This document shows, one piece after another, positions 1 through 51,968 of a stretch of DNA of 51,968 nucleotides. The notes below the pieces were generated by a model. It was not told the origin of the DNA and ran no database searches. It was given only the letters and a program-made list of their open reading frames with translations. The stretch's first letter is position 1, and each line of letters opens with the position of its first letter. The DNA comes from Candidatus Omnitrophota bacterium (GTDB lineage: Bacteria > Omnitrophota > Gorgyraeia > Zapsychrales > Fredricksoniimonadaceae), in the NCBI GenBank assembly GCA_030650275.1, contig JAUSEK010000007.1, forward strand, positions 1 through 51,968. The letters run 5' to 3'. The position numbers and the translations under genes are program-made.

Positions 1-550
1 CCATCAGAAGGAACATGACCCACAGGCAAAATGTCCCGGTGTGAGTGGCGATCAAATAGAGATAACCGGCTTTCCTGACCTCCTGTTTTTCATCATAAAA
101 GGTGATCAGGAAATACGAAGATACGGACATGATCTCCCACATGACCAAAAATAAAACCGCGTTTTTGGCCGTGGCGATCAACAGAAGAGAGATGAGCAGG
201 ATATGGTAAAAGGCATAATGAACGCCTAAATTCTTTTTGCGCTCATGTTCCAAATAACTGTAACCGTAAATGCCTGCCAAAAGGAACAAAACCGTGATCG
301 TCAATACAAAAAACGCGCTCAAAGGGTCCAGCCCTATATAAAACTCACCCCACGGCATTTTAAAACCCGGCCGGCAATCCGTTGAGGTCCGGCTGACGAG
401 GGTGACGACGGCGGATATCCCCCCTAAAACACACCCTGTGATCAACGAAACCAGATAAATGCCGCTGACGGTCCTCCTGGACCGCGCGGTCAGGACCATG
501 AGCACAGCAGCGACGGATAATAAGGACAAGCTGTATAAAAGAAGGTTCAT
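1..550 (-). CDS. hyfB: Hydrogenase-4 / formate-hydrogenlyase-type antiporter subunit, N-terminal part (cut by window edge)
   Basis: The first 183 residues are visible; the C-terminus lies outside the window. The protein is very hydrophobic, with about five membrane segments. The stretch GLDPLSAFFVL near residue 85 is typical of HyfB/HycC-type members of the proton-pumping Nuo/Mrp antiporter family. The middle region, with a KNAVLFLVMWEIMSVSSYFL-type segment, is the start of the conserved antiporter core. In these complexes the subunit sits in the inner membrane and couples electron transfer to H+ or Na+ movement. The ATG is at 548-550, one base after the stop of the upstream PTS-like gene, so the two are probably co-transcribed. 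NuoL or MrpD membership cannot be fully excluded without the rest of the cluster. Confidence 0.8.
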   Translation of the reverse strand, partial: MNLLLYSLSLLSVAAVLMVLTARSRRTVSGIYLVSLITGCVLGGISAVVTLVSRTSTDCRPGFKMPWGEFYIGLDPLSAFFVLTITVLFLLAGIYGYSYLEHERKKNLGVHYAFYHILLISLLLIATAKNAVLFLVMWEIMSVSSYFLITFYDEKQEVRKAGYLYLIATHTGTFCLWVMFLLM

Positions 551-551
551 G

Positions 552-1232
552 TCAGGCGGCAGCGATCTTTGATTCCAGCACCCTGATCTCGGCCAAGATC
601 TGCTCAGGGGAATTTTGATGATGCAGGAGTTCCTGCAATTTGGTATTTTGCAGACAAAACGCCAGCCGGCTTAAAAGGGCCAGATGTTTCTTGACCGAAG
701 GGCTCAAAAGGGTGAACAGGATAAAAACCGGCTTGCCGTCCAGGGCCTTGAAATCCACCGGTGCTTTTAGGAAGCACAAAGTGATGGAAGGATGGTCCAC
801 GTGCAGGACAACGGGATTGCGCACATGGGGGATGGCGATGCCGTTGCCGATGGCGGTGGACATCATTTCTTCCCTGGCGCTAAACATCTGCCAAAGGGAA
901 TTTTTATTCAACTGCGGCGGCAAGGGTAAAAGATCAACGATGGACTTAAAAATTTCCTCCCGGCTGCCGCCGGGGACATTATAATGGATGCCGCCGGCTT
1001 TCAACCCCTGATACACAAGGCTCGTATCCTGGCCTTCCCTCTCCCCGAGGGCCAGGACTTCCGGGGTCAGCTGGATCTTTTTCTCCAGCGCCCAATCCAG
1101 AAGTTCAATATAATTAAAACGGTATTGCTCGTTGGCCTTGACACAGGGCGCGCCCTTTTTCCCGATCCAACCCTTCAGCGTCCTCTCGGACACCCTGAAC
1201 GTCTTGATGATATCATTGACCGTCAGTTCCAT
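552..1232 (-). CDS. HTH-PTS EIIA fusion protein (PtsN-like regulator)
   Basis: A 226-residue protein with two parts. Residues 1-50 resemble an excisionase/MerR-like helix-turn-helix (recognition region VSERTLKGWIGKKG). Residues 85-225 form a fructose/nitrogen-type PTS EIIA domain with the phospho-acceptor motif GIAIPHVR, putting the active histidine at His136. Such domains accept phosphate from HPr or NPr and usually regulate rather than transport sugar; no EIIB or EIIC is nearby. The gene lies 25 bases after malic enzyme and 1 base before the hyfB-like gene. A role in setting central metabolism or the hydrogenase complex according to PEP/phosphorylation state is inference from position. The start is supported by a GGGCGGGG stretch just upstream. 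Confidence 0.82.
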   Translation of the reverse strand: MELTVNDIIKTFRVSERTLKGWIGKKGAPCVKANEQYRFNYIELLDWALEKKIQLTPEVLALGEREGQDTSLVYQGLKAGGIHYNVPGGSREEIFKSIVDLLPLPPQLNKNSLWQMFSAREEMMSTAIGNGIAIPHVRNPVVLHVDHPSITLCFLKAPVDFKALDGKPVFILFTLLSPSVKKHLALLSRLAFCLQNTKLQELLHHQNSPEQILAEIRVLESKIAAA

Positions 1233-1257
1233 CCCCGCCCGCTTTCCAAGGTCTTGT

Positions 1258-2649
1258 CTAATCCAGGCGTTTTTTACGCGCCACCCCTGTTTTGTGCGCC
1301 GCCTCTTCCACGGCTTTTGCCACCGCCATCACAACCCTTTTGTCAAAAATACTCGGAATAATGTATTCTTCGCTCAACTGGTCCTTCAAAACAAGACCGG
1401 CCAAAGCATCGCTGGCGGCCAATTTCATTTCTTCATTGATCTCCCTGGCGCGGACATTCAAAGCGCCGCGGAAGATCCCCGGAAAAGCCAGCGCGTTATT
1501 GATCTGGTTGGGAAAATCCGAACGGCCGGTGGCGAAGATCCTGCAAATTTCGCACGCCTCGTGGGGGTTGACCTCCGGATCAGGGTTCGCCAGAGCGAAC
1601 ACGATCCGGTCTTGCCCCATCTTCTTGAGATCGTCAACGGACAATAAATTCCCCGCTGATACACCGATCAAAACATCCGCCCCCTGCAAGGCCTCTTTTA
1701 AAGACATCACCGGATTCTCCGTTTTAAATGAAAAAAGGTCCTGCCTGACCTTGTCCGCGTTGCCCTCATGAACGCTCAATACGACCCCTTTTCTGTTACA
1801 GGCCGACAAATTCCTTGCCCCTGCCGCGAGCATGATCTGGCAGCAGGCCGACCCCGCCGATCCAAGACCGCTGACCACAATGCGGACATCCCGGATGTCC
1901 TTCTGGACGACTTTCAAAGCATTCTTCAAAGCCGCCAGCACAACGACTGCCGTGCCATGCTGGTCATCATGCATGACCGGAATGTTCAATATTTTTTTCA
2001 ACCTTGACTCGATCTCAAAACAGCGCGGGGCGCTGATATCCTCCAGATTGATGCCTCCAAAAACCGGGGCGATATTCTTGATCGTTGCAATAATTTCCTC
2101 CACATCCTGCGTGGCCAGACAAATGGGCCAGGCATCAATGTCGGCGAATTCCTTAAAAAGCATGGCCTTGCCTTCCATGACCGGCAAAGCCGCTTCAGGC
2201 CCGAGATTGCCCAGGCCCAATATCGCCGAACCATCGGTGACAACGGCGATGCTGTTGCTTTTGATGGTCAGCATATTGACCTTGGAATGGTCTTGCGCAA
2301 TGGCTTTGGACACCTCGGCGACCCCGGGCGTGTAAGCCATGGAAAGCTGGTCCCTTGTTTTTAACGGGACCTTGTTCTGGATATGGATCTTGCCGCCCAA
2401 ATGCAGAAGAAAGATCGGGTCCGAGAACGAAACGACCTTGATGTTCTCCACCGCGTTCAAAGCATCGATGATGCGCCGGCCGTGTTTCTCATCGCCGATA
2501 TCAAAAGTGACGTCCCGAACGACTTTATGAGGCATGGCCTCCACAATATCCACGGCCCCCAAATTCGCGTGTTCATCGGCGATGATCTTGACCACACGGG
2601 CAAAAATACCCGGTTTATTTAAAAGCTCCAGCCGTACTGTTAATCTCAT
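1258..2649 (-). CDS. NAD(P)-dependent malic enzyme with N-terminal ACT domain
   Basis: 463 residues. Catalyses oxidative decarboxylation of malate to pyruvate. Residues 1-78 form an ACT regulatory domain (RLTVRLELLNKPGIFARV). The malic-enzyme catalytic domain follows with AYTPGVAEV near 105, VTDGSAILGLGNLGPEAALPVMEG, the metal-binding EDISAPRCFEIE around 203-214 and HDDQHGTA at about 227-234. The Rossmann NAD-binding loop SGLGSAGSA is near residue 260. ACT-malic enzymes are common in anaerobes, where the ACT domain is thought to sense a small ligand. I chose ATG at 2647-2649 because a GAGGG ribosome site lies seven bases upstream; the preceding TTG codon is less likely. It lies 41 bases after ccsA and 25 before the PTS-like gene. 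Cofactor preference cannot be told from sequence. Confidence 0.92.
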   Translation of the reverse strand: MRLTVRLELLNKPGIFARVVKIIADEHANLGAVDIVEAMPHKVVRDVTFDIGDEKHGRRIIDALNAVENIKVVSFSDPIFLLHLGGKIHIQNKVPLKTRDQLSMAYTPGVAEVSKAIAQDHSKVNMLTIKSNSIAVVTDGSAILGLGNLGPEAALPVMEGKAMLFKEFADIDAWPICLATQDVEEIIATIKNIAPVFGGINLEDISAPRCFEIESRLKKILNIPVMHDDQHGTAVVVLAALKNALKVVQKDIRDVRIVVSGLGSAGSACCQIMLAAGARNLSACNRKGVVLSVHEGNADKVRQDLFSFKTENPVMSLKEALQGADVLIGVSAGNLLSVDDLKKMGQDRIVFALANPDPEVNPHEACEICRIFATGRSDFPNQINNALAFPGIFRGALNVRAREINEEMKLAASDALAGLVLKDQLSEEYIIPSIFDKRVVMAVAKAVEEAAHKTGVARKKRLD

Positions 2650-2690
2650 CAAATGACCCTCGGAAGATTTAAACTTTTTGCGGGGATGTG

Positions 2691-4562
2691 CTATCTGTTG
2701 GTTTTATTCCGCCAGCCAATCACCGTCAACGTGACGATCAAAAACACCACTTCACAGATCGCGTAGATCAAAAGAACGTTGGCAACACCGGAGGTGAACC
2801 CGTAGGAATGCAGACCGATGCTCAATAAATTGACCCCGAACCATGCCCACATGACCACGATCAAACTGACCACATTGCCCGCGGCCAGCCCGACAGGCCC
2901 GATGAGGTCCGCCCATTTGGCATGAAATAAAAAGATCAGCCACAGAACGATCATCAGGGCCCCGTTTTCCTTGGGGTCCCATCCCCAGAACCGGCCCCAG
3001 CTTTGGTCCGCCCAGATGCCTCCTAAATTCGTTCCGAAAAATGTCAGGATCAACGCGACCCCCATCACCGAAAGCATGGCGGTCATGGTGGCCTCTAAAA
3101 CCCTAGTCTCCTGGCGCAACGCTTTTTGCACCAGCCACACATGCCCTAAAACAGCGGCCACACAGGTGACCGCGTAACCGGCGCTGATCGTAATGACATG
3201 GGTCCCCAGCCAAAAATTAGAGTTTAAAACCGCGACCAGCATTTTTAAAGTATCGCCTTCCGCCGAATATTTGGACGCGATCATCAACAGCGCTGTTGAG
3301 CTGATGGCCCCGATCAGGAATCCCAGGCGGTTTTTTTGGATAAATTCGATCAACAAAGCACAAATGACGGCGATCAAACTGACAAAAATGAAGGTCTCGT
3401 ATAAAGACGACACCGGCGGCCGGCTTAAAATGATACAACGGACGATCACCCCGGCCAGGTTCAAGCCGGCCCCAAGGGCCATCAAACCCCATAATACCGG
3501 ATCGATCCAGTTCCATTTCCCGAACATGGAAACAAACAGAAGAATTAACGCAACCAAAAATAAAGTGAGAGCCAGGTCAAACGGTTTGAGACGCTGATAC
3601 ATCAACTCCAGGCCGATACGCTCCAAAGGTCCCTTGCCCGAAGCATACATACGGCCGGACGCGGAACCCAAAAATTTCTTAAGAGCAAGATCCACTCCGA
3701 TCGTTTGTTTGTCCCGGTAAGCCGCGGCGGCCCGGGCCAGATCGATCACTTCCTCATGAACGGCGGGGTCCACAAACTGCTGTGTCAACGCTTCCCAGGG
3801 GGTGAGAAAGATCTCTTCCCTGGCGGAAGGGACCATATGCAGAGGCAAGCCGTCAAAACGGTTGCTCCAGCTGAATAAATTCCTGGCCAAGGTCATGATC
3901 TCCCGGTCAGACGCGGTCCATTTTTTTTTGTCCTTTATTTCCAGTCCGGACGTCAGCCGGTGCATTTCACCTGCTTTTAAAGCAATGTCTATAAAACTGT
4001 ATCCGCCTTCGTTGACGGGCAGGCCTAAGGCCTCGGCTGTCTGCGCAAAACGAACGGCAAAATCTTCATGCCCTTCAACAAACTTAAAACTGACGGACAA
4101 ATTGATATAAAGCTGCGCATTTCCGAAAACCCGGAGGATCTCATTTTCCACCACGGAACGCTGTTTTTCTTCAATGGCCGCCGCCCCCTGCGCCAATTCA
4201 AACAATTTTTCAAAATGTCCATGAAGCTCATCAAAACTGTAACGGCGGTGGGGGTCCACCTCTATCGATAAAGCCGCCGGGATATCCGGATGATTGATGA
4301 GAAAAACTTTGTCCTGGCTCACCGCTTCCGGCTGAAAAATTAAATTGGCCAGCCATTCGCCAGCGGACCTCTTCCCATAATGGTCTTTTCCGGACAGCTG
4401 TAAAAGCACGGAACGCGCGTAAGTGTCCATCGGCTTGATGCGGCCCTCTTCCATCACCGGAATTCTGGAAAAACTATTGAGCCAACCCGGCTCATTGGCC
4501 GACGCGCCGGACACGCAGAAGACCGAAAAAAGGATTTGAGAGAAAAGGATCAATTTTTTCAT
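2691..4562 (-). CDS. ccsA: Cytochrome c biogenesis protein CcsA/ResC, with large N-terminal domain
   Basis: 623 residues, inner membrane, part of System II heme delivery and cytochrome c ligation. A signal-like segment (residues 1-22) is followed by about 300 mostly soluble residues, then a cluster of eight or so membrane helices. The tryptophan-rich heme-handling WWD signature is present as WGRFWGWDPKENGAL at 522-536, and a conserved His lies in IGLHSYG near residue 585. Classic CcsA is about 320 residues, so the first half is an extension of unknown function seen in some non-proteobacterial phyla. It overlaps resB by 4 bases (ATGA), a typical translationally coupled pair. Its work is to mature the many CXXCH proteins encoded upstream in the same run and in the nirK operon. 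Confidence 0.93.
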   Translation of the reverse strand: MKKLILFSQILFSVFCVSGASANEPGWLNSFSRIPVMEEGRIKPMDTYARSVLLQLSGKDHYGKRSAGEWLANLIFQPEAVSQDKVFLINHPDIPAALSIEVDPHRRYSFDELHGHFEKLFELAQGAAAIEEKQRSVVENEILRVFGNAQLYINLSVSFKFVEGHEDFAVRFAQTAEALGLPVNEGGYSFIDIALKAGEMHRLTSGLEIKDKKKWTASDREIMTLARNLFSWSNRFDGLPLHMVPSAREEIFLTPWEALTQQFVDPAVHEEVIDLARAAAAYRDKQTIGVDLALKKFLGSASGRMYASGKGPLERIGLELMYQRLKPFDLALTLFLVALILLFVSMFGKWNWIDPVLWGLMALGAGLNLAGVIVRCIILSRPPVSSLYETFIFVSLIAVICALLIEFIQKNRLGFLIGAISSTALLMIASKYSAEGDTLKMLVAVLNSNFWLGTHVITISAGYAVTCVAAVLGHVWLVQKALRQETRVLEATMTAMLSVMGVALILTFFGTNLGGIWADQSWGRFWGWDPKENGALMIVLWLIFLFHAKWADLIGPVGLAAGNVVSLIVVMWAWFGVNLLSIGLHSYGFTSGVANVLLIYAICEVVFLIVTLTVIGWRNKTNR

Positions 4563-5668
4563 GACGGTCTTTTCCGGACAAAGGCCTGGACCAAAAAATG
4601 CAGGATCAATCCGGCCAATACGACAAAACAGGCGACATACGGCCAGCCGCGGGCGGAATTCCTGACCACGGCCAGGGTGGAGGACCTGATCCCCGTAGGG
4701 CCGGTGGCATACGAGGCCTGAAATAAGGTGTAGTCCTTTTCCGTTAAGGGATTATTCATGTAGATCCTGGTCTGCCTTTGGATCTGATCTTTGAGGACGA
4801 TCACGGTGCTTTCATAACTCTTGGCGGTCTCGGTGCGCGGATAAAATTCCACGCGGAATTCTTTCAACTGGATCGTGACCGGCAATGGATATTTCTTGGG
4901 CTGAAGGACCATGAAATATGTTTGGCCGTTGATCACCACAGGGGTCGGGGCCGCTTCCCCGCCATATAACAATAAAGGCTGCGTTTGCCCCATGGCTATT
5001 AATTCAAACAGGCCTCCGGCGATATTGCTTTCCTTTTCTTTGATCACGGGCCTTGGCTGCAATAAGGTGATCCCGGACCCGTTCAAGGGCTGTTGCCCGT
5101 CAGGCGGCAGGGCTTTGGTAAAAGCCGCGCAGTTAGGGTGGTATTGGACAAGTTTTAATTGAAAATCTCCGGTTTCAAACGGCATTTTTTGTCCGGCCTG
5201 AACTTTGCCGATATCCACGGCCTTGACATGCCGTGTGGACCCTAAGTCTGTCCAATAAGCCACTTCCCACTGGCTGTAGGAACTGGAGAGATTGCTTCCC
5301 TGCCCTTCCTGTAAATTCAGGTAGGATTCTTCCGTAGAAATGAATGTGAAGAATGCCGCGGCCAGATACAACAAGATCCCGAAATGCGTTAATTTCAAGC
5401 CCCAGGAACGGATGTCCTGCATGCCCTTAAACCGGGTCCAGGCCGAGGCCATCAGATTAAAGAACAAGACCCACATGGTCAGCTGGGCGCCGGGCAAAGG
5501 CAGAAAATATTGCGGACGAAAAAACCAGGAATAAAAGAAACGTTCCTGGGCGTCATAAAGTCCATGCCCCACCTGGGCCACCGTGCCCCAAAACGTGAGC
5601 ACAAACAGCCAGAAGACACAAGCACAGGTGATCTTTAAGGAAGAAACGATGGGCAATAGTTTGTTCAT
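4559..5668 (-). CDS. resB: Cytochrome c biogenesis protein ResB/CcsB
   Basis: 369 residues. Partner of CcsA in System II: the pair moves heme across the membrane and attaches it to apocytochromes. Membrane helices lie near residues 10-30, 60-78 and 88-112, followed by a large periplasmic domain (about 115-335) and a final helix at 340-360 close to the C-terminus; this is the ResB layout. The region around residues 80-125, LKLTHFGILLYLAAAFFTF to STEESYLNLQEGQ, is a recognisable ResB signature. The gene overlaps the preceding lipoprotein gene and the following ccsA by four bases each. In epsilonproteobacteria the two proteins are fused; here they are separate. Confidence 0.9.
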   Translation of the reverse strand: MNKLLPIVSSLKITCACVFWLFVLTFWGTVAQVGHGLYDAQERFFYSWFFRPQYFLPLPGAQLTMWVLFFNLMASAWTRFKGMQDIRSWGLKLTHFGILLYLAAAFFTFISTEESYLNLQEGQGSNLSSSYSQWEVAYWTDLGSTRHVKAVDIGKVQAGQKMPFETGDFQLKLVQYHPNCAAFTKALPPDGQQPLNGSGITLLQPRPVIKEKESNIAGGLFELIAMGQTQPLLLYGGEAAPTPVVINGQTYFMVLQPKKYPLPVTIQLKEFRVEFYPRTETAKSYESTVIVLKDQIQRQTRIYMNNPLTEKDYTLFQASYATGPTGIRSSTLAVVRNSARGWPYVACFVVLAGLILHFLVQAFVRKRPS

Positions 5669-6276
5669 GGCGCTGATATGGACCGGACAAGATCAAGGAA
5701 ACCGTCTTTTTGCTTCCGGCAATTATTTTTATTTCCGGTCATTTTGACAAAAACGGTTTTACTGTTGACGGAAATGATCGCAACGATCATGGAAGCGGCA
5801 TTGCTGTCCTGGGTCAAACCGGTCAAATCATAGACCTTTGCTTCGGATCGGTCCTTGGTCCGGATACTTTGGGCCTCGGCGATCAATTTTTTGAGATCAT
5901 TTTCAGCGGCTGACAGTTGGATCTGCCCCAGCCAACGGCTAAGATTCGACTCTAAACCGCCGGCCATGCCGTCTAAAACAACAATGGATACATCGATATC
6001 TTTGGGATCATTCTTTAAATGAAATGTGGCTAAACGCATCCCTCCAGCGGCCCCTTCCATCCAGCCCTGCGGCAATGTCCATGTCAGATCAGCGGTATTG
6101 GCCATGGGCATCATGGCCCCGGGAACAGAAATACCCATACCGGCATGAGGGTCGGTCATGGCCAGCATGCCTGCCTTGGGCGCTTCAATGACCACCTCGG
6201 TGTATTGGCGCTCCAAGGACTTTTGCTCACAGCCGTTCAAAGTCATTAAAGAAATGAACAAAAATAGATAGATCAT
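5665..6276 (-). CDS. Lipoprotein of unknown function in the cytochrome c maturation cluster
   Basis: 203 residues. The N-terminus is a short lipoprotein signal ending in the lipobox LNGC, with the lipidated Cys at residue 16. The mature part has a TWTLPQGW / MRLATFHL / SRWLGQIQL pattern that I associate with unnamed proteins encoded beside ccsBA genes in Planctomycetes- and Verrucomicrobia-type genomes; this link is from memory. There are no CXXCH heme sites. It overlaps resB by four bases, so it is very likely co-translated with the heme-ligation system. A role in presenting apocytochrome or heme is a guess. No clear ribosome binding site precedes the ATG. Confidence 0.7.
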   Translation of the reverse strand: MIYLFLFISLMTLNGCEQKSLERQYTEVVIEAPKAGMLAMTDPHAGMGISVPGAMMPMANTADLTWTLPQGWMEGAAGGMRLATFHLKNDPKDIDVSIVVLDGMAGGLESNLSRWLGQIQLSAAENDLKKLIAEAQSIRTKDRSEAKVYDLTGLTQDSNAASMIVAIISVNSKTVFVKMTGNKNNCRKQKDGFLDLVRSISAP

Positions 6277-6291
6277 AATTCGTTAAGCTTA

Positions 6292-7536
6292 TCAGATAAG
6301 GATGGAGCCTGCAACCGATTTGGCATTATTGATGCAGTCATTGAAGGAAATGCCGTCCAAATAATTGGCGCACAAATGAAGGCCCGGGACCTTGGCAAGT
6401 TCCTGGGCTATGGTTTGGCGCAATGCCGGATAATCCAACTCATATTGCGCAATGGCTTTGGGCCATAACTTAACGAATGTCTGCACGCAGCCGGCTTTAA
6501 GCCCGTAAATCGCATCTATTTCTTGAACAGCTTTGGCTAGGATCTGATCAGGGCTGTCATTGATGATGGCCGGATGACGGACCCCGCCCAACATGACACG
6601 GACCATGACCAGGCCTTTGGGCGCCCGTTGAGGGAAAACATTGCTTTCAATGAGGACACCTAAAATTTCTTTACCCTCCCGCGAAGGGACCAAATACCCA
6701 AAACCATCCGGAATTTTTTTAAAAGACCCCCTGTCAAAAACCAATCCCGCCACCGCCACAGGCGCATAGACAATGCGGGACAAAGCAGCGCTTAGATCAG
6801 GCGCGGTATCAGATAACAACCGGGCTGCACCATACGCCGGAACAGCGCAAATGATATGCCGGGCATTCATCTCTTTCAAGGAAGCGATCTCTCTTCCTGT
6901 TTGGATACAAGAAGCATAACGCCCGGATAAGGCCTGGATCAGCTGCCCCATGCCCTCTTTGAAAGAACGCATGCGGGATGTGTGTTTGTTTTTCTTAGGA
7001 CCTGAAATCTTTGGAAATGTGGAGGCCATGTGCAAACGCCTCACATCGCCCGCGTAAATACCGCTGATGAAAGGGTCTGCCAAACGTTCTGATACTTCCG
7101 GACCGAAACGCTCGGCGGTATAATTGTAAATACTTTGGTCGGTGCTGACGTTCTTCTTGAATATCCCTTTGATGAGACGGCCTTTGGCCGCCGCGGACAA
7201 TAGGGGCGTTTGGATAAAACTGATGGGCCCCATCGGCACCGGATGGAGCCGGCCGTTGAATTGGATGTAGCGACGTTTGGCCCGCGCGTCGGCGTCGATC
7301 AATTGGTCTTCTACCCCAAGCTGTCGGACCAATTCCAAAGTGGTTGGTTGATCGTCTAAAAAACCGTTGGGGCCGGATTCAAAGAGGCATTGGTCTTTTT
7401 TGAAAGTGCGAACCGTACCTCCGGGGGTGGGTTCACGTTCAAAAAGAACAATATCAACGGTGTTGGCAAAACGCTGTTTTAAATAATGCAGGACGGCCAG
7501 GCCTGAAATGCCGCCGCCGAGGATCGCGATGGTCAT
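6292..7536 (-). CDS. hemY: Protoporphyrinogen/coproporphyrinogen oxidase, HemY type
   Basis: 414 residues. A flavin enzyme that oxidises the porphyrinogen ring late in heme synthesis. The FAD-binding start MTIAILGGGISGLAVLHYL and the FEREPTPGGTVRTF motif are at the N-terminus. FESGPNGFLDD near residue 52 and the C-terminal LHLCANYLDGISFNDCINNAKSVA are typical of HemY-type oxidases. The family normally uses oxygen, although HemN in this window is the oxygen-independent type, so how anaerobic oxidation is achieved is unclear. It overlaps the cytochrome b gene upstream by four bases (ATGA), so heme synthesis is coupled to production of the b-type cytochrome that uses it. Whether the substrate is protoporphyrinogen or coproporphyrinogen cannot be told from sequence. 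Confidence 0.9.
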   Translation of the reverse strand: MTIAILGGGISGLAVLHYLKQRFANTVDIVLFEREPTPGGTVRTFKKDQCLFESGPNGFLDDQPTTLELVRQLGVEDQLIDADARAKRRYIQFNGRLHPVPMGPISFIQTPLLSAAAKGRLIKGIFKKNVSTDQSIYNYTAERFGPEVSERLADPFISGIYAGDVRRLHMASTFPKISGPKKNKHTSRMRSFKEGMGQLIQALSGRYASCIQTGREIASLKEMNARHIICAVPAYGAARLLSDTAPDLSAALSRIVYAPVAVAGLVFDRGSFKKIPDGFGYLVPSREGKEILGVLIESNVFPQRAPKGLVMVRVMLGGVRHPAIINDSPDQILAKAVQEIDAIYGLKAGCVQTFVKLWPKAIAQYELDYPALRQTIAQELAKVPGLHLCANYLDGISFNDCINNAKSVAGSILI

Positions 7537-8693
7537 GGAGCGATGTCTTTCTGAACAGGCGGTGTTTGTGCGGGAACCAAATGCGGCTTGCCGTACATAT
7601 CAACGTCGTAGGTCTTCCCGAACACGTGAATTCTTGTTTCCGACACCCAACCCAATACGCCAAAAATCACCAAGGAAAGAACAACTAAAATGCCGATCGT
7701 CATGGAGACGGGCCTTTTGGACGGATGGCGTTGCGGGGTCCTGTCCAAAAAAGGCCAGATCAACAGAAAAAGAGGGGCCAGGCCGAGCACGAAGATCCCG
7801 ATAGATTTTGGGAAATGTTTTAAGACCTGATACATGGAAAGGAAATACCACTCCGGTTTAATGGCGTGCGGTGTTTGCAGGGGATTGGCCTTCTCCCCCA
7901 GTTCGAAAGGCGAGAACACGGACAATGTGATCAACACCCCCAGGAGGACAAAGAGAACGATCCCTTCTTTCAATACGTGATGGGGGAAAAACGGGACCCC
8001 CTGGCCCTCTTTGACCTTTTTTTCCTCGCCGACCTTGTCCATGGTCGACATCCCCAGGTAACGGACACAAAACAGATGAAAGATCACAATAAAAAAAAGC
8101 GCCCACGGCAAAATAATGACATGGATCACAAAAAAACGGGACAGGGTCTCTCCTCCGACCGCGGTCCCGCCGCGTAAAAATGTCTTGAGGAATTCCCCAA
8201 AAAATGGGACCGCTCCGGCGATCTCTGTTCCCACGGTTGTTGCCCAGTAGGCCAGTTGATTCCACGGTAAAAGGTATCCGGTAAAACCGAAAATGACCGT
8301 CATGACAAACAGCAGCACCCCCAGGATCCACGTGATCTCGCGGGGCTTCTTATACGAACCGGTCACAAAGGTGCGCAGCATATGCAGGAACACAATGATG
8401 ATCATGAGGTTTGAACCCCACGCGTGGATCTGGCGGTACAACCACCCCATATAGACCTCATTTGTAATGAATTTTATGCTCTCAAAGGCCTCTTTCTGTG
8501 TCGGATGGTAATAAATAAGCAATAAGATGCCGGTCAGGACCTGGCTGATGAAAAGAAAAAATGACATACTGCCAAGGGTATGGAACCAGCTGATGTGCCC
8601 GGGCAAAGGCTTTGTGAGCTGATCATTGATCGGCTTTTGGATCTTGGGCAGGTCAAAACGTTCATTGAACCAGTGATAACAACGTTTCCACAT
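7533..8693 (-). CDS. Cytochrome b of a bc-type complex (fused b6 and subunit IV), complex 1
   Basis: 386 residues with about eight membrane helices. It carries both the b6-like half and the C-terminal quinol-site half, unlike the split version at 24986-26901. Heme ligands are visible as His pairs: one pair separated by 13 residues starting at RQIHAWG, and one separated by 14 residues in FVIHVIILPW to IFHLFC. The 14-residue spacing is that of b6f-type proteins. The quinol-site PEWY motif is intact in HAIKPEWYFLSMYQVLK. Together with the Rieske gene 12 bases upstream and the nonaheme cytochrome it forms a quinol-oxidising complex in the inner membrane. An AAAGGA ribosome site precedes the ATG. 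Confidence 0.93.
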   Translation of the reverse strand: MWKRCYHWFNERFDLPKIQKPINDQLTKPLPGHISWFHTLGSMSFFLFISQVLTGILLLIYYHPTQKEAFESIKFITNEVYMGWLYRQIHAWGSNLMIIIVFLHMLRTFVTGSYKKPREITWILGVLLFVMTVIFGFTGYLLPWNQLAYWATTVGTEIAGAVPFFGEFLKTFLRGGTAVGGETLSRFFVIHVIILPWALFFIVIFHLFCVRYLGMSTMDKVGEEKKVKEGQGVPFFPHHVLKEGIVLFVLLGVLITLSVFSPFELGEKANPLQTPHAIKPEWYFLSMYQVLKHFPKSIGIFVLGLAPLFLLIWPFLDRTPQRHPSKRPVSMTIGILVVLSLVIFGVLGWVSETRIHVFGKTYDVDMYGKPHLVPAQTPPVQKDIAP

Positions 8694-8705
8694 GATGTTG
8701 GTCCT

Positions 8706-9146
8706 TTATACTTTCACAAAAATCTTATTGTTGATCACGCTGACCGTATAAACCGGCAATGGCCGGGGAGGCGGCCCGGAAATGTTTCGGCCATTCAGAT
8801 CAAAAATACCGGCATGGCATGGACAAATGATCTCCCGTTTTTGACCATCCCAATCCACCAAACATCCCAAATGGGTGCAAACAGCGGAAAACGCCTTGAA
8901 TGCGTCAGGTGTTCTGATGATCAAAACAGCGCTGCCTCCTATGATGACCTTTTTGCCGCCCCACACAGGGATGTCATTAACGCCGCCGACCTCTTCCATT
9001 TCCGATATTGCCCCGCGGCGCATCACAGGCCGCAAATAAGACAAGGCCGGATACAGGACCCCGGCCAAAGCCACCAATAACCCCCCTTTAATGACCCAAT
9101 CCACAAAGGTCCGGCGGGATATTTCCTTCTCCCCCGATCTATTCAT
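8706..9146 (-). CDS. Rieske iron-sulfur protein, complex 1
   Basis: About 146 residues. Binds the [2Fe-2S] cluster that takes electrons from quinol at the cytochrome b Qo site. Both cluster motifs are intact: CTHLGC and, about 15 residues later, CPCHAG. The N-terminus has a Tat-type motif (SRRTFVDW) followed by one hydrophobic anchor, as expected for Rieske proteins exported folded. I prefer the ATG at 9146, which has an AAGGAAG site 8 bases upstream; an ATG at 9161 with AGAGGA is possible and would add five residues. Either start overlaps the end of the nonaheme cytochrome gene, so the two are translationally linked. Confidence 0.93.
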   Translation of the reverse strand: MNRSGEKEISRRTFVDWVIKGGLLVALAGVLYPALSYLRPVMRRGAISEMEEVGGVNDIPVWGGKKVIIGGSAVLIIRTPDAFKAFSAVCTHLGCLVDWDGQKREIICPCHAGIFDLNGRNISGPPPRPLPVYTVSVINNKIFVKV

Positions 9147-10359
9147 GTCCGCTTCCTTCATGTTTTTCCTCTTTGAGACGCTTGTACTTGATCCAGAAAG
9201 CGCCGGCCATAATGACGATAAATATCCAAATGGGAATGAGGGCCAATTTCCGCCAGACCAGTTCTTGCCGTTTACGGTCGATCTTTGTTTTGATGTCTTC
9301 GGTGGTTTCGGAAATTTTCTTATAATGGCCGATGATCCCCTCGATCAAAAGGGTGTGCTGCAAAGGGGCCATTTCCAGCACATGTGTTTTGGCCTGTTCC
9401 AATAAAGCCATTTCCTGCTCAACAAAGATCCCTTCGATCGAGGCCTGTTTGACCATGTCCTTGGTCGCGGACAACTTACCCTGCGAGGCGCTGATCATGG
9501 AAGCAAAATTCCGGCCCAGCTGGAACTCTGGACTGCCGGGAACATGACATTGACCGCAGGCCTGTTCGTATAATGCCGTACTGGCCGGCGCCACGCCGTG
9601 ATTATCGTGACAGGAAATACATCCGATCGAGGTGTGCACGCTTTGGGAGAAATATTTCTGCTCATTGACATGGCATTTGCCGCAGGTATTGGCCATATCC
9701 TTGACCCCCGGCGGGAGCGCTCCATGCCCCCCATGGCAGCTGGCGCATTGGGCCACGGAAATGTCTTTTTTCTCAAACAACGCTTTCCCGTGAACGCTGC
9801 TTTCATATTTCTTGAACTGATCGGAGGAAAGGCCGTGCTTTGACATCAATCTTTCGTCGCTGTGGCATTGAGCGCAGGTTTTGGGCACGTTCAACGGATA
9901 AACCGGATTATTAGGGTCAGAAACAGCCGTCACATCATGGTAACCATGGCAATCGGTGCACGCCGCGACCCGGACATTGCCTTCTTCAAAAAGTTTCTTC
10001 CCGTGGGCGCTTGTCTTGTAACGGGCCAGCTGGTCCGTGCGGATTCCATAAAAATTCATGGCTTCCACATCGGCATGGCACTCCCCGCAGATCTTGACCA
10101 ATTGCTTTTTGTCCGGAACGCCGATATAACCCGTGGCCGGGTCTTTGGCGGCTTCCTGATCTTTCTTTGCCGGGTCACCGCCGTGGCAATTTTGGCAGTG
10201 AACTTGATGCTGGGAATGGATGCTGCCCTTCATTTCTTCCGCCATGTCCGCGTGGCATTCAAGGCAGGAATTGTACGGGGCTGATTGCGCTAAGCCCCAA
10301 CCTTGCATCACGAAAAAACCAAGAAACAAACAAGGATATATTATTTGGATAAACCGCAC
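9139..10359 (-). CDS. Membrane-anchored nonaheme c-type cytochrome
   Basis: About 406 residues with nine CXXCH heme sites (CLECH, CQNCH, CGECH, CTDCH, CAQCH, CASCH, CGKCH, CISCH, CGQCH). A signal peptide at the N-terminus is followed by the heme domain, then an unusual heme-free helical stretch of about 100 residues. A single membrane helix near the C-terminus (LALIPIWIFIVIMAGAFWI) ends in a basic, His-containing tail. The heme domain therefore faces the periplasm. Two near-repeats containing DQ(L/F)xxYxxSxHGKxLFE suggest internal duplication. I chose GTG at 10359, which gives a normal signal peptide after the barrel gene's stop; longer starts up to 10410 overlap that gene. It most likely replaces cytochrome c1/f as electron acceptor of Rieske/cytochrome b complex 1. 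Confidence 0.87.
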   Translation of the reverse strand: MRFIQIIYPCLFLGFFVMQGWGLAQSAPYNSCLECHADMAEEMKGSIHSQHQVHCQNCHGGDPAKKDQEAAKDPATGYIGVPDKKQLVKICGECHADVEAMNFYGIRTDQLARYKTSAHGKKLFEEGNVRVAACTDCHGYHDVTAVSDPNNPVYPLNVPKTCAQCHSDERLMSKHGLSSDQFKKYESSVHGKALFEKKDISVAQCASCHGGHGALPPGVKDMANTCGKCHVNEQKYFSQSVHTSIGCISCHDNHGVAPASTALYEQACGQCHVPGSPEFQLGRNFASMISASQGKLSATKDMVKQASIEGIFVEQEMALLEQAKTHVLEMAPLQHTLLIEGIIGHYKKISETTEDIKTKIDRKRQELVWRKLALIPIWIFIVIMAGAFWIKYKRLKEEKHEGSGHE

Positions 10360-10375
10360 CCTGCTTTCCACCCGT

Positions 10376-12442
10376 TTACCAGTTAAACTTCGCGTCCAGC
10401 CACATCGCATGCGCGCTGTAATTAGAGCCGCCTGCGTCCTTATTATCCGCGTAGTAATAATACGTATAATGCGGCTCGATCGTCAGGTCTTTTTTGGGCG
10501 ACCATTGAAGGCCCGCACCAATATCATAACGCTTAAAAGACGCGCCATAAAAATATCCTGATGATTGCAGATCGGCAAAATTATCCGCGATTGAATATTG
10601 ATACGTATTGGTAAAATTTAATTTCTCATCAATAACATAGCTTGATGAGGCCAAGAAGCTGTTCACATTCGATGTAAACCCGGGAAGTTGGGGCGATAAA
10701 TTTGATGCCGCCGGAGTTGACACCTTACTGGAATCTTGGGAAAAAGAAAGCGTCAAAAACCATGGGTCAATCGGCTGCAAGTTCAGGTCATAGGTGAATA
10801 CATTACTTAACATCTTTGACTTCTGCGCTACTTGATTTTCAAAACGCGGAAGATATATATTATCCGATAATTTATACCTAAAAATTGCTTCGATCTTAGA
10901 AAAAGGTTTCCAAGAAATACGCGCTCCCACATCATCGCTTTTTAGCCTCATATCATCTATGAACGCTGACTTGGAAAGAGAGCCGGGGGTATCGATGATA
11001 TCATCATAATCATTATCTTCCCATTTATGCTTATACTGCATGGTCATATTTAAAGTTTTAGACGGGATGATCCGTGCTCCTATTGTCCACACTGTTTTTG
11101 ATATATGCGTTAATGTTTCACGGGCTAATTGTTCTCCTGTTGCGGCCGCGGATTCACCCGCAATACTGTCCCGCTCTTCGGTCAACCAATTGCGCGTTTG
11201 TTCACCTTCTATTTCAGTATAAAGAGTGGTATGCGGGATCGCGTTATACCGCAAAGAAGCGCTCTCGCCTAACTTAAAAACTTTATTTTCCATAGTACTG
11301 ACATCGGTCGTATTAATGATACCGTTAGGTGCCGCGTTGGCATCATCATCGTGGGGGTATGTGGAGCTTCCCCGCTTGGATATCACTTCCGTCTTGAATT
11401 TTGAAATAAAATTCAATGTCGAAGTTATATTCGAAACATAGTTGCCTGTCCATATATGATCATTGTAAGACGTGTTCGATGTTGCATTAATAGCGCTTTT
11501 AGGATTTGTATAATTAAATAAAGTACCGTCCTTTTTATATTCCAGAATGTTCTCTAATTCACTGTTATCTAAATTGGCATAACGATACGCTAAAGATAGA
11601 TAATTTTTATCGTTGAGAAACCATTTATCACCCTTTAAGGTGGTTGTTAACAGGTCGGTTTGCGGGCTTTGCCATTGACGGCGCATTTTATTATCGGCGG
11701 TCAAAGCAGTGCCGGTTGTCAGCAATTTTTCTTCCCGTAATGAGTCTTCATGGAAATATGAGAATTTTTGCTCTCCGGCCAGTCTTACCCCAGCGATCTC
11801 TGTATTTCCTTTTAAAGACAATGTGTCCGTAACAGCTTCTATGTCTTGCCACGAAGGCCCAATATTACGCGTCGTGCCTGATTCCTTGACAGCTGTCCAT
11901 GCTAAACGGGACTTGCGGCCGTCTTTAGCGCTGCGTTCATACGAAATACTCATGCCCGGCTCAGATAAACTGCCGCTGCCAAGTTCAATAAAAAAATGCT
12001 GAATGTCCAGCTTTAAATCATCCTCTAATTTATTCAGCCTTAATGCCGTAAATGGCTGGTATACCCCGCCTTTATTATCATAATATTTACGGTACGATTG
12101 ATAATCCATCTTCAGATAACCAAAATTCTGTTCACTGATCAATAGATCAACGCCATTGTCATTCTCTTGCAGAATTGAATGTCCTTCAAATGACACTTCC
12201 TTTCCATTGACAGCGCGGTCAAAAGAAACATTCTTTAAGCCCGCCGTATATCCATCTTTTATCCAATTCAGTTGACGGAATTTGGCCGTATCGCCTTTTA
12301 CCGCGGCAAAATGGAACGGCATCATAGTGACATAAACTGGCGGTACCGCCTCCTCGGCATGGACCTCAAATACCGCCAAGCACATAAAAAGTAAACTTGT
12401 AAAAGAAATCTTTTTCCAATTTCTATACGATAAACTTTTCAT
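10376..12442 (-). CDS. MtrB/PioB-like outer-membrane beta-barrel porin
   Basis: 688 residues with a signal peptide cleaved near VHA-EE, then alternating polar and aromatic strands throughout, ending in the terminal aromatic residue (AKFNW) typical of outer-membrane barrels. Size, strand pattern and position beside a DmsE/MtrA-like multiheme cytochrome match the MtrB/PioB family, barrels that sheath a multiheme cytochrome and let electrons cross the outer membrane. No Cys is present in the mature part, so the N-terminal CXXC of Shewanella MtrB is missing. The gene is visibly more A+T-rich than its neighbours, as is common for barrels. A clear AGGAGG site precedes the ATG. Strand count and partner need modelling, but the family call is fairly secure. 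Confidence 0.82.
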   Translation of the reverse strand: MKSLSYRNWKKISFTSLLFMCLAVFEVHAEEAVPPVYVTMMPFHFAAVKGDTAKFRQLNWIKDGYTAGLKNVSFDRAVNGKEVSFEGHSILQENDNGVDLLISEQNFGYLKMDYQSYRKYYDNKGGVYQPFTALRLNKLEDDLKLDIQHFFIELGSGSLSEPGMSISYERSAKDGRKSRLAWTAVKESGTTRNIGPSWQDIEAVTDTLSLKGNTEIAGVRLAGEQKFSYFHEDSLREEKLLTTGTALTADNKMRRQWQSPQTDLLTTTLKGDKWFLNDKNYLSLAYRYANLDNSELENILEYKKDGTLFNYTNPKSAINATSNTSYNDHIWTGNYVSNITSTLNFISKFKTEVISKRGSSTYPHDDDANAAPNGIINTTDVSTMENKVFKLGESASLRYNAIPHTTLYTEIEGEQTRNWLTEERDSIAGESAAATGEQLARETLTHISKTVWTIGARIIPSKTLNMTMQYKHKWEDNDYDDIIDTPGSLSKSAFIDDMRLKSDDVGARISWKPFSKIEAIFRYKLSDNIYLPRFENQVAQKSKMLSNVFTYDLNLQPIDPWFLTLSFSQDSSKVSTPAASNLSPQLPGFTSNVNSFLASSSYVIDEKLNFTNTYQYSIADNFADLQSSGYFYGASFKRYDIGAGLQWSPKKDLTIEPHYTYYYYADNKDAGGSNYSAHAMWLDAKFNW

Positions 12443-12495
12443 TTAAGCCTCCTGGACTACATGACACGCTAAACTTTCATACAGCCCATCTTTAT

Positions 12496-13272
12496 CTAAT
12501 AACGCAAATGATCGTCAAAGTTTGAACCGTGTACTGCTGTGTGGCATCCCGCGCTAAAACAGGTCCCTTGCGTGAATCGGCCGCTATGGTTACTGGCGCC
12601 AATAGTGGGATAATTGATCTGTGTATGGCAGCGTAAACACAAGTTCAGGTCCCTGGAAACAAGCATTTTGTCATTAATGGAGCCATGGACTTTATGGCAT
12701 GTGGTACAGCCATCTCGAACAACTTCGTGCTCCCAAACGAAAGGCCCTTCTTTATCTTTGTGGCATTTAAAGCAAGCTTCATTCACATTATTCAATGTGG
12801 TCGCAGACCATGGTTTTACTTCTTCTCCATGGGGTGAATGGCAATCAACGCAAGACATCTTCCCCTCAAGAACGGGATGATGGTACGGAAGACGGAATTC
12901 CGCTTTCTTATCGGTGTGGCAGGTAAAGCAAACTTCCGGGTTCTTTCGGGGGTTTATAATATTATTTTTGCCGCCGGAGGCATCCGCGTGGACACTGCCC
13001 GGGCCATGGCACATTTCGCAACCCTGGGCCGCGCCATCAGCTTTTTCATTGGTAATGCGCGCATGGGTGGAAAGCTTGAACTCCCTGCCTTCTTTGTCAT
13101 GGCAGGTCATGCAGGTTTCCGCGCCCACATACGTGGCGGTTGTTAACATCTCGCGCACTTTTTCCTCTGATGCCTGGGCAGGCCTATGGGTGAGCATCAC
13201 GCCTCCCAGAATCATCCCCAGAAAGATCAAGGTTGCTGGGATCATATTTGATCGAGCATCTTTGGCCCTCAT
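12496..13272 (-). CDS. Periplasmic octaheme cytochrome, MtrA/DmsE-like
   Basis: 258 residues. The signal peptide ends near AQA-SE. Seven CXXCH sites (CMTCH, CEMCH, CFTCH, CVDCH, CFKCH, CTTCH, CLRCH) are followed by one CX4CH site (CFSAGCH). The ending GCHTAVHGSNFDDHLRY is a hallmark of the DmsE/MtrA family, whose usual members have ten hemes, so this one is two short. In characterised systems such cytochromes sit in or next to an MtrB-type barrel and relay electrons between periplasm and cell exterior. The barrel gene follows after 53 bases. A GGGAGGG ribosome site lies just upstream of the ATG, 12 bases after the hemA-cytochrome fusion gene. Confidence 0.9.
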   Translation of the reverse strand: MRAKDARSNMIPATLIFLGMILGGVMLTHRPAQASEEKVREMLTTATYVGAETCMTCHDKEGREFKLSTHARITNEKADGAAQGCEMCHGPGSVHADASGGKNNIINPRKNPEVCFTCHTDKKAEFRLPYHHPVLEGKMSCVDCHSPHGEEVKPWSATTLNNVNEACFKCHKDKEGPFVWEHEVVRDGCTTCHKVHGSINDKMLVSRDLNLCLRCHTQINYPTIGASNHSGRFTQGTCFSAGCHTAVHGSNFDDHLRY

Positions 13273-13284
13273 AAACCCTCCCGG

Positions 13285-14613
13285 TTATTTTTCTTCTTCC
13301 GCCGCTGGCTTGGCATTTTTCTCAAAATCATCAAATGAACCCAATTGCTTAAAGGTCTCGGCCGTGGGGTGGGCCTCGAGTTTCATGGCTGCTTTGCCGT
13401 AATCATTCCATTCATGCAGCCCTTCATCTTTTTTGGGCTTCTCGGTCTCATGACAATTGATGCATTTGGGCTTGGCCTCCGGGAACGTTTCCTTGTAGGC
13501 CTTGATCTGTTTCAAATTCGCGTGGGCCGTGGACATTCCCAACACAAAAATAATCCCGATCATCAAAGCCGCGAGCACTTGCCTGCTGTCCACCCGCCGG
13601 ACCTTTAAAATGGCTTTATAAAATTCTTCTATTTTCCGGGTGATCAACTGCTCTACTTCCTTCACCGCGTCCTGGCGTTTTTGCACATTCTGTTCAATAA
13701 CCTTATCCAAATCATCAAGGCTGATCAGCTTGACCCCGGCGATCTGTGCCACTTGAGGGTCAACATTACGCGGCATGGAGATATCAATGCAAATCAGAGG
13801 ACTGGTGCGCGATTTGACCACATTTTCCATGAGATCCCTGGTGACCAAATAATGGGGGGCCCCGGAAGAACAGATGCAGACATCCACCTTGGCTAGGACC
13901 TCTTTGAGGTCCCAAAAAGGAACGCTCTGTGCTTGAAATTCTTCGGCGATCACAGCGGCTTTTTCTTCCGTGCGGTTCATCAAATACACGTGTTTTGTTT
14001 TTTTCTGACGCAGATAATTCAAGGCCAGGCATCCCATTTTCCCGGAGCCGATCACAAGGACATTTTTGCCTTCCAGAGACCCCAGAAGATTTTGCGCCAT
14101 GGAAACGGCCGCAGCACTCACAGACACGCCGCCGAAATCAATGTGCGTCTCCTGCCGGGCTTTTTTGCCTGTTTCCATCACAAAATTTGTCAGGATGTTG
14201 AGGGCCCTGTCCATCATCCCATTTTGACGTGAAAGACCGATCGCCTCCTTGATCTGCCCCAGGATCTGTTTTTCCCCCAGGATCAGGGAATCCAGCCCGC
14301 AGGCAACCCTTAAAAAATGTTCCGCGGCCCCGGGCCCCTCATGCACATAAAACATCTTCTGAAGGCCCTGGGTCTGCGGCTGATGTTTGATGGAAAATAA
14401 TTTTTGAATGATCTCTGAAGGCGGGTGGCCGTCCACCACCGTGGCGTAGATCTCGCAGCGGTTGCAGGTGGAAAGAATGACGGCGGCCGCAACCGAAGGG
14501 TCGCTCTTGAATTCAGAGATCAAAAGCTCCCTTTCCAATGGGGACAAATGAAATTTTTCCCGTATTTCAATTGGGGACGTCCTGTGATTGATCCCTACCG
14601 CCAATATCTTCAT
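13285..14613 (-). CDS. hemA: Glutamyl-tRNA reductase fused to a membrane-anchored monoheme cytochrome c domain (hemA copy 1)
   Basis: 442 residues. Residues 1-335 are a glutamyl-tRNA reductase, the first enzyme of C5 heme synthesis: SPIEIREKF, the catalytic Cys50 in LSTCNR, GLDSLILGEKQILGQ near 107-120 and the NADPH-binding VLVIGSGKMG around 186-194. The C-terminal dimerisation helices seen in standard enzymes (about 420 residues) are missing. Instead the frame runs into a hydrophobic helix at about 346-363 ending in an AHA signal-cleavage-like site (362-366), then a small domain with one heme site CINCH (384-388). An internal GTG at 13593 has AAAGG 8 bases upstream, so the cytochrome (about 102 residues) may also be made separately. 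A TAA in another frame at 13605-13607 means a small indel could also create the fusion. Paralogue at 37084-38166. Confidence 0.85.
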   Translation of the reverse strand: MKILAVGINHRTSPIEIREKFHLSPLERELLISEFKSDPSVAAAVILSTCNRCEIYATVVDGHPPSEIIQKLFSIKHQPQTQGLQKMFYVHEGPGAAEHFLRVACGLDSLILGEKQILGQIKEAIGLSRQNGMMDRALNILTNFVMETGKKARQETHIDFGGVSVSAAAVSMAQNLLGSLEGKNVLVIGSGKMGCLALNYLRQKKTKHVYLMNRTEEKAAVIAEEFQAQSVPFWDLKEVLAKVDVCICSSGAPHYLVTRDLMENVVKSRTSPLICIDISMPRNVDPQVAQIAGVKLISLDDLDKVIEQNVQKRQDAVKEVEQLITRKIEEFYKAILKVRRVDSRQVLAALMIGIIFVLGMSTAHANLKQIKAYKETFPEAKPKCINCHETEKPKKDEGLHEWNDYGKAAMKLEAHPTAETFKQLGSFDDFEKNAKPAAEEEK

Positions 14614-14631
14614 TATTTTCCTTAAAAATGT

Positions 14632-15009
14632 TTATTTTAAAATAGCCGGGTCCAGGATCTTGCTGATGCTGGGGATCAGTTTGTCGCACAGATCGCTTTT
14701 GCTGATAAATGCTTTAATAAGATTTTGGTTGTCGAGGGGTTCTATGTCTTTGATGTCAAACATCGTCAACATGATAATGGAACAATTCGGCACGCTGGCC
14801 TTGATCTGAGTTGCCGCCTCCATCCCATTCATCCCCCGGAGCCAGAAATCCATCAGGACAATTTGCGGTTTGATCCGTTTGGCCAACAGGACCCCCTCTT
14901 CACCGGAGGAGGCCTCCAATAGATCGGCTTTGACGTTGCTCACTTCCAGGAAATGGCGCACCGCCTGGCGAAAATCTTTATGGTCTTCCACGATCAAGAT
15001 GGTTAACAT
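14632..15009 (-). CDS. Single-domain response regulator (receiver only)
   Basis: About 125 residues, a CheY-like receiver with no output domain. ILIVEDHKDF carries the acidic pocket, VLMDFWLRGMNG the phospho-acceptor Asp, and MLTMF the conserved Thr position. The expected C-terminal Lys pocket is in AFISKSD. The frame is open to 15078, but ATG at 15007-15009 starts exactly at the domain, so I use it; no strong ribosome site is visible there. It lies between the NarL-type regulator and hemA copy 1 on the same strand, so it probably belongs to the same two-component pathway. Whether it competes for phosphate from the PAS kinase or passes the signal on is unknown. Confidence 0.85.
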   Translation of the reverse strand: MLTILIVEDHKDFRQAVRHFLEVSNVKADLLEASSGEEGVLLAKRIKPQIVLMDFWLRGMNGMEAATQIKASVPNCSIIMLTMFDIKDIEPLDNQNLIKAFISKSDLCDKLIPSISKILDPAILK

Positions 15010-15087
15010 AAGGATATTATAAAATTTGAGAAGAGCTTGTTCTATAAGATAAACTACCCAAGAAATGCGTAGTAACACGCAGAAAAG

Positions 15088-15738
15088 CTAAATTAACCCC
15101 CTGGCTAAGGCATATTTCACAAGAGCGGCCGCGGTTTTAAGGCCCAGTTTATGGATGAGGTGACTGCGGTGGGTCTCAACGGTGCGGATACTGATCCCAA
15201 GACGGCCGGCAATATTTTTGTTGGCCTGGCCCTGGGCGATGCAGCGCAGGATCTCCTTCTCCCGCGGCGTCAGGATCTCCAGCGATGGAAAATCCCCCTC
15301 TTCCATGGACCGTACGAACTGTTCAGCGATCAAATTGGAAATGCCGGGAGATATGAATGTCTTGCCCTTCATGACCATTTTAACAGCGAGGACCAGCTGA
15401 TCAAAAGCGCTGTCCTTAAGCACATACCCCCTGGCCCCCAAGGCCATGGCATGTTTAAAATGTTCGGAATCTTTTTGCATGGTCAAGATCAGGGACCTTG
15501 TCTTGGGAAAACGGCGCCGGATCTCCTTGAGCGTCATCAGCCCGTCCATATTGGGCATGGACAGGTCCAGCACGACACAATCGGCTTTGAAGTGGGCGCC
15601 CCCAAGTTTTTCCAGCAGGTCCTCCCCGTCACGGGCCTGGGCCACGACCTTAAAATCGGGTTCTTTTTCCAGGAGTTCTTTAAGTCCGGCCCTTAACATT
15701 TCATGATCATCGGCCAAGACAATACGGACAGGGGCCAT
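15088..15738 (-). CDS. NarL/FixJ-family response regulator
   Basis: 216 residues. An N-terminal receiver domain (RIVLADDHEMLRAGL, phospho-Asp in CVVLDLSMPNMDG) is followed by a C-terminal LuxR-type helix-turn-helix (LTPREKEILRCIAQGQANKNIAGRLGISIRTVETHRSHL in outline). The start overlaps the stop of the PAS kinase by one base (TGATG), so the two form a classical pair. It is probably the transcription factor for the downstream electron-conduit and heme genes, possibly including its own promoter at 16848-16875. That assignment is inference from gene order. The signal could be redox, oxygen or an electron acceptor. Confidence 0.93.
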   Translation of the reverse strand: MAPVRIVLADDHEMLRAGLKELLEKEPDFKVVAQARDGEDLLEKLGGAHFKADCVVLDLSMPNMDGLMTLKEIRRRFPKTRSLILTMQKDSEHFKHAMALGARGYVLKDSAFDQLVLAVKMVMKGKTFISPGISNLIAEQFVRSMEEGDFPSLEILTPREKEILRCIAQGQANKNIAGRLGISIRTVETHRSHLIHKLGLKTAAALVKYALARGLI

Positions 15739-16820
15739 CAGGTCTGCCCTCCGGGCCTACGGCCCGATAGGGCCGGAGGCCTCCGGCAAGGGATGTCCGC
15801 GACAATGACCGTTCCTTTTTTAGGCCGGGAGAGGATCTTGATCTCTCCTCCCAAAAGGCCGGTCCTCTCGCGCATGGTGATCAGTCCCAGGCCCTTGGAT
15901 TTTTCTTCCGGAACAAAACCGCATCCATTGTCTTGAACGGTGATCTTTAAGCGGCCGTTGACGACACGCAAGGCGACCTTGACCCTGGTCGCCCTGGCAT
16001 ATTTTAAAATATTGGTGGAGGCCTCCTGGACAATGCGGAATATATTGATGGGGTCCGCTTGAAAACACAGGCCCTCCAGAGGACTGTGGTAAAAAGTGAT
16101 CTTGACCTTCCCTCCGTGGTTAATTTCGCCGAACATCAATTTTAACGCGGTCGTCAATCCCAGGGCCTCCAAGGTTGAAGGCCGCAAACGCATGGCCAAA
16201 TTGCGCGAGTGATCAATGATGGTGTCCAAATATTCAAGGATCTTACGGTGTTCTTTTGAAGGCCTGGCCGCTTTCTCCTGCAGCCACGCGGATTGGATGA
16301 TCATTTTGAGCGTCGCCAGCGACTGTCCCAGATCATCATGCAGGTCACGGGCGATGCGGTCGCATTCCCGCTCCTGTGCTTGAATGATGCGCTGGGGCAG
16401 GGCTTTGATCTCATCTTCCATGTGTTTGCGCCGGGTGATCTCATTGCGGATGGAAACGTATTGGTAGGGCTTGCCCTTGTTATTTAAAAAAGGGACAATG
16501 GTCGTGTCCACCCAATAAATGCTGCCGTCCTTGGCGCGGTTGCGGATCTCGCCCTTCCACACCTTGCCCCGGGCGATGGTACGCCAAAGATCGCGGATAA
16601 ATTCTTTAGGATGATAACCGGAATTGATGATGCGGTGGTCCTGGCCTAACAGTTCTTCACGGGAATATTTGGAGATCCGGCAAAATTGATCGTTGGCGTA
16701 AATGATCTTCCCCTTCTGATCGGTGATGGCCACGATCGAAGAGGTGTCCAGCGCGAACTTGATATCGGCCAGTTCTTTGAGTGTCTTTTGTAATGTGTTG
16801 TCTTTTGTGTCCATGCCCAT
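15738..16820 (-). CDS. PAS-domain sensor histidine kinase (NarX/DegS-type)
   Basis: 360 residues, no membrane segment, so cytoplasmic. A PAS domain spans about 20-135. The HisKA_3 dimerisation/phosphotransfer domain has its H-box RIARDLHDDLGQ with His161. The HATPase domain has the N-box IVQEASTNILKYA near 263-275, G1 DNGCGF (297-302) and G2 GLGLITMRER (310-319). Soluble PAS kinases of this class often sense oxygen, redox or a bound cofactor, but no heme or Fe-S motif is evident. The last 15 or so residues (RRPPALSGRRPGGQT) are encoded by a G+C-rich palindromic repeat and lie beyond the conserved fold. An AAGGG ribosome site precedes the ATG, and a good promoter lies at 16848-16875. Confidence 0.92.
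   Translation of the reverse strand: MGMDTKDNTLQKTLKELADIKFALDTSSIVAITDQKGKIIYANDQFCRISKYSREELLGQDHRIINSGYHPKEFIRDLWRTIARGKVWKGEIRNRAKDGSIYWVDTTIVPFLNNKGKPYQYVSIRNEITRRKHMEDEIKALPQRIIQAQERECDRIARDLHDDLGQSLATLKMIIQSAWLQEKAARPSKEHRKILEYLDTIIDHSRNLAMRLRPSTLEALGLTTALKLMFGEINHGGKVKITFYHSPLEGLCFQADPINIFRIVQEASTNILKYARATRVKVALRVVNGRLKITVQDNGCGFVPEEKSKGLGLITMRERTGLLGGEIKILSRPKKGTVIVADIPCRRPPALSGRRPGGQT
15741..15786. repeat. G+C-rich palindromic repeat overlapping the kinase 3' end
   Basis: Two overlapping hairpins are visible: six-base arms at 15752-15757 and 15761-15766, and six-base arms at 15760-15765 and 15770-15775, followed by another GGCC-rich stretch. The segment encodes the last residues of the sensor kinase and ends next to its stop codon, and differs in composition from the rest of the gene. 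It looks like an inserted repeat rather than ancestral coding sequence. Confidence 0.6.
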
Positions 16821-16847
16821 AAATCAGCCCTTGAATATCTTTGGGCA

Positions 16848-16875
16848 ATTATAGCATCCCGCACATTTACAACAA
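16848..16875 (-). promoter_or_regulatory. Sigma-70-type promoter for the sensor kinase and downstream run
   Basis: On the minus strand, -35 TTGTTG (16870-16875), a 16-base spacer and -10 TATAAT (16848-16853) lie about 28 bases upstream of the kinase ATG. This is the best promoter match I see before the long gene run that extends to ccsA, and no gap larger than about 55 bases follows within that run. Confidence 0.65.
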
Positions 16876-16885
16876 AGAAGTTAAG

Positions 16886-17047
16886 TTATTTTAATAGAGA
16901 TTCACGGCGGTTGAGTTCACGTTGCGCGATCCTGGTCGAATAACGCAAAACTCCTAAAATTAAACGTAGTTGATCAGCATCCAGTTCCTGAAGGTCCTCT
17001 TCTTTTAATTCCAATAAATTGCTTAATGCTTCGACTTTGATTTTCAT
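16886..17047 (-). CDS. Small protein of unknown function (53 aa) after nrdG
   Basis: A 53-residue open frame beginning MKIKVEALSN and ending RRESLLK. It is charged, Leu-rich and predicted helical, with an acidic first half (LELKEEDLQELDADQLR) and a basic second half. No Cys and no membrane segment. An AAAGGATG ribosome site lies six bases before the ATG, and the gene starts 11 bases after the nrdG stop, so it is probably the last gene of the nrd operon. I recognise no family. It could be a small nrd-linked protein or an unrelated passenger. Confidence 0.6.
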   Translation of the reverse strand: MKIKVEALSNLLELKEEDLQELDADQLRLILGVLRYSTRIAQRELNRRESLLK

Positions 17048-17058
17048 GGGGTCATCCT

Positions 17059-17730
17059 TTATACTTTTTCAAATTTAGCCTTTAAGGCCTCGATTTCAAT
17101 GGGCGTGTATTGCTCCCAACGGGCGGACTGAGGATCGATCATTTTGGGGGAGAGGACAAAAGGCTGCAGGACATAATGTTTAGCGCCATCAATCAAATGC
17201 TGGATATCACACAGATCGTCACTAGAGCAAAATTCTTTGACCAACGTGGTGCGCAGCTGATACGGCAAACCGCTGGCCATGATCAGGTCAATGCTTTCCC
17301 GGATCTTCTGCGTATCACAAACAACGCCCGCGGCCCGGCTGTATTTCGCCCATGACGACTTAACGTCCATGGCAATATAGTCGATCAAATGACGTTCCAT
17401 GAGGGAAGATAAGATTTCCGGATGGCTGCCGTTGGTATCTAATTTGACCGCAAAACCCATGTCTTTGATGCGGACGATAAAATCTGACAGACCTTTTTGC
17501 AGGGTTGGTTCACCGCCGGTGATGACAACTCCCTGCAATTTTCCCCGGTGCCTGTCCAGGTGGTCCAGGACCTCTTGCACAGGCACCGGTGTTTGGAACA
17601 ATTGCGGGCAAACCAGTTCAGGGTTATGGCAAAAGCCACAGCGGAAGTTGCAGCCCTGGGTGAAAACAGTGGCCGCGACCTTGCCCGGGAAATCCACCAA
17701 TGTTAATTTTTGAAAACCGCCTATGCGCAT
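17059..17730 (-). CDS. nrdG: Anaerobic ribonucleotide reductase activating protein (radical SAM)
   Basis: 223 residues. Uses S-adenosylmethionine and a [4Fe-4S] cluster to generate the glycyl radical on NrdD. The cluster motif is CNFRCGFC (CX3CX2C), followed by HNPELV, and the SAM-binding GGEPTLQ is near residue 72. The N-terminal FQKLTLVDFPGKVAATVFTQG is typical of this activase family. It overlaps the end of nrdD by 10 bases and so is translationally coupled to its substrate protein. The family (COG1180-like) also contains pyruvate formate-lyase activases, but position and the adjacent NrdD make the assignment secure. Confidence 0.93.
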   Translation of the reverse strand: MRIGGFQKLTLVDFPGKVAATVFTQGCNFRCGFCHNPELVCPQLFQTPVPVQEVLDHLDRHRGKLQGVVITGGEPTLQKGLSDFIVRIKDMGFAVKLDTNGSHPEILSSLMERHLIDYIAMDVKSSWAKYSRAAGVVCDTQKIRESIDLIMASGLPYQLRTTLVKEFCSSDDLCDIQHLIDGAKHYVLQPFVLSPKMIDPQSARWEQYTPIEIEALKAKFEKV

Positions 17731-19823
17731 ACCTGATACGTCTTACGTTCGTGGAACTCCTCCTTTTTACCTTTATTCCATTGCTTGACCGGCCTCAAAT
17801 ACCCCACCACCCGCGAATACACCTCGCATTCGCTCGCACAGTGCTCACAGGTGAAGTGTTCGCCGGCCAAATAACCGCAACCGGGGCAGACACTGAACGT
17901 GGGGGTAATCGTGAAATACGGCAAACGGTAACGCGTGCAGATCGTGCGCACCAGGTTCTTAACACTCTGGGCATCATCAATGCGTTCGCCCACAAAACCA
18001 TGCAGAACCGTGCCGCCGGTATACAATGTCTGCAGATCATCCTGATGGTCCAGGGCCTCGAACAGATCGCTGGTGTATTGCACCGGCAAATGCGTTGAAT
18101 TTGAATAGAACGGTTCATGGCCCTGGCGGTATTCCTCCTCATTGGCACAGATGATATCAGGGGACAGGGCCTTATCCAATTTGGCCAGACTATACGTCGT
18201 CCCCTCTGCCGGTGTGGCTTCCAGGTTAAAAATATTGCCTGTTTCCTGCTGGTATTGCATGAGTTTGGCCCGCATGAATTCCAATACTTTCACGGCAAAG
18301 GCCTTGCCTTCAGGCGAAGCGATGTTCTTCCCTAATAAATTCACGCAGGCCTCATTTGTCCCCAAAAGCCCTATGGTGGAAAAGTGATTTTTCCAATACT
18401 GGTCAAAACGCTCCTTCATATGACGCAAATAAAACTTGATATAAGGATACAGGTTCTCCTCGGTGAGTTTTTCCAGGATCTTGCGTTTGATCTCCAAACT
18501 CTCTTTGGCCAGGTCCATTTTTTTCGTTAATTGGGCAAAGAATTCTTCTTGGCTTTTGGACATATGGCCGATCCGCGGCAAATTGATGGTGACGACCCCG
18601 ATCGATCCGGTCAGGGGTGCTGCCCCGAACAAACCGCCGCCGCGTTTTCTCAATTCACGGTTATCCAGACGCAGGCGGCAGCACATGCTGCGCGCGTCCG
18701 CGGGATCCATGTCTGAATTGATGAAGTTGGAAAAATACGGGATCCCGTATTTGGCGGTCATTTGCCATAACAATTCCAGATTGGGATTGTCCCAGTTGAA
18801 ATCCTTGGTCATGTTGTACGTCGGAATTGGAAAGGTGAATACGCGTCCCTTGGCGTCCCCGGCGAGCATCACTTCCAAAAAGGCCTTATTGAACATGTCC
18901 AGCTCTTTTTTGAATTCACCGTAGGTCTCCTTTTGCGCCTGGCCGCCGATGATCACCCCCTGGTCCTTGTAATAACTGGGAACGGTCAGGTCCATGGTGA
19001 TGTTGGTGAACGGTGTCTGGAAACCGACACGGGTGGGCACATTCACGTTAAAAACAAATTCCTGCAGGGCTTGTTTGACGTCTTCGTAAGTCAAAGCGTC
19101 ATAGCGGATGAACGGCGCCAGCAATGTGTCAAAATTAGAGAAGGCCTGCGCGCCGGCCGCCTCTCCTTGCAGGGTGTAAAAGAAATTCACGATCTGCCCC
19201 AGGGCACTGCGCAAATGTTTGGGCGGTTTGCTTTCCATCTTGCCGGAGACCCCTTTAAAACCGACGGTCAACAGGTCTTGCAGGTCCCAGCCCACGCAAT
19301 AAACGCTTAAAAGGCCGAGGTCATGGATATGAAAGTCCCCTTTTTGATGCGCATCTTTAATGGCCGCGGGATAAATGCGGCTTAGCCAGTAAAGTTTGCT
19401 GACCTCGGAAGAAATATAATGGTTCAGCCCCTGTAAGGAATAGGCCATGTTGCTGTTCTCGTTGACCCGCCAATCCTGCTGGTCCAGGTACTGGTCCACC
19501 AGGCCGGTATTGAACCTTGAGACAATTTCACGCATCTCGGCGTGCTGCTGACGGTAAAGGATATAGGCCTTGGCGGTTTTGCGGTAAGGGGACGAGAGCA
19601 AGACCTCCTCAACGATGTCCTGGATCCCTTCCACCGTCGGATTATCAACAAGGACCTGCTGGGCAATGTTCAATACCCTCACCGTCAGCGTCTGGGCCAT
19701 GTCCGGGCCGAATTCCCCCGTGACCTGACCGGCCTTGACAATGGCCTTGGTGATCTTCTTAGGGTCAAACCCTTCTGTCCTGCCGTTGCGCTTGATGACG
19801 GTCGTGAATACGGCGATGGCCAT
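17721..19823 (-). CDS. nrdD: Anaerobic (class III) ribonucleoside-triphosphate reductase
   Basis: 700 residues. Makes deoxyribonucleotides without oxygen using a glycyl radical. An ATP-cone regulatory domain occupies roughly the first 95 residues (TTVIKRNGRTEGFDPKKI). The large catalytic barrel follows. Near the C-terminus are the zinc site, Cys pairs in CPGCGYLAG and CEHCASEC, and the glycyl-radical loop RVVGYLRPVKQWNKGK. I use ATG at 19821-19823, which has AAAGGGA 7-8 bases upstream and opens directly into the ATP cone; the frame is open further to 19928 but that stretch only shadows the upstream gene. Presence of this enzyme argues for growth without oxygen. Confidence 0.96.
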   Translation of the reverse strand: MAIAVFTTVIKRNGRTEGFDPKKITKAIVKAGQVTGEFGPDMAQTLTVRVLNIAQQVLVDNPTVEGIQDIVEEVLLSSPYRKTAKAYILYRQQHAEMREIVSRFNTGLVDQYLDQQDWRVNENSNMAYSLQGLNHYISSEVSKLYWLSRIYPAAIKDAHQKGDFHIHDLGLLSVYCVGWDLQDLLTVGFKGVSGKMESKPPKHLRSALGQIVNFFYTLQGEAAGAQAFSNFDTLLAPFIRYDALTYEDVKQALQEFVFNVNVPTRVGFQTPFTNITMDLTVPSYYKDQGVIIGGQAQKETYGEFKKELDMFNKAFLEVMLAGDAKGRVFTFPIPTYNMTKDFNWDNPNLELLWQMTAKYGIPYFSNFINSDMDPADARSMCCRLRLDNRELRKRGGGLFGAAPLTGSIGVVTINLPRIGHMSKSQEEFFAQLTKKMDLAKESLEIKRKILEKLTEENLYPYIKFYLRHMKERFDQYWKNHFSTIGLLGTNEACVNLLGKNIASPEGKAFAVKVLEFMRAKLMQYQQETGNIFNLEATPAEGTTYSLAKLDKALSPDIICANEEEYRQGHEPFYSNSTHLPVQYTSDLFEALDHQDDLQTLYTGGTVLHGFVGERIDDAQSVKNLVRTICTRYRLPYFTITPTFSVCPGCGYLAGEHFTCEHCASECEVYSRVVGYLRPVKQWNKGKKEEFHERKTYQVCA

Positions 19824-19836
19824 ATCTTTCCCTTTC

Positions 19837-20628
19837 TTAAATATAAGAACGTGTTTTACGGAAGTTGCCATGACGGATCTGTGTCGCCCTCTCATCCATA
19901 GGCGTATATTCCTGGGAAGGCGCGTCATAGACGGAAACCACCGGCATGTCCTTAAAAAATCCTTTGGCCCATTGGAGGCGTTGACGTTCCATGGGTCTGG
20001 CCCCGCTGGGCCTTAACGGCGTGTTCAACTGCACCTCATCAGGGCCCACGCGCCGGGCCGCCTGCGCTATTTGCGCCACGCTTTCAATATTTTCATTGAC
20101 CAGCATCACCTGCAAAGCCAGCTTGCCTTTAAAAGAAGCACGGAAATCCACGATCCCCTGGATCACCCCGGCCAGGTCAAGCGTTTGTCCTTTGTCCACT
20201 GTTTCAAAAGACACCTGACTTGCGGCGTCCAGTTTGGCCAGCACAAAATCCGCGAGCATCAGGTCCGCGCGCACTTCAGGCAGGGACATCAGCGATGAAT
20301 TGGTGATCACCGCCACCTTCTCATGCCGCAAACCTTTGATCTTGCGGATCATTTCCCCCAAATTTTTGGCTAAAGTCGGCTCGCCGCGTCCGGAAAAGGT
20401 GATGTGGTCCACAAAATGTAAGGGAATGCGGCGGATCTCATCGACAATTTCATCGGCAGGCACAAAGACCTTGCGCTCATTGGTCAATTTCGCGGTCTTG
20501 CCCAATTGACAATAAATGCAATCCATATTGCAGATCTTCTGCGTTGAAGAAAGCGGATCAACGCCTAGTGACCTGCCCAAACGCCAGGAATGCACCGGTC
20601 CATAGATATATTGAAAAGGAGCGATCAT
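19837..20628 (-). CDS. Radical SAM protein (COG0731/wyosine-synthase-like) co-transcribed with nrdDG
   Basis: 263 residues. The cluster motif CNMDCIYCQLG (CX3CX2C), the SAM-binding FSGRGEPTLAKN and the preceding PLSSTQKICNMDC place it in the radical SAM superfamily, closest in pattern to short COG0731-type proteins whose bacterial members have no firm function. I chose ATG at 20626-20628 because GGGAGGAATT lies just upstream. It is the first gene after two NrdR-like boxes, and nrdD begins 13 bases after it, so its job may be linked to anaerobic nucleotide reduction. An additional activase or repair role for NrdD is only a hypothesis. Confidence 0.88.
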   Translation of the reverse strand: MIAPFQYIYGPVHSWRLGRSLGVDPLSSTQKICNMDCIYCQLGKTAKLTNERKVFVPADEIVDEIRRIPLHFVDHITFSGRGEPTLAKNLGEMIRKIKGLRHEKVAVITNSSLMSLPEVRADLMLADFVLAKLDAASQVSFETVDKGQTLDLAGVIQGIVDFRASFKGKLALQVMLVNENIESVAQIAQAARRVGPDEVQLNTPLRPSGARPMERQRLQWAKGFFKDMPVVSVYDAPSQEYTPMDERATQIRHGNFRKTRSYI

Positions 20629-20663
20629 CCGTACAATTCCTCCCTGCCTGCCGGCTTGCATTT

Positions 20664-20679
20664 ACACCATATTTAGTGG
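20664..20679 (-). promoter_or_regulatory. NrdR box, promoter-proximal copy
   Basis: A 16-base site (ACACCATATTTAGTGG on the plus strand) that matches 13 of 16 positions of the known NrdR palindrome ACACWATATATWGTGT as I recall it. It lies 35 bases upstream of the radical SAM-nrdD-nrdG operon. NrdR is the universal bacterial repressor of ribonucleotide reductase genes. Confidence 0.6.
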
Positions 20680-20694
20680 TATAAGAATCTTTGA

Positions 20695-20710
20695 CCACTA
20701 TATCGTGTGG
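20695..20710 (-). promoter_or_regulatory. NrdR box, distal copy
   Basis: A second 16-base site (CCACTATATCGTGTGG on the plus strand) matching 12 of 16 NrdR consensus positions. It is separated from the first by exactly 15 bases, so the centres lie 31 bases apart. Tandem boxes with this spacing are the known NrdR operator layout, which strengthens both calls. Confidence 0.55.
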
Positions 20711-20752
20711 ATTAATATAAGATAATTGCGGGGATGTGTATATGAGCAATAC

Positions 20753-20770
20753 TACGTAGGAACCTACGTA
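20753..20770. repeat. Perfect 8-base inverted repeat (TACGTAGG / CCTACGTA)
   Basis: Perfect arms separated by two bases in the gap between nirK and the radical SAM gene. It is the first of three palindromic units stacked in 20753-20865 and looks like repeat debris rather than a promoter element. Confidence 0.5.
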
Positions 20771-20781
20771 CTGCAACAATA

Positions 20782-20826
20782 AACCCTGCTTCGCTCAATT
20801 GCTTTCGCGTTGGGCTTCGCAGGGTT
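20782..20826. repeat. Imperfect palindromic unit (AACCCTGC ... GCAGGGTT)
   Basis: Eight-base perfect arms flank a loop rich in the alternating words TTCGC and GCG. The pattern resembles the units beside atpE and hemA copy 2, where a CCCTCGCT word pairs loosely with a GCTCGGG word. Probably a member of the same class of small intergenic repeats. Confidence 0.45.
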
Positions 20827-20832
20827 AAATTC

Positions 20833-20865
20833 GCCCAAACAACTTACGTCCCGTAAGTTGTGGGC
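20833..20865 (-). terminator. Strong hairpin immediately after nirK (possible terminator)
   Basis: Ten-base perfect arms (20839-20848 and 20852-20861) with a three-base loop, extended by a GCCC/GGGC pairing across a two-base bulge. It begins four bases after the nirK stop codon. The downstream U-tract is short, so termination or 3'-end protection of the nirK transcript is plausible but not certain. Confidence 0.45.
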
Positions 20866-20869
20866 TCAT

Positions 20870-22042
20870 TTAAGGATGGACCAAACAGCCGGGACATTTG
20901 ACCGGGTCCTGGTCGGAGAGATAAATGTTATAGTTGGGGTTCCCGTCGGCTTGCAGGAAGCCCGCCGCCCCCTTCTCCACGCGGAAAATGGCATGGTCCA
21001 CCAGGGTGTAATTGCCCGGGACCTCCAGGGCAAAGTCAACCACGGTGGCACCGCCGGCCGGAACTAATGTCGTCTGCACGCTGCGCGCCGGCGGACTGAT
21101 CAGGTCCGCTTCACGATAAACATGGTCAAAGATCTCTCCGATCACGTGAAAAGAAGAGATCAGATTAGGTCCGCCATTGCCGAAGAAGATCCTCACCCGG
21201 TCGCCGACCTTGGCGTTCAATACCCCTTCATTGGTCAATGACCCCACCCGTCCGTTGAAGACCACGAACATCGGATGCTCGTCCAGTCCTTTTTGATGCG
21301 AAAACTTCAACAGCACCGCGTCTCCCTGCTTGCCTTGGGCAAGTTCATCGCCCCACACGCTCTTGTCTTCTTGACCATCCATATGCGCATGGTCCATCTC
21401 AACGGGCTTCGGTTCCCCATCAGGGTTTTGTGCGTAGATCTCGCTTTGCATGACATAGAACTCTTTGTCCACCTTAGGCAAACCATTGGCCGGTTCAACC
21501 AGAATAAGACCATACATCCCGTTGGCAATATGGTCCATCACCGGCGGGGCCGCGCAATGATAGACATAAAGCCCCGGGGCCATCATTTTAAACCAGCTGA
21601 TACGTTTTTCACCGGGGACAACCGTTGTCACCGGGGCCCCGCCGCCCGGCCCTGTCACCGCGTGGAAATCAATATTGTGGGGCATGCCGGTGGTGTCTTT
21701 GCTTTCATGGTGCACCTCTAAAATATCACCCACGCGCACACGGATAAAGGGGCCGGGCACATGGCCGTCAAATGTCCAGAATTCATAATTGAGCCCTTTG
21801 TTAACTTCCATGACCTGACGCATGGACGTCATGTGCACTTCCACCACCGCGGGTACTCGACGGGTGATCGGCGCAGGCACTTGCGGGGCATAGATCAATG
21901 GCTGTTTCACGCGCAATTTAGGAAAAGAGACCGCGTCTTTGGCATGCACGATCATGCCGGAGACAAACGCGCTGATCACGAATAATAAAACCAAAAGCCC
22001 CTGAAATTTCTGGATGACCTTGCCTTCTTGAGATTTATCCAT
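20870..22042 (-). CDS. nirK: Copper-containing nitrite reductase (NO-forming)
   Basis: 390 residues. Reduces nitrite to nitric oxide in the periplasm. A signal or anchor segment lies at about 16-34. Copper ligands can be read: His122 (type 1) and the catalytic Asp125 and His127 (type 2) in MPHNIDFHA; His162 (type 2) and Cys163 (type 1) in VYHCAAPPV; His171 and Met176 (type 1) in DHIANGMYG; a C-terminal type 2 His in VDHAIFR. The SSFHVIGEIFD segment is of the class II NirK type. An odd C-terminal extension ends CPGCLVHP, a CXXC that is not a heme site. A GAGGATA ribosome site precedes the ATG, 14 bases after the octaheme gene, so electrons probably come from that cytochrome. Confidence 0.94.
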   Translation of the reverse strand: MDKSQEGKVIQKFQGLLVLLFVISAFVSGMIVHAKDAVSFPKLRVKQPLIYAPQVPAPITRRVPAVVEVHMTSMRQVMEVNKGLNYEFWTFDGHVPGPFIRVRVGDILEVHHESKDTTGMPHNIDFHAVTGPGGGAPVTTVVPGEKRISWFKMMAPGLYVYHCAAPPVMDHIANGMYGLILVEPANGLPKVDKEFYVMQSEIYAQNPDGEPKPVEMDHAHMDGQEDKSVWGDELAQGKQGDAVLLKFSHQKGLDEHPMFVVFNGRVGSLTNEGVLNAKVGDRVRIFFGNGGPNLISSFHVIGEIFDHVYREADLISPPARSVQTTLVPAGGATVVDFALEVPGNYTLVDHAIFRVEKGAAGFLQADGNPNYNIYLSDQDPVKCPGCLVHP

Positions 22043-22056
22043 AGTATCCTCGTTGA

Positions 22057-24984
22057 TCAGGGTCCTGCTTGGGTTGACGGGGCGGGATCGCTGGAAATGG
22101 TCAGCAGATAATCACGCAGGGCCTTGATCTGCCTGCGTTCATCCCCGTTGAGGATGTCCGCAGGCCCGGACTCATCAAAGTTTTTCGGGTCAAAATACGT
22201 CGGCATCTTGGTGCCGGGCAAAAGGTCCGCCGGATCGGTCAGCCATTGGATGATCCAGTCGGGTTTCAAACGCTTGGCGGTCAAGGCGAAATTCGGCGCC
22301 CAGCTGTCCGCGGAACCGCCGGGCATCTGGTCCCCCACGATATGGCATTGGGCACAGCCGAAATAATCCTTAGAGAATAGTTTGCCGGCGGCCTCAAACT
22401 CTTCCTTGCTCATCTGCGGATGATAAATGTCGGTGAACGGGAATTCCTGGTCATCAAGATAATTGAAATATTTGACCAAAGAATTGATCTGGCCGGCGTG
22501 GAAACTGTAGGTCGGCATGCGCACATGCAGCCACGGCCGTATGGGTGTGGGGCCATGCAGGAATTCGAACAGCCACTGGGCCTGCACTTTTTGGCCTTCC
22601 CCGACCAGATCCGGCGGCGAAAAACTGCGGACCACGGATCGGGCATCACTGGTCTCCTTGCCCTGATAGGCCACCAGCCAATCGACCACGGTGCTTTGAA
22701 TGGCCCCGCCTTCCCCTTCAATGACATGACAGCCCTGGCAATTGAACTGGCGCACGATCCTTTGTCCCTCATTGATGAACGCCGCTTTCACCCCCTGATT
22801 CGGCATTTTCGACGGATCAGGCCGGTCTTTGACAAAACCCATCAAAGCCGTAGTGATCGCCTGTGCTTCTTCTTCAGTGAAATTAAAATTGGGCATTTTG
22901 AGTTTTTCCAGGGCCTCTTTCACCCTGCCCTTGTCAAAAATACGGGGATCAAGCATTTTCTGTTTGAACCATGCCTCTTTGCTGTGTTCAATGTCCGCAA
23001 AACCGAAATCCAGCCGTTCAATGCTCTTACTGCCCTCTTCGGTCAATTCGGTACCGATGGGCTTTTCATTCTCAAACCCGGGGATGTTATGGCATGAAAA
23101 ACATCCGTATTCGCGGACGAGACGCCTGCCGGCGAACGTGAGTTTTTCATCCGTTGACATGGCCCTGATCCTGGCCTTGGAACTTTCAACGGTTTCCGAT
23201 TTTTTAAGGAGATCAAGAACAATGGTGTCCAGGGTCTGTTCATCCACCGGCACAATGGGCTCGGCCGCGGCCAACGAAACATCCTGCGCCAAATACGCGG
23301 CGATATCCGAGGCCTCCGTATCGCTCAAGCGCATGTTCGGCATTTTGCTTTCCGGATGATAATGCGGGGGGTTTTTAAGCCAGTCAAACAGCCACGCCCT
23401 GGACGTCTTGCTGCCTAAACCGACGAGGTTGGGCCCGAATTCACGTTGCAGTTGGCCGCGATCACGTTTGACATCTGTCTTTTGGGGTCCTACCTGATGA
23501 CAGGCCATGCATCCTAAAGATGAAACCAATTCTTTTCCTTTGACCGGGTCCCCATCCTGCGGCGCGTCCTGTGCCTTGAATGGTTTGCTGTTGGCGAACA
23601 GGAATGCCACGATCGCGTGAATCTCCTGTTGGTTCCTTTTAATGGAAGCCGGGTCATTGGTATTGCTTTGGTCAAAATACGACGGCATCCAGGTGTTGGG
23701 ACGCAGGGCCTTGGGGTTTGCGATCCATTGATAGGCCCATTCCATGGTGGTCTTGGACGCCAAAAATTCCAAACTCGGACCTGTTTTAGGCCAACCCTTG
23801 TATTTCTTGATGGTGTGACATGCGTAACAGCCGGCGCGTTCGATCAAATTCAGGCCAAAATTCAGGATCGGGGCGCCTTTGATGACGGTCTGGTCCTGAT
23901 GGCATTTGAAACACGATGCCTGTGTGGACTGCGCGGCCAGCATGGGCTGGTCCCAATGATGCGATTCCTTCCAGCCGTATTTCTTTTGCCATTCTTTTTT
24001 CTGTTCTTCATTGCGCGGCGTATGCGCGGCGGAAACAAAATCCGTGGCCCTGCCCCGCCCCATATGGCAGGTGGTGCAGGCGAACGAGTCCATCGGATGC
24101 GGGGAGTTCTTGTCTACGAACATTTCCAGGTCCGGATGTGCGCGAAACGGCTGGCCCACGTCCTTAAAATCAGGATTGTCTATCCCTAAATGGCAGGTGG
24201 TGCAGCGGTCCACCCGGGGGACTTTCATGAAATTCATATCTTCAGGGATATCTTTAAGGACGATCTGGCGGATCTTGTAATTCGGGTTGGCCAATTCAAC
24301 GAACGGCATATCGCGCACGGCTTCGGCCAATTGATCGGCCGGCGACATTTCCTGCAGATCAATGCGTTTCAATTTGCGCTGGAGGATCTCTGCTTTCTTG
24401 GCGACGGCCAAACGTTTTTTATCCAGGTCCCTGGCGTCTTTTTCGATATTTTGAATGTCGTTTGTTCTCGCCTTGATCACATCATCCTGGGCTTCGATCT
24501 TTAAGCGCAACTGTTCCATTCTTGCATCCAGGATGTCTAACTGTATTTTTAATTCCGGGGCCCCCTCTTGCCCCTTGCCCGCGGCTTGTTCATACCTATA
24601 CTTGAGCGCATCAAGATCGGCCTTGACGAATTGCGACTGCTGGACATAAAGTTCTTTGACCGTTTGAGCGTTGGTGATCCGCTGGCGGGACGAAACAACG
24701 GCCAGGGCCTGGGACTTTGACCCGTCCTGGACGGTTTTCAGTTCTTTAAGGACCTTTTGATAGTCCTCATTTTTGGCCAGCTCATTGTTCTGGGCGTCCA
24801 GTTTGACCCGGGTTTTTTCAACTTCCAGGGCCCTGAACTGGCGCTGATACGTTTTCCATTCACGGGCATAATCCTTGGCAAAAACACCGAACAAAGACAC
24901 CAAAAGCACCAGGGTCGCTATGGCAAAGATCTTCTGCAGTTTTTTCGGGTCGTAATGCGATTCAGGGGGCAACGGCGGGGGCAT
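22057..24984 (-). CDS. Membrane-anchored octaheme c-type cytochrome with coiled-coil stalk, complex 2
   Basis: 975 residues. A membrane helix lies near residues 17-36, followed by a long charged coiled coil (about 42-212), then eight CXXCH sites: CTTCH (from 261), CTTCH, CFKCH, CYACH, CMACH, CFSCH, CQGCH and CAQCH. Later hemes sit in class-I-like cytochrome c modules, each followed by a Met in a KMP- or RMP-type loop (for example SKMPNMR, TKMPTYF). The layout suggests a stalk holding a chain of heme domains out into the periplasm. It starts just after the subunit IV gene with no clear ribosome site, so it is probably translated by coupling. It likely carries electrons from Rieske/cytochrome b complex 2 to NirK. 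I know no named family with this exact layout. Confidence 0.9.
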   Translation of the reverse strand: MPPPLPPESHYDPKKLQKIFAIATLVLLVSLFGVFAKDYAREWKTYQRQFRALEVEKTRVKLDAQNNELAKNEDYQKVLKELKTVQDGSKSQALAVVSSRQRITNAQTVKELYVQQSQFVKADLDALKYRYEQAAGKGQEGAPELKIQLDILDARMEQLRLKIEAQDDVIKARTNDIQNIEKDARDLDKKRLAVAKKAEILQRKLKRIDLQEMSPADQLAEAVRDMPFVELANPNYKIRQIVLKDIPEDMNFMKVPRVDRCTTCHLGIDNPDFKDVGQPFRAHPDLEMFVDKNSPHPMDSFACTTCHMGRGRATDFVSAAHTPRNEEQKKEWQKKYGWKESHHWDQPMLAAQSTQASCFKCHQDQTVIKGAPILNFGLNLIERAGCYACHTIKKYKGWPKTGPSLEFLASKTTMEWAYQWIANPKALRPNTWMPSYFDQSNTNDPASIKRNQQEIHAIVAFLFANSKPFKAQDAPQDGDPVKGKELVSSLGCMACHQVGPQKTDVKRDRGQLQREFGPNLVGLGSKTSRAWLFDWLKNPPHYHPESKMPNMRLSDTEASDIAAYLAQDVSLAAAEPIVPVDEQTLDTIVLDLLKKSETVESSKARIRAMSTDEKLTFAGRRLVREYGCFSCHNIPGFENEKPIGTELTEEGSKSIERLDFGFADIEHSKEAWFKQKMLDPRIFDKGRVKEALEKLKMPNFNFTEEEAQAITTALMGFVKDRPDPSKMPNQGVKAAFINEGQRIVRQFNCQGCHVIEGEGGAIQSTVVDWLVAYQGKETSDARSVVRSFSPPDLVGEGQKVQAQWLFEFLHGPTPIRPWLHVRMPTYSFHAGQINSLVKYFNYLDDQEFPFTDIYHPQMSKEEFEAAGKLFSKDYFGCAQCHIVGDQMPGGSADSWAPNFALTAKRLKPDWIIQWLTDPADLLPGTKMPTYFDPKNFDESGPADILNGDERRQIKALRDYLLTISSDPAPSTQAGP

Positions 24985-24985
24985 A

Positions 24986-26104
24986 TTAAATGTTAAAAAA
25001 ACATTCCGGTATGGCGACGATATATTTGATGTTGAATAACCAGCGCAGATACATCTTGATGGGCAAACTCAAGGCCATCAGGAAGAACACAACGAAAATA
25101 CTGTAACGGACGACACCGACGCGTTGGTAAAGGTCTTTTAAGACCGTTTTGGCCAGGATCGCGGGCAGAAGCCCGAAATACGCGAATAGGGTCAGGAAAC
25201 CTGGAGCTTCCCTTAACAGGACGTTGGACGGCATCCCCTGTTTAAGGCCGATCATGTAGACCAGTTCCGAAAAATTGATATTATTCAAGGCAACGACCTT
25301 GTCATGGTCCCAATATTCGAAGGGCCCGAAGAAATTCCAGTTGGGACCGCGCAAGAACGTACCGGTGAGGATCAAAAACACCCACAGCACCAGCCAGAAA
25401 AGCATGAACGTATTGATGGCGAACTTGCGGTCCTGATAGGTGTAATACCCCAGGCCTTTGCGGTTCGTGTCAATATAAGGAACGCACATGAGGCCCAGCA
25501 CAATGACGGTCGGGAAAACAACACCCGCGATCCAGGGGTCGAAATACACGAGCATTTCCTGCAATCCCAGGAAATACCACGGGGCTTTGGAAGGGTTCGG
25601 CGACACCGTCGGGTTGGCCGGCTGTTCCAAGGGTGCTTGCAGGAACATGGCCCATACGGCCAACAAAGCGGACGTGCAGACCAGGGCGATGAACTCGATG
25701 TGGACCAAGTCCGGAAAAACCAGGACTTTTTCCCGGCTTTCAGCCCATTCCTTGGGTTTTCCGCCGGCTTTGAGGGCCGCGTCATTTTCCATGGCCTGTT
25801 TCATGGCAAACCACAGGAAGAAAACCACCACAAAAATGAGCGCGGCAATGGGCACATTGTCCGGCTTAAGGACGATGAGGCGGAAATTTTCATCGGTCAG
25901 GCCGAACGCGAATACCAAAAACAGCAGAGAAAACAGGACCATGCCGCCTTTTTTGGTCCAGAGGCGGTCCACACCCAGGAGATCATGGATCTTTTGGAGA
26001 AATTTGAACGGCGGAAAAAGGATCAAGTATCCGATAAGGACGATATTGAATAAATATTTCGGCGCGGCAATGATATTGATAAAATGTTTGATCTCTTCCA
26101 TCAT
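24986..26104 (-). CDS. Cytochrome b subunit IV-like protein (split cytochrome b, C-terminal half, enlarged)
   Basis: 372 residues, about eight membrane helices. Contains the quinol-site segment PSKAPWYFLGLQEMLVYFD, where the usual PEWY is APWY, a variant seen in split bc complexes. Standard subunit IV is about 160 residues, so this one carries an extra membrane domain at the C-terminus and a short extra N-terminal part. The start is ATG at 26102-26104, sharing one base with the cytochrome b6 stop (TAATG); the open frame continues upstream to 26524 only as a shadow of cytochrome b6. It forms the quinol-oxidising core together with the b6 and Rieske genes just upstream. Confidence 0.88.
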   Translation of the reverse strand: MMEEIKHFINIIAAPKYLFNIVLIGYLILFPPFKFLQKIHDLLGVDRLWTKKGGMVLFSLLFLVFAFGLTDENFRLIVLKPDNVPIAALIFVVVFFLWFAMKQAMENDAALKAGGKPKEWAESREKVLVFPDLVHIEFIALVCTSALLAVWAMFLQAPLEQPANPTVSPNPSKAPWYFLGLQEMLVYFDPWIAGVVFPTVIVLGLMCVPYIDTNRKGLGYYTYQDRKFAINTFMLFWLVLWVFLILTGTFLRGPNWNFFGPFEYWDHDKVVALNNINFSELVYMIGLKQGMPSNVLLREAPGFLTLFAYFGLLPAILAKTVLKDLYQRVGVVRYSIFVVFFLMALSLPIKMYLRWLFNIKYIVAIPECFFNI

Positions 26105-26901
26105 TATGTCGGTCCTGAAATACCGCCGTCCTTGCGGATGCGCCAGAAATGCACGATCATGAAGATCATGATGATAAACGGCAAACCGATGCAATGCAAA
26201 ACGTAAAAACGCAGCAACGCGCTTTCCCCCACGAAACGCCCGCCCAGCAAAGCAAAACGCGCGTCGCTGACAGAGGTGACGAAATTGACGTCGCCGATGC
26301 TCAATAAAGAAGACCCGGGGCCGCCCATGCCCAAAAACGGTGTGGCGCCGGCCATGTTGGAACCGACGGTGATGGCCCAGATGGCCAGCTGGTCCCACGG
26401 CAAAAGATAGCCGGTGAAGCTCATCAGCATGGTCAAAACAAGCAGAATAACGCCGACGACCCAGTTGAATTCCCGCGGCGGCTTGTAGGAACCGGTCATG
26501 AACACCCGGAACATGTGCAGCCATACGGTGATGACCATCAGATGCGCGCCCCAGCGGTGGATCTCACGCATGATGCCAAGCGGCACCTGCTGTCCCAGGT
26601 CCAGCACATCGCCGTACGCGTATTCGACCGTCGGACGGTAATAAAACATGAGCAGGATGCCGGTGACCGTCAGGACCAGGAAAATGAAAAAGGACAGTCC
26701 TCCCATACACCAGGTGTAACGCACCTTGACCGCGTGTTTGGGCAGGCGCACCGGATGCAGGTGCAAAAACACGCTGTTGAGCATGATCATCATGCGCTGG
26801 CGGTGTGTTGTCACCGGAACGCCCGTGCGGAAAATGGAACGCCACACCACGGTCTCTTTGATCTTGTCCATCAAGCTTTTTTTATTTGGGTCTGCGGTCA
26901 T
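26104..26901 (-). CDS. Cytochrome b6-like protein (split cytochrome b, N-terminal half), complex 2
   Basis: 265 residues with four core membrane helices. Two heme-ligating His pairs: one separated by 13 residues in REIHRWGAH to VWLHMFR, and one separated by 14 residues in YVLHCIG to IVHFWR. These are the b6 spacings. [14 protein letters not shown] and [13 protein letters not shown] are family hallmarks. The start ATG at 26899-26901 overlaps the Rieske stop by four bases (ATGA); the open frame continues to 27081 only as a shadow. It forms one integrated complex with the Rieske protein and subunit IV-like protein. Confidence 0.94.
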
Positions 26902-27419
26902 ACGGCTATGAATGAATCGGGGTCGGTCCATTCTCCTTTTTCCTGTTGGAATTTTTTGGTCTTGTCCACGATGATCTCCCCTTCGTCGGAAAGCGCGATC
27001 TTGAACCTTTCCAAAGGCCGCGGGGCCGGACCTTCGAAATTGATCCCTGTTGTGTAAAACCCGCTGCCGTGGCAGGGGCATTTGAATTTAGTTTCAGAAG
27101 GCATCCAGTTGGGGGTACATCCCAAATGGGTGCAAACGGTGGAAAGGGCGTAAATTTTTTCGTCATCGCGCACGATCCAAACACCATACTGGTCTTTGAA
27201 CTGTTCAGAGACCTGCCCGACTTCGTATTCATCCGGGTATCCGGCGCCAAAGATCTGCACCGGTTCAAAAAGCACGTTGGGAAATAAGAACCGCGTGACC
27301 ATGGAGCCGTAACCGGCGACCACGGCGGCAAACGCCGACCAGCCGACCACCGACCATTTGATGAAGGAGCGGCGGTCCATGTCGTTACCGGCCGTGCTGA
27401 ATTTTTGTTCCTCTGCCAT
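26898..27419 (-). CDS. Rieske iron-sulfur protein, complex 2
   Basis: 173 residues. Tat-type N-terminus (MDRRSFIKW) and a single anchor helix at about 24-42. The [2Fe-2S] motifs are CTHLGC and CPCHGSGF, with the proline-rich loop [10 protein letters not shown] following, as in cytochrome bc1/b6f Rieske proteins. Its start shares one base with the stop of the HEAT-repeat gene (TAATG). It differs clearly from the Rieske protein of complex 1 (151 residues or fewer), so the two complexes are not recent duplicates. Confidence 0.95.
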
Positions 27420-28294
27420 TACGATCGACCTTTACGTTCCAAAACCTTACCCGCCAGGGCGCGCACATTCATGTTTTTGTCCGAAGCAAAAAGACCTTTC
27501 AAAACAGCGTCAATATCAGGATCATCCCATCCGGCCGTGGCTTCAATAGCGACCGACACGATCCTGGTCTGCTCCTGGGCGTCCACTTGGGGAAAGCCCG
27601 CCAGATAATCACGGTCCAGGAGTTTTAACACCATGGGTTTGGCGGAAATATCCCCCATTTTTGCCAGGGCAATGGCCGCGTCCCAGGTGATATTGGGCTG
27701 GGGGTCATTGAGCATGGGCCTCAACGCCGGGAGGGATCCCGCGTCCGCTATATTCCCCAACGCAATGACTGTGGCCAAACGGATACGGGGATCGTCATCC
27801 TGCAGATACGTCAAAAGATCGCCTGTCGCTGTTTTGCTTTTTAGTATACCAAGCGCCGTAATGATCGCGTATAAATTCTCATCTTTTTCCTCCTTGATAT
27901 TTTCAAGCAGGACGGGAACAAAACGGCTGTCTCCCGTGCGGGCCATGGCCAGCGCCAGATATTGCCGCACGCGGTCATCATCGTGTTTGGAAGCGGCGAA
28001 AACAGACGTCATCCCGTCAAAGAATTTCCGGTCCACGGGGACTTCGCTTTTGTTGACAAGAACGCGGGACAATTCAAACGCGGCCTGCCAGCGCTTGGTC
28101 GATCCCCCTTCTTTGATATCCCGCAGATAATCATAAACGCTGTGTTTCTCCATCGTGAGGATGCGCACCGCGGCAAACAACAGGACACTGAAAACCGCGA
28201 TCAGGAAAGGAACGACGAAGAATGAGTGGACAATAACGCCGAAGATAGATTTCTTATCTTGCTCTTGTGCAGGGACTTGTGGGTCGTACGGCAT
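27419..28294 (-). CDS. Membrane-anchored HEAT-repeat protein of the bc complex 2 operon
   Basis: 291 residues. One membrane helix at about 20-48, then a periplasmic or cytoplasmic array of helical repeats of PBS-lyase/HEAT type (DDRVRQYLALAMARTGDSRFVPVLLE, DPRIRLATVIALGNIADAGSLPALRPML and similar). Such repeats make protein-binding scaffolds. It is the first gene of the operon and is translationally coupled to the Rieske gene. An assembly or structural role in complex 2 is likely from position, with no enzymatic motif visible. I could not find a convincing promoter in the short gap (28295-28342) upstream. Confidence 0.85.
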   Translation of the reverse strand: MPYDPQVPAQEQDKKSIFGVIVHSFFVVPFLIAVFSVLLFAAVRILTMEKHSVYDYLRDIKEGGSTKRWQAAFELSRVLVNKSEVPVDRKFFDGMTSVFAASKHDDDRVRQYLALAMARTGDSRFVPVLLENIKEEKDENLYAIITALGILKSKTATGDLLTYLQDDDPRIRLATVIALGNIADAGSLPALRPMLNDPQPNITWDAAIALAKMGDISAKPMVLKLLDRDYLAGFPQVDAQEQTRIVSVAIEATAGWDDPDIDAVLKGLFASDKNMNVRALAGKVLERKGRS

Positions 28295-28342
28295 GGGTGT
28301 ATCTTATCCTAATTCAGGCTATATCTAGGTCTACAATCGGTT

Positions 28343-28678
28343 TTAGTCTCGAATTTCCACAAGCGACTCGCCCTGCTTTAATAAGTTTAGAGCGTCCGAT
28401 AGAGTTTTCTGCAAAATCTTTTTAAGAGATCTATTGGAAGTATTGCCGCAGGTAATCCACAAAATTTGTGGAGGAGGGCCGAGTTCATCAAGTAAAACAA
28501 AAAAATCGCTATCCTTGGTCATCACCGTCACATTCTTTGCCCGCGCGGATTCATAAATCTCACGATCGTCCGCATCACGCAGGCCCAATTCGCGCACGGC
28601 TTTAGCTTCTATGCCAAAATTCTCTTTGAGCCATGGGGCCATCTGGGGAGAAATCTGAGCATCGATCCAAATCGTCAC
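28343..28678 (-). CDS. DUF5615 PIN-like protein (putative toxin)
   Basis: 111 residues. WIDAQISPQMAPWL, the conserved DADDREI segment and VMTKDSDFFVLL match the DUF5615/Mut7-C PIN-like nuclease family, with acidic residues at the PIN catalytic positions. Starts with GTG overlapping the stop of the DUF433 gene by four bases (GTGA), the normal arrangement for these pairs. DUF433-DUF5615 pairs are predicted toxin-antitoxin systems; the biochemical activity is inferred from family. Confidence 0.88.
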   Translation of the reverse strand: MTIWIDAQISPQMAPWLKENFGIEAKAVRELGLRDADDREIYESARAKNVTVMTKDSDFFVLLDELGPPPQILWITCGNTSNRSLKKILQKTLSDALNLLKQGESLVEIRD

Positions 28679-28899
28679 GGCGCAACCACCGGATGATCAA
28701 AGCGTTGGCCGGCAAACTTTAAGCAAGCCTGGACATCTTCCAGTTCCAAATCGGGAAGTTCTTCAAGAACTTCATCTGAGGTTAGGCCATTGGCCAAGAG
28801 TTCCAAAACATCGGCAACACGGATCCGCATTCCACGAATGCACGGCCTTCCACCGCATTGGTTTTTATCTACGGTGATCCTTTCTATTAATTTAATCAT
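28675..28899 (-). CDS. DUF433 protein (putative antitoxin)
   Basis: 74 residues. ITVDKNQCGGRPCIRGMRIRVADVLELLANGLTSDEVLEELPDL (in outline) is the DUF433 signature, an HTH-like fold thought to act as antitoxin to DUF5615. A perfect AAAGGAGG ribosome site lies upstream, and a TATACT -10-like element on the minus strand is at 28948-28953; I see no matching -35. The pair sits in a locally A+T-richer, gene-poor stretch between the ATP synthase and bc complex 2 operons. Confidence 0.88.
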   Translation of the reverse strand: MIKLIERITVDKNQCGGRPCIRGMRIRVADVLELLANGLTSDEVLEELPDLELEDVQACLKFAGQRFDHPVVAP

Positions 28900-28997
28900 C
28901 TCTCTTAACCTCCTTTACAGCTTAAAATATTTTCTCACTTAATTGATAGTATATCATAAATAGGCTGTCCGGATTTCTATTTTCCATGCAAATATTT
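28900..28997. other. Upstream region of the DUF433/DUF5615 pair
   Basis: A+T-rich gap with the AAAGGAGG ribosome site of the DUF433 gene and a TATACT -10-like hexamer (28948-28953, minus strand). No hairpin terminator or coding signal is visible. Confidence 0.4.
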
Positions 28998-29183
28998 TTA
29001 GGTGCTGGCAGGAGAACTTGTCGCGGTCAATTCAGAGAATAAGGGCAGGGTTAAAGCTGGTTTGATCTCGAGGATGACGGGCACAAGGCCGTTGATGCGG
29101 ATATTGTCCAAATTCGTGGAATTCATGTCGGTACCGCCGAAATAATTTAATGTATTACCTGATGACCATTTCGTCCAAAGATA
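28998..29183 (-). pseudogene. Remnant of a larger coding sequence (C-terminal fragment)
   Basis: A 61-codon open stretch between an upstream in-frame TGA (29184-29186) and a TAA stop at 28998. It reads YLWTKWSSGN onward, then NYFGGTDMNSTNLDNIRING, and ends in a Pro/Leu-rich hydrophobic tail and TATSSPAST. Gly/Asn/Thr-rich text like this is typical of secreted or surface proteins. An internal ATG (29124-29126) would give 42 residues but has only a weak ribosome site. I take it as the tail of a decayed or displaced gene. Confidence 0.35.
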
Positions 29184-29483
29184 TCAGGGCATCATAGATA
29201 TAAGAATACACGCCACAAAGAATGGGATCGCTGAGGTCAGGCTGATCCAAAGTACTTTTGAATAATTCTTATTTCCAAAAGAAACAGCTGAACAAACAGC
29301 AGCTACAGCCAAAATAAAAGGATTAATCAAAACAAGATTATTAAATGTCCCCATAATCATATCTGCATATGGCCCCTTACGAGGAGTATCATTTAACAGG
29401 GCGAGCATAAATACAGATCCGATAGCAAGAAGCAAAAGAATCGCATTAAAAAGGATTGCACCAATTGTAAAAATCTTTTTCAT
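29184..29483 (-). CDS. Small membrane protein, unknown function (99 aa)
   Basis: 99 residues with three predicted membrane helices (about 5-28, 48-70 and 77-97) joined by short loops, one carrying NDTPRKGPYADM. No conserved motif recognised. Composition is A+T-richer than the operons either side. It follows atpC by about 41 bases but does not resemble an ATP synthase subunit. Its stop codon region abuts the gene remnant downstream. Probably an accessory gene of the 28.3-29.5 kb insertion-like stretch. Confidence 0.55.
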   Translation of the reverse strand: MKKIFTIGAILFNAILLLLAIGSVFMLALLNDTPRKGPYADMIMGTFNNLVLINPFILAVAAVCSAVSFGNKNYSKVLWISLTSAIPFFVACILISMMP

Positions 29484-29524
29484 GTTTTGTCCGCAGAGTC
29501 TCAGTTTGAAATTCTACGAAAATT

Positions 29525-29782
29525 TTAAACGGGCACCGCTGTGTCAGCGAGAACGAGCACATTGTGGTCTGGGCTGACCTCAAGGATCCCGTCAGAAACA
29601 GCCAGCGTGGAAACGCCGGCCGCGGCCTTGATCATGAACTTGCCCGGTTTGAGCGCCGCCACCATGGGTGTGTGGCCGCTATAAACCTCAAAACCGCCTT
29701 CAAGCCCGGGTGCGGCCAGAGAATCAACATGACCTTCAAAAGCCTGTCCGGCGGGGGTTATGATGGATAATTTGAAACTCAT
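29525..29782 (-). CDS. atpC: ATP synthase epsilon subunit, short form
   Basis: 85 residues, only the N-terminal beta-sandwich domain (LSIITPAGQAFEGHVDSLAAPGLEGGFEVYSGHTPMVAAL in outline). The C-terminal helical hairpin of E. coli-type epsilon (about 139 residues), which blocks ATP hydrolysis, is absent. The product should still join gamma to the c-ring but cannot give the usual epsilon inhibition. It is separated from atpD by a 93-base gap filled with palindromic repeats. Confidence 0.92.
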   Translation of the reverse strand: MSFKLSIITPAGQAFEGHVDSLAAPGLEGGFEVYSGHTPMVAALKPGKFMIKAAAGVSTLAVSDGILEVSPDHNVLVLADTAVPV

Positions 29783-29795
29783 GTTTAATTCCTAG

Positions 29796-29871
29796 GCAAA
29801 TGGGGACATGTACTTGTTACGTGTCCCCATTTGCAAGGGGACACAAATCCCCTTCGGGGCTTTATGTCCCC
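29796..29871. repeat. Double cruciform repeat with GGGGACA/TGTCCCC arms between atpD and atpC
   Basis: First hairpin: perfect 13-base arms at 29796-29808 and 29822-29834 (GCAAATGGGGACA and its complement) with a 13-base loop. Second: seven-base arms GGGGACA at 29837-29843 and TGTCCCC at 29865-29871, enclosing a small CCCC-TTC-GGGG hairpin at 29849-29859. The layout resembles REP-type elements mobilised by RAYT transposases; no transposase is in the window. Confidence 0.7.
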
Positions 29872-29875
29872 GTCA

Positions 29876-31288
<1,413 letters not shown>

Positions 31289-32154
31289 TTATTTTAACGC
31301 CTCGGCGCCGGAAATGATCTCAATGAGTTCCGTCGTGATCGCCGCCTGCCGGGCGCGATTGCGCAACAAGGTGTAGCGATCGATCAAGTCCTCGGTGTTC
31401 TTGGACGCATGGTCCATGGCGACCATGCGCGCCTCGTGTTCGCCGGCGGCATTTTCCAAAAACGCGTAATAGATCTTGAACTCCAGGTATTTCGGAACGA
31501 GCAAAGCGAAGATCTCCTCTTGGGGCGGCTCATACAAATAATCGCCCCGCGCCAAGGGCTTTTGCCCCTCCTGTTTAGAAACAGTCAAAGGCAAAATGCG
31601 TTCCACCACCGGTTCCTGCGACAAAGACCCGCGGAAGCGGTTGCAGGCCAAATACACCGCGTCGTATTTGCCCTCCTGAAAAAGTCCGGAGATGTCCGCG
31701 GCCACCGTTTGACTGCCAGCCAGGTCGGGTTTGACCGTCAAACCCTCGTAATATTTTTCAACAGGGACCGTTTTGCGCAAAGAGGCCCACCCCCGGCGGC
31801 CGCAAAAACTTAAACCGATATGGATATGTTTATAATTGTTGTCCTTAAGCCATGAGCGCACATGACGGATGAGATTATTATTGAACCCTCCGCACAAACC
31901 TTTGTCCGATGTGAACAAAACGACCAGGGCCTTGTGCGCCGCCAGCCTGCTTTTCATCAAAGGATGGGCCGTTGTGCCCGCCGACGACGATAACCGGACC
32001 ATGAGATCTTTGAGGCGTTGGGCATAGGCCTGGGCATTGCTCTGGTTTTTGTAGGCGCGTTTGAACTTGCTGGCCGAGACCATTTTCATGGTCTTGGTCA
32101 TCTGGCGGGTATTTTTTAAAGACCCGATCTTTTTATTGAATTCCCTGGTGCCGA

Positions 32155-32158
<4 letters not shown>
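31289..32158 (-). CDS. atpG: ATP synthase gamma subunit
   Basis: 289 residues. The central rotor shaft: the N-terminal helix [24 protein letters not shown] and the C-terminal helix with [31 protein letters not shown] (in outline) form the coiled coil, with the Rossmann-like middle containing [15 protein letters not shown]. Its start overlaps the atpA stop by four bases (ATGA). Full length for bacteria. Confidence 0.97.
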
Positions 32159-33669
<1,511 letters not shown>

Positions 33670-33678
33670 AAGTCCTCT

Positions 33679-34218
33679 TTAGAAACGCTCATTCAGGTTC
33701 AGGGCAAAATCCGTCAGCTGGGTTTGCATGCTGGCGTCAAACAAACGGCCCTGCACCCAGATGCGAAAACCGCCCAGCAAGGCAGGGTTCAAACGAAAAT
33801 CGGTGATGATGTCTTTGCCGCAAATATCCTTCAATTGGGCTGTCAGGAAATGCCGGTCTTTCTGGCTTAGATCGATCGCGGTCTCGACTTGCCCCTTGGC
33901 CTGGCCGTGTTCCTCTAAATAGCGATCTTCAAAGGCCTCAATGATCGCGGGTAAAAGGCCCAGGCGGTCCTTGCTGTTGATAAACTGCACAAAATGATCA
34001 ACAGCCGCGGGCAAACGGCCCTTGAAAACAGCGCGCAGAATACCGGCCTTTTCTTTGATGGTCAACAAAGGATTGACCGCGAATGTCCTTAATTCTTCGG
34101 ATGTTTTGATCAGATCCCTAAAACCCGCAAGGGCCTGACGGGCTTCCTGAAGACGGTCTTCATCCTCCAAAGATGCGTAAAAGGCGTCTGAATACCGGCG
34201 GGTAACAGCATAAGACAC
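33679..34218 (-). CDS. atpH: ATP synthase delta subunit
   Basis: 179 residues, the stator link between F1 and the b subunits. Starts SYAVTRRYSDAFYASL, and the C-terminal region DPALLGG-like segment (here NPALLGGFRIWVQGRLFDASMQTQL in outline) is the OSCP/delta signature. It begins with GTG that shares one base with the atpF stop (TAGTG). Typical size. Confidence 0.94.
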   Translation of the reverse strand: MSYAVTRRYSDAFYASLEDEDRLQEARQALAGFRDLIKTSEELRTFAVNPLLTIKEKAGILRAVFKGRLPAAVDHFVQFINSKDRLGLLPAIIEAFEDRYLEEHGQAKGQVETAIDLSQKDRHFLTAQLKDICGKDIITDFRLNPALLGGFRIWVQGRLFDASMQTQLTDFALNLNERF

Positions 34219-34724
34219 TAGGCGATCTCCTTTAAGGCCTCTTGGACCAGACGGCGGTTCTTGTCATTGTCCATGTTTTCTTTGATGATCTTGGAGGCCA
34301 GCGTGACCGCGACCACGGCGCTTTCCCGCCTCAACTGGCCACGCACGCGCTCGCGCTCCCCTTCGGTCTTCTGATGGGCGCTTTCCACGATCTGCCGGGC
34401 ATTGGCCTTTGCTTTTTGGTCGCTTTGTTTGGTCAGTTCGGCCGCGGACCTGCGGGAGTCCTCAATGATCACCTGGGCTTTTTGCCTGGCTTCGTCCAGG
34501 ATCCGTGTTTTTTCAACCTGGACTTCCTGCAGCTGGCGTTTGGCCTCATCCGCTTCTTTCAGGGACTTGCGGATATGGTCTTCGCGCTTCTGCAGACCAT
34601 CCAGGATCGGTTTCCAGGCGAATTTCTTTAAAATGAACAACAGCAGGAAAAATGTCAGCCATGTCAAAAAGACCATTGTGACATCAGGCGTCAGGATGTC
34701 GACCTTTACGGCATCATGTTCCAT
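34218..34724 (-). CDS. atpF: ATP synthase b subunit
   Basis: 168 residues. One N-terminal membrane helix (TMVFLTWLTFFLLLFILKKF) then a long charged helix (GLQKREDHIRKSLKEADEAKRQLQEVQVEKTRILDEARQKAQ in outline) typical of the peripheral stalk. A single b gene is present, so the stalk is probably a homodimer. It lies about 62 bases downstream of atpE, a gap filled by a palindromic repeat. Confidence 0.95.
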   Translation of the reverse strand: MEHDAVKVDILTPDVTMVFLTWLTFFLLLFILKKFAWKPILDGLQKREDHIRKSLKEADEAKRQLQEVQVEKTRILDEARQKAQVIIEDSRRSAAELTKQSDQKAKANARQIVESAHQKTEGERERVRGQLRRESAVVAVTLASKIIKENMDNDKNRRLVQEALKEIA

Positions 34725-34740
34725 AAATTAGTCCCTCAAA

Positions 34741-35020
<280 letters not shown>

Positions 35021-35030
35021 TTAATGACCA

Positions 35031-35816
35031 TTAATGTTGCGGACGATAGATCTGCCCGATAAAGATCGCCGAGAGGAACGTAAAAATGTACGCCTGTAAG
35101 AACGCGACAAAGATCTCCAGCAAAGACACAAAGAGCGCCATGACGATCGCCGGCAGGGACACGAAGGCTCCCATCATGACCACAAGCCCCAGGATGGAGA
35201 GGATCACGATGTGGCCGGCGAACATGTTGGCAAAAAGCCGGATCATGAGCGCGAAGGACTTGATGAGGACGCTCAACATTTCCAGCGGGGTCAGCAGGAT
35301 GAGCAACGGCGCGGGAACGCCCGGCAAAACAAAAATTTTCATGTAATTGAAGAAACCGTGTTTGGCCATGCCGCCCAAGGTCATGAAAATGAAGATCAGG
35401 AATGCCAGAGCGCCGGTCACGTTGACATTGGCTGTGGCTGTTGTCGGGAACAGAGGGACAAGCCCTAAAATATTCAGAAAAAGAATAAAGAAAAAAAGCG
35501 TCAAAAACAGCGGGGTCAACCGGCGGCCGTCCTCTTCTCCCAGAAATTCAATGGACAGGTCATCACGGATATGCAGGATAAAGACCTCAAATAAATTGGT
35601 CAATCCTGTGGGGACACGGTCATTTTTGCGGTATAAAAAGCAAAACACCCACACCACCAGGCCTGCGCCCAAAAGCAAGACCAACTTTTGTATGGTTAAA
35701 AATCCCGGCAAATGGACCGTGGGCAGGAACGGCAAATGCCATTGGTCCGAATCCATGATATGACGCATGATGTACTCATCGATCCGGAATGCTCCTTGTG
35801 CCACGGGCAGGCTCAT
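35031..35816 (-). CDS. atpB: ATP synthase a subunit
   Basis: 261 residues, about six membrane helices. The conserved helix SFALMIRLFANMFAGHIVILSILGL (in outline) holds the essential Arg of the proton channel (LMIRLFANM), and the C-terminal AYIFTFLSAIFIGQIY is the usual ending. First major gene of the ATP synthase operon, following the small AtpZ-like gene after about 54 bases. Confidence 0.96.
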   Translation of the reverse strand: MSLPVAQGAFRIDEYIMRHIMDSDQWHLPFLPTVHLPGFLTIQKLVLLLGAGLVVWVFCFLYRKNDRVPTGLTNLFEVFILHIRDDLSIEFLGEEDGRRLTPLFLTLFFFILFLNILGLVPLFPTTATANVNVTGALAFLIFIFMTLGGMAKHGFFNYMKIFVLPGVPAPLLILLTPLEMLSVLIKSFALMIRLFANMFAGHIVILSILGLVVMMGAFVSLPAIVMALFVSLLEIFVAFLQAYIFTFLSAIFIGQIYRPQH

Positions 35817-35870
35817 AATGTTTCAATCATAAATCATAACTATAAACAGCGCAAGCAAATATGTGAAGAA

Positions 35871-36035
35871 TCACCGACGTAAAATCTTCCAAAGTTCATA
35901 AACGATCAACAGGGTGCCGGCCCCCACGCCGGTCAACGTCCATGTATAACCGGTGCCCAGTTTTTGATCGGCAAAATAGCCGACAAAGAAACAGAACAGG
36001 AACTCCCCGGCCATGGTCCAGCCAAAATTAACCAT
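35871..36035 (-). CDS. Small AtpZ/AtpI-like membrane protein (54 aa)
   Basis: A 54-residue frame with two membrane segments: one around 4-22 ending GYFADQKLGTGYTW, and one around 33-48 ending ELWKILRR. The pattern GYFxDxxLGT, then a second helix and a basic tail, is that of AtpZ/AtpI-type small proteins that precede atpB and help assemble the c-ring or carry Mg2+ or Ca2+. It overlaps the end of hemH by eight bases (GATGGTTAA), so it is translationally coupled. Too short for many gene finders. Confidence 0.75.
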   Translation of the reverse strand: MVNFGWTMAGEFLFCFFVGYFADQKLGTGYTWTLTGVGAGTLLIVYELWKILRR

Positions 36036-37038
36036 CAAGTGATGTTTCAACGCAATCCGCCAAGGCCCCGATAAAACCCGGATGGCATTCCAGGGCCTTG
36101 CTCATGCGGTAATCCGTAAAACCGAATTGTTTTTCCGCCAGTTCTCTATATTCTATATCGATCTCACACAACGTCTCAATATGGTCCGACACAAAAGCGA
36201 CAGGAACGACAATGACCTTGCGTACGCCTTTGCGGCTCAATTCTTCAAGTGTTCCCGGGGTCGTTGGCTTGATCCATTTGATGGGGCCGACATCGCTTTG
36301 GTAGGCAATGGCCCATTGGTGCTTGCGCCCCAATCTTTGGACAAGGCCGGCTACTGTCTGGCTGATGAGAAAGGTATACGGGTCCCCTTCCTGCAGGAAA
36401 TAGACCGGCGTGCCGTGGGCCGAAAACAAAATATAAAAGTCATCCAGGTTCTCCCCGGGCCGCAGCGTTTCCCGGACGCGGTCCGCAAAGGCCTGGAGAT
36501 AGCCCTCATACAAATGATACGGCAGGCAGGCCGTGAATTGCAATTCAGGATAGATCTTTTTGGCTGATTCCTTCAAATAAAAAATATTGGACGCGGTCGT
36601 GGACCTGGAAAAATGAGGATACAGGCTCAAGAGCAGCGCTTGTTTCTTTTTCTTTTCTTTGATCACGGTGATGGCCTCGTCAGGCAAGGGGTCACTGTAA
36701 TTGAACGCCAACTGCGTATCCAGACCCCGTCCGCGTTTTCTCAATTCGGCTTTTAGGGCCTCGGTCTGCGCCAGCGAAGATCTCAAAATGGGGCTTCCTC
36801 CGCCGATAAGCCCATAACGGTCCTGGACGTGTTTAAGCCGCGAACGGATGAGAAGGTCAGCGAACAGGGATTGGGCAAAGGGAAAACGGATGATCAGGCG
36901 GTCGTTGAAAAGCCGCCGCAAGAACGGCTCAACACCGGCGATATCTTTAGGGCCGCCCATATTCATGAGGACGACCACCATGTCCTCGTCACGCAGGCCG
37001 GACGGTAAGACAGAAGGTAATTGGAGATTAACGGTCAT
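36028..37038 (-). CDS. hemH: Ferrochelatase
   Basis: 336 residues. Inserts Fe2+ into the porphyrin ring as the final heme step. VVLMNMGGPKDIAGVEPFLRRLF opens the fold; LSLYPHFSRSTTAS, FSAHGTPVYF (catalytic His region), QSDVGPIKWIKP and VAFVSDHIETLCEIDIEY (metal-binding His and Glu) are all present. Length is normal and no Fe-S Cys cluster is seen at the C-terminus. It follows hemA copy 2 after a repeat-filled gap and is coupled to the AtpZ-like gene, tying heme supply to ATP synthase expression. Confidence 0.96.
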   Translation of the reverse strand: MTVNLQLPSVLPSGLRDEDMVVVLMNMGGPKDIAGVEPFLRRLFNDRLIIRFPFAQSLFADLLIRSRLKHVQDRYGLIGGGSPILRSSLAQTEALKAELRKRGRGLDTQLAFNYSDPLPDEAITVIKEKKKKQALLLSLYPHFSRSTTASNIFYLKESAKKIYPELQFTACLPYHLYEGYLQAFADRVRETLRPGENLDDFYILFSAHGTPVYFLQEGDPYTFLISQTVAGLVQRLGRKHQWAIAYQSDVGPIKWIKPTTPGTLEELSRKGVRKVIVVPVAFVSDHIETLCEIDIEYRELAEKQFGFTDYRMSKALECHPGFIGALADCVETSLDG

Positions 37039-37050
37039 AGAAAGGGATCA

Positions 37051-37116
37051 GATCCCTCGCTTTCGCTCGGGATTAATTCGGACTTATGACTTATGTCGCT
37101 CTGCTCCATAAGTCAT
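37051..37116. repeat. Palindromic repeat overlapping the 3' end of hemA copy 2
   Basis: Two units. A GATCCCTCGC ... CTCGGGAT unit at 37051-37073 is nearly the same as the one beside atpE. A perfect hairpin with 10-base arms (ATGACTTATG at 37086-37095 and its complement at 37107-37116) lies inside the last eleven codons of hemA copy 2, whose TAA stop is at 37084-37086. The C-terminal residues MTYGAERHKS are thus encoded by the repeat. Confidence 0.7.
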
Positions 37117-38166
37117 GTCCTCATTAAAAAAATCGGAACTGTTGAGGGTTTTGAGTTTGGCGATCTTGGCGTCAAACTCAAGGATCTTCCGGCGGATGAT
37201 CCCTTCAACCTCGGCCATGGCCTGGGCGCGTTTTTTCATGCCGGCGTCCACCACCTGGTCCAGATCATCAATGGAGCGCAGGTGCGCTCCGGGGATGTCC
37301 GCGACAGCAGGATCAATGTTGCGCGGCATGGAAATGTCAATGAATAAAAGCGGCCTGCCGGGACGCGCGGCCATGACCTTGGCAATTTGTTCCTTGTCCA
37401 GAATGTAATGCGGCGCGCCCACGGAGCAAATGCACAGGTCCGTCTCGGAAAGGATATCCTTAATATCAAAAAAAGACGCCGCGGTCCCGTTGTATTGGAC
37501 AGCCAGGGCCTCGGCTTTCTCGCCCGTGCGGTTCATCAAATACATTTTAGCCAAACCCTTATTGCGCAGATGGGCGAGGGCCATTTCCCCCATTTTTCCG
37601 GCGCCGATGACCAGAACAGACCTGCCGGACAAGGACCCCAGCATGCTTTGGGCCATTTCGATCGCGGCCCAACTGACGGAAGAACCGCCATGGCTGATGG
37701 CGGTTTCATGGTGCGCTTTTTTGCCCGCGCACACGGCGATATTGGTCAAAATATTAAAATAACGCGACAGGGTGCCTATTTGGCGGGCCCGGTCCACGGC
37801 CATTTTGACCTGGCCCAGGATCTGTCTTTCCCCTAAAACCAGGGAATCCAGGCCGCAAGCCACCTTGAAGAGATGTTCACAGGCCCGGCGTGATTCATGG
37901 ACATAAATATACGGGGTGTGATCAAAGTCCAGGCGGATCTTTTTGACCTTCGCGATCATGCCGATGACAAAGGCGCTGTCAACACAAGCGCTCCCCTTTT
38001 TTAAATAGACCTCAACGCGGTTGCAGGTGGAGAGGACAAAACATTCGCTGACCAGGGGGTGGTTCTTGAGCGTTGTTAAAAACAGGTCCTGCTGCTGCGG
38101 GTTTAAATAAAATCTCTCACGGATGGGAATGGGCGCTGTTTTGTGGTTCAATCCTATGACGAGCAT
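37084..38166 (-). CDS. hemA: Glutamyl-tRNA reductase, copy 2
   Basis: 360 residues. Same reaction as copy 1: reduces glutamyl-tRNA to glutamate-1-semialdehyde. Catalytic Cys in FVLSTCNRVEVY near residue 48, GLDSLVLGERQILGQVK near 105, NADPH loop SVLVIGAGKMG and FIDISMPRNIDP are conserved. The sequence ends shortly after EGIIRRKILEF, so the C-terminal dimerisation helices of the 420-residue enzyme are missing, as in copy 1. The last 10 residues come from a palindromic repeat. The two copies are clearly diverged, so the duplication is old. It is the first gene after a promoter at 38176-38204 and leads into hemH and the atp genes. Confidence 0.94.
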   Translation of the reverse strand: MLVIGLNHKTAPIPIRERFYLNPQQQDLFLTTLKNHPLVSECFVLSTCNRVEVYLKKGSACVDSAFVIGMIAKVKKIRLDFDHTPYIYVHESRRACEHLFKVACGLDSLVLGERQILGQVKMAVDRARQIGTLSRYFNILTNIAVCAGKKAHHETAISHGGSSVSWAAIEMAQSMLGSLSGRSVLVIGAGKMGEMALAHLRNKGLAKMYLMNRTGEKAEALAVQYNGTAASFFDIKDILSETDLCICSVGAPHYILDKEQIAKVMAARPGRPLLFIDISMPRNIDPAVADIPGAHLRSIDDLDQVVDAGMKKRAQAMAEVEGIIRRKILEFDAKIAKLKTLNSSDFFNEDMTYGAERHKS

Positions 38167-38175
38167 GATGAGTGG

Positions 38176-38204
38176 ACTATAACAAAAGTTTTACGAACAA
38201 TCAA
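38176..38204 (-). promoter_or_regulatory. Sigma-70-type promoter for hemA copy 2, hemH and the atp operon
   Basis: Minus strand: -35 TTGATT (38199-38204), exact 17-base spacer, -10 TATAGT (38176-38181). It lies 9 bases before the hemA ATG, giving a very short leader, and overlaps the stop codon of mobA. Confidence 0.65.
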
Positions 38205-38863
38205 ATGGTAATGTCCAAATTTCTTAAGGCCTGCCGGTATTCTTCGGGGGTGTTCACATTGTCCAGCCAACGGGGGTTTTGCTGGGTTATGAGATGGGTG
38301 TCGGACCCTGCGAGCGTTTTGCGGGGACAACGGGCCCCCTGCTTAAAAATGCTTATAAAATGTTCATACCCTCCGGCTTCCCAAATGGCGCACAACGGCT
38401 CCGGCAAACCGTCATGGGTGCTGATAAAGGCCGTGGCGGCCTTGGCAGGATCGCGGTGTTTGATCAGATAGCGCAGGGTCTTTTCATCGGCAAAAGGCAG
38501 ATCGCAGGCCATGACAAGCCAGGAAACACCGGGATACGCGGTCATGGCGGATAAAATGCCTGTTAAAGGGCCGGCCTCCGCAAATGACGGCATATCCTCA
38601 ATAAAATTGTCACCCCCGAATGTTTTTATCGGGGGTCCAGAGACCGTATGTTCTGGATTCCCGACAGAAGCATTCGGGAATGACAAACCTTGCTTTGACC
38701 GGCCGGAAATAAAAATTTCCGCACAAAACTCTTTCAACAGGTCCCGCACGTATTCCACCTGCGGCTTGCCATGATAGGACATCAGGGCCTTGTCCTGCCC
38801 CATCCTTCGGCTACGGCCGCCAGCTAAAATAAGGCCAAAAAGTTTGTTTTTTTCCGTGTTCAT
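38201..38863 (-). CDS. mobA: Molybdenum cofactor guanylyltransferase, with a repeat-encoded insertion
   Basis: 220 residues. Transfers GMP from GTP to molybdopterin. The nucleotide-binding start LFGLILAGGRSRRMGQDKALMSYHGKP is intact, and later GPLTGILSAM, VMACDLPFADEKTLRYL and TAFISTHDGLPEPLCAIW follow the family pattern. Between FISGRSK and FIEDMPSFAEAGPLTG, about 26 extra residues (from GLSFPNASVG to PPIKTFGGDN) are encoded by two inverted copies of a 33-base palindromic element. Frame is kept, so a full protein with an inserted loop could be made. I start at ATG 38861-38863, just before the GTP loop; longer starts overlap moeA more. Moco supports nitrate reductase or formate dehydrogenase elsewhere. 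Confidence 0.88.
   Translation of the reverse strand: MNTEKNKLFGLILAGGRSRRMGQDKALMSYHGKPQVEYVRDLLKEFCAEIFISGRSKQGLSFPNASVGNPEHTVSGPPIKTFGGDNFIEDMPSFAEAGPLTGILSAMTAYPGVSWLVMACDLPFADEKTLRYLIKHRDPAKAATAFISTHDGLPEPLCAIWEAGGYEHFISIFKQGARCPRKTLAGSDTHLITQQNPRWLDNVNTPEEYRQALRNLDITI
38609..38685. repeat. Two inverted copies of a palindromic element inside mobA
   Basis: Copy 1 at 38609-38640 has eight-base arms (38612-38619 and 38629-38636). Copy 2 at 38653-38685 has eight-base arms (38657-38664 and 38674-38681) and is in the opposite orientation. Both share the words GTCA-YYCCCGA and TCGGGRR-TCCAG at their ends. A third copy lies at 47983-48015. The type resembles Rickettsia palindromic elements in behaviour, meaning in-frame insertion in genes. 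Confidence 0.8.
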
Positions 38864-39968
38864 ATTGAACGAATCCATCGGCATGGCCCAAGGACGTAAA
38901 ATCCCCGGACCCGCCGAGATCAACCGGAGAACCGTCTTGCACCGGTACAAAACATGTCAGGTCGGTCTTCCAATCCACAGGACCTTTGAGCGCAACATAT
39001 TTCTGCGGGACCTTAACGCCGCAAGCGCGATCAATATAGGGAATGACATAACGGTACGCGCAGACGAGCGTTGAGACCGGATTTCCCGGAAGCGCGAATA
39101 CAGGTTTTCCATCCCGCGTTTGACCGAACCAGAACGGTTTGCCAGGTTTTTGCGCCACTTTATGGAAAAGTTTTTTGACCTTCATCCGGCTTAAAACTTT
39201 AGGGACATAATCGAACTCCCCCATGGAAACCCCGCCGCTTAAGACAATAACGTCAAAGTCCCTGCAAACAGCGCGCAGGCCTTTCAAGATCTTTTTTGGA
39301 TCGTCGGGAAAATGGAACATCTTCACCCGGCATAAACCCGTTTGTTCCAACGCGGCCCGTAAGGCATAAGAATTAGAAAGCCGCGTTTGATAAAATGCCA
39401 GTGGTTTTCCGATATCCACCAGTTCATCCCCTGTCGCGATCACGGCGACACGAGGACGCCCAACGACCTTGACCCTTGTTCTGCCGACCGATGCCGCGAT
39501 CCCGATATGCACCGGCAAAAGCCGTGTCCCTTTTTTAAGGACGATATCCCCTTGGCGGACGTCTGCCGCGCGCGGACGGATGTTCCACCCCGGCTTTGCG
39601 GCAACGCCCTGTTTCAGCACGGCCTTGCCTTGCCGAAACATGACCTTTTCAACAGGAATGACGCAATCATATCCTTTGGGCACGACAGCGCCGGTCATGA
39701 TGCGCACGCAATGGTCTTTGTGTTTGACGGTCAGCGGTTTGTCACCGGCCGCGGCGATGCCGTCTATGGAGAAAACTTTTGCGGCCGCCCGCGAAGAAAC
39801 GGCAATGCCGTCCATGAGGGCCTTGTCAAAAGGCGGCTGGTCGCGGTCCGAATGGATATCTTCACGCAGGATCCGTCCGTCGGATTCTTTTAAAGGACAA
39901 AATTCGGATGGGAAATGTTGAATATACTTAAGGATGATCTTTTGCGCGGCGTTGACAGTGATCATCAT
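38811..39968 (-). CDS. moeA: Molybdopterin molybdenumtransferase
   Basis: About 385 residues. Inserts molybdate into adenylated molybdopterin. PPFDKALMDGIAV, RIMTGAVVPKGYDCVIPVE, VAVIATGDELVDIGKPL, VIVLSGGVSMGEFDYVPKVL and FALPGNPVSTLV are the family blocks in order. I use ATG at 39966-39968, overlapping the hemE stop by four bases (ATGA); the GTG two codons earlier is less likely. The C-terminus overlaps the start of mobA, and this moeA-mobA pairing is common. Together they complete the molybdenum cofactor. Confidence 0.95.
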   Translation of the reverse strand: MMITVNAAQKIILKYIQHFPSEFCPLKESDGRILREDIHSDRDQPPFDKALMDGIAVSSRAAAKVFSIDGIAAAGDKPLTVKHKDHCVRIMTGAVVPKGYDCVIPVEKVMFRQGKAVLKQGVAAKPGWNIRPRAADVRQGDIVLKKGTRLLPVHIGIAASVGRTRVKVVGRPRVAVIATGDELVDIGKPLAFYQTRLSNSYALRAALEQTGLCRVKMFHFPDDPKKILKGLRAVCRDFDVIVLSGGVSMGEFDYVPKVLSRMKVKKLFHKVAQKPGKPFWFGQTRDGKPVFALPGNPVSTLVCAYRYVIPYIDRACGVKVPQKYVALKGPVDWKTDLTCFVPVQDGSPVDLGGSGDFTSLGHADGFVQYEHGKKQTFWPYFSWRP

Positions 39969-40969
39969 TTCCACTTGAACGCATGCACCGCTTCAACCAC
40001 GGCCTTGAGTTTAAGAGGGTCGGTATCGGGCAGGACGCCATGGTTTAAGTTGAAAACATATTTGCGGTGATGTTTTTTAGCCGCTGTCAGCAAACGTTTG
40101 ACCTCGGCCAAAAGAACTTTTTCAGGCGCGTAAAGCATGGTATTGAGCAAATTGCCCTGGATACCTTTGGAGGTCTTTATTTGACCAATATCAACGGTTT
40201 CGCAGACCGACAGCATGTCTGCCCCGCTTTTGTCCATGAGGTCAAAAAGGTGGGCGCAATTCTTCAGAAAATAGATCGAGGGCAATTCAACGGACTTAAA
40301 AATTCTCTGCACGTACGGCAAAACAAATTCCTCATATTCCGGATCACGCAATGACCCGGCCCATGTGTCAAATAACTGGAACGCCTTGATGCCCGCCTTC
40401 TGCTGTTGTTTCAAATAAGCGATGGTGTTGGTTGTTAAGAGTTCCATCATTTGATGGAAGGTTTTGGGGTCTTCGAACATCATGCGCTGGTGTTTGGGGC
40501 AAAGGTAGGTCAGGACCGTATACGGAGAACCTGCGAAACCAATGAGCGAAATGGACTCCGGCAAAACAGCGTTGATCAGTTGTATGGTGCGGCTGACATG
40601 CTCCAGGCCGCTGAATTTTCCCAGACGACGCAGGTCAGAACTATGGCGGACAGGGTTTTTAATGACCGGCCCCTTGCCGTCGATAAAATCAATGTCAAAA
40701 CCCATACCGGAGGGCATGGTCATGATGTCGGCGAACAGGATCGCGGCGTCCACCTGCAGGATCTCCAGCGGCTGTAACGTGATGGCTCCGGCCAGTTCCG
40801 GGTTGCGGAATAATTCGCGCAAAGGACAATTGGCCTTCAGGGCCTGGTATTGCGGCAAATAACGGCCGGCCTGGCGCATGAACCACACCGGCACCCGGGT
40901 GTTCGTGCCCTTAAAAGCCAGCAGGAATTGATCCTGATCAGACAGTGCGCGAGAAACGTTTGTGCCCAT
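39965..40969 (-). CDS. hemE: Uroporphyrinogen decarboxylase
   Basis: 334 residues. Converts uroporphyrinogen III to coproporphyrinogen III. PVWFMRQAGRYLPQYQ at the N-terminus holds the substrate-binding Arg residues; DAAILFADIMTMPSGMGFDIDF has the catalytic Asp; GFAGSPYTVLTYL and the final FNLNHGVLPDTDP are conserved. The start overlaps the end of hemN by about 30 bases; a TGAGG ribosome site supports ATG at 40967-40969. It is coupled to moeA downstream. Confidence 0.97.
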   Translation of the reverse strand: MGTNVSRALSDQDQFLLAFKGTNTRVPVWFMRQAGRYLPQYQALKANCPLRELFRNPELAGAITLQPLEILQVDAAILFADIMTMPSGMGFDIDFIDGKGPVIKNPVRHSSDLRRLGKFSGLEHVSRTIQLINAVLPESISLIGFAGSPYTVLTYLCPKHQRMMFEDPKTFHQMMELLTTNTIAYLKQQQKAGIKAFQLFDTWAGSLRDPEYEEFVLPYVQRIFKSVELPSIYFLKNCAHLFDLMDKSGADMLSVCETVDIGQIKTSKGIQGNLLNTMLYAPEKVLLAEVKRLLTAAKKHHRKYVFNLNHGVLPDTDPLKLKAVVEAVHAFKWK

Positions 40970-42314
40970 TTTTTTGCCTCAAATACCAGTCAAACCCCAT
41001 GCAAACATTGCGGATGAACAATTTGCCGAGATCCGTTACCATCAGACGGACATTATCCTCTTGAATAAGGCCGTCCTCAACACATTCTTTGATATGTTCG
41101 GCCTCGTCGGAGAAATAATCCCCGAACCTGTGAGCGAACACCTTAAAAAACTCATTTTTATCAATGACGAAGCGGCACATCAACGCATTGATGACCCATT
41201 GGCGGATGCGGTCATCCTTGGTCAAGACCTTGCCGCGTTCAATGGGCAAATGACCGGCCGCGATCTTCGCGTAATAATCAGGCAGGACCTTCACATTCTG
41301 CACATAGGTATTTTCCAAAAACCCGATGGCTGAAACGCCGAAACCCAAAAATTCGTCAGCGGGCTTTAAAGTATATCCCATGAAATTACGATAAAGCTGC
41401 CCATCATGGAACGCCTTGGCCATATCATCCGTCTGCAGGGCAAAATGGTCCATGGCAATGGCCTGATACCCGGCCGCGGACAATTTATCGCGTGATTGGG
41501 TGAAGATATCCAATTTCTCATCCTGCTGGGCAATGGCATCCAGATTGAATTTGTTCTGCGGTTTGGAAAGCCACGGCACGTAGGCAAAACTGTATAGGGC
41601 GATGCGGTCAGGCCTCAAACCGATGACCTGACCAACGGTCTTGCCGAACGTTTCCCTTGTTTGATACGGCAAACCGTAAATGAGATCAAAATTCACCGAC
41701 TTAAAACCGAATTCACGGCACCAGCGGTTGACCTCGCTGACCTGTTCAAAGGGCTGGACGCGGTTGATGTCGTCCTGGACTTTCGCGTCAAAATCCTGCA
41801 CGCCCATGGATACGCGGTTAAAGCCGAGATCTTTTAAAAGTTTTAATTTGTCCCTGTTGACGGTGCGCGGGTCGGTCTCAATGGCGATCTCCCCGTCAAG
41901 GTCCACATCAAAGGTGTCCGTGATCTTTGCGAATAAACGCCGGCATTGGTCCTCGCTCAAATATGTCGGGGTCCCTCCGCCCCAATGCAGTTGGCGCACG
42001 GTCTTTTTGCGGCCGATCAAGGCCGCGACCATGTCTATTTCTTTAAAAAGATGGTCCAGATATTCATTCCCGATCTTTTCTTCCCGGGCACGGATGACTT
42101 TGTTGCAGGCGCAAAAATAACACAATTGCTCGCAAAACGGGATATGGATATACAAAGACAGGGTCTTATCGTTCTGACCCAGCGCTTTTAATTTCCCGGC
42201 ATACACCGCGGCGTCAATGGACGACGACCATTCCGGCGCCGTCGGATAACTGGTGTACCTGGGGCCGGCCACGTCGTATTTGAGGATGGTTTGCTTGTCA
42301 ATGGTCAAAGACAT
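40938..42314 (-). CDS. hemN: Oxygen-independent coproporphyrinogen III oxidase
   Basis: 458 residues, radical SAM enzyme that decarboxylates coproporphyrinogen III without oxygen. The extended cluster motif CEQLCYFCACNK (CX3CX2CXC) follows SLYIHIPF. GPRYTSYPTAPEW at the N-terminus and LHWGGGTPTYLS after the cluster are typical of true HemN rather than HemW. With hemE, hemA, hemH and hemY in this window, much of heme synthesis after glutamyl-tRNA is represented; hemB, C, D and L are not here. Presumably first gene of hemN-hemE-moeA-mobA. Confidence 0.96.
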   Translation of the reverse strand: MSLTIDKQTILKYDVAGPRYTSYPTAPEWSSSIDAAVYAGKLKALGQNDKTLSLYIHIPFCEQLCYFCACNKVIRAREEKIGNEYLDHLFKEIDMVAALIGRKKTVRQLHWGGGTPTYLSEDQCRRLFAKITDTFDVDLDGEIAIETDPRTVNRDKLKLLKDLGFNRVSMGVQDFDAKVQDDINRVQPFEQVSEVNRWCREFGFKSVNFDLIYGLPYQTRETFGKTVGQVIGLRPDRIALYSFAYVPWLSKPQNKFNLDAIAQQDEKLDIFTQSRDKLSAAGYQAIAMDHFALQTDDMAKAFHDGQLYRNFMGYTLKPADEFLGFGVSAIGFLENTYVQNVKVLPDYYAKIAAGHLPIERGKVLTKDDRIRQWVINALMCRFVIDKNEFFKVFAHRFGDYFSDEAEHIKECVEDGLIQEDNVRLMVTDLGKLFIRNVCMGFDWYLRQKNGHKRFSRTV

Positions 42315-42410
42315 AGGACGTGTTAGGTGCCGGATTAAACGTCGGCGGCTGGAGATTTCAATTGGTTCAAATTTCTTCGATTAAATTGAGCGCTGTCCCC
42401 CATTTTCGAA
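42315..42410. other. Gap upstream of hemN
   Basis: 96 bases with no gene. A G-rich word on the minus strand (AATGGGGGACAGC) near 42393-42406 recalls the GGGGACA arms at 29796-29871 but has no clear partner arm here. No convincing promoter hexamers or terminator. Confidence 0.3.
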
Positions 42411-42656
42411 CTAAATGTTAGATACTTTGCTAATTTTAATCTGAAGTTTTTCTGCCCACATGAGAGCTCCAATACCAGGAGCCAGAGTTATTACCATAAC
42501 AAGCCAATTTATGATGTTTAACGGACTTAATAGCTCTTGTACTCCAGAAAAACCGCTTTTCATCCAAACGCCGATAATGCCCATAAATATCAAAATGCCA
42601 GCTAATGTGAGCCAAACATAGCCGAAGCATTGCAGTACCTTTATCCAAATTTTCAC
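42411..42656 (-). CDS. Small membrane protein, unknown function (81 aa)
   Basis: 81 residues, two membrane helices (about 10-32 and 46-66), ending in a short charged tail EKLQIKISKVSNI. It starts with GTG at 42654-42656, supported by GGGAGAGAAAGC just upstream. No family recognised. It is the last gene of the accessory island that also holds hicBA and the HEPN/AbrB pair, and is A+T-richer than flanking genes. It could be a small holin-like or immunity-type membrane protein, but nothing in the sequence decides this. Confidence 0.55.
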   Translation of the reverse strand: MKIWIKVLQCFGYVWLTLAGILIFMGIIGVWMKSGFSGVQELLSPLNIINWLVMVITLAPGIGALMWAEKLQIKISKVSNI

Positions 42657-42700
42657 GCTTTCTCTCCCATTGATTTTTTCTCAGAAAAGAGTGTTTGTGC

Positions 42701-43381
42701 TTATTTCTTCTCGGGCGTGTAACCACCCCACAAACTGGCCATCATCAATTTTCCGGAATTCCCTGTCTGATCTCCACTTTCAAACCTTACCTCCCCCATC
42801 CAGTCATCAGTGACTTGACCAGGCATAAATTTCTGAAGTTCTTTTATCATAGAATCAATAATATTGATGGCTTTCTCCGCGTGCTCTTCCGTTAGCTCAA
42901 ACGGATTCTTGGGAATACGCGTACTCGGCCAGACATCTCCCCTGAGAACGTTCACCCATGGAATTTCATTTCCGTTTTCTAACGTGATGGTTGAATTTTT
43001 TTCAAATTTAGCTGGGACAAACTGGTCTGCTTTGGGATGCGCAAACCAATTTCGAATTTTAACAAGCTCGTCAAACCATTGAAAAGGAATGCACGATTCA
43101 TCAAACGTAACATCCCCATTGAGCCGACAGGTAAGTGGCGCTAGTAGCCATTTTTCACACGGTCCGATTTTCCTCTCAAGCTTTTCGTATGAGCCCGGAA
43201 TATAAAAATCATCAAACACGCGGTTAATTAAAGCCTCTGCGGCAAAAACTGAAGATATGATTGAATGCCGTGCAAATAGACTTTTCAGCTTACTTGATTC
43301 CTTTGAGGCCATTAAAGCCAACGCTCGCGCATCATTTCTAAACAAATAAACGAAATTCAGTTCAACTTGATCTTTAGACAT
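42701..43381 (-). CDS. HEPN-like protein (putative RNase toxin)
   Basis: 226 residues, all-alpha in outline. The segment LVKIRNWFAHPKADQF carries RNWFAH, which fits the RNxxxH (Rx4H) catalytic motif of HEPN ribonucleases, preceded by helices that include SIISSVFAAEALINRVFDDFY. The C-terminal third (about 150-226) lacks a match I know. Its start overlaps the upstream AbrB-like gene by 25 bases, as in toxin-antitoxin operons. The HEPN call rests on one motif and general shape, so moderate confidence. Confidence 0.6.
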   Translation of the reverse strand: MSKDQVELNFVYLFRNDARALALMASKESSKLKSLFARHSIISSVFAAEALINRVFDDFYIPGSYEKLERKIGPCEKWLLAPLTCRLNGDVTFDESCIPFQWFDELVKIRNWFAHPKADQFVPAKFEKNSTITLENGNEIPWVNVLRGDVWPSTRIPKNPFELTEEHAEKAINIIDSMIKELQKFMPGQVTDDWMGEVRFESGDQTGNSGKLMMASLWGGYTPEKK

Positions 43382-43569
43382 GTTTTATTGGAGTCACGGA
43401 ATTTTTTATACGGCAGTTGGACTGTTTCAAGACCTTTAAGTATAGGCAAAACAGTAATTATACGTCCGTTATCGATCCATTTCAATTTGCTACGGAGAGC
43501 AATACAATATCTCCGACGGATCTCTGCCGGAATTGTTATTCTTCCATCCGCGTTAACCTTACTGATCAT
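43357..43569 (-). CDS. AbrB/SpoVT-MazE-like DNA-binding protein (putative antitoxin)
   Basis: 70 residues. ISKVNADGRITIPAEIRRRYCI is the swapped-hairpin AbrB/MazE signature (V-x-GRITIPAEIR). The second half, with KGLETVQLPYKKF, is not typical and may bind a partner. The stop lies inside the downstream HEPN-like gene, giving a 25-base overlap. AbrB-fold proteins often repress their own operon and neutralise a toxin, so the pair is a candidate toxin-antitoxin system; this is inference. Confidence 0.75.
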   Translation of the reverse strand: MISKVNADGRITIPAEIRRRYCIALRSKLKWIDNGRIITVLPILKGLETVQLPYKKFRDSNKTCLKIKLN

Positions 43570-43591
43570 AGAGATTTGCCGGCCTTATTTG

Positions 43592-43813
43592 CTACAAATC
43601 GTTAAATTCCTCGACATTCAAATTCGCTTGTCGAATAAGACTTTTTAATAATCCAATACCAAGTTCTTTGTGTTGGGGAACGGACAACGTGTAGGGATAA
43701 TCCGGCTTGACCAGCATCACGTGCGAACCGGCCTGGCGATCAACTGTCCAGCCGGCCCGCTTAAGCTTCTTTACTACTTCGGCGCCTGAACATAACCGCA
43801 GGCGATGACTCAC
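43592..43813 (-). CDS. hicA: HicA mRNA interferase toxin
   Basis: 73 residues. GAEVVKKLKRAGWTVDRQAGSHVMLVKPDYPYTLSVPQHKELGIGLLKSLIRQA (in outline) is the YcfA/HicA fold, with the catalytic His in GSHVML. It starts with GTG overlapping the hicB stop by four bases (GTGA). It cleaves mRNA when HicB is depleted. Antitoxin-first order (hicB-hicA) is less common than toxin-first but well known. Confidence 0.93.
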   Translation of the reverse strand: MSHRLRLCSGAEVVKKLKRAGWTVDRQAGSHVMLVKPDYPYTLSVPQHKELGIGLLKSLIRQANLNVEEFNDL

Positions 43814-44010
43814 ACCAAGACCTCAACTTTTCTGACATGGCGGTGTCTCGTCTTGTCGTTCATCACAGCCAACCAACCGGAAATGGCTTCTTTGATGTTT
43901 ACTTTTGCTTCAGCGATCGTTTTGCCTTGAGAAACGCATCCAGGCAAAGCAGGCACTTCAGCGAAATAATAACCTGTATCGTCTTGTTCAATAACAGCTA
44001 ACAGTTTCAT
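43810..44010 (-). CDS. hicB: HicB antitoxin
   Basis: 66 residues. LLAVIEQDDTGYYFAEVPALPGCVSQGKTIAEAKVNIKEAI (in outline) is the partial RNase H fold of HicB. No DNA-binding extension is present, so it is the short form. A GGAGG ribosome site is at 9 bases from the ATG, and a TATACT -10-like hexamer on the minus strand lies at 44031-44036 with no clear -35. Confidence 0.93.
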   Translation of the reverse strand: MKLLAVIEQDDTGYYFAEVPALPGCVSQGKTIAEAKVNIKEAISGWLAVMNDKTRHRHVRKVEVLV

Positions 44011-44067
44011 ATGTTTTTACCTCCACGGTAAGTATAGCACATCCGGGCTGTCTAAAACGAAGAAAAA

Positions 44068-44823
44068 TCAATCTTGTCGGGTGGCCTGGCGATGGTATTT
44101 GTTGAGGCGGGCGATGTGTTCAACGCTGATCTCTTTGGGGCAGGCGGCTTCGCATTGATAGGCGTTGGAACAATTCCCGAAGCCCTCGGCATCCATCTGT
44201 TTGACCATGTTCAAGGCGCGTCGGTCTTTTTCCACTTCGCCCTGGGGCAAAATATTCAAATGCACAACCTTGGCAGCCACGAAGAGCATGGCCGAGGCAT
44301 TGGGACAAGCGGCAACGCAGGCCCCGCAACCGATGCACTCGGCGGTATCCATGGCCGTATCAGCTTTGTCCTTGGGCACAGCAACAGCGTTGGTATCGCA
44401 GGCCTGCCCGGTCTTGACGGAAATAAACCCGCCGGCCTGCATGACACGGTCAAACGCCGAACGGTCCACAGCCAGGTCTTTGAGAACGGGAAAGCCGCCG
44501 GCACGCCACGGCTCGATGACCAGGGTCTGCCCATCTTTAAAATGACGCATATGCAATTGGCATAAAGTCGTACCTTTTAACGGCCCATGAGGACGGCCGT
44601 TGATCACGGCCCCGCAAGCACCGCAGATACCCTCGCGGCAGTCATGGTCAAAGGCAATGGGTTCCCGGCCTTCCTTGGTCAAACGCTCATTGACCACGTC
44701 CAACATTTCCAAAAAAGACATGGCCGTGTCAATGCCCTCGGCCTTATAGGTCTCAAAACGGCCCTGGGACTGCGCGTTCTTCTGCCGCCAGACCTTTAAT
44801 GTGAGATTGATTATTTTATTCAT
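44068..44823 (-). CDS. sdhB: Succinate dehydrogenase/fumarate reductase iron-sulfur subunit
   Basis: 251 residues. Carries three Fe-S clusters. The [2Fe-2S] site is in [19 protein letters not shown], the [4Fe-4S] site in [12 protein letters not shown], and the third in [16 protein letters not shown]. Long form typical of type-B enzymes. It links the flavin subunit to the single membrane subunit SdhC. A repeat-filled gap of about 62 bases separates it from sdhA. Confidence 0.96.
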
Positions 44824-44837
44824 ATATTCCTAAATAA

Positions 44838-44896
44838 GGGCGATTCATGAATCGCCCCTACGTACAGGCGTATGGCCATACGCCCCTACTTGTACG
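44838..44896. repeat. Pair of perfect palindromes between sdhA and sdhB
   Basis: A 20-base perfect palindrome (GGGCGATTCA and its complement, 44838-44857) and an 18-base one (GGCGTATGG and its complement, 44867-44884), each followed by CCCTAC. Outer words CGTACA (44861-44866) and TGTACG (44891-44896) are also complementary. The sdhA TAG stop (44886-44888) lies within the outer arm region. Confidence 0.75.
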
Positions 44897-46799
44897 ATCT
44901 CTGCGCCAAATGCGCTTCCTCAAATTTCAATTCTTCCTTATGCAGGGTGGGGGTTTGGCCAACACCGTTGAACTGCCATGCCGCGACATAAGAAAATTGG
45001 TCATCCCGGCGCAGGGCCTCCCCTTCGGGGGTCTGGTATTCTTCACGGAAATGTCCGCCGCATGATTCTTCGCGCTGCAAAGCATCGGTGACCAAAAGTT
45101 CAGCGAATTCCAAAAAGTCCGCTACCCGCCCGGCGCGCTCCAGCGCCTGATTAAGGTCTTCGCCGGAACCAAGGACGTTCACATTTCTCCAAAACTCCTC
45201 ACGGATCTTTGGGATCTGCGTCAGGGCTTCTTTAAGCCCGGCCGCATTGCGGGCCATGCCGCATTTATTCCAGAGCAAATGGCCCAGCTGACGGTGAAAA
45301 TCATCCACCGTGCGCTTGCCTTTGATGGACAGTAATTTCTTAACACGTTCATGAATGTCCTGTTCGGCGTTCTTGAATTCAGGATGGTTAACGGTGTCTT
45401 TCACTCCGGGTTTGACGTGGGCCAGATAATCACTGACGGTATAGGGTGCTACAAAATATCCGTCCGCCAGACCCTGCATCAGGGCGCTCGCCCCCAGACG
45501 GTTGGCCCCGTGGTCGGAAAAGTTCGCTTCCCCCAGGACAAAAAGACCGGGCACATTGCTCATCAAATTATAATCCACCCATAACCCGCCCATGGCGTAA
45601 TGCATCGCCGGATAGATCATCATCGGAACCTTATAGGGGTCTTGGCCGGTGATCTTTTCATACATATCAAAAAGATTACTGTAACGTTCCTTGATCACAT
45701 CCTTGCCCAGACGGCCGATGGACTCGGCAAAATCCAGATACACAGCCATACCGGTGTCCCCCACCCCTCGGCCCGCGTCGCATTGTTCTTTGGCATTGCG
45801 CGAAGCGATGTCGCGCGGCACGAGATTGCCGAAATTTGGGTATTTCCGTTCCAAAAAATAATCGCGTTCGTTTTCAGGAATATCTTTCGGTTTGCGTTCA
45901 TCCTTAGGTGTCTTGGGTACCCACACCCGGCCGTCATTGCGCAAGCCCTCGCTCATGAGCGTTAATTTGGACTGGTAATCGCCATGCACGGGAATGCACG
46001 TCGGATGAATTTGCGTAAAACACGGATTGGCGAACAAGGCTCCTTTTTTATGCGCGCGCCAGGCGGCCGTGACATTGCAGCCCTTGGCATTGGTGGACAG
46101 ATAAAAAACATTGCCGTAACCGCCGGTGGCCAAAACAACGGCATCAGCGGCGTGGGATTCAATGGCTCCTGTGATCAAATGACGGGTAACAATACCGCGG
46201 GCAACGCCATCAATGATCACCAGATCCAGCATTTCCGTACGTGGATAAAGCGTGACGGTTTTCTTGCCCGCTTCTTTCATGAGCGCTTGATAAGCGCCTA
46301 ACAGCAATTGCTGGCCGGTTTGTCCCCGGGCATAAAAAGTACGGGACACCTGGGCCCCGCCGAAAGAACGGTTGTCCAGATACCCGCCGTATTCACGGGC
46401 AAAAGGAACGCCCTGGGCCACGCATTGGTCAATGATGTTATTGCTGACCTGCGCCAAACGGTAAACATTGGCTTCGCGGGAGCGGAAATCCCCGCCTTTG
46501 ATGGTATCGTAAAACAAACGGCGCACGCTGTCCCCGTCATTGGGATAATTTTTGGCCGCGTTGATGCCTCCCTGCGCCGCGATGCTGTGCGCCCGGCGGG
46601 GGCTGTCCTGAAAACAAAAGGCGTCCACCTGATAGCCCATCTCGCCCAGGGACGCGGCCGCGGAAGCGCCGGCCAAACCTGTGCCCACGACAATGACACG
46701 GTATTTGCGGCGATTGGACGGATTGACCAGTTTAAGGTTGAATTTGTGGTCATCCCATTTGTCCTTCAAAGGACCGGAGGGAACTTTAGGGTCTAACAT
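44886..46799 (-). CDS. sdhA: Succinate dehydrogenase/fumarate reductase flavoprotein subunit
   Basis: 637 residues. FAD-binding [20 protein letters not shown] at about 36-55, and the covalent-flavin histidine in [24 protein letters not shown]. Active-site segments include [28 protein letters not shown] and, near 400, [15 protein letters not shown] and [19 protein letters not shown] (in outline). Type-B SdhA of standard length. It oxidises succinate or reduces fumarate. Its start overlaps the end of sdhC by 14 bases. Direction cannot be told from sequence alone, but a bc complex in the same window favours succinate oxidation. Confidence 0.97.
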
Positions 46800-47466
46800 A
46801 GGGTCCTGTCAAAATAAAATAAACATAAACCGGGATGGAACTGTAACCGGCGGCAACGGCCATAGCGAAATATCCGCTGAAACATTTGATCCCCCGGGCC
46901 CAGCGCGCGTGGTTGAACCCCAGCGTCTGGATAAAACTTTCAACGCCATGCGCCAGATGTAGCCCTAAGAAACACATGGCCATGATATACAAAAGCCCGT
47001 GCAAAGGATCGGCAAACGCATTGACCACTACCCCGTAAAGGCCGTAACTATGGCCATTAATGAAACTGAACGGACCCTGCTGGTCAATGAATGTAAAATC
47101 CAATAAATGCCAGATCACATAAAAAAAGAGATAGGCCCCGCTGTACGGCATGAGCCGCTGTGACCAGGACAATGGCGGGCTATCCACCTGATAACGCTTG
47201 GACCCGCGCGCTTTGATATTCTCAAGGACCAAAAAATATGTGACAAACACATGGATCAAAAACGCCGCCAATAAACCACCCCGCATTATCCAAAGTACAG
47301 GTCCGAGCCCTTTTAATTTTTTGGCATAGCCGTTGAACGCGTCCGGCCCGCCGTAAATGAACAAATTACCGACCAGATGCATGATGATAAAAATCACCAG
47401 CACCAAGCCGGTCACGGCCACGATCTGTTTTTTAGTAATGGATGAATTCCATTGAAAACACATCAT
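46786..47466 (-). CDS. sdhC: Succinate dehydrogenase cytochrome b subunit (type B)
   Basis: 226 residues, five membrane helices. Holds His residues at the expected places for two b hemes (for example [37 protein letters not shown]). This single-subunit diheme anchor defines type-B quinol:fumarate/succinate enzymes using menaquinone. It precedes sdhA with 14 bases of overlap and follows the PEBP gene by 5 bases. Confidence 0.95.
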
Positions 47467-47471
47467 GAGTT

Positions 47472-48032
47472 TTACCAGACAGGTTTGCGGTAGACGCCCG
47501 TCAACTGGGCCTGGGCGAGGATGTGCCCGCGGATGGCTTTTTCCAGGTCTTTCATGGTGGCACCTTCATTGACATCCGTCATGATCTCATCCAGGGCGTA
47601 AACGCGGAAAATATAATGATGTTCTTTTTCATTGACCGGACATGGGCCGCGATAATTGTATTTACCAAAATCATTGAACAGTTCCCTGCCCGGCACTGTA
47701 TTCTCCGGGATGGATCTTGTGTCGGGTTTGATATTATAAACCACCCAATGCACCCATACCCCTTCCGGCGCGTCAGGGTCATGCAGGGTCAAGGCAATGC
47801 TTTTGGTCTTTAACGGAATATTCTTCAATTCCAAAGGCGGGTTGGTGTCCGAACCGTGGCAGGTGAATTTGACCGGAAATCCCCCGTTGTCCGTGAACGC
47901 GGGGCTGACAATCGCGAATTTCAACTTTTCATCCGCGTGGACAAACAACGGAAAAATAAGACAGATCGCAAACATCAACGCGCTGGACCCCCGACTAAAG
48001 CATTCGGGGGTGACAGTTCTAAGTTTCATCAT
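47472..48032 (-). CDS. Exported PEBP/YbhB-family protein with repeat-encoded N-terminus
   Basis: 186 residues. The PEBP (Raf-kinase-inhibitor-like) fold is evident: FTCHGSDTNPPLELKNIPLKTKSIALTLHDPDAP, WVHWVVYNI, NDFGKYNYRGPCPV and HHYIFRVYALDE (in outline) contain the ligand-pocket residues. The hydrophobic signal segment (about 18-32) ends at VHA-DE. Before it, residues 5-18 (RTVTPECFSRGSSA) are encoded by the palindromic element at 47983-48015, so the n-region of the signal peptide is unusual. Physiological role is unknown for most bacterial members. Confidence 0.88.
   Translation of the reverse strand: MMKLRTVTPECFSRGSSALMFAICLIFPLFVHADEKLKFAIVSPAFTDNGGFPVKFTCHGSDTNPPLELKNIPLKTKSIALTLHDPDAPEGVWVHWVVYNIKPDTRSIPENTVPGRELFNDFGKYNYRGPCPVNEKEHHYIFRVYALDEIMTDVNEGATMKDLEKAIRGHILAQAQLTGVYRKPVW
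47983..48015. repeat. Palindromic element in the signal-peptide region of the PEBP gene
   Basis: Eight-base arms ACCCCCGA (47987-47994) and TCGGGGGT (48004-48011) with a nine-base loop; outer ends CTGG and TGACAG match the two copies inside mobA (38609-38685). It lies in frame within codons 5-17 of the PEBP-family gene. Confidence 0.8.
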
Positions 48033-49965
48033 ATTTTTCTTTCAATGAAGCAATGACGCTGATGTCGGCGAGGGTGGTGATGTCGCCCATCACGCGGCCT
48101 TCGGCCACGTCCTTCAATAAGCGCCGCATGATCTTGCCGCTGCGGGTCTTGGGCACATCCGCCGTAAAAATGATCTGTTTGGGCCGCGCAATGCCCCCGA
48201 TCTTCTGCACGACATGGTTTTTTAAGACCTCCTGGGCCTCCACCGACGGTTGATGGACTTCCTTTAAGATGACAAACGCCACAATGGCCTGGCCTTTTAA
48301 GTCATCCTTGACCCCGACCACCGCGGCCTCGGCGACCATCGGGTGGTCCACCAGAGCACTCTCCACTTCCGCTGTCGCGATATTATGCCCGGCCACCAGC
48401 ATGATATCATCCACCCGTCCCAAAAACCAGAAATACCCGTCCTTGTCGCGCTTGGTCCCGTCACCGGCGAAATAGGACCTGCCCTGCCATTTGTCCCAAT
48501 AGGTCTGCTGATAACGCCCGGGGTCGCCCCAAATGCCGCGCAGCATGGACGGCCACGGGCTCGTAATGCTTAAGAATCCGCCGCCCTCGGGGATGATATC
48601 GCCGTCTTCATTCAGGATCTCGGCCTCAATGCCCGGCAAAGGCCTGCCCGCGCAACCGGGTTTCATGATGTTCAAGCCCGGCAGGGTCGTGATCATGATG
48701 CTTCCGGTCTCGGTCTGCCACCAGGTGTCCACGATGGGGCATTTGCCGCGGCCGATCTGTTCGTAATACCAGATCCAGGCCTCGGGGTTAATGGGCTCGC
48801 CGACACTTCCCAGCAAACGCAAAGACGACAGGTCACAGCCCCTGGGCCATTCAACGCCCCATTTCATAAAGGCGCGGATGGCGGTCGGCGCCGTATACAA
48901 GATCGTCACCTTATATTTTTCAATGATCTTCCAGAACCGGTCGCGTTTGGGAAAGTCCGGCGCGCCTTCGTAAATGATCTGGGTGGCGGCATTGGCCATG
49001 GGGCCGTACACAATATAACTATGCCCGGTCACCCACCCGACATCCGCGGTGCACCAGAAAACATCATTGGGCTTAAGGTCAAACACCCAGCGCGTCGTAT
49101 TGCATACGCCGGTCATGTATCCGCCGGTGGTGTGGATGATGCCTTTGGGCTTGCCCGTTGTCCCGGACGTATAAAGGATGAACAGGATGTCCTCGCTGTC
49201 CATGGGTTCCGGCGCGCAATACGCTGAAACATCGCGGACCACGTCATGATACCAATGGTCGCGTCCCTCTTTCATGGGAACGTCCTGCTTGGTACGGGCG
49301 ACCACGATCACATCCTGGATGCCGGGTGTTTGCGTCAAAGCCATGTCCGCGGTGGTTTTCAGATCAACCACGCTTCCCCGGCGATAACCGCCGTCGGCGG
49401 TGATCAATAATCTGGCCTGGGCATCATTGATGCGGTCACGCAAAGCATCCGCGCTGAAACCCCCAAAGACCACGGTATGCACGGCGCCGATGCGGCTGCA
49501 GGCCAGCATGGTAAAAACAACCTCGGGGACCATCGGCAAATAAACGGCCACGCGGTCACCCTTTTTGATCCCTAAGGCCTTCATCGCGTTGGCGAGTTTA
49601 TTGACCTCAAGATAAACATTCTCATAGGTCAGGACACGCTCATCGCCGTTTTCCCCTTCCCATAAGAACGCGGTCTTTTTGCCCAGATTGGCCTTGATGT
49701 GCCGGTCAAGACAGTTATAACTGGCGTTGAGTTTTCCGCCGACGAACCATTGCGCGAACGGTTTTTCCCAGATGAGCGGTTTGTCCCATTTTTTGAACCA
49801 CTCCAGGCGCAAAGCGCATTGTTCCCAAAAAGCGACGCGGTCGGCCGCGGCTTGCCGGTCGAGAGCGTCGGTTTTTACGTTGGCGTGGACCTTAAAGACC
49901 TGGGGAGATTCAAAAACGCGGGTTTCCTGCAAAAGGTCGTCAACTTCGGTCTTAAATTGCTCCAT
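48019..49965 (-). CDS. acsA: Acetyl-CoA synthetase (AMP-forming)
   Basis: 648 residues. Activates acetate to acetyl-CoA. The AMP-binding P-loop ILYTSGTTGKPKGI, DVGWVTGHSYIVYGP, VDTWWQTETGSIMI and the C-terminal hinge and lysine region PKTRSGKIMRRLLK (acetylation-sensitive Lys in SGKIMR) are intact. I start at ATG 49963-49965, opening with the family's N-terminal pattern; the upstream open frame to 50049 is only shadow of sodC. Normal length for Acs. It overlaps the PEBP gene by 14 bases. Confidence 0.97.
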   Translation of the reverse strand: MEQFKTEVDDLLQETRVFESPQVFKVHANVKTDALDRQAAADRVAFWEQCALRLEWFKKWDKPLIWEKPFAQWFVGGKLNASYNCLDRHIKANLGKKTAFLWEGENGDERVLTYENVYLEVNKLANAMKALGIKKGDRVAVYLPMVPEVVFTMLACSRIGAVHTVVFGGFSADALRDRINDAQARLLITADGGYRRGSVVDLKTTADMALTQTPGIQDVIVVARTKQDVPMKEGRDHWYHDVVRDVSAYCAPEPMDSEDILFILYTSGTTGKPKGIIHTTGGYMTGVCNTTRWVFDLKPNDVFWCTADVGWVTGHSYIVYGPMANAATQIIYEGAPDFPKRDRFWKIIEKYKVTILYTAPTAIRAFMKWGVEWPRGCDLSSLRLLGSVGEPINPEAWIWYYEQIGRGKCPIVDTWWQTETGSIMITTLPGLNIMKPGCAGRPLPGIEAEILNEDGDIIPEGGGFLSITSPWPSMLRGIWGDPGRYQQTYWDKWQGRSYFAGDGTKRDKDGYFWFLGRVDDIMLVAGHNIATAEVESALVDHPMVAEAAVVGVKDDLKGQAIVAFVILKEVHQPSVEAQEVLKNHVVQKIGGIARPKQIIFTADVPKTRSGKIMRRLLKDVAEGRVMGDITTLADISVIASLKEKYDET

Positions 49966-49969
49966 AGAA

Positions 49970-50476
49970 TTATTCTTTTTCTTCAACGGATGTGATAACG
50001 CCGCAGCCGATACGATCGCCGGCATTACCCGTGGGCTGGCTGAAATCATCTTCCTTGGCGTGCACGATCATGGATTTCCCGACAATGAGGTATTTGCCTT
50101 CCATCAAAGAAACACCGGGCAGGAATACCTTCAGGATCCCCTTGCCTTTGGCGTTGGCCTCGATATTGCCCATGTCCCCGGGATGGGCATGCTCGATCCC
50201 GTCCTTGGCCATGTCACCATGCACAACATGATCAGGATTAAAATGGCCGCCCGCGGCCTTGCCGGAATCCGCGCAGCTGCCTTTCTCATGGATATGAAAA
50301 CCATGCTTACCAGGCGGCAAATTGTTCACCACCGCTTCGATATTCACTCCGCCATTGCGTTCACTCAATAAAACCTCTCCAGAAACATTGGACCCTGACG
50401 TCGTGCCTGCGATAACGGCCGTGGCCGTGGCAGCCCAGGATGAAGATGCACAAAATAATATTACCGATAAAAACAA
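49970..50476 (-). CDS. sodC: Cu/Zn superoxide dismutase, exported
   Basis: 168 residues. Converts superoxide to oxygen and peroxide in the periplasm. Copper and zinc ligands: HGFHIHEKGSC, GGHFNPDHVVHG, HPGDMGN, and MIVHAKEDDF; the fold closes with GNAGDRIGCGVI (disulfide Cys pair present). The signal peptide ends SSWA-A. No ATG is available; TTG at 50474-50476 is my best start, and ATT codons just upstream are possible. No good ribosome site is seen. Such an enzyme implies at least occasional oxygen exposure. Confidence 0.92.
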   Translation of the reverse strand: MFLSVILFCASSSWAATATAVIAGTTSGSNVSGEVLLSERNGGVNIEAVVNNLPPGKHGFHIHEKGSCADSGKAAGGHFNPDHVVHGDMAKDGIEHAHPGDMGNIEANAKGKGILKVFLPGVSLMEGKYLIVGKSMIVHAKEDDFSQPTGNAGDRIGCGVITSVEEKE

Positions 50477-50503
50477 TAGAATTTTATGATTGATATAATC
50501 CCC

Positions 50504-51265
50504 CTACGCCAATTCGATACCCACCGGACAATGGTCGGACCCTAAAACATCCTTTAATATAAACGCCTTTTTTAAGGCGGGTAACACATTTTTGGTGACA
50601 AAAAAATAATCAATGCGCCAGCCGACGTCGCGGGCCCGGGCCCCGGTGTAATAATCCCACCACGTATAATGTCCCGGCTCCTTGTTAAAATGACGGAACG
50701 TATCCACATACCCGCAGGCAATGAACTTGCTGACCCATTCGCGCTCTTCGGGCAAGAACCCCGTATTTTTGGCGTTCTCCTTGGGCCGGGCCAGGTCGAT
50801 CGCGGTATGCGCGGTGTTGACATCCCCGGTGATGATGATCTTCCGGCCGCGCTTACGCAGGGCTTCGGCTTTCTTTAAGAACGCATCGTAGAAACGCATC
50901 TTAAAAGGCACGCGCTTATTGCCGGCCCCGCCGTTAGGATAATAAATATTAAAAAGAACAAAATCCCCGTAATCCGCGATCAGCGTGCGGCCTTCGCTGT
51001 CAAACTCTTTGACCCCAAACCCCTGCACAACACTTTGGGGCTGTTTCTTGCTGTAGATCGCGACACCGCTGTACCCTTTTTTTGCGGCAGACGACCAGAA
51101 AGAACAATATCCATCGGGCTTAATGAATTTTTCCGTCAATTGTTCAGGATGGGCCTTGGTTTCCTGCAAACACAAAATATCCGGCGACTCCCCGGCCATC
51201 CATTCAAAAAACCTTTTTTTTTCGATCGCGCGGATGCCGTTGACGTTCCAGGAGATCAGGCGCAT
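50504..51265 (-). CDS. xthA: Exodeoxyribonuclease III (ExoA/XthA family)
   Basis: 253 residues, AP endonuclease and 3'-exonuclease in base-excision repair. MRLISWNVNGIRAIEKK at the start, LQETKAH with the catalytic Glu, SGVAIYSKK, TGDVNTAH, WWDYYTGARARDVGWRIDYFFVT and the C-terminal SDHCPVGIEL with catalytic Asp/His are all present. ATG at 51263-51265 opens exactly at the fold, just past the stop of the DUF502 gene. Exonuclease proteins of this group also repair abasic sites. Confidence 0.96.
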   Translation of the reverse strand: MRLISWNVNGIRAIEKKRFFEWMAGESPDILCLQETKAHPEQLTEKFIKPDGYCSFWSSAAKKGYSGVAIYSKKQPQSVVQGFGVKEFDSEGRTLIADYGDFVLFNIYYPNGGAGNKRVPFKMRFYDAFLKKAEALRKRGRKIIITGDVNTAHTAIDLARPKENAKNTGFLPEEREWVSKFIACGYVDTFRHFNKEPGHYTWWDYYTGARARDVGWRIDYFFVTKNVLPALKKAFILKDVLGSDHCPVGIELA

Positions 51266-51266
51266 G

Positions 51267-51875
51267 TTACCCCTGCTTTTTGATCTGCGGCGGCGCGATG
51301 ATCCCTGCGGAAACAACCATCTTCAGTGATTCTTCCACACTCCAGCCCGGGTCCATGGTCTGCGACGGTTTAACGAAAAAAATAAAACCTGTGGTGGGAT
51401 TGGGAGCCGTGGGGACAAATATTTTTAAAAGGTCTTCCCCTGTGTTTTCATCTTTAACGCTCCCCGTCACGAACGCCGGCGTCCATACTCCGCCGGGCGT
51501 GCAGTTGACCAGAACGGCTTTTTTAAAGGCCTGTTTGTCCTCGGTTACCGACAAACTTTCGGACAATTGTTTGCCGACCTGATAGATCGCTTTGATGACA
51601 GGAATGCGTTCGCTAATGCTGCTGATCAAATGAAAAATCTGTTTGCCGACAACATTGCTGACAATGAGGCCGATCAAATACAGGCAGACCAAAACCAGCA
51701 GGATCCCGAGGCCGGGGATCTGGCGCACATGGATGAACTGCTCCAGAAAACCCATGACACGTTTGTCGATCAAGAAATATAAAAGCCGTATGGCAATGAT
51801 CGACAGGACTAACGGGATGATGGCCAGAAGGCCGCGGAAGATGTACGTGCGCACGTGGGAAAAAAAATGTTTCAT
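51267..51875 (-). CDS. DUF502 family membrane protein
   Basis: 202 residues. Two membrane helices (about 12-35 and 53-72), then the conserved signature IPVIKAIYQVGKQLSESL and a soluble C-terminal part with VFVPTAPNPTTGFIFFV (here IFVPTAPNPTTGFIFF). The family (DUF502) is widespread and of unknown function. A TATAAT -10-like element lies at 51884-51889 on the minus strand, only eight bases upstream of the ATG, with no ribosome site, so the transcript may be leaderless. Confidence 0.92.
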   Translation of the reverse strand: MKHFFSHVRTYIFRGLLAIIPLVLSIIAIRLLYFLIDKRVMGFLEQFIHVRQIPGLGILLVLVCLYLIGLIVSNVVGKQIFHLISSISERIPVIKAIYQVGKQLSESLSVTEDKQAFKKAVLVNCTPGGVWTPAFVTGSVKDENTGEDLLKIFVPTAPNPTTGFIFFVKPSQTMDPGWSVEESLKMVVSAGIIAPPQIKKQG

Positions 51876-51883
51876 ATAAGGAA

Positions 51884-51889
51884 ATTATA
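51884..51889 (-). promoter_or_regulatory. -10-like TATAAT element close to the DUF502 start
   Basis: Perfect TATAAT on the minus strand (plus-strand ATTATA) eight bases upstream of the ATG at 51873-51875, leaving room for little or no 5' leader. No convincing -35 hexamer. Confidence 0.4.
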
Positions 51890-51942
51890 TTAACATTAAA
51901 AGCAGTAGGAAAGTAAGAAATTTTTTGTATAATTATGGAGCC

Positions 51943-51968
51943 ATGGACCGTAAACCATTTGCTCCCAA
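51943..51968 (+). CDS. Start of a divergent plus-strand gene (cut by window edge)
   Basis: ATG at 51943-51945 opens a frame beginning MDRKPFAP that runs to the end of the window. A GGAG sequence lies two bases upstream of it, and a TATAAT word at 51928-51933 lies nine bases upstream. Only eight residues are visible, so no family can be assigned. An alternative ATG at 51935-51937 opens another frame (MEPWTVNHLL). Confidence 0.35.

Follow-up and report, generated by a model that had tools for sequence, protein, structure and literature searches.

The 51,968-nucleotide stretch of Candidatus Omnitrophota DNA analysed here (the window) carries at 13285-14613, on the minus strand, one uninterrupted 442-codon frame in which a glutamyl-tRNA reductase (GluTR, HemA) runs on into a helix resembling a signal sequence and then a monoheme domain with a CINCH motif. 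A preliminary description of the window had claimed such a single frame of HemA, signal anchor and cytochrome, and its continuity is confirmed. It is a genuine-looking, lineage-specific fusion within a conserved heme and electron-export operon, structurally unusual and evolutionarily shallow. The fusion, probably an accident of a single lineage, points to two wider facts, namely a short GluTR that appears to be class-wide and an Mtr-type operon repeatedly headed by hemA. The relevant features are as follows.

13285-14613, minus strand: fused open reading frame, 442 aa, HemA1 (GluTR) plus signal anchor plus monoheme cytochrome (open frame)
14146-14598, minus strand: GluTR catalytic N-domain, residues 6-156, C50 and R52 invariant (Pfam PF05201, GlutR_N, E 7.9e-44; alignment)
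13699-14100, minus strand: NADPH-binding Rossmann domain, residues 172-305 (Pfam PF01488, E 1.1e-37)
13600-13674, minus strand: truncated spinal helix, residues 314-338, the last HemA-homologous stretch (AlphaFold helix 314-376; alignment; PF00745 absent)
13591-13599, minus strand: join RRV, residues 339-341, with the internal GTG at 13593-13591; relatives have the hemA tail, a stop and a spacer here (sequence comparison)
13519-13593, minus strand: signal-peptide-like segment, residues 341-365, h-region VLAALMIGIIFVLGM, AHA/N site (aligns with the signal peptides of relatives' cytochromes; A365 invariant; hydropathy)
13288-13518, minus strand: monoheme cytochrome domain, residues 366-442, with CINCH at 384-388 (13450-13464) and an invariant H400 (alignment; no Pfam or NCBIfam family)
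12496-13272, minus strand: MtrA/DmsE-like multiheme cytochrome, following the fused gene in the operon (PDB 6r2q_A, E 1e-37; TIGR03508 178.2 bits, below the cut-off of 192.2)
10376-12442, minus strand: MtrB-like outer-membrane barrel (AlphaFold β-barrel; best Foldseek match 6r2q_B, TM 0.61)
37084-38166, minus strand: HemA2, the housekeeping GluTR paralogue, not fused and likewise lacking the dimerisation domain (domain search; tree)

The HemA part comprises residues 1-340. By its domains and by its score on the NCBIfam equivalog model TIGR01035 (361.6 bits against a cut-off of 209.55) the fused protein is a glutamyl-tRNA reductase, and reductase activity on Glu-tRNA is predicted. The proposed catalytic residue C50 is borne out by the HemA alignment, in which it is invariant together with R52. 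The TIGR01035 match ends at residue 342, equivalent to position 340 of the 416-position model, and PF00745 (GlutR_dimer) is absent from the fused protein and from its genome. The claimed loss of the dimerisation helices therefore holds as an absence but not as a mark of the fusion, as all HemAs examined from the same class are without them. PF00745 was found in none of the 55 nearest genomes, and in a sample of 237 genomes of the phylum it occurs in 30, all of other classes. GlutR_N is present in 113 of the same 237, many of them in the fusion's own class, in which no sampled genome has PF00745 and GlutR_N frames mostly measure near 330-380 aa. As the absence is class-wide, it precedes the fusion and provides no argument for it; rather, the whole Omnitrophota class appears to use a GluTR without the dimerisation domain. 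Such short forms are not unique, because NCBIfam holds another short GluTR model, NF001909 with 338 positions, which we take to be chlamydial. A literature search found no paper on a HemA-cytochrome fusion or on a short GluTR.

From the GTG at 13593 onward, which is codon 341, the frame aligns with the entire length of small secreted monoheme cytochromes, including their start, signal peptide, CxxCH motif and second histidine (H400), and the heme-binding motif is invariant in nine homologues. An export signal precedes the heme site, as judged from alignment and hydropathy rather than by a dedicated predictor: the hydrophobic segment spans residues 346-360, with a core no less hydrophobic than the signal-peptide cores of the relatives, and is followed by AHA at 363-365. 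In the AlphaFold model a single helix (residues 314-376) runs from the HemA core into this segment, and the cytochrome part is modelled with a pLDDT below 50. No named cytochrome family was matched by the tail domain in Pfam, NCBIfam or the PDB, and the one PDB match from a cytochrome-profile search is a chance match.

The fused gene is followed by genes for an MtrA-like multiheme cytochrome and an MtrB-like barrel. The molecule name on the 6r2q_A match of the former looks mislabelled, because Foldseek lists 6r2q as an Mtr complex. The barrel is modelled with a pLDDT of 76.6; its fold match to 6r2q_B is at 13% identity, and a search of the protein with PF11854 gave no match. The order hemA, small cytochrome, MtrA-like cytochrome and barrel is kept in eight related Candidatus Omnitrophota MAGs (G023, which is JADFYF010000001, G014, G030, G010, G018, G020, G049 and G068), and in two more (G004 and G015) hemA is separated from the cytochromes by ResB/CcsA genes. 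In several genera of Omnitrophota a hemA paralogue stands first in this conserved porin-cytochrome operon of the Mtr type (window 10376-14613; loci L149 and L153-L159). In the distant genome G210 (L170, 2051-3247) the small cytochrome and the MtrA-like cytochrome share one frame, the start of which is overlapped by hemA; fusions and overlaps thus recur in the compact hemA-cytochrome block. A dedicated hemA paralogue repeatedly heading an Mtr-type electron-export operon would tie the supply of heme to the building of a heme-hungry conduit. Directly upstream of hemA1 (14632-16820) lie a PAS histidine kinase and two response regulators, in the same order as in G030 and G018. Farther away, a likely copper nitrite-reductase-like protein is encoded at 20870-22042 beside genes for a large multi-CxxCH cytochrome, cytochrome b, a Rieske protein and HEAT repeats (22057-28294), all of these identified by eye only.

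The fused form itself is confined to the window genome. When genome contigs were searched with the single protein as query, no relative was confirmed; an alignment used as query gave named matches, with G023 among them as Candidatus Omnitrophota. In an order-wide survey of 81 genomes, 52 of them with a match, a single HemA-cytochrome frame was found only in the window genome. Among the 117 HemA frames inspected, which come from the loci retrieved and include the fused frame twice as it is covered by two loci, CXXCH occurs in the fused one only, so that the fusion remains without a second case, as had been supposed, and a conserved fusion is ruled out. The same junction was found in none of the related genomes, and all eight relatives with this gene order have, after hemA, a cytochrome gene that stands apart and begins at a start codon of its own. 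In the hemA tree, the fused hemA1 groups with those of G023, the closest relative (HemA 70% identical), and G030 with support of 100/99; both sisters are unfused, which makes the fusion a derived and local one. The junction is without a close replicate because the same-genus MAG G001 lacks the whole block of hemA1, MtrA-like gene and sensor kinase. The distance from the conserved K337 codon to the cytochrome start is 12 nt in the window, 72 nt in G023 and 26 nt in G010, where hemA and the cytochrome gene share 13 nt in different frames. Most likely, the fusion is lineage-specific, recent and local, a short deletion having probably taken the hemA1 tail, the stop and the spacer.

The separate genes of all eight relatives, and the out-of-frame overlap in G010, could also mean that the long frame is an artefact of sequence or assembly, or an inactivating frameshift, in which an indel of one base masks the stop of hemA and the two genes are really separate or overlapping. 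A TAA does lie out of frame at 13607-13605. However, HemA homology, which had been placed up to about residue 335, holds in frame and reaches farther, past this TAA to K337-V338 (13605-13600). The room for an indel, already described as little, is hence even smaller, about 9 nt, and contains no homopolymer longer than 3. Some 33 kb of the window's coding sequence that has homologues was screened with the relatives' proteins, and no frameshift was detected, at a sensitivity of 32 of 40 artificial indels recovered (80%), from which an upper bound near 1e-4 per nt was calculated. With no frameshift in 33 kb and only about 9 nt left, an indel is improbable, and this explanation is considered very unlikely. 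A less remote, though still unlikely, addition to the long fusion would be that some ribosomes initiate at GTG 13593 and produce a normal secreted cytochrome. In the alignment this codon falls on the start of the relatives' separate cytochromes, it has AAAGG 8 nt upstream, and equally weak Shine-Dalgarno sequences precede many true starts in the window. Both the GTG and the TAA lie where the preliminary description had put them, but the GTG does not stand out as a start: its pairing energy with the anti-Shine-Dalgarno sequence is -3.4 kcal/mol, which 31.5% of the window's in-frame internal start codons equal or beat, and the AAAG upstream belongs to a hemA lysine codon region that is found in relatives too. 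This background comparison rules out a strong internal start; separate initiation is possible, not indicated.

The reading that we consider probable as a whole starts from hemA1 as an operon-dedicated GluTR paralogue, of a kind that often heads the Mtr-type operon in this Omnitrophota order. A deletion of about 60 nt relative to the closest relative, its size and place being estimated from relatives diverged to 70% identity, would have removed the last codons of hemA1, the stop and the spacer and joined the enzyme in frame to the cytochrome signal peptide. As no stop precedes the signal segment, every finished HemA1 should carry it. The chain would then insert so that the enzyme stays inside and the cytochrome comes to lie outside, an orientation favoured by the RR before and the short hydrophobic core after the join. 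Signal peptidase I would probably cut at AHA/N, releasing a free, normal periplasmic cytochrome that keeps its electron-carrier role and leaving HemA1 tethered by a membrane-embedded tail. This tether may be tolerated or even mildly useful with soluble HemA2 present. In the tree, hemA2 falls into a separate clade with the hemA2 genes of G001 and G023, and hemL, the partner of hemA, is present in the genome; HemA2 and HemL give a soluble ALA route, so that the tether of HemA1 need not be harmful.

Far less credible is the proposal that the fusion stays uncleaved and acts as a heme sensor, with HemA1 anchored at the membrane and the heme loading of the periplasmic tail tuning ALA synthesis. The predicted helix does pass without a break from the HemA core to the membrane segment, and membrane control of GluTR through FLU is known from plants (PMC4726326). 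On the other hand, FLU acts on the dimerisation domain (PMC4726326), which the fused protein does not have, and a likely cleavage site separates the two parts. The idea of a heme-sensing tail finds no support in the relatives either, as the closest of them encode the cytochrome in an ordinary gene of its own and the fused form is not conserved. It is highly improbable that an uncleaved tail holds GluTR at the cytoplasmic membrane, so that heme synthesis would begin where heme is exported and cytochrome c matures, and that the heme occupancy of the tail affects activity.

Compared with canonical GluTR (HemA, TIGR01035), the fused protein shares the catalytic and NADPH domains, C50/R52 and a score over the equivalog cut-off; it differs in the absence of GlutR_dimer, a class-wide trait, and in carrying a signal anchor and a cytochrome at its C-terminus instead. 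Its tail resembles the separate small monoheme cytochromes of Omnitrophota hemA-Mtr operons in gene order, signal peptide, CxxCH and invariant second histidine, at 40-51% identity, and is unlike them in being fused in frame to hemA, in the window genome only. Beside the fusion, the genes for MtrA-like and MtrB-like proteins recall the Mtr conduit (MtrCAB, PDB 6r2q), from which the Omnitrophota system is set apart by a barrel that is divergent (fold match at 13% identity, no PF11854) and by an operon headed by hemA. Plant FLU likewise brings GluTR to the membrane, but as a separate protein that binds the GluTR dimerisation domain (PMC4726326), which fused HemA1 is without. With the fused gene, nature provides a test of whether GluTR functions when tethered by its C-terminus. 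A parallel for the join exists in fbcH, the Bradyrhizobium cytochrome b/c1 polyprotein, in which a c-type cytochrome is linked through its own signal sequence to the protein ahead of it. In both cases cleavage by signal peptidase is expected at the cytochrome signal sequence; the first partner in fbcH belongs, as a membrane subunit, to the same complex as the cytochrome, whereas in the HemA1 fusion it is a cytosolic biosynthetic enzyme.
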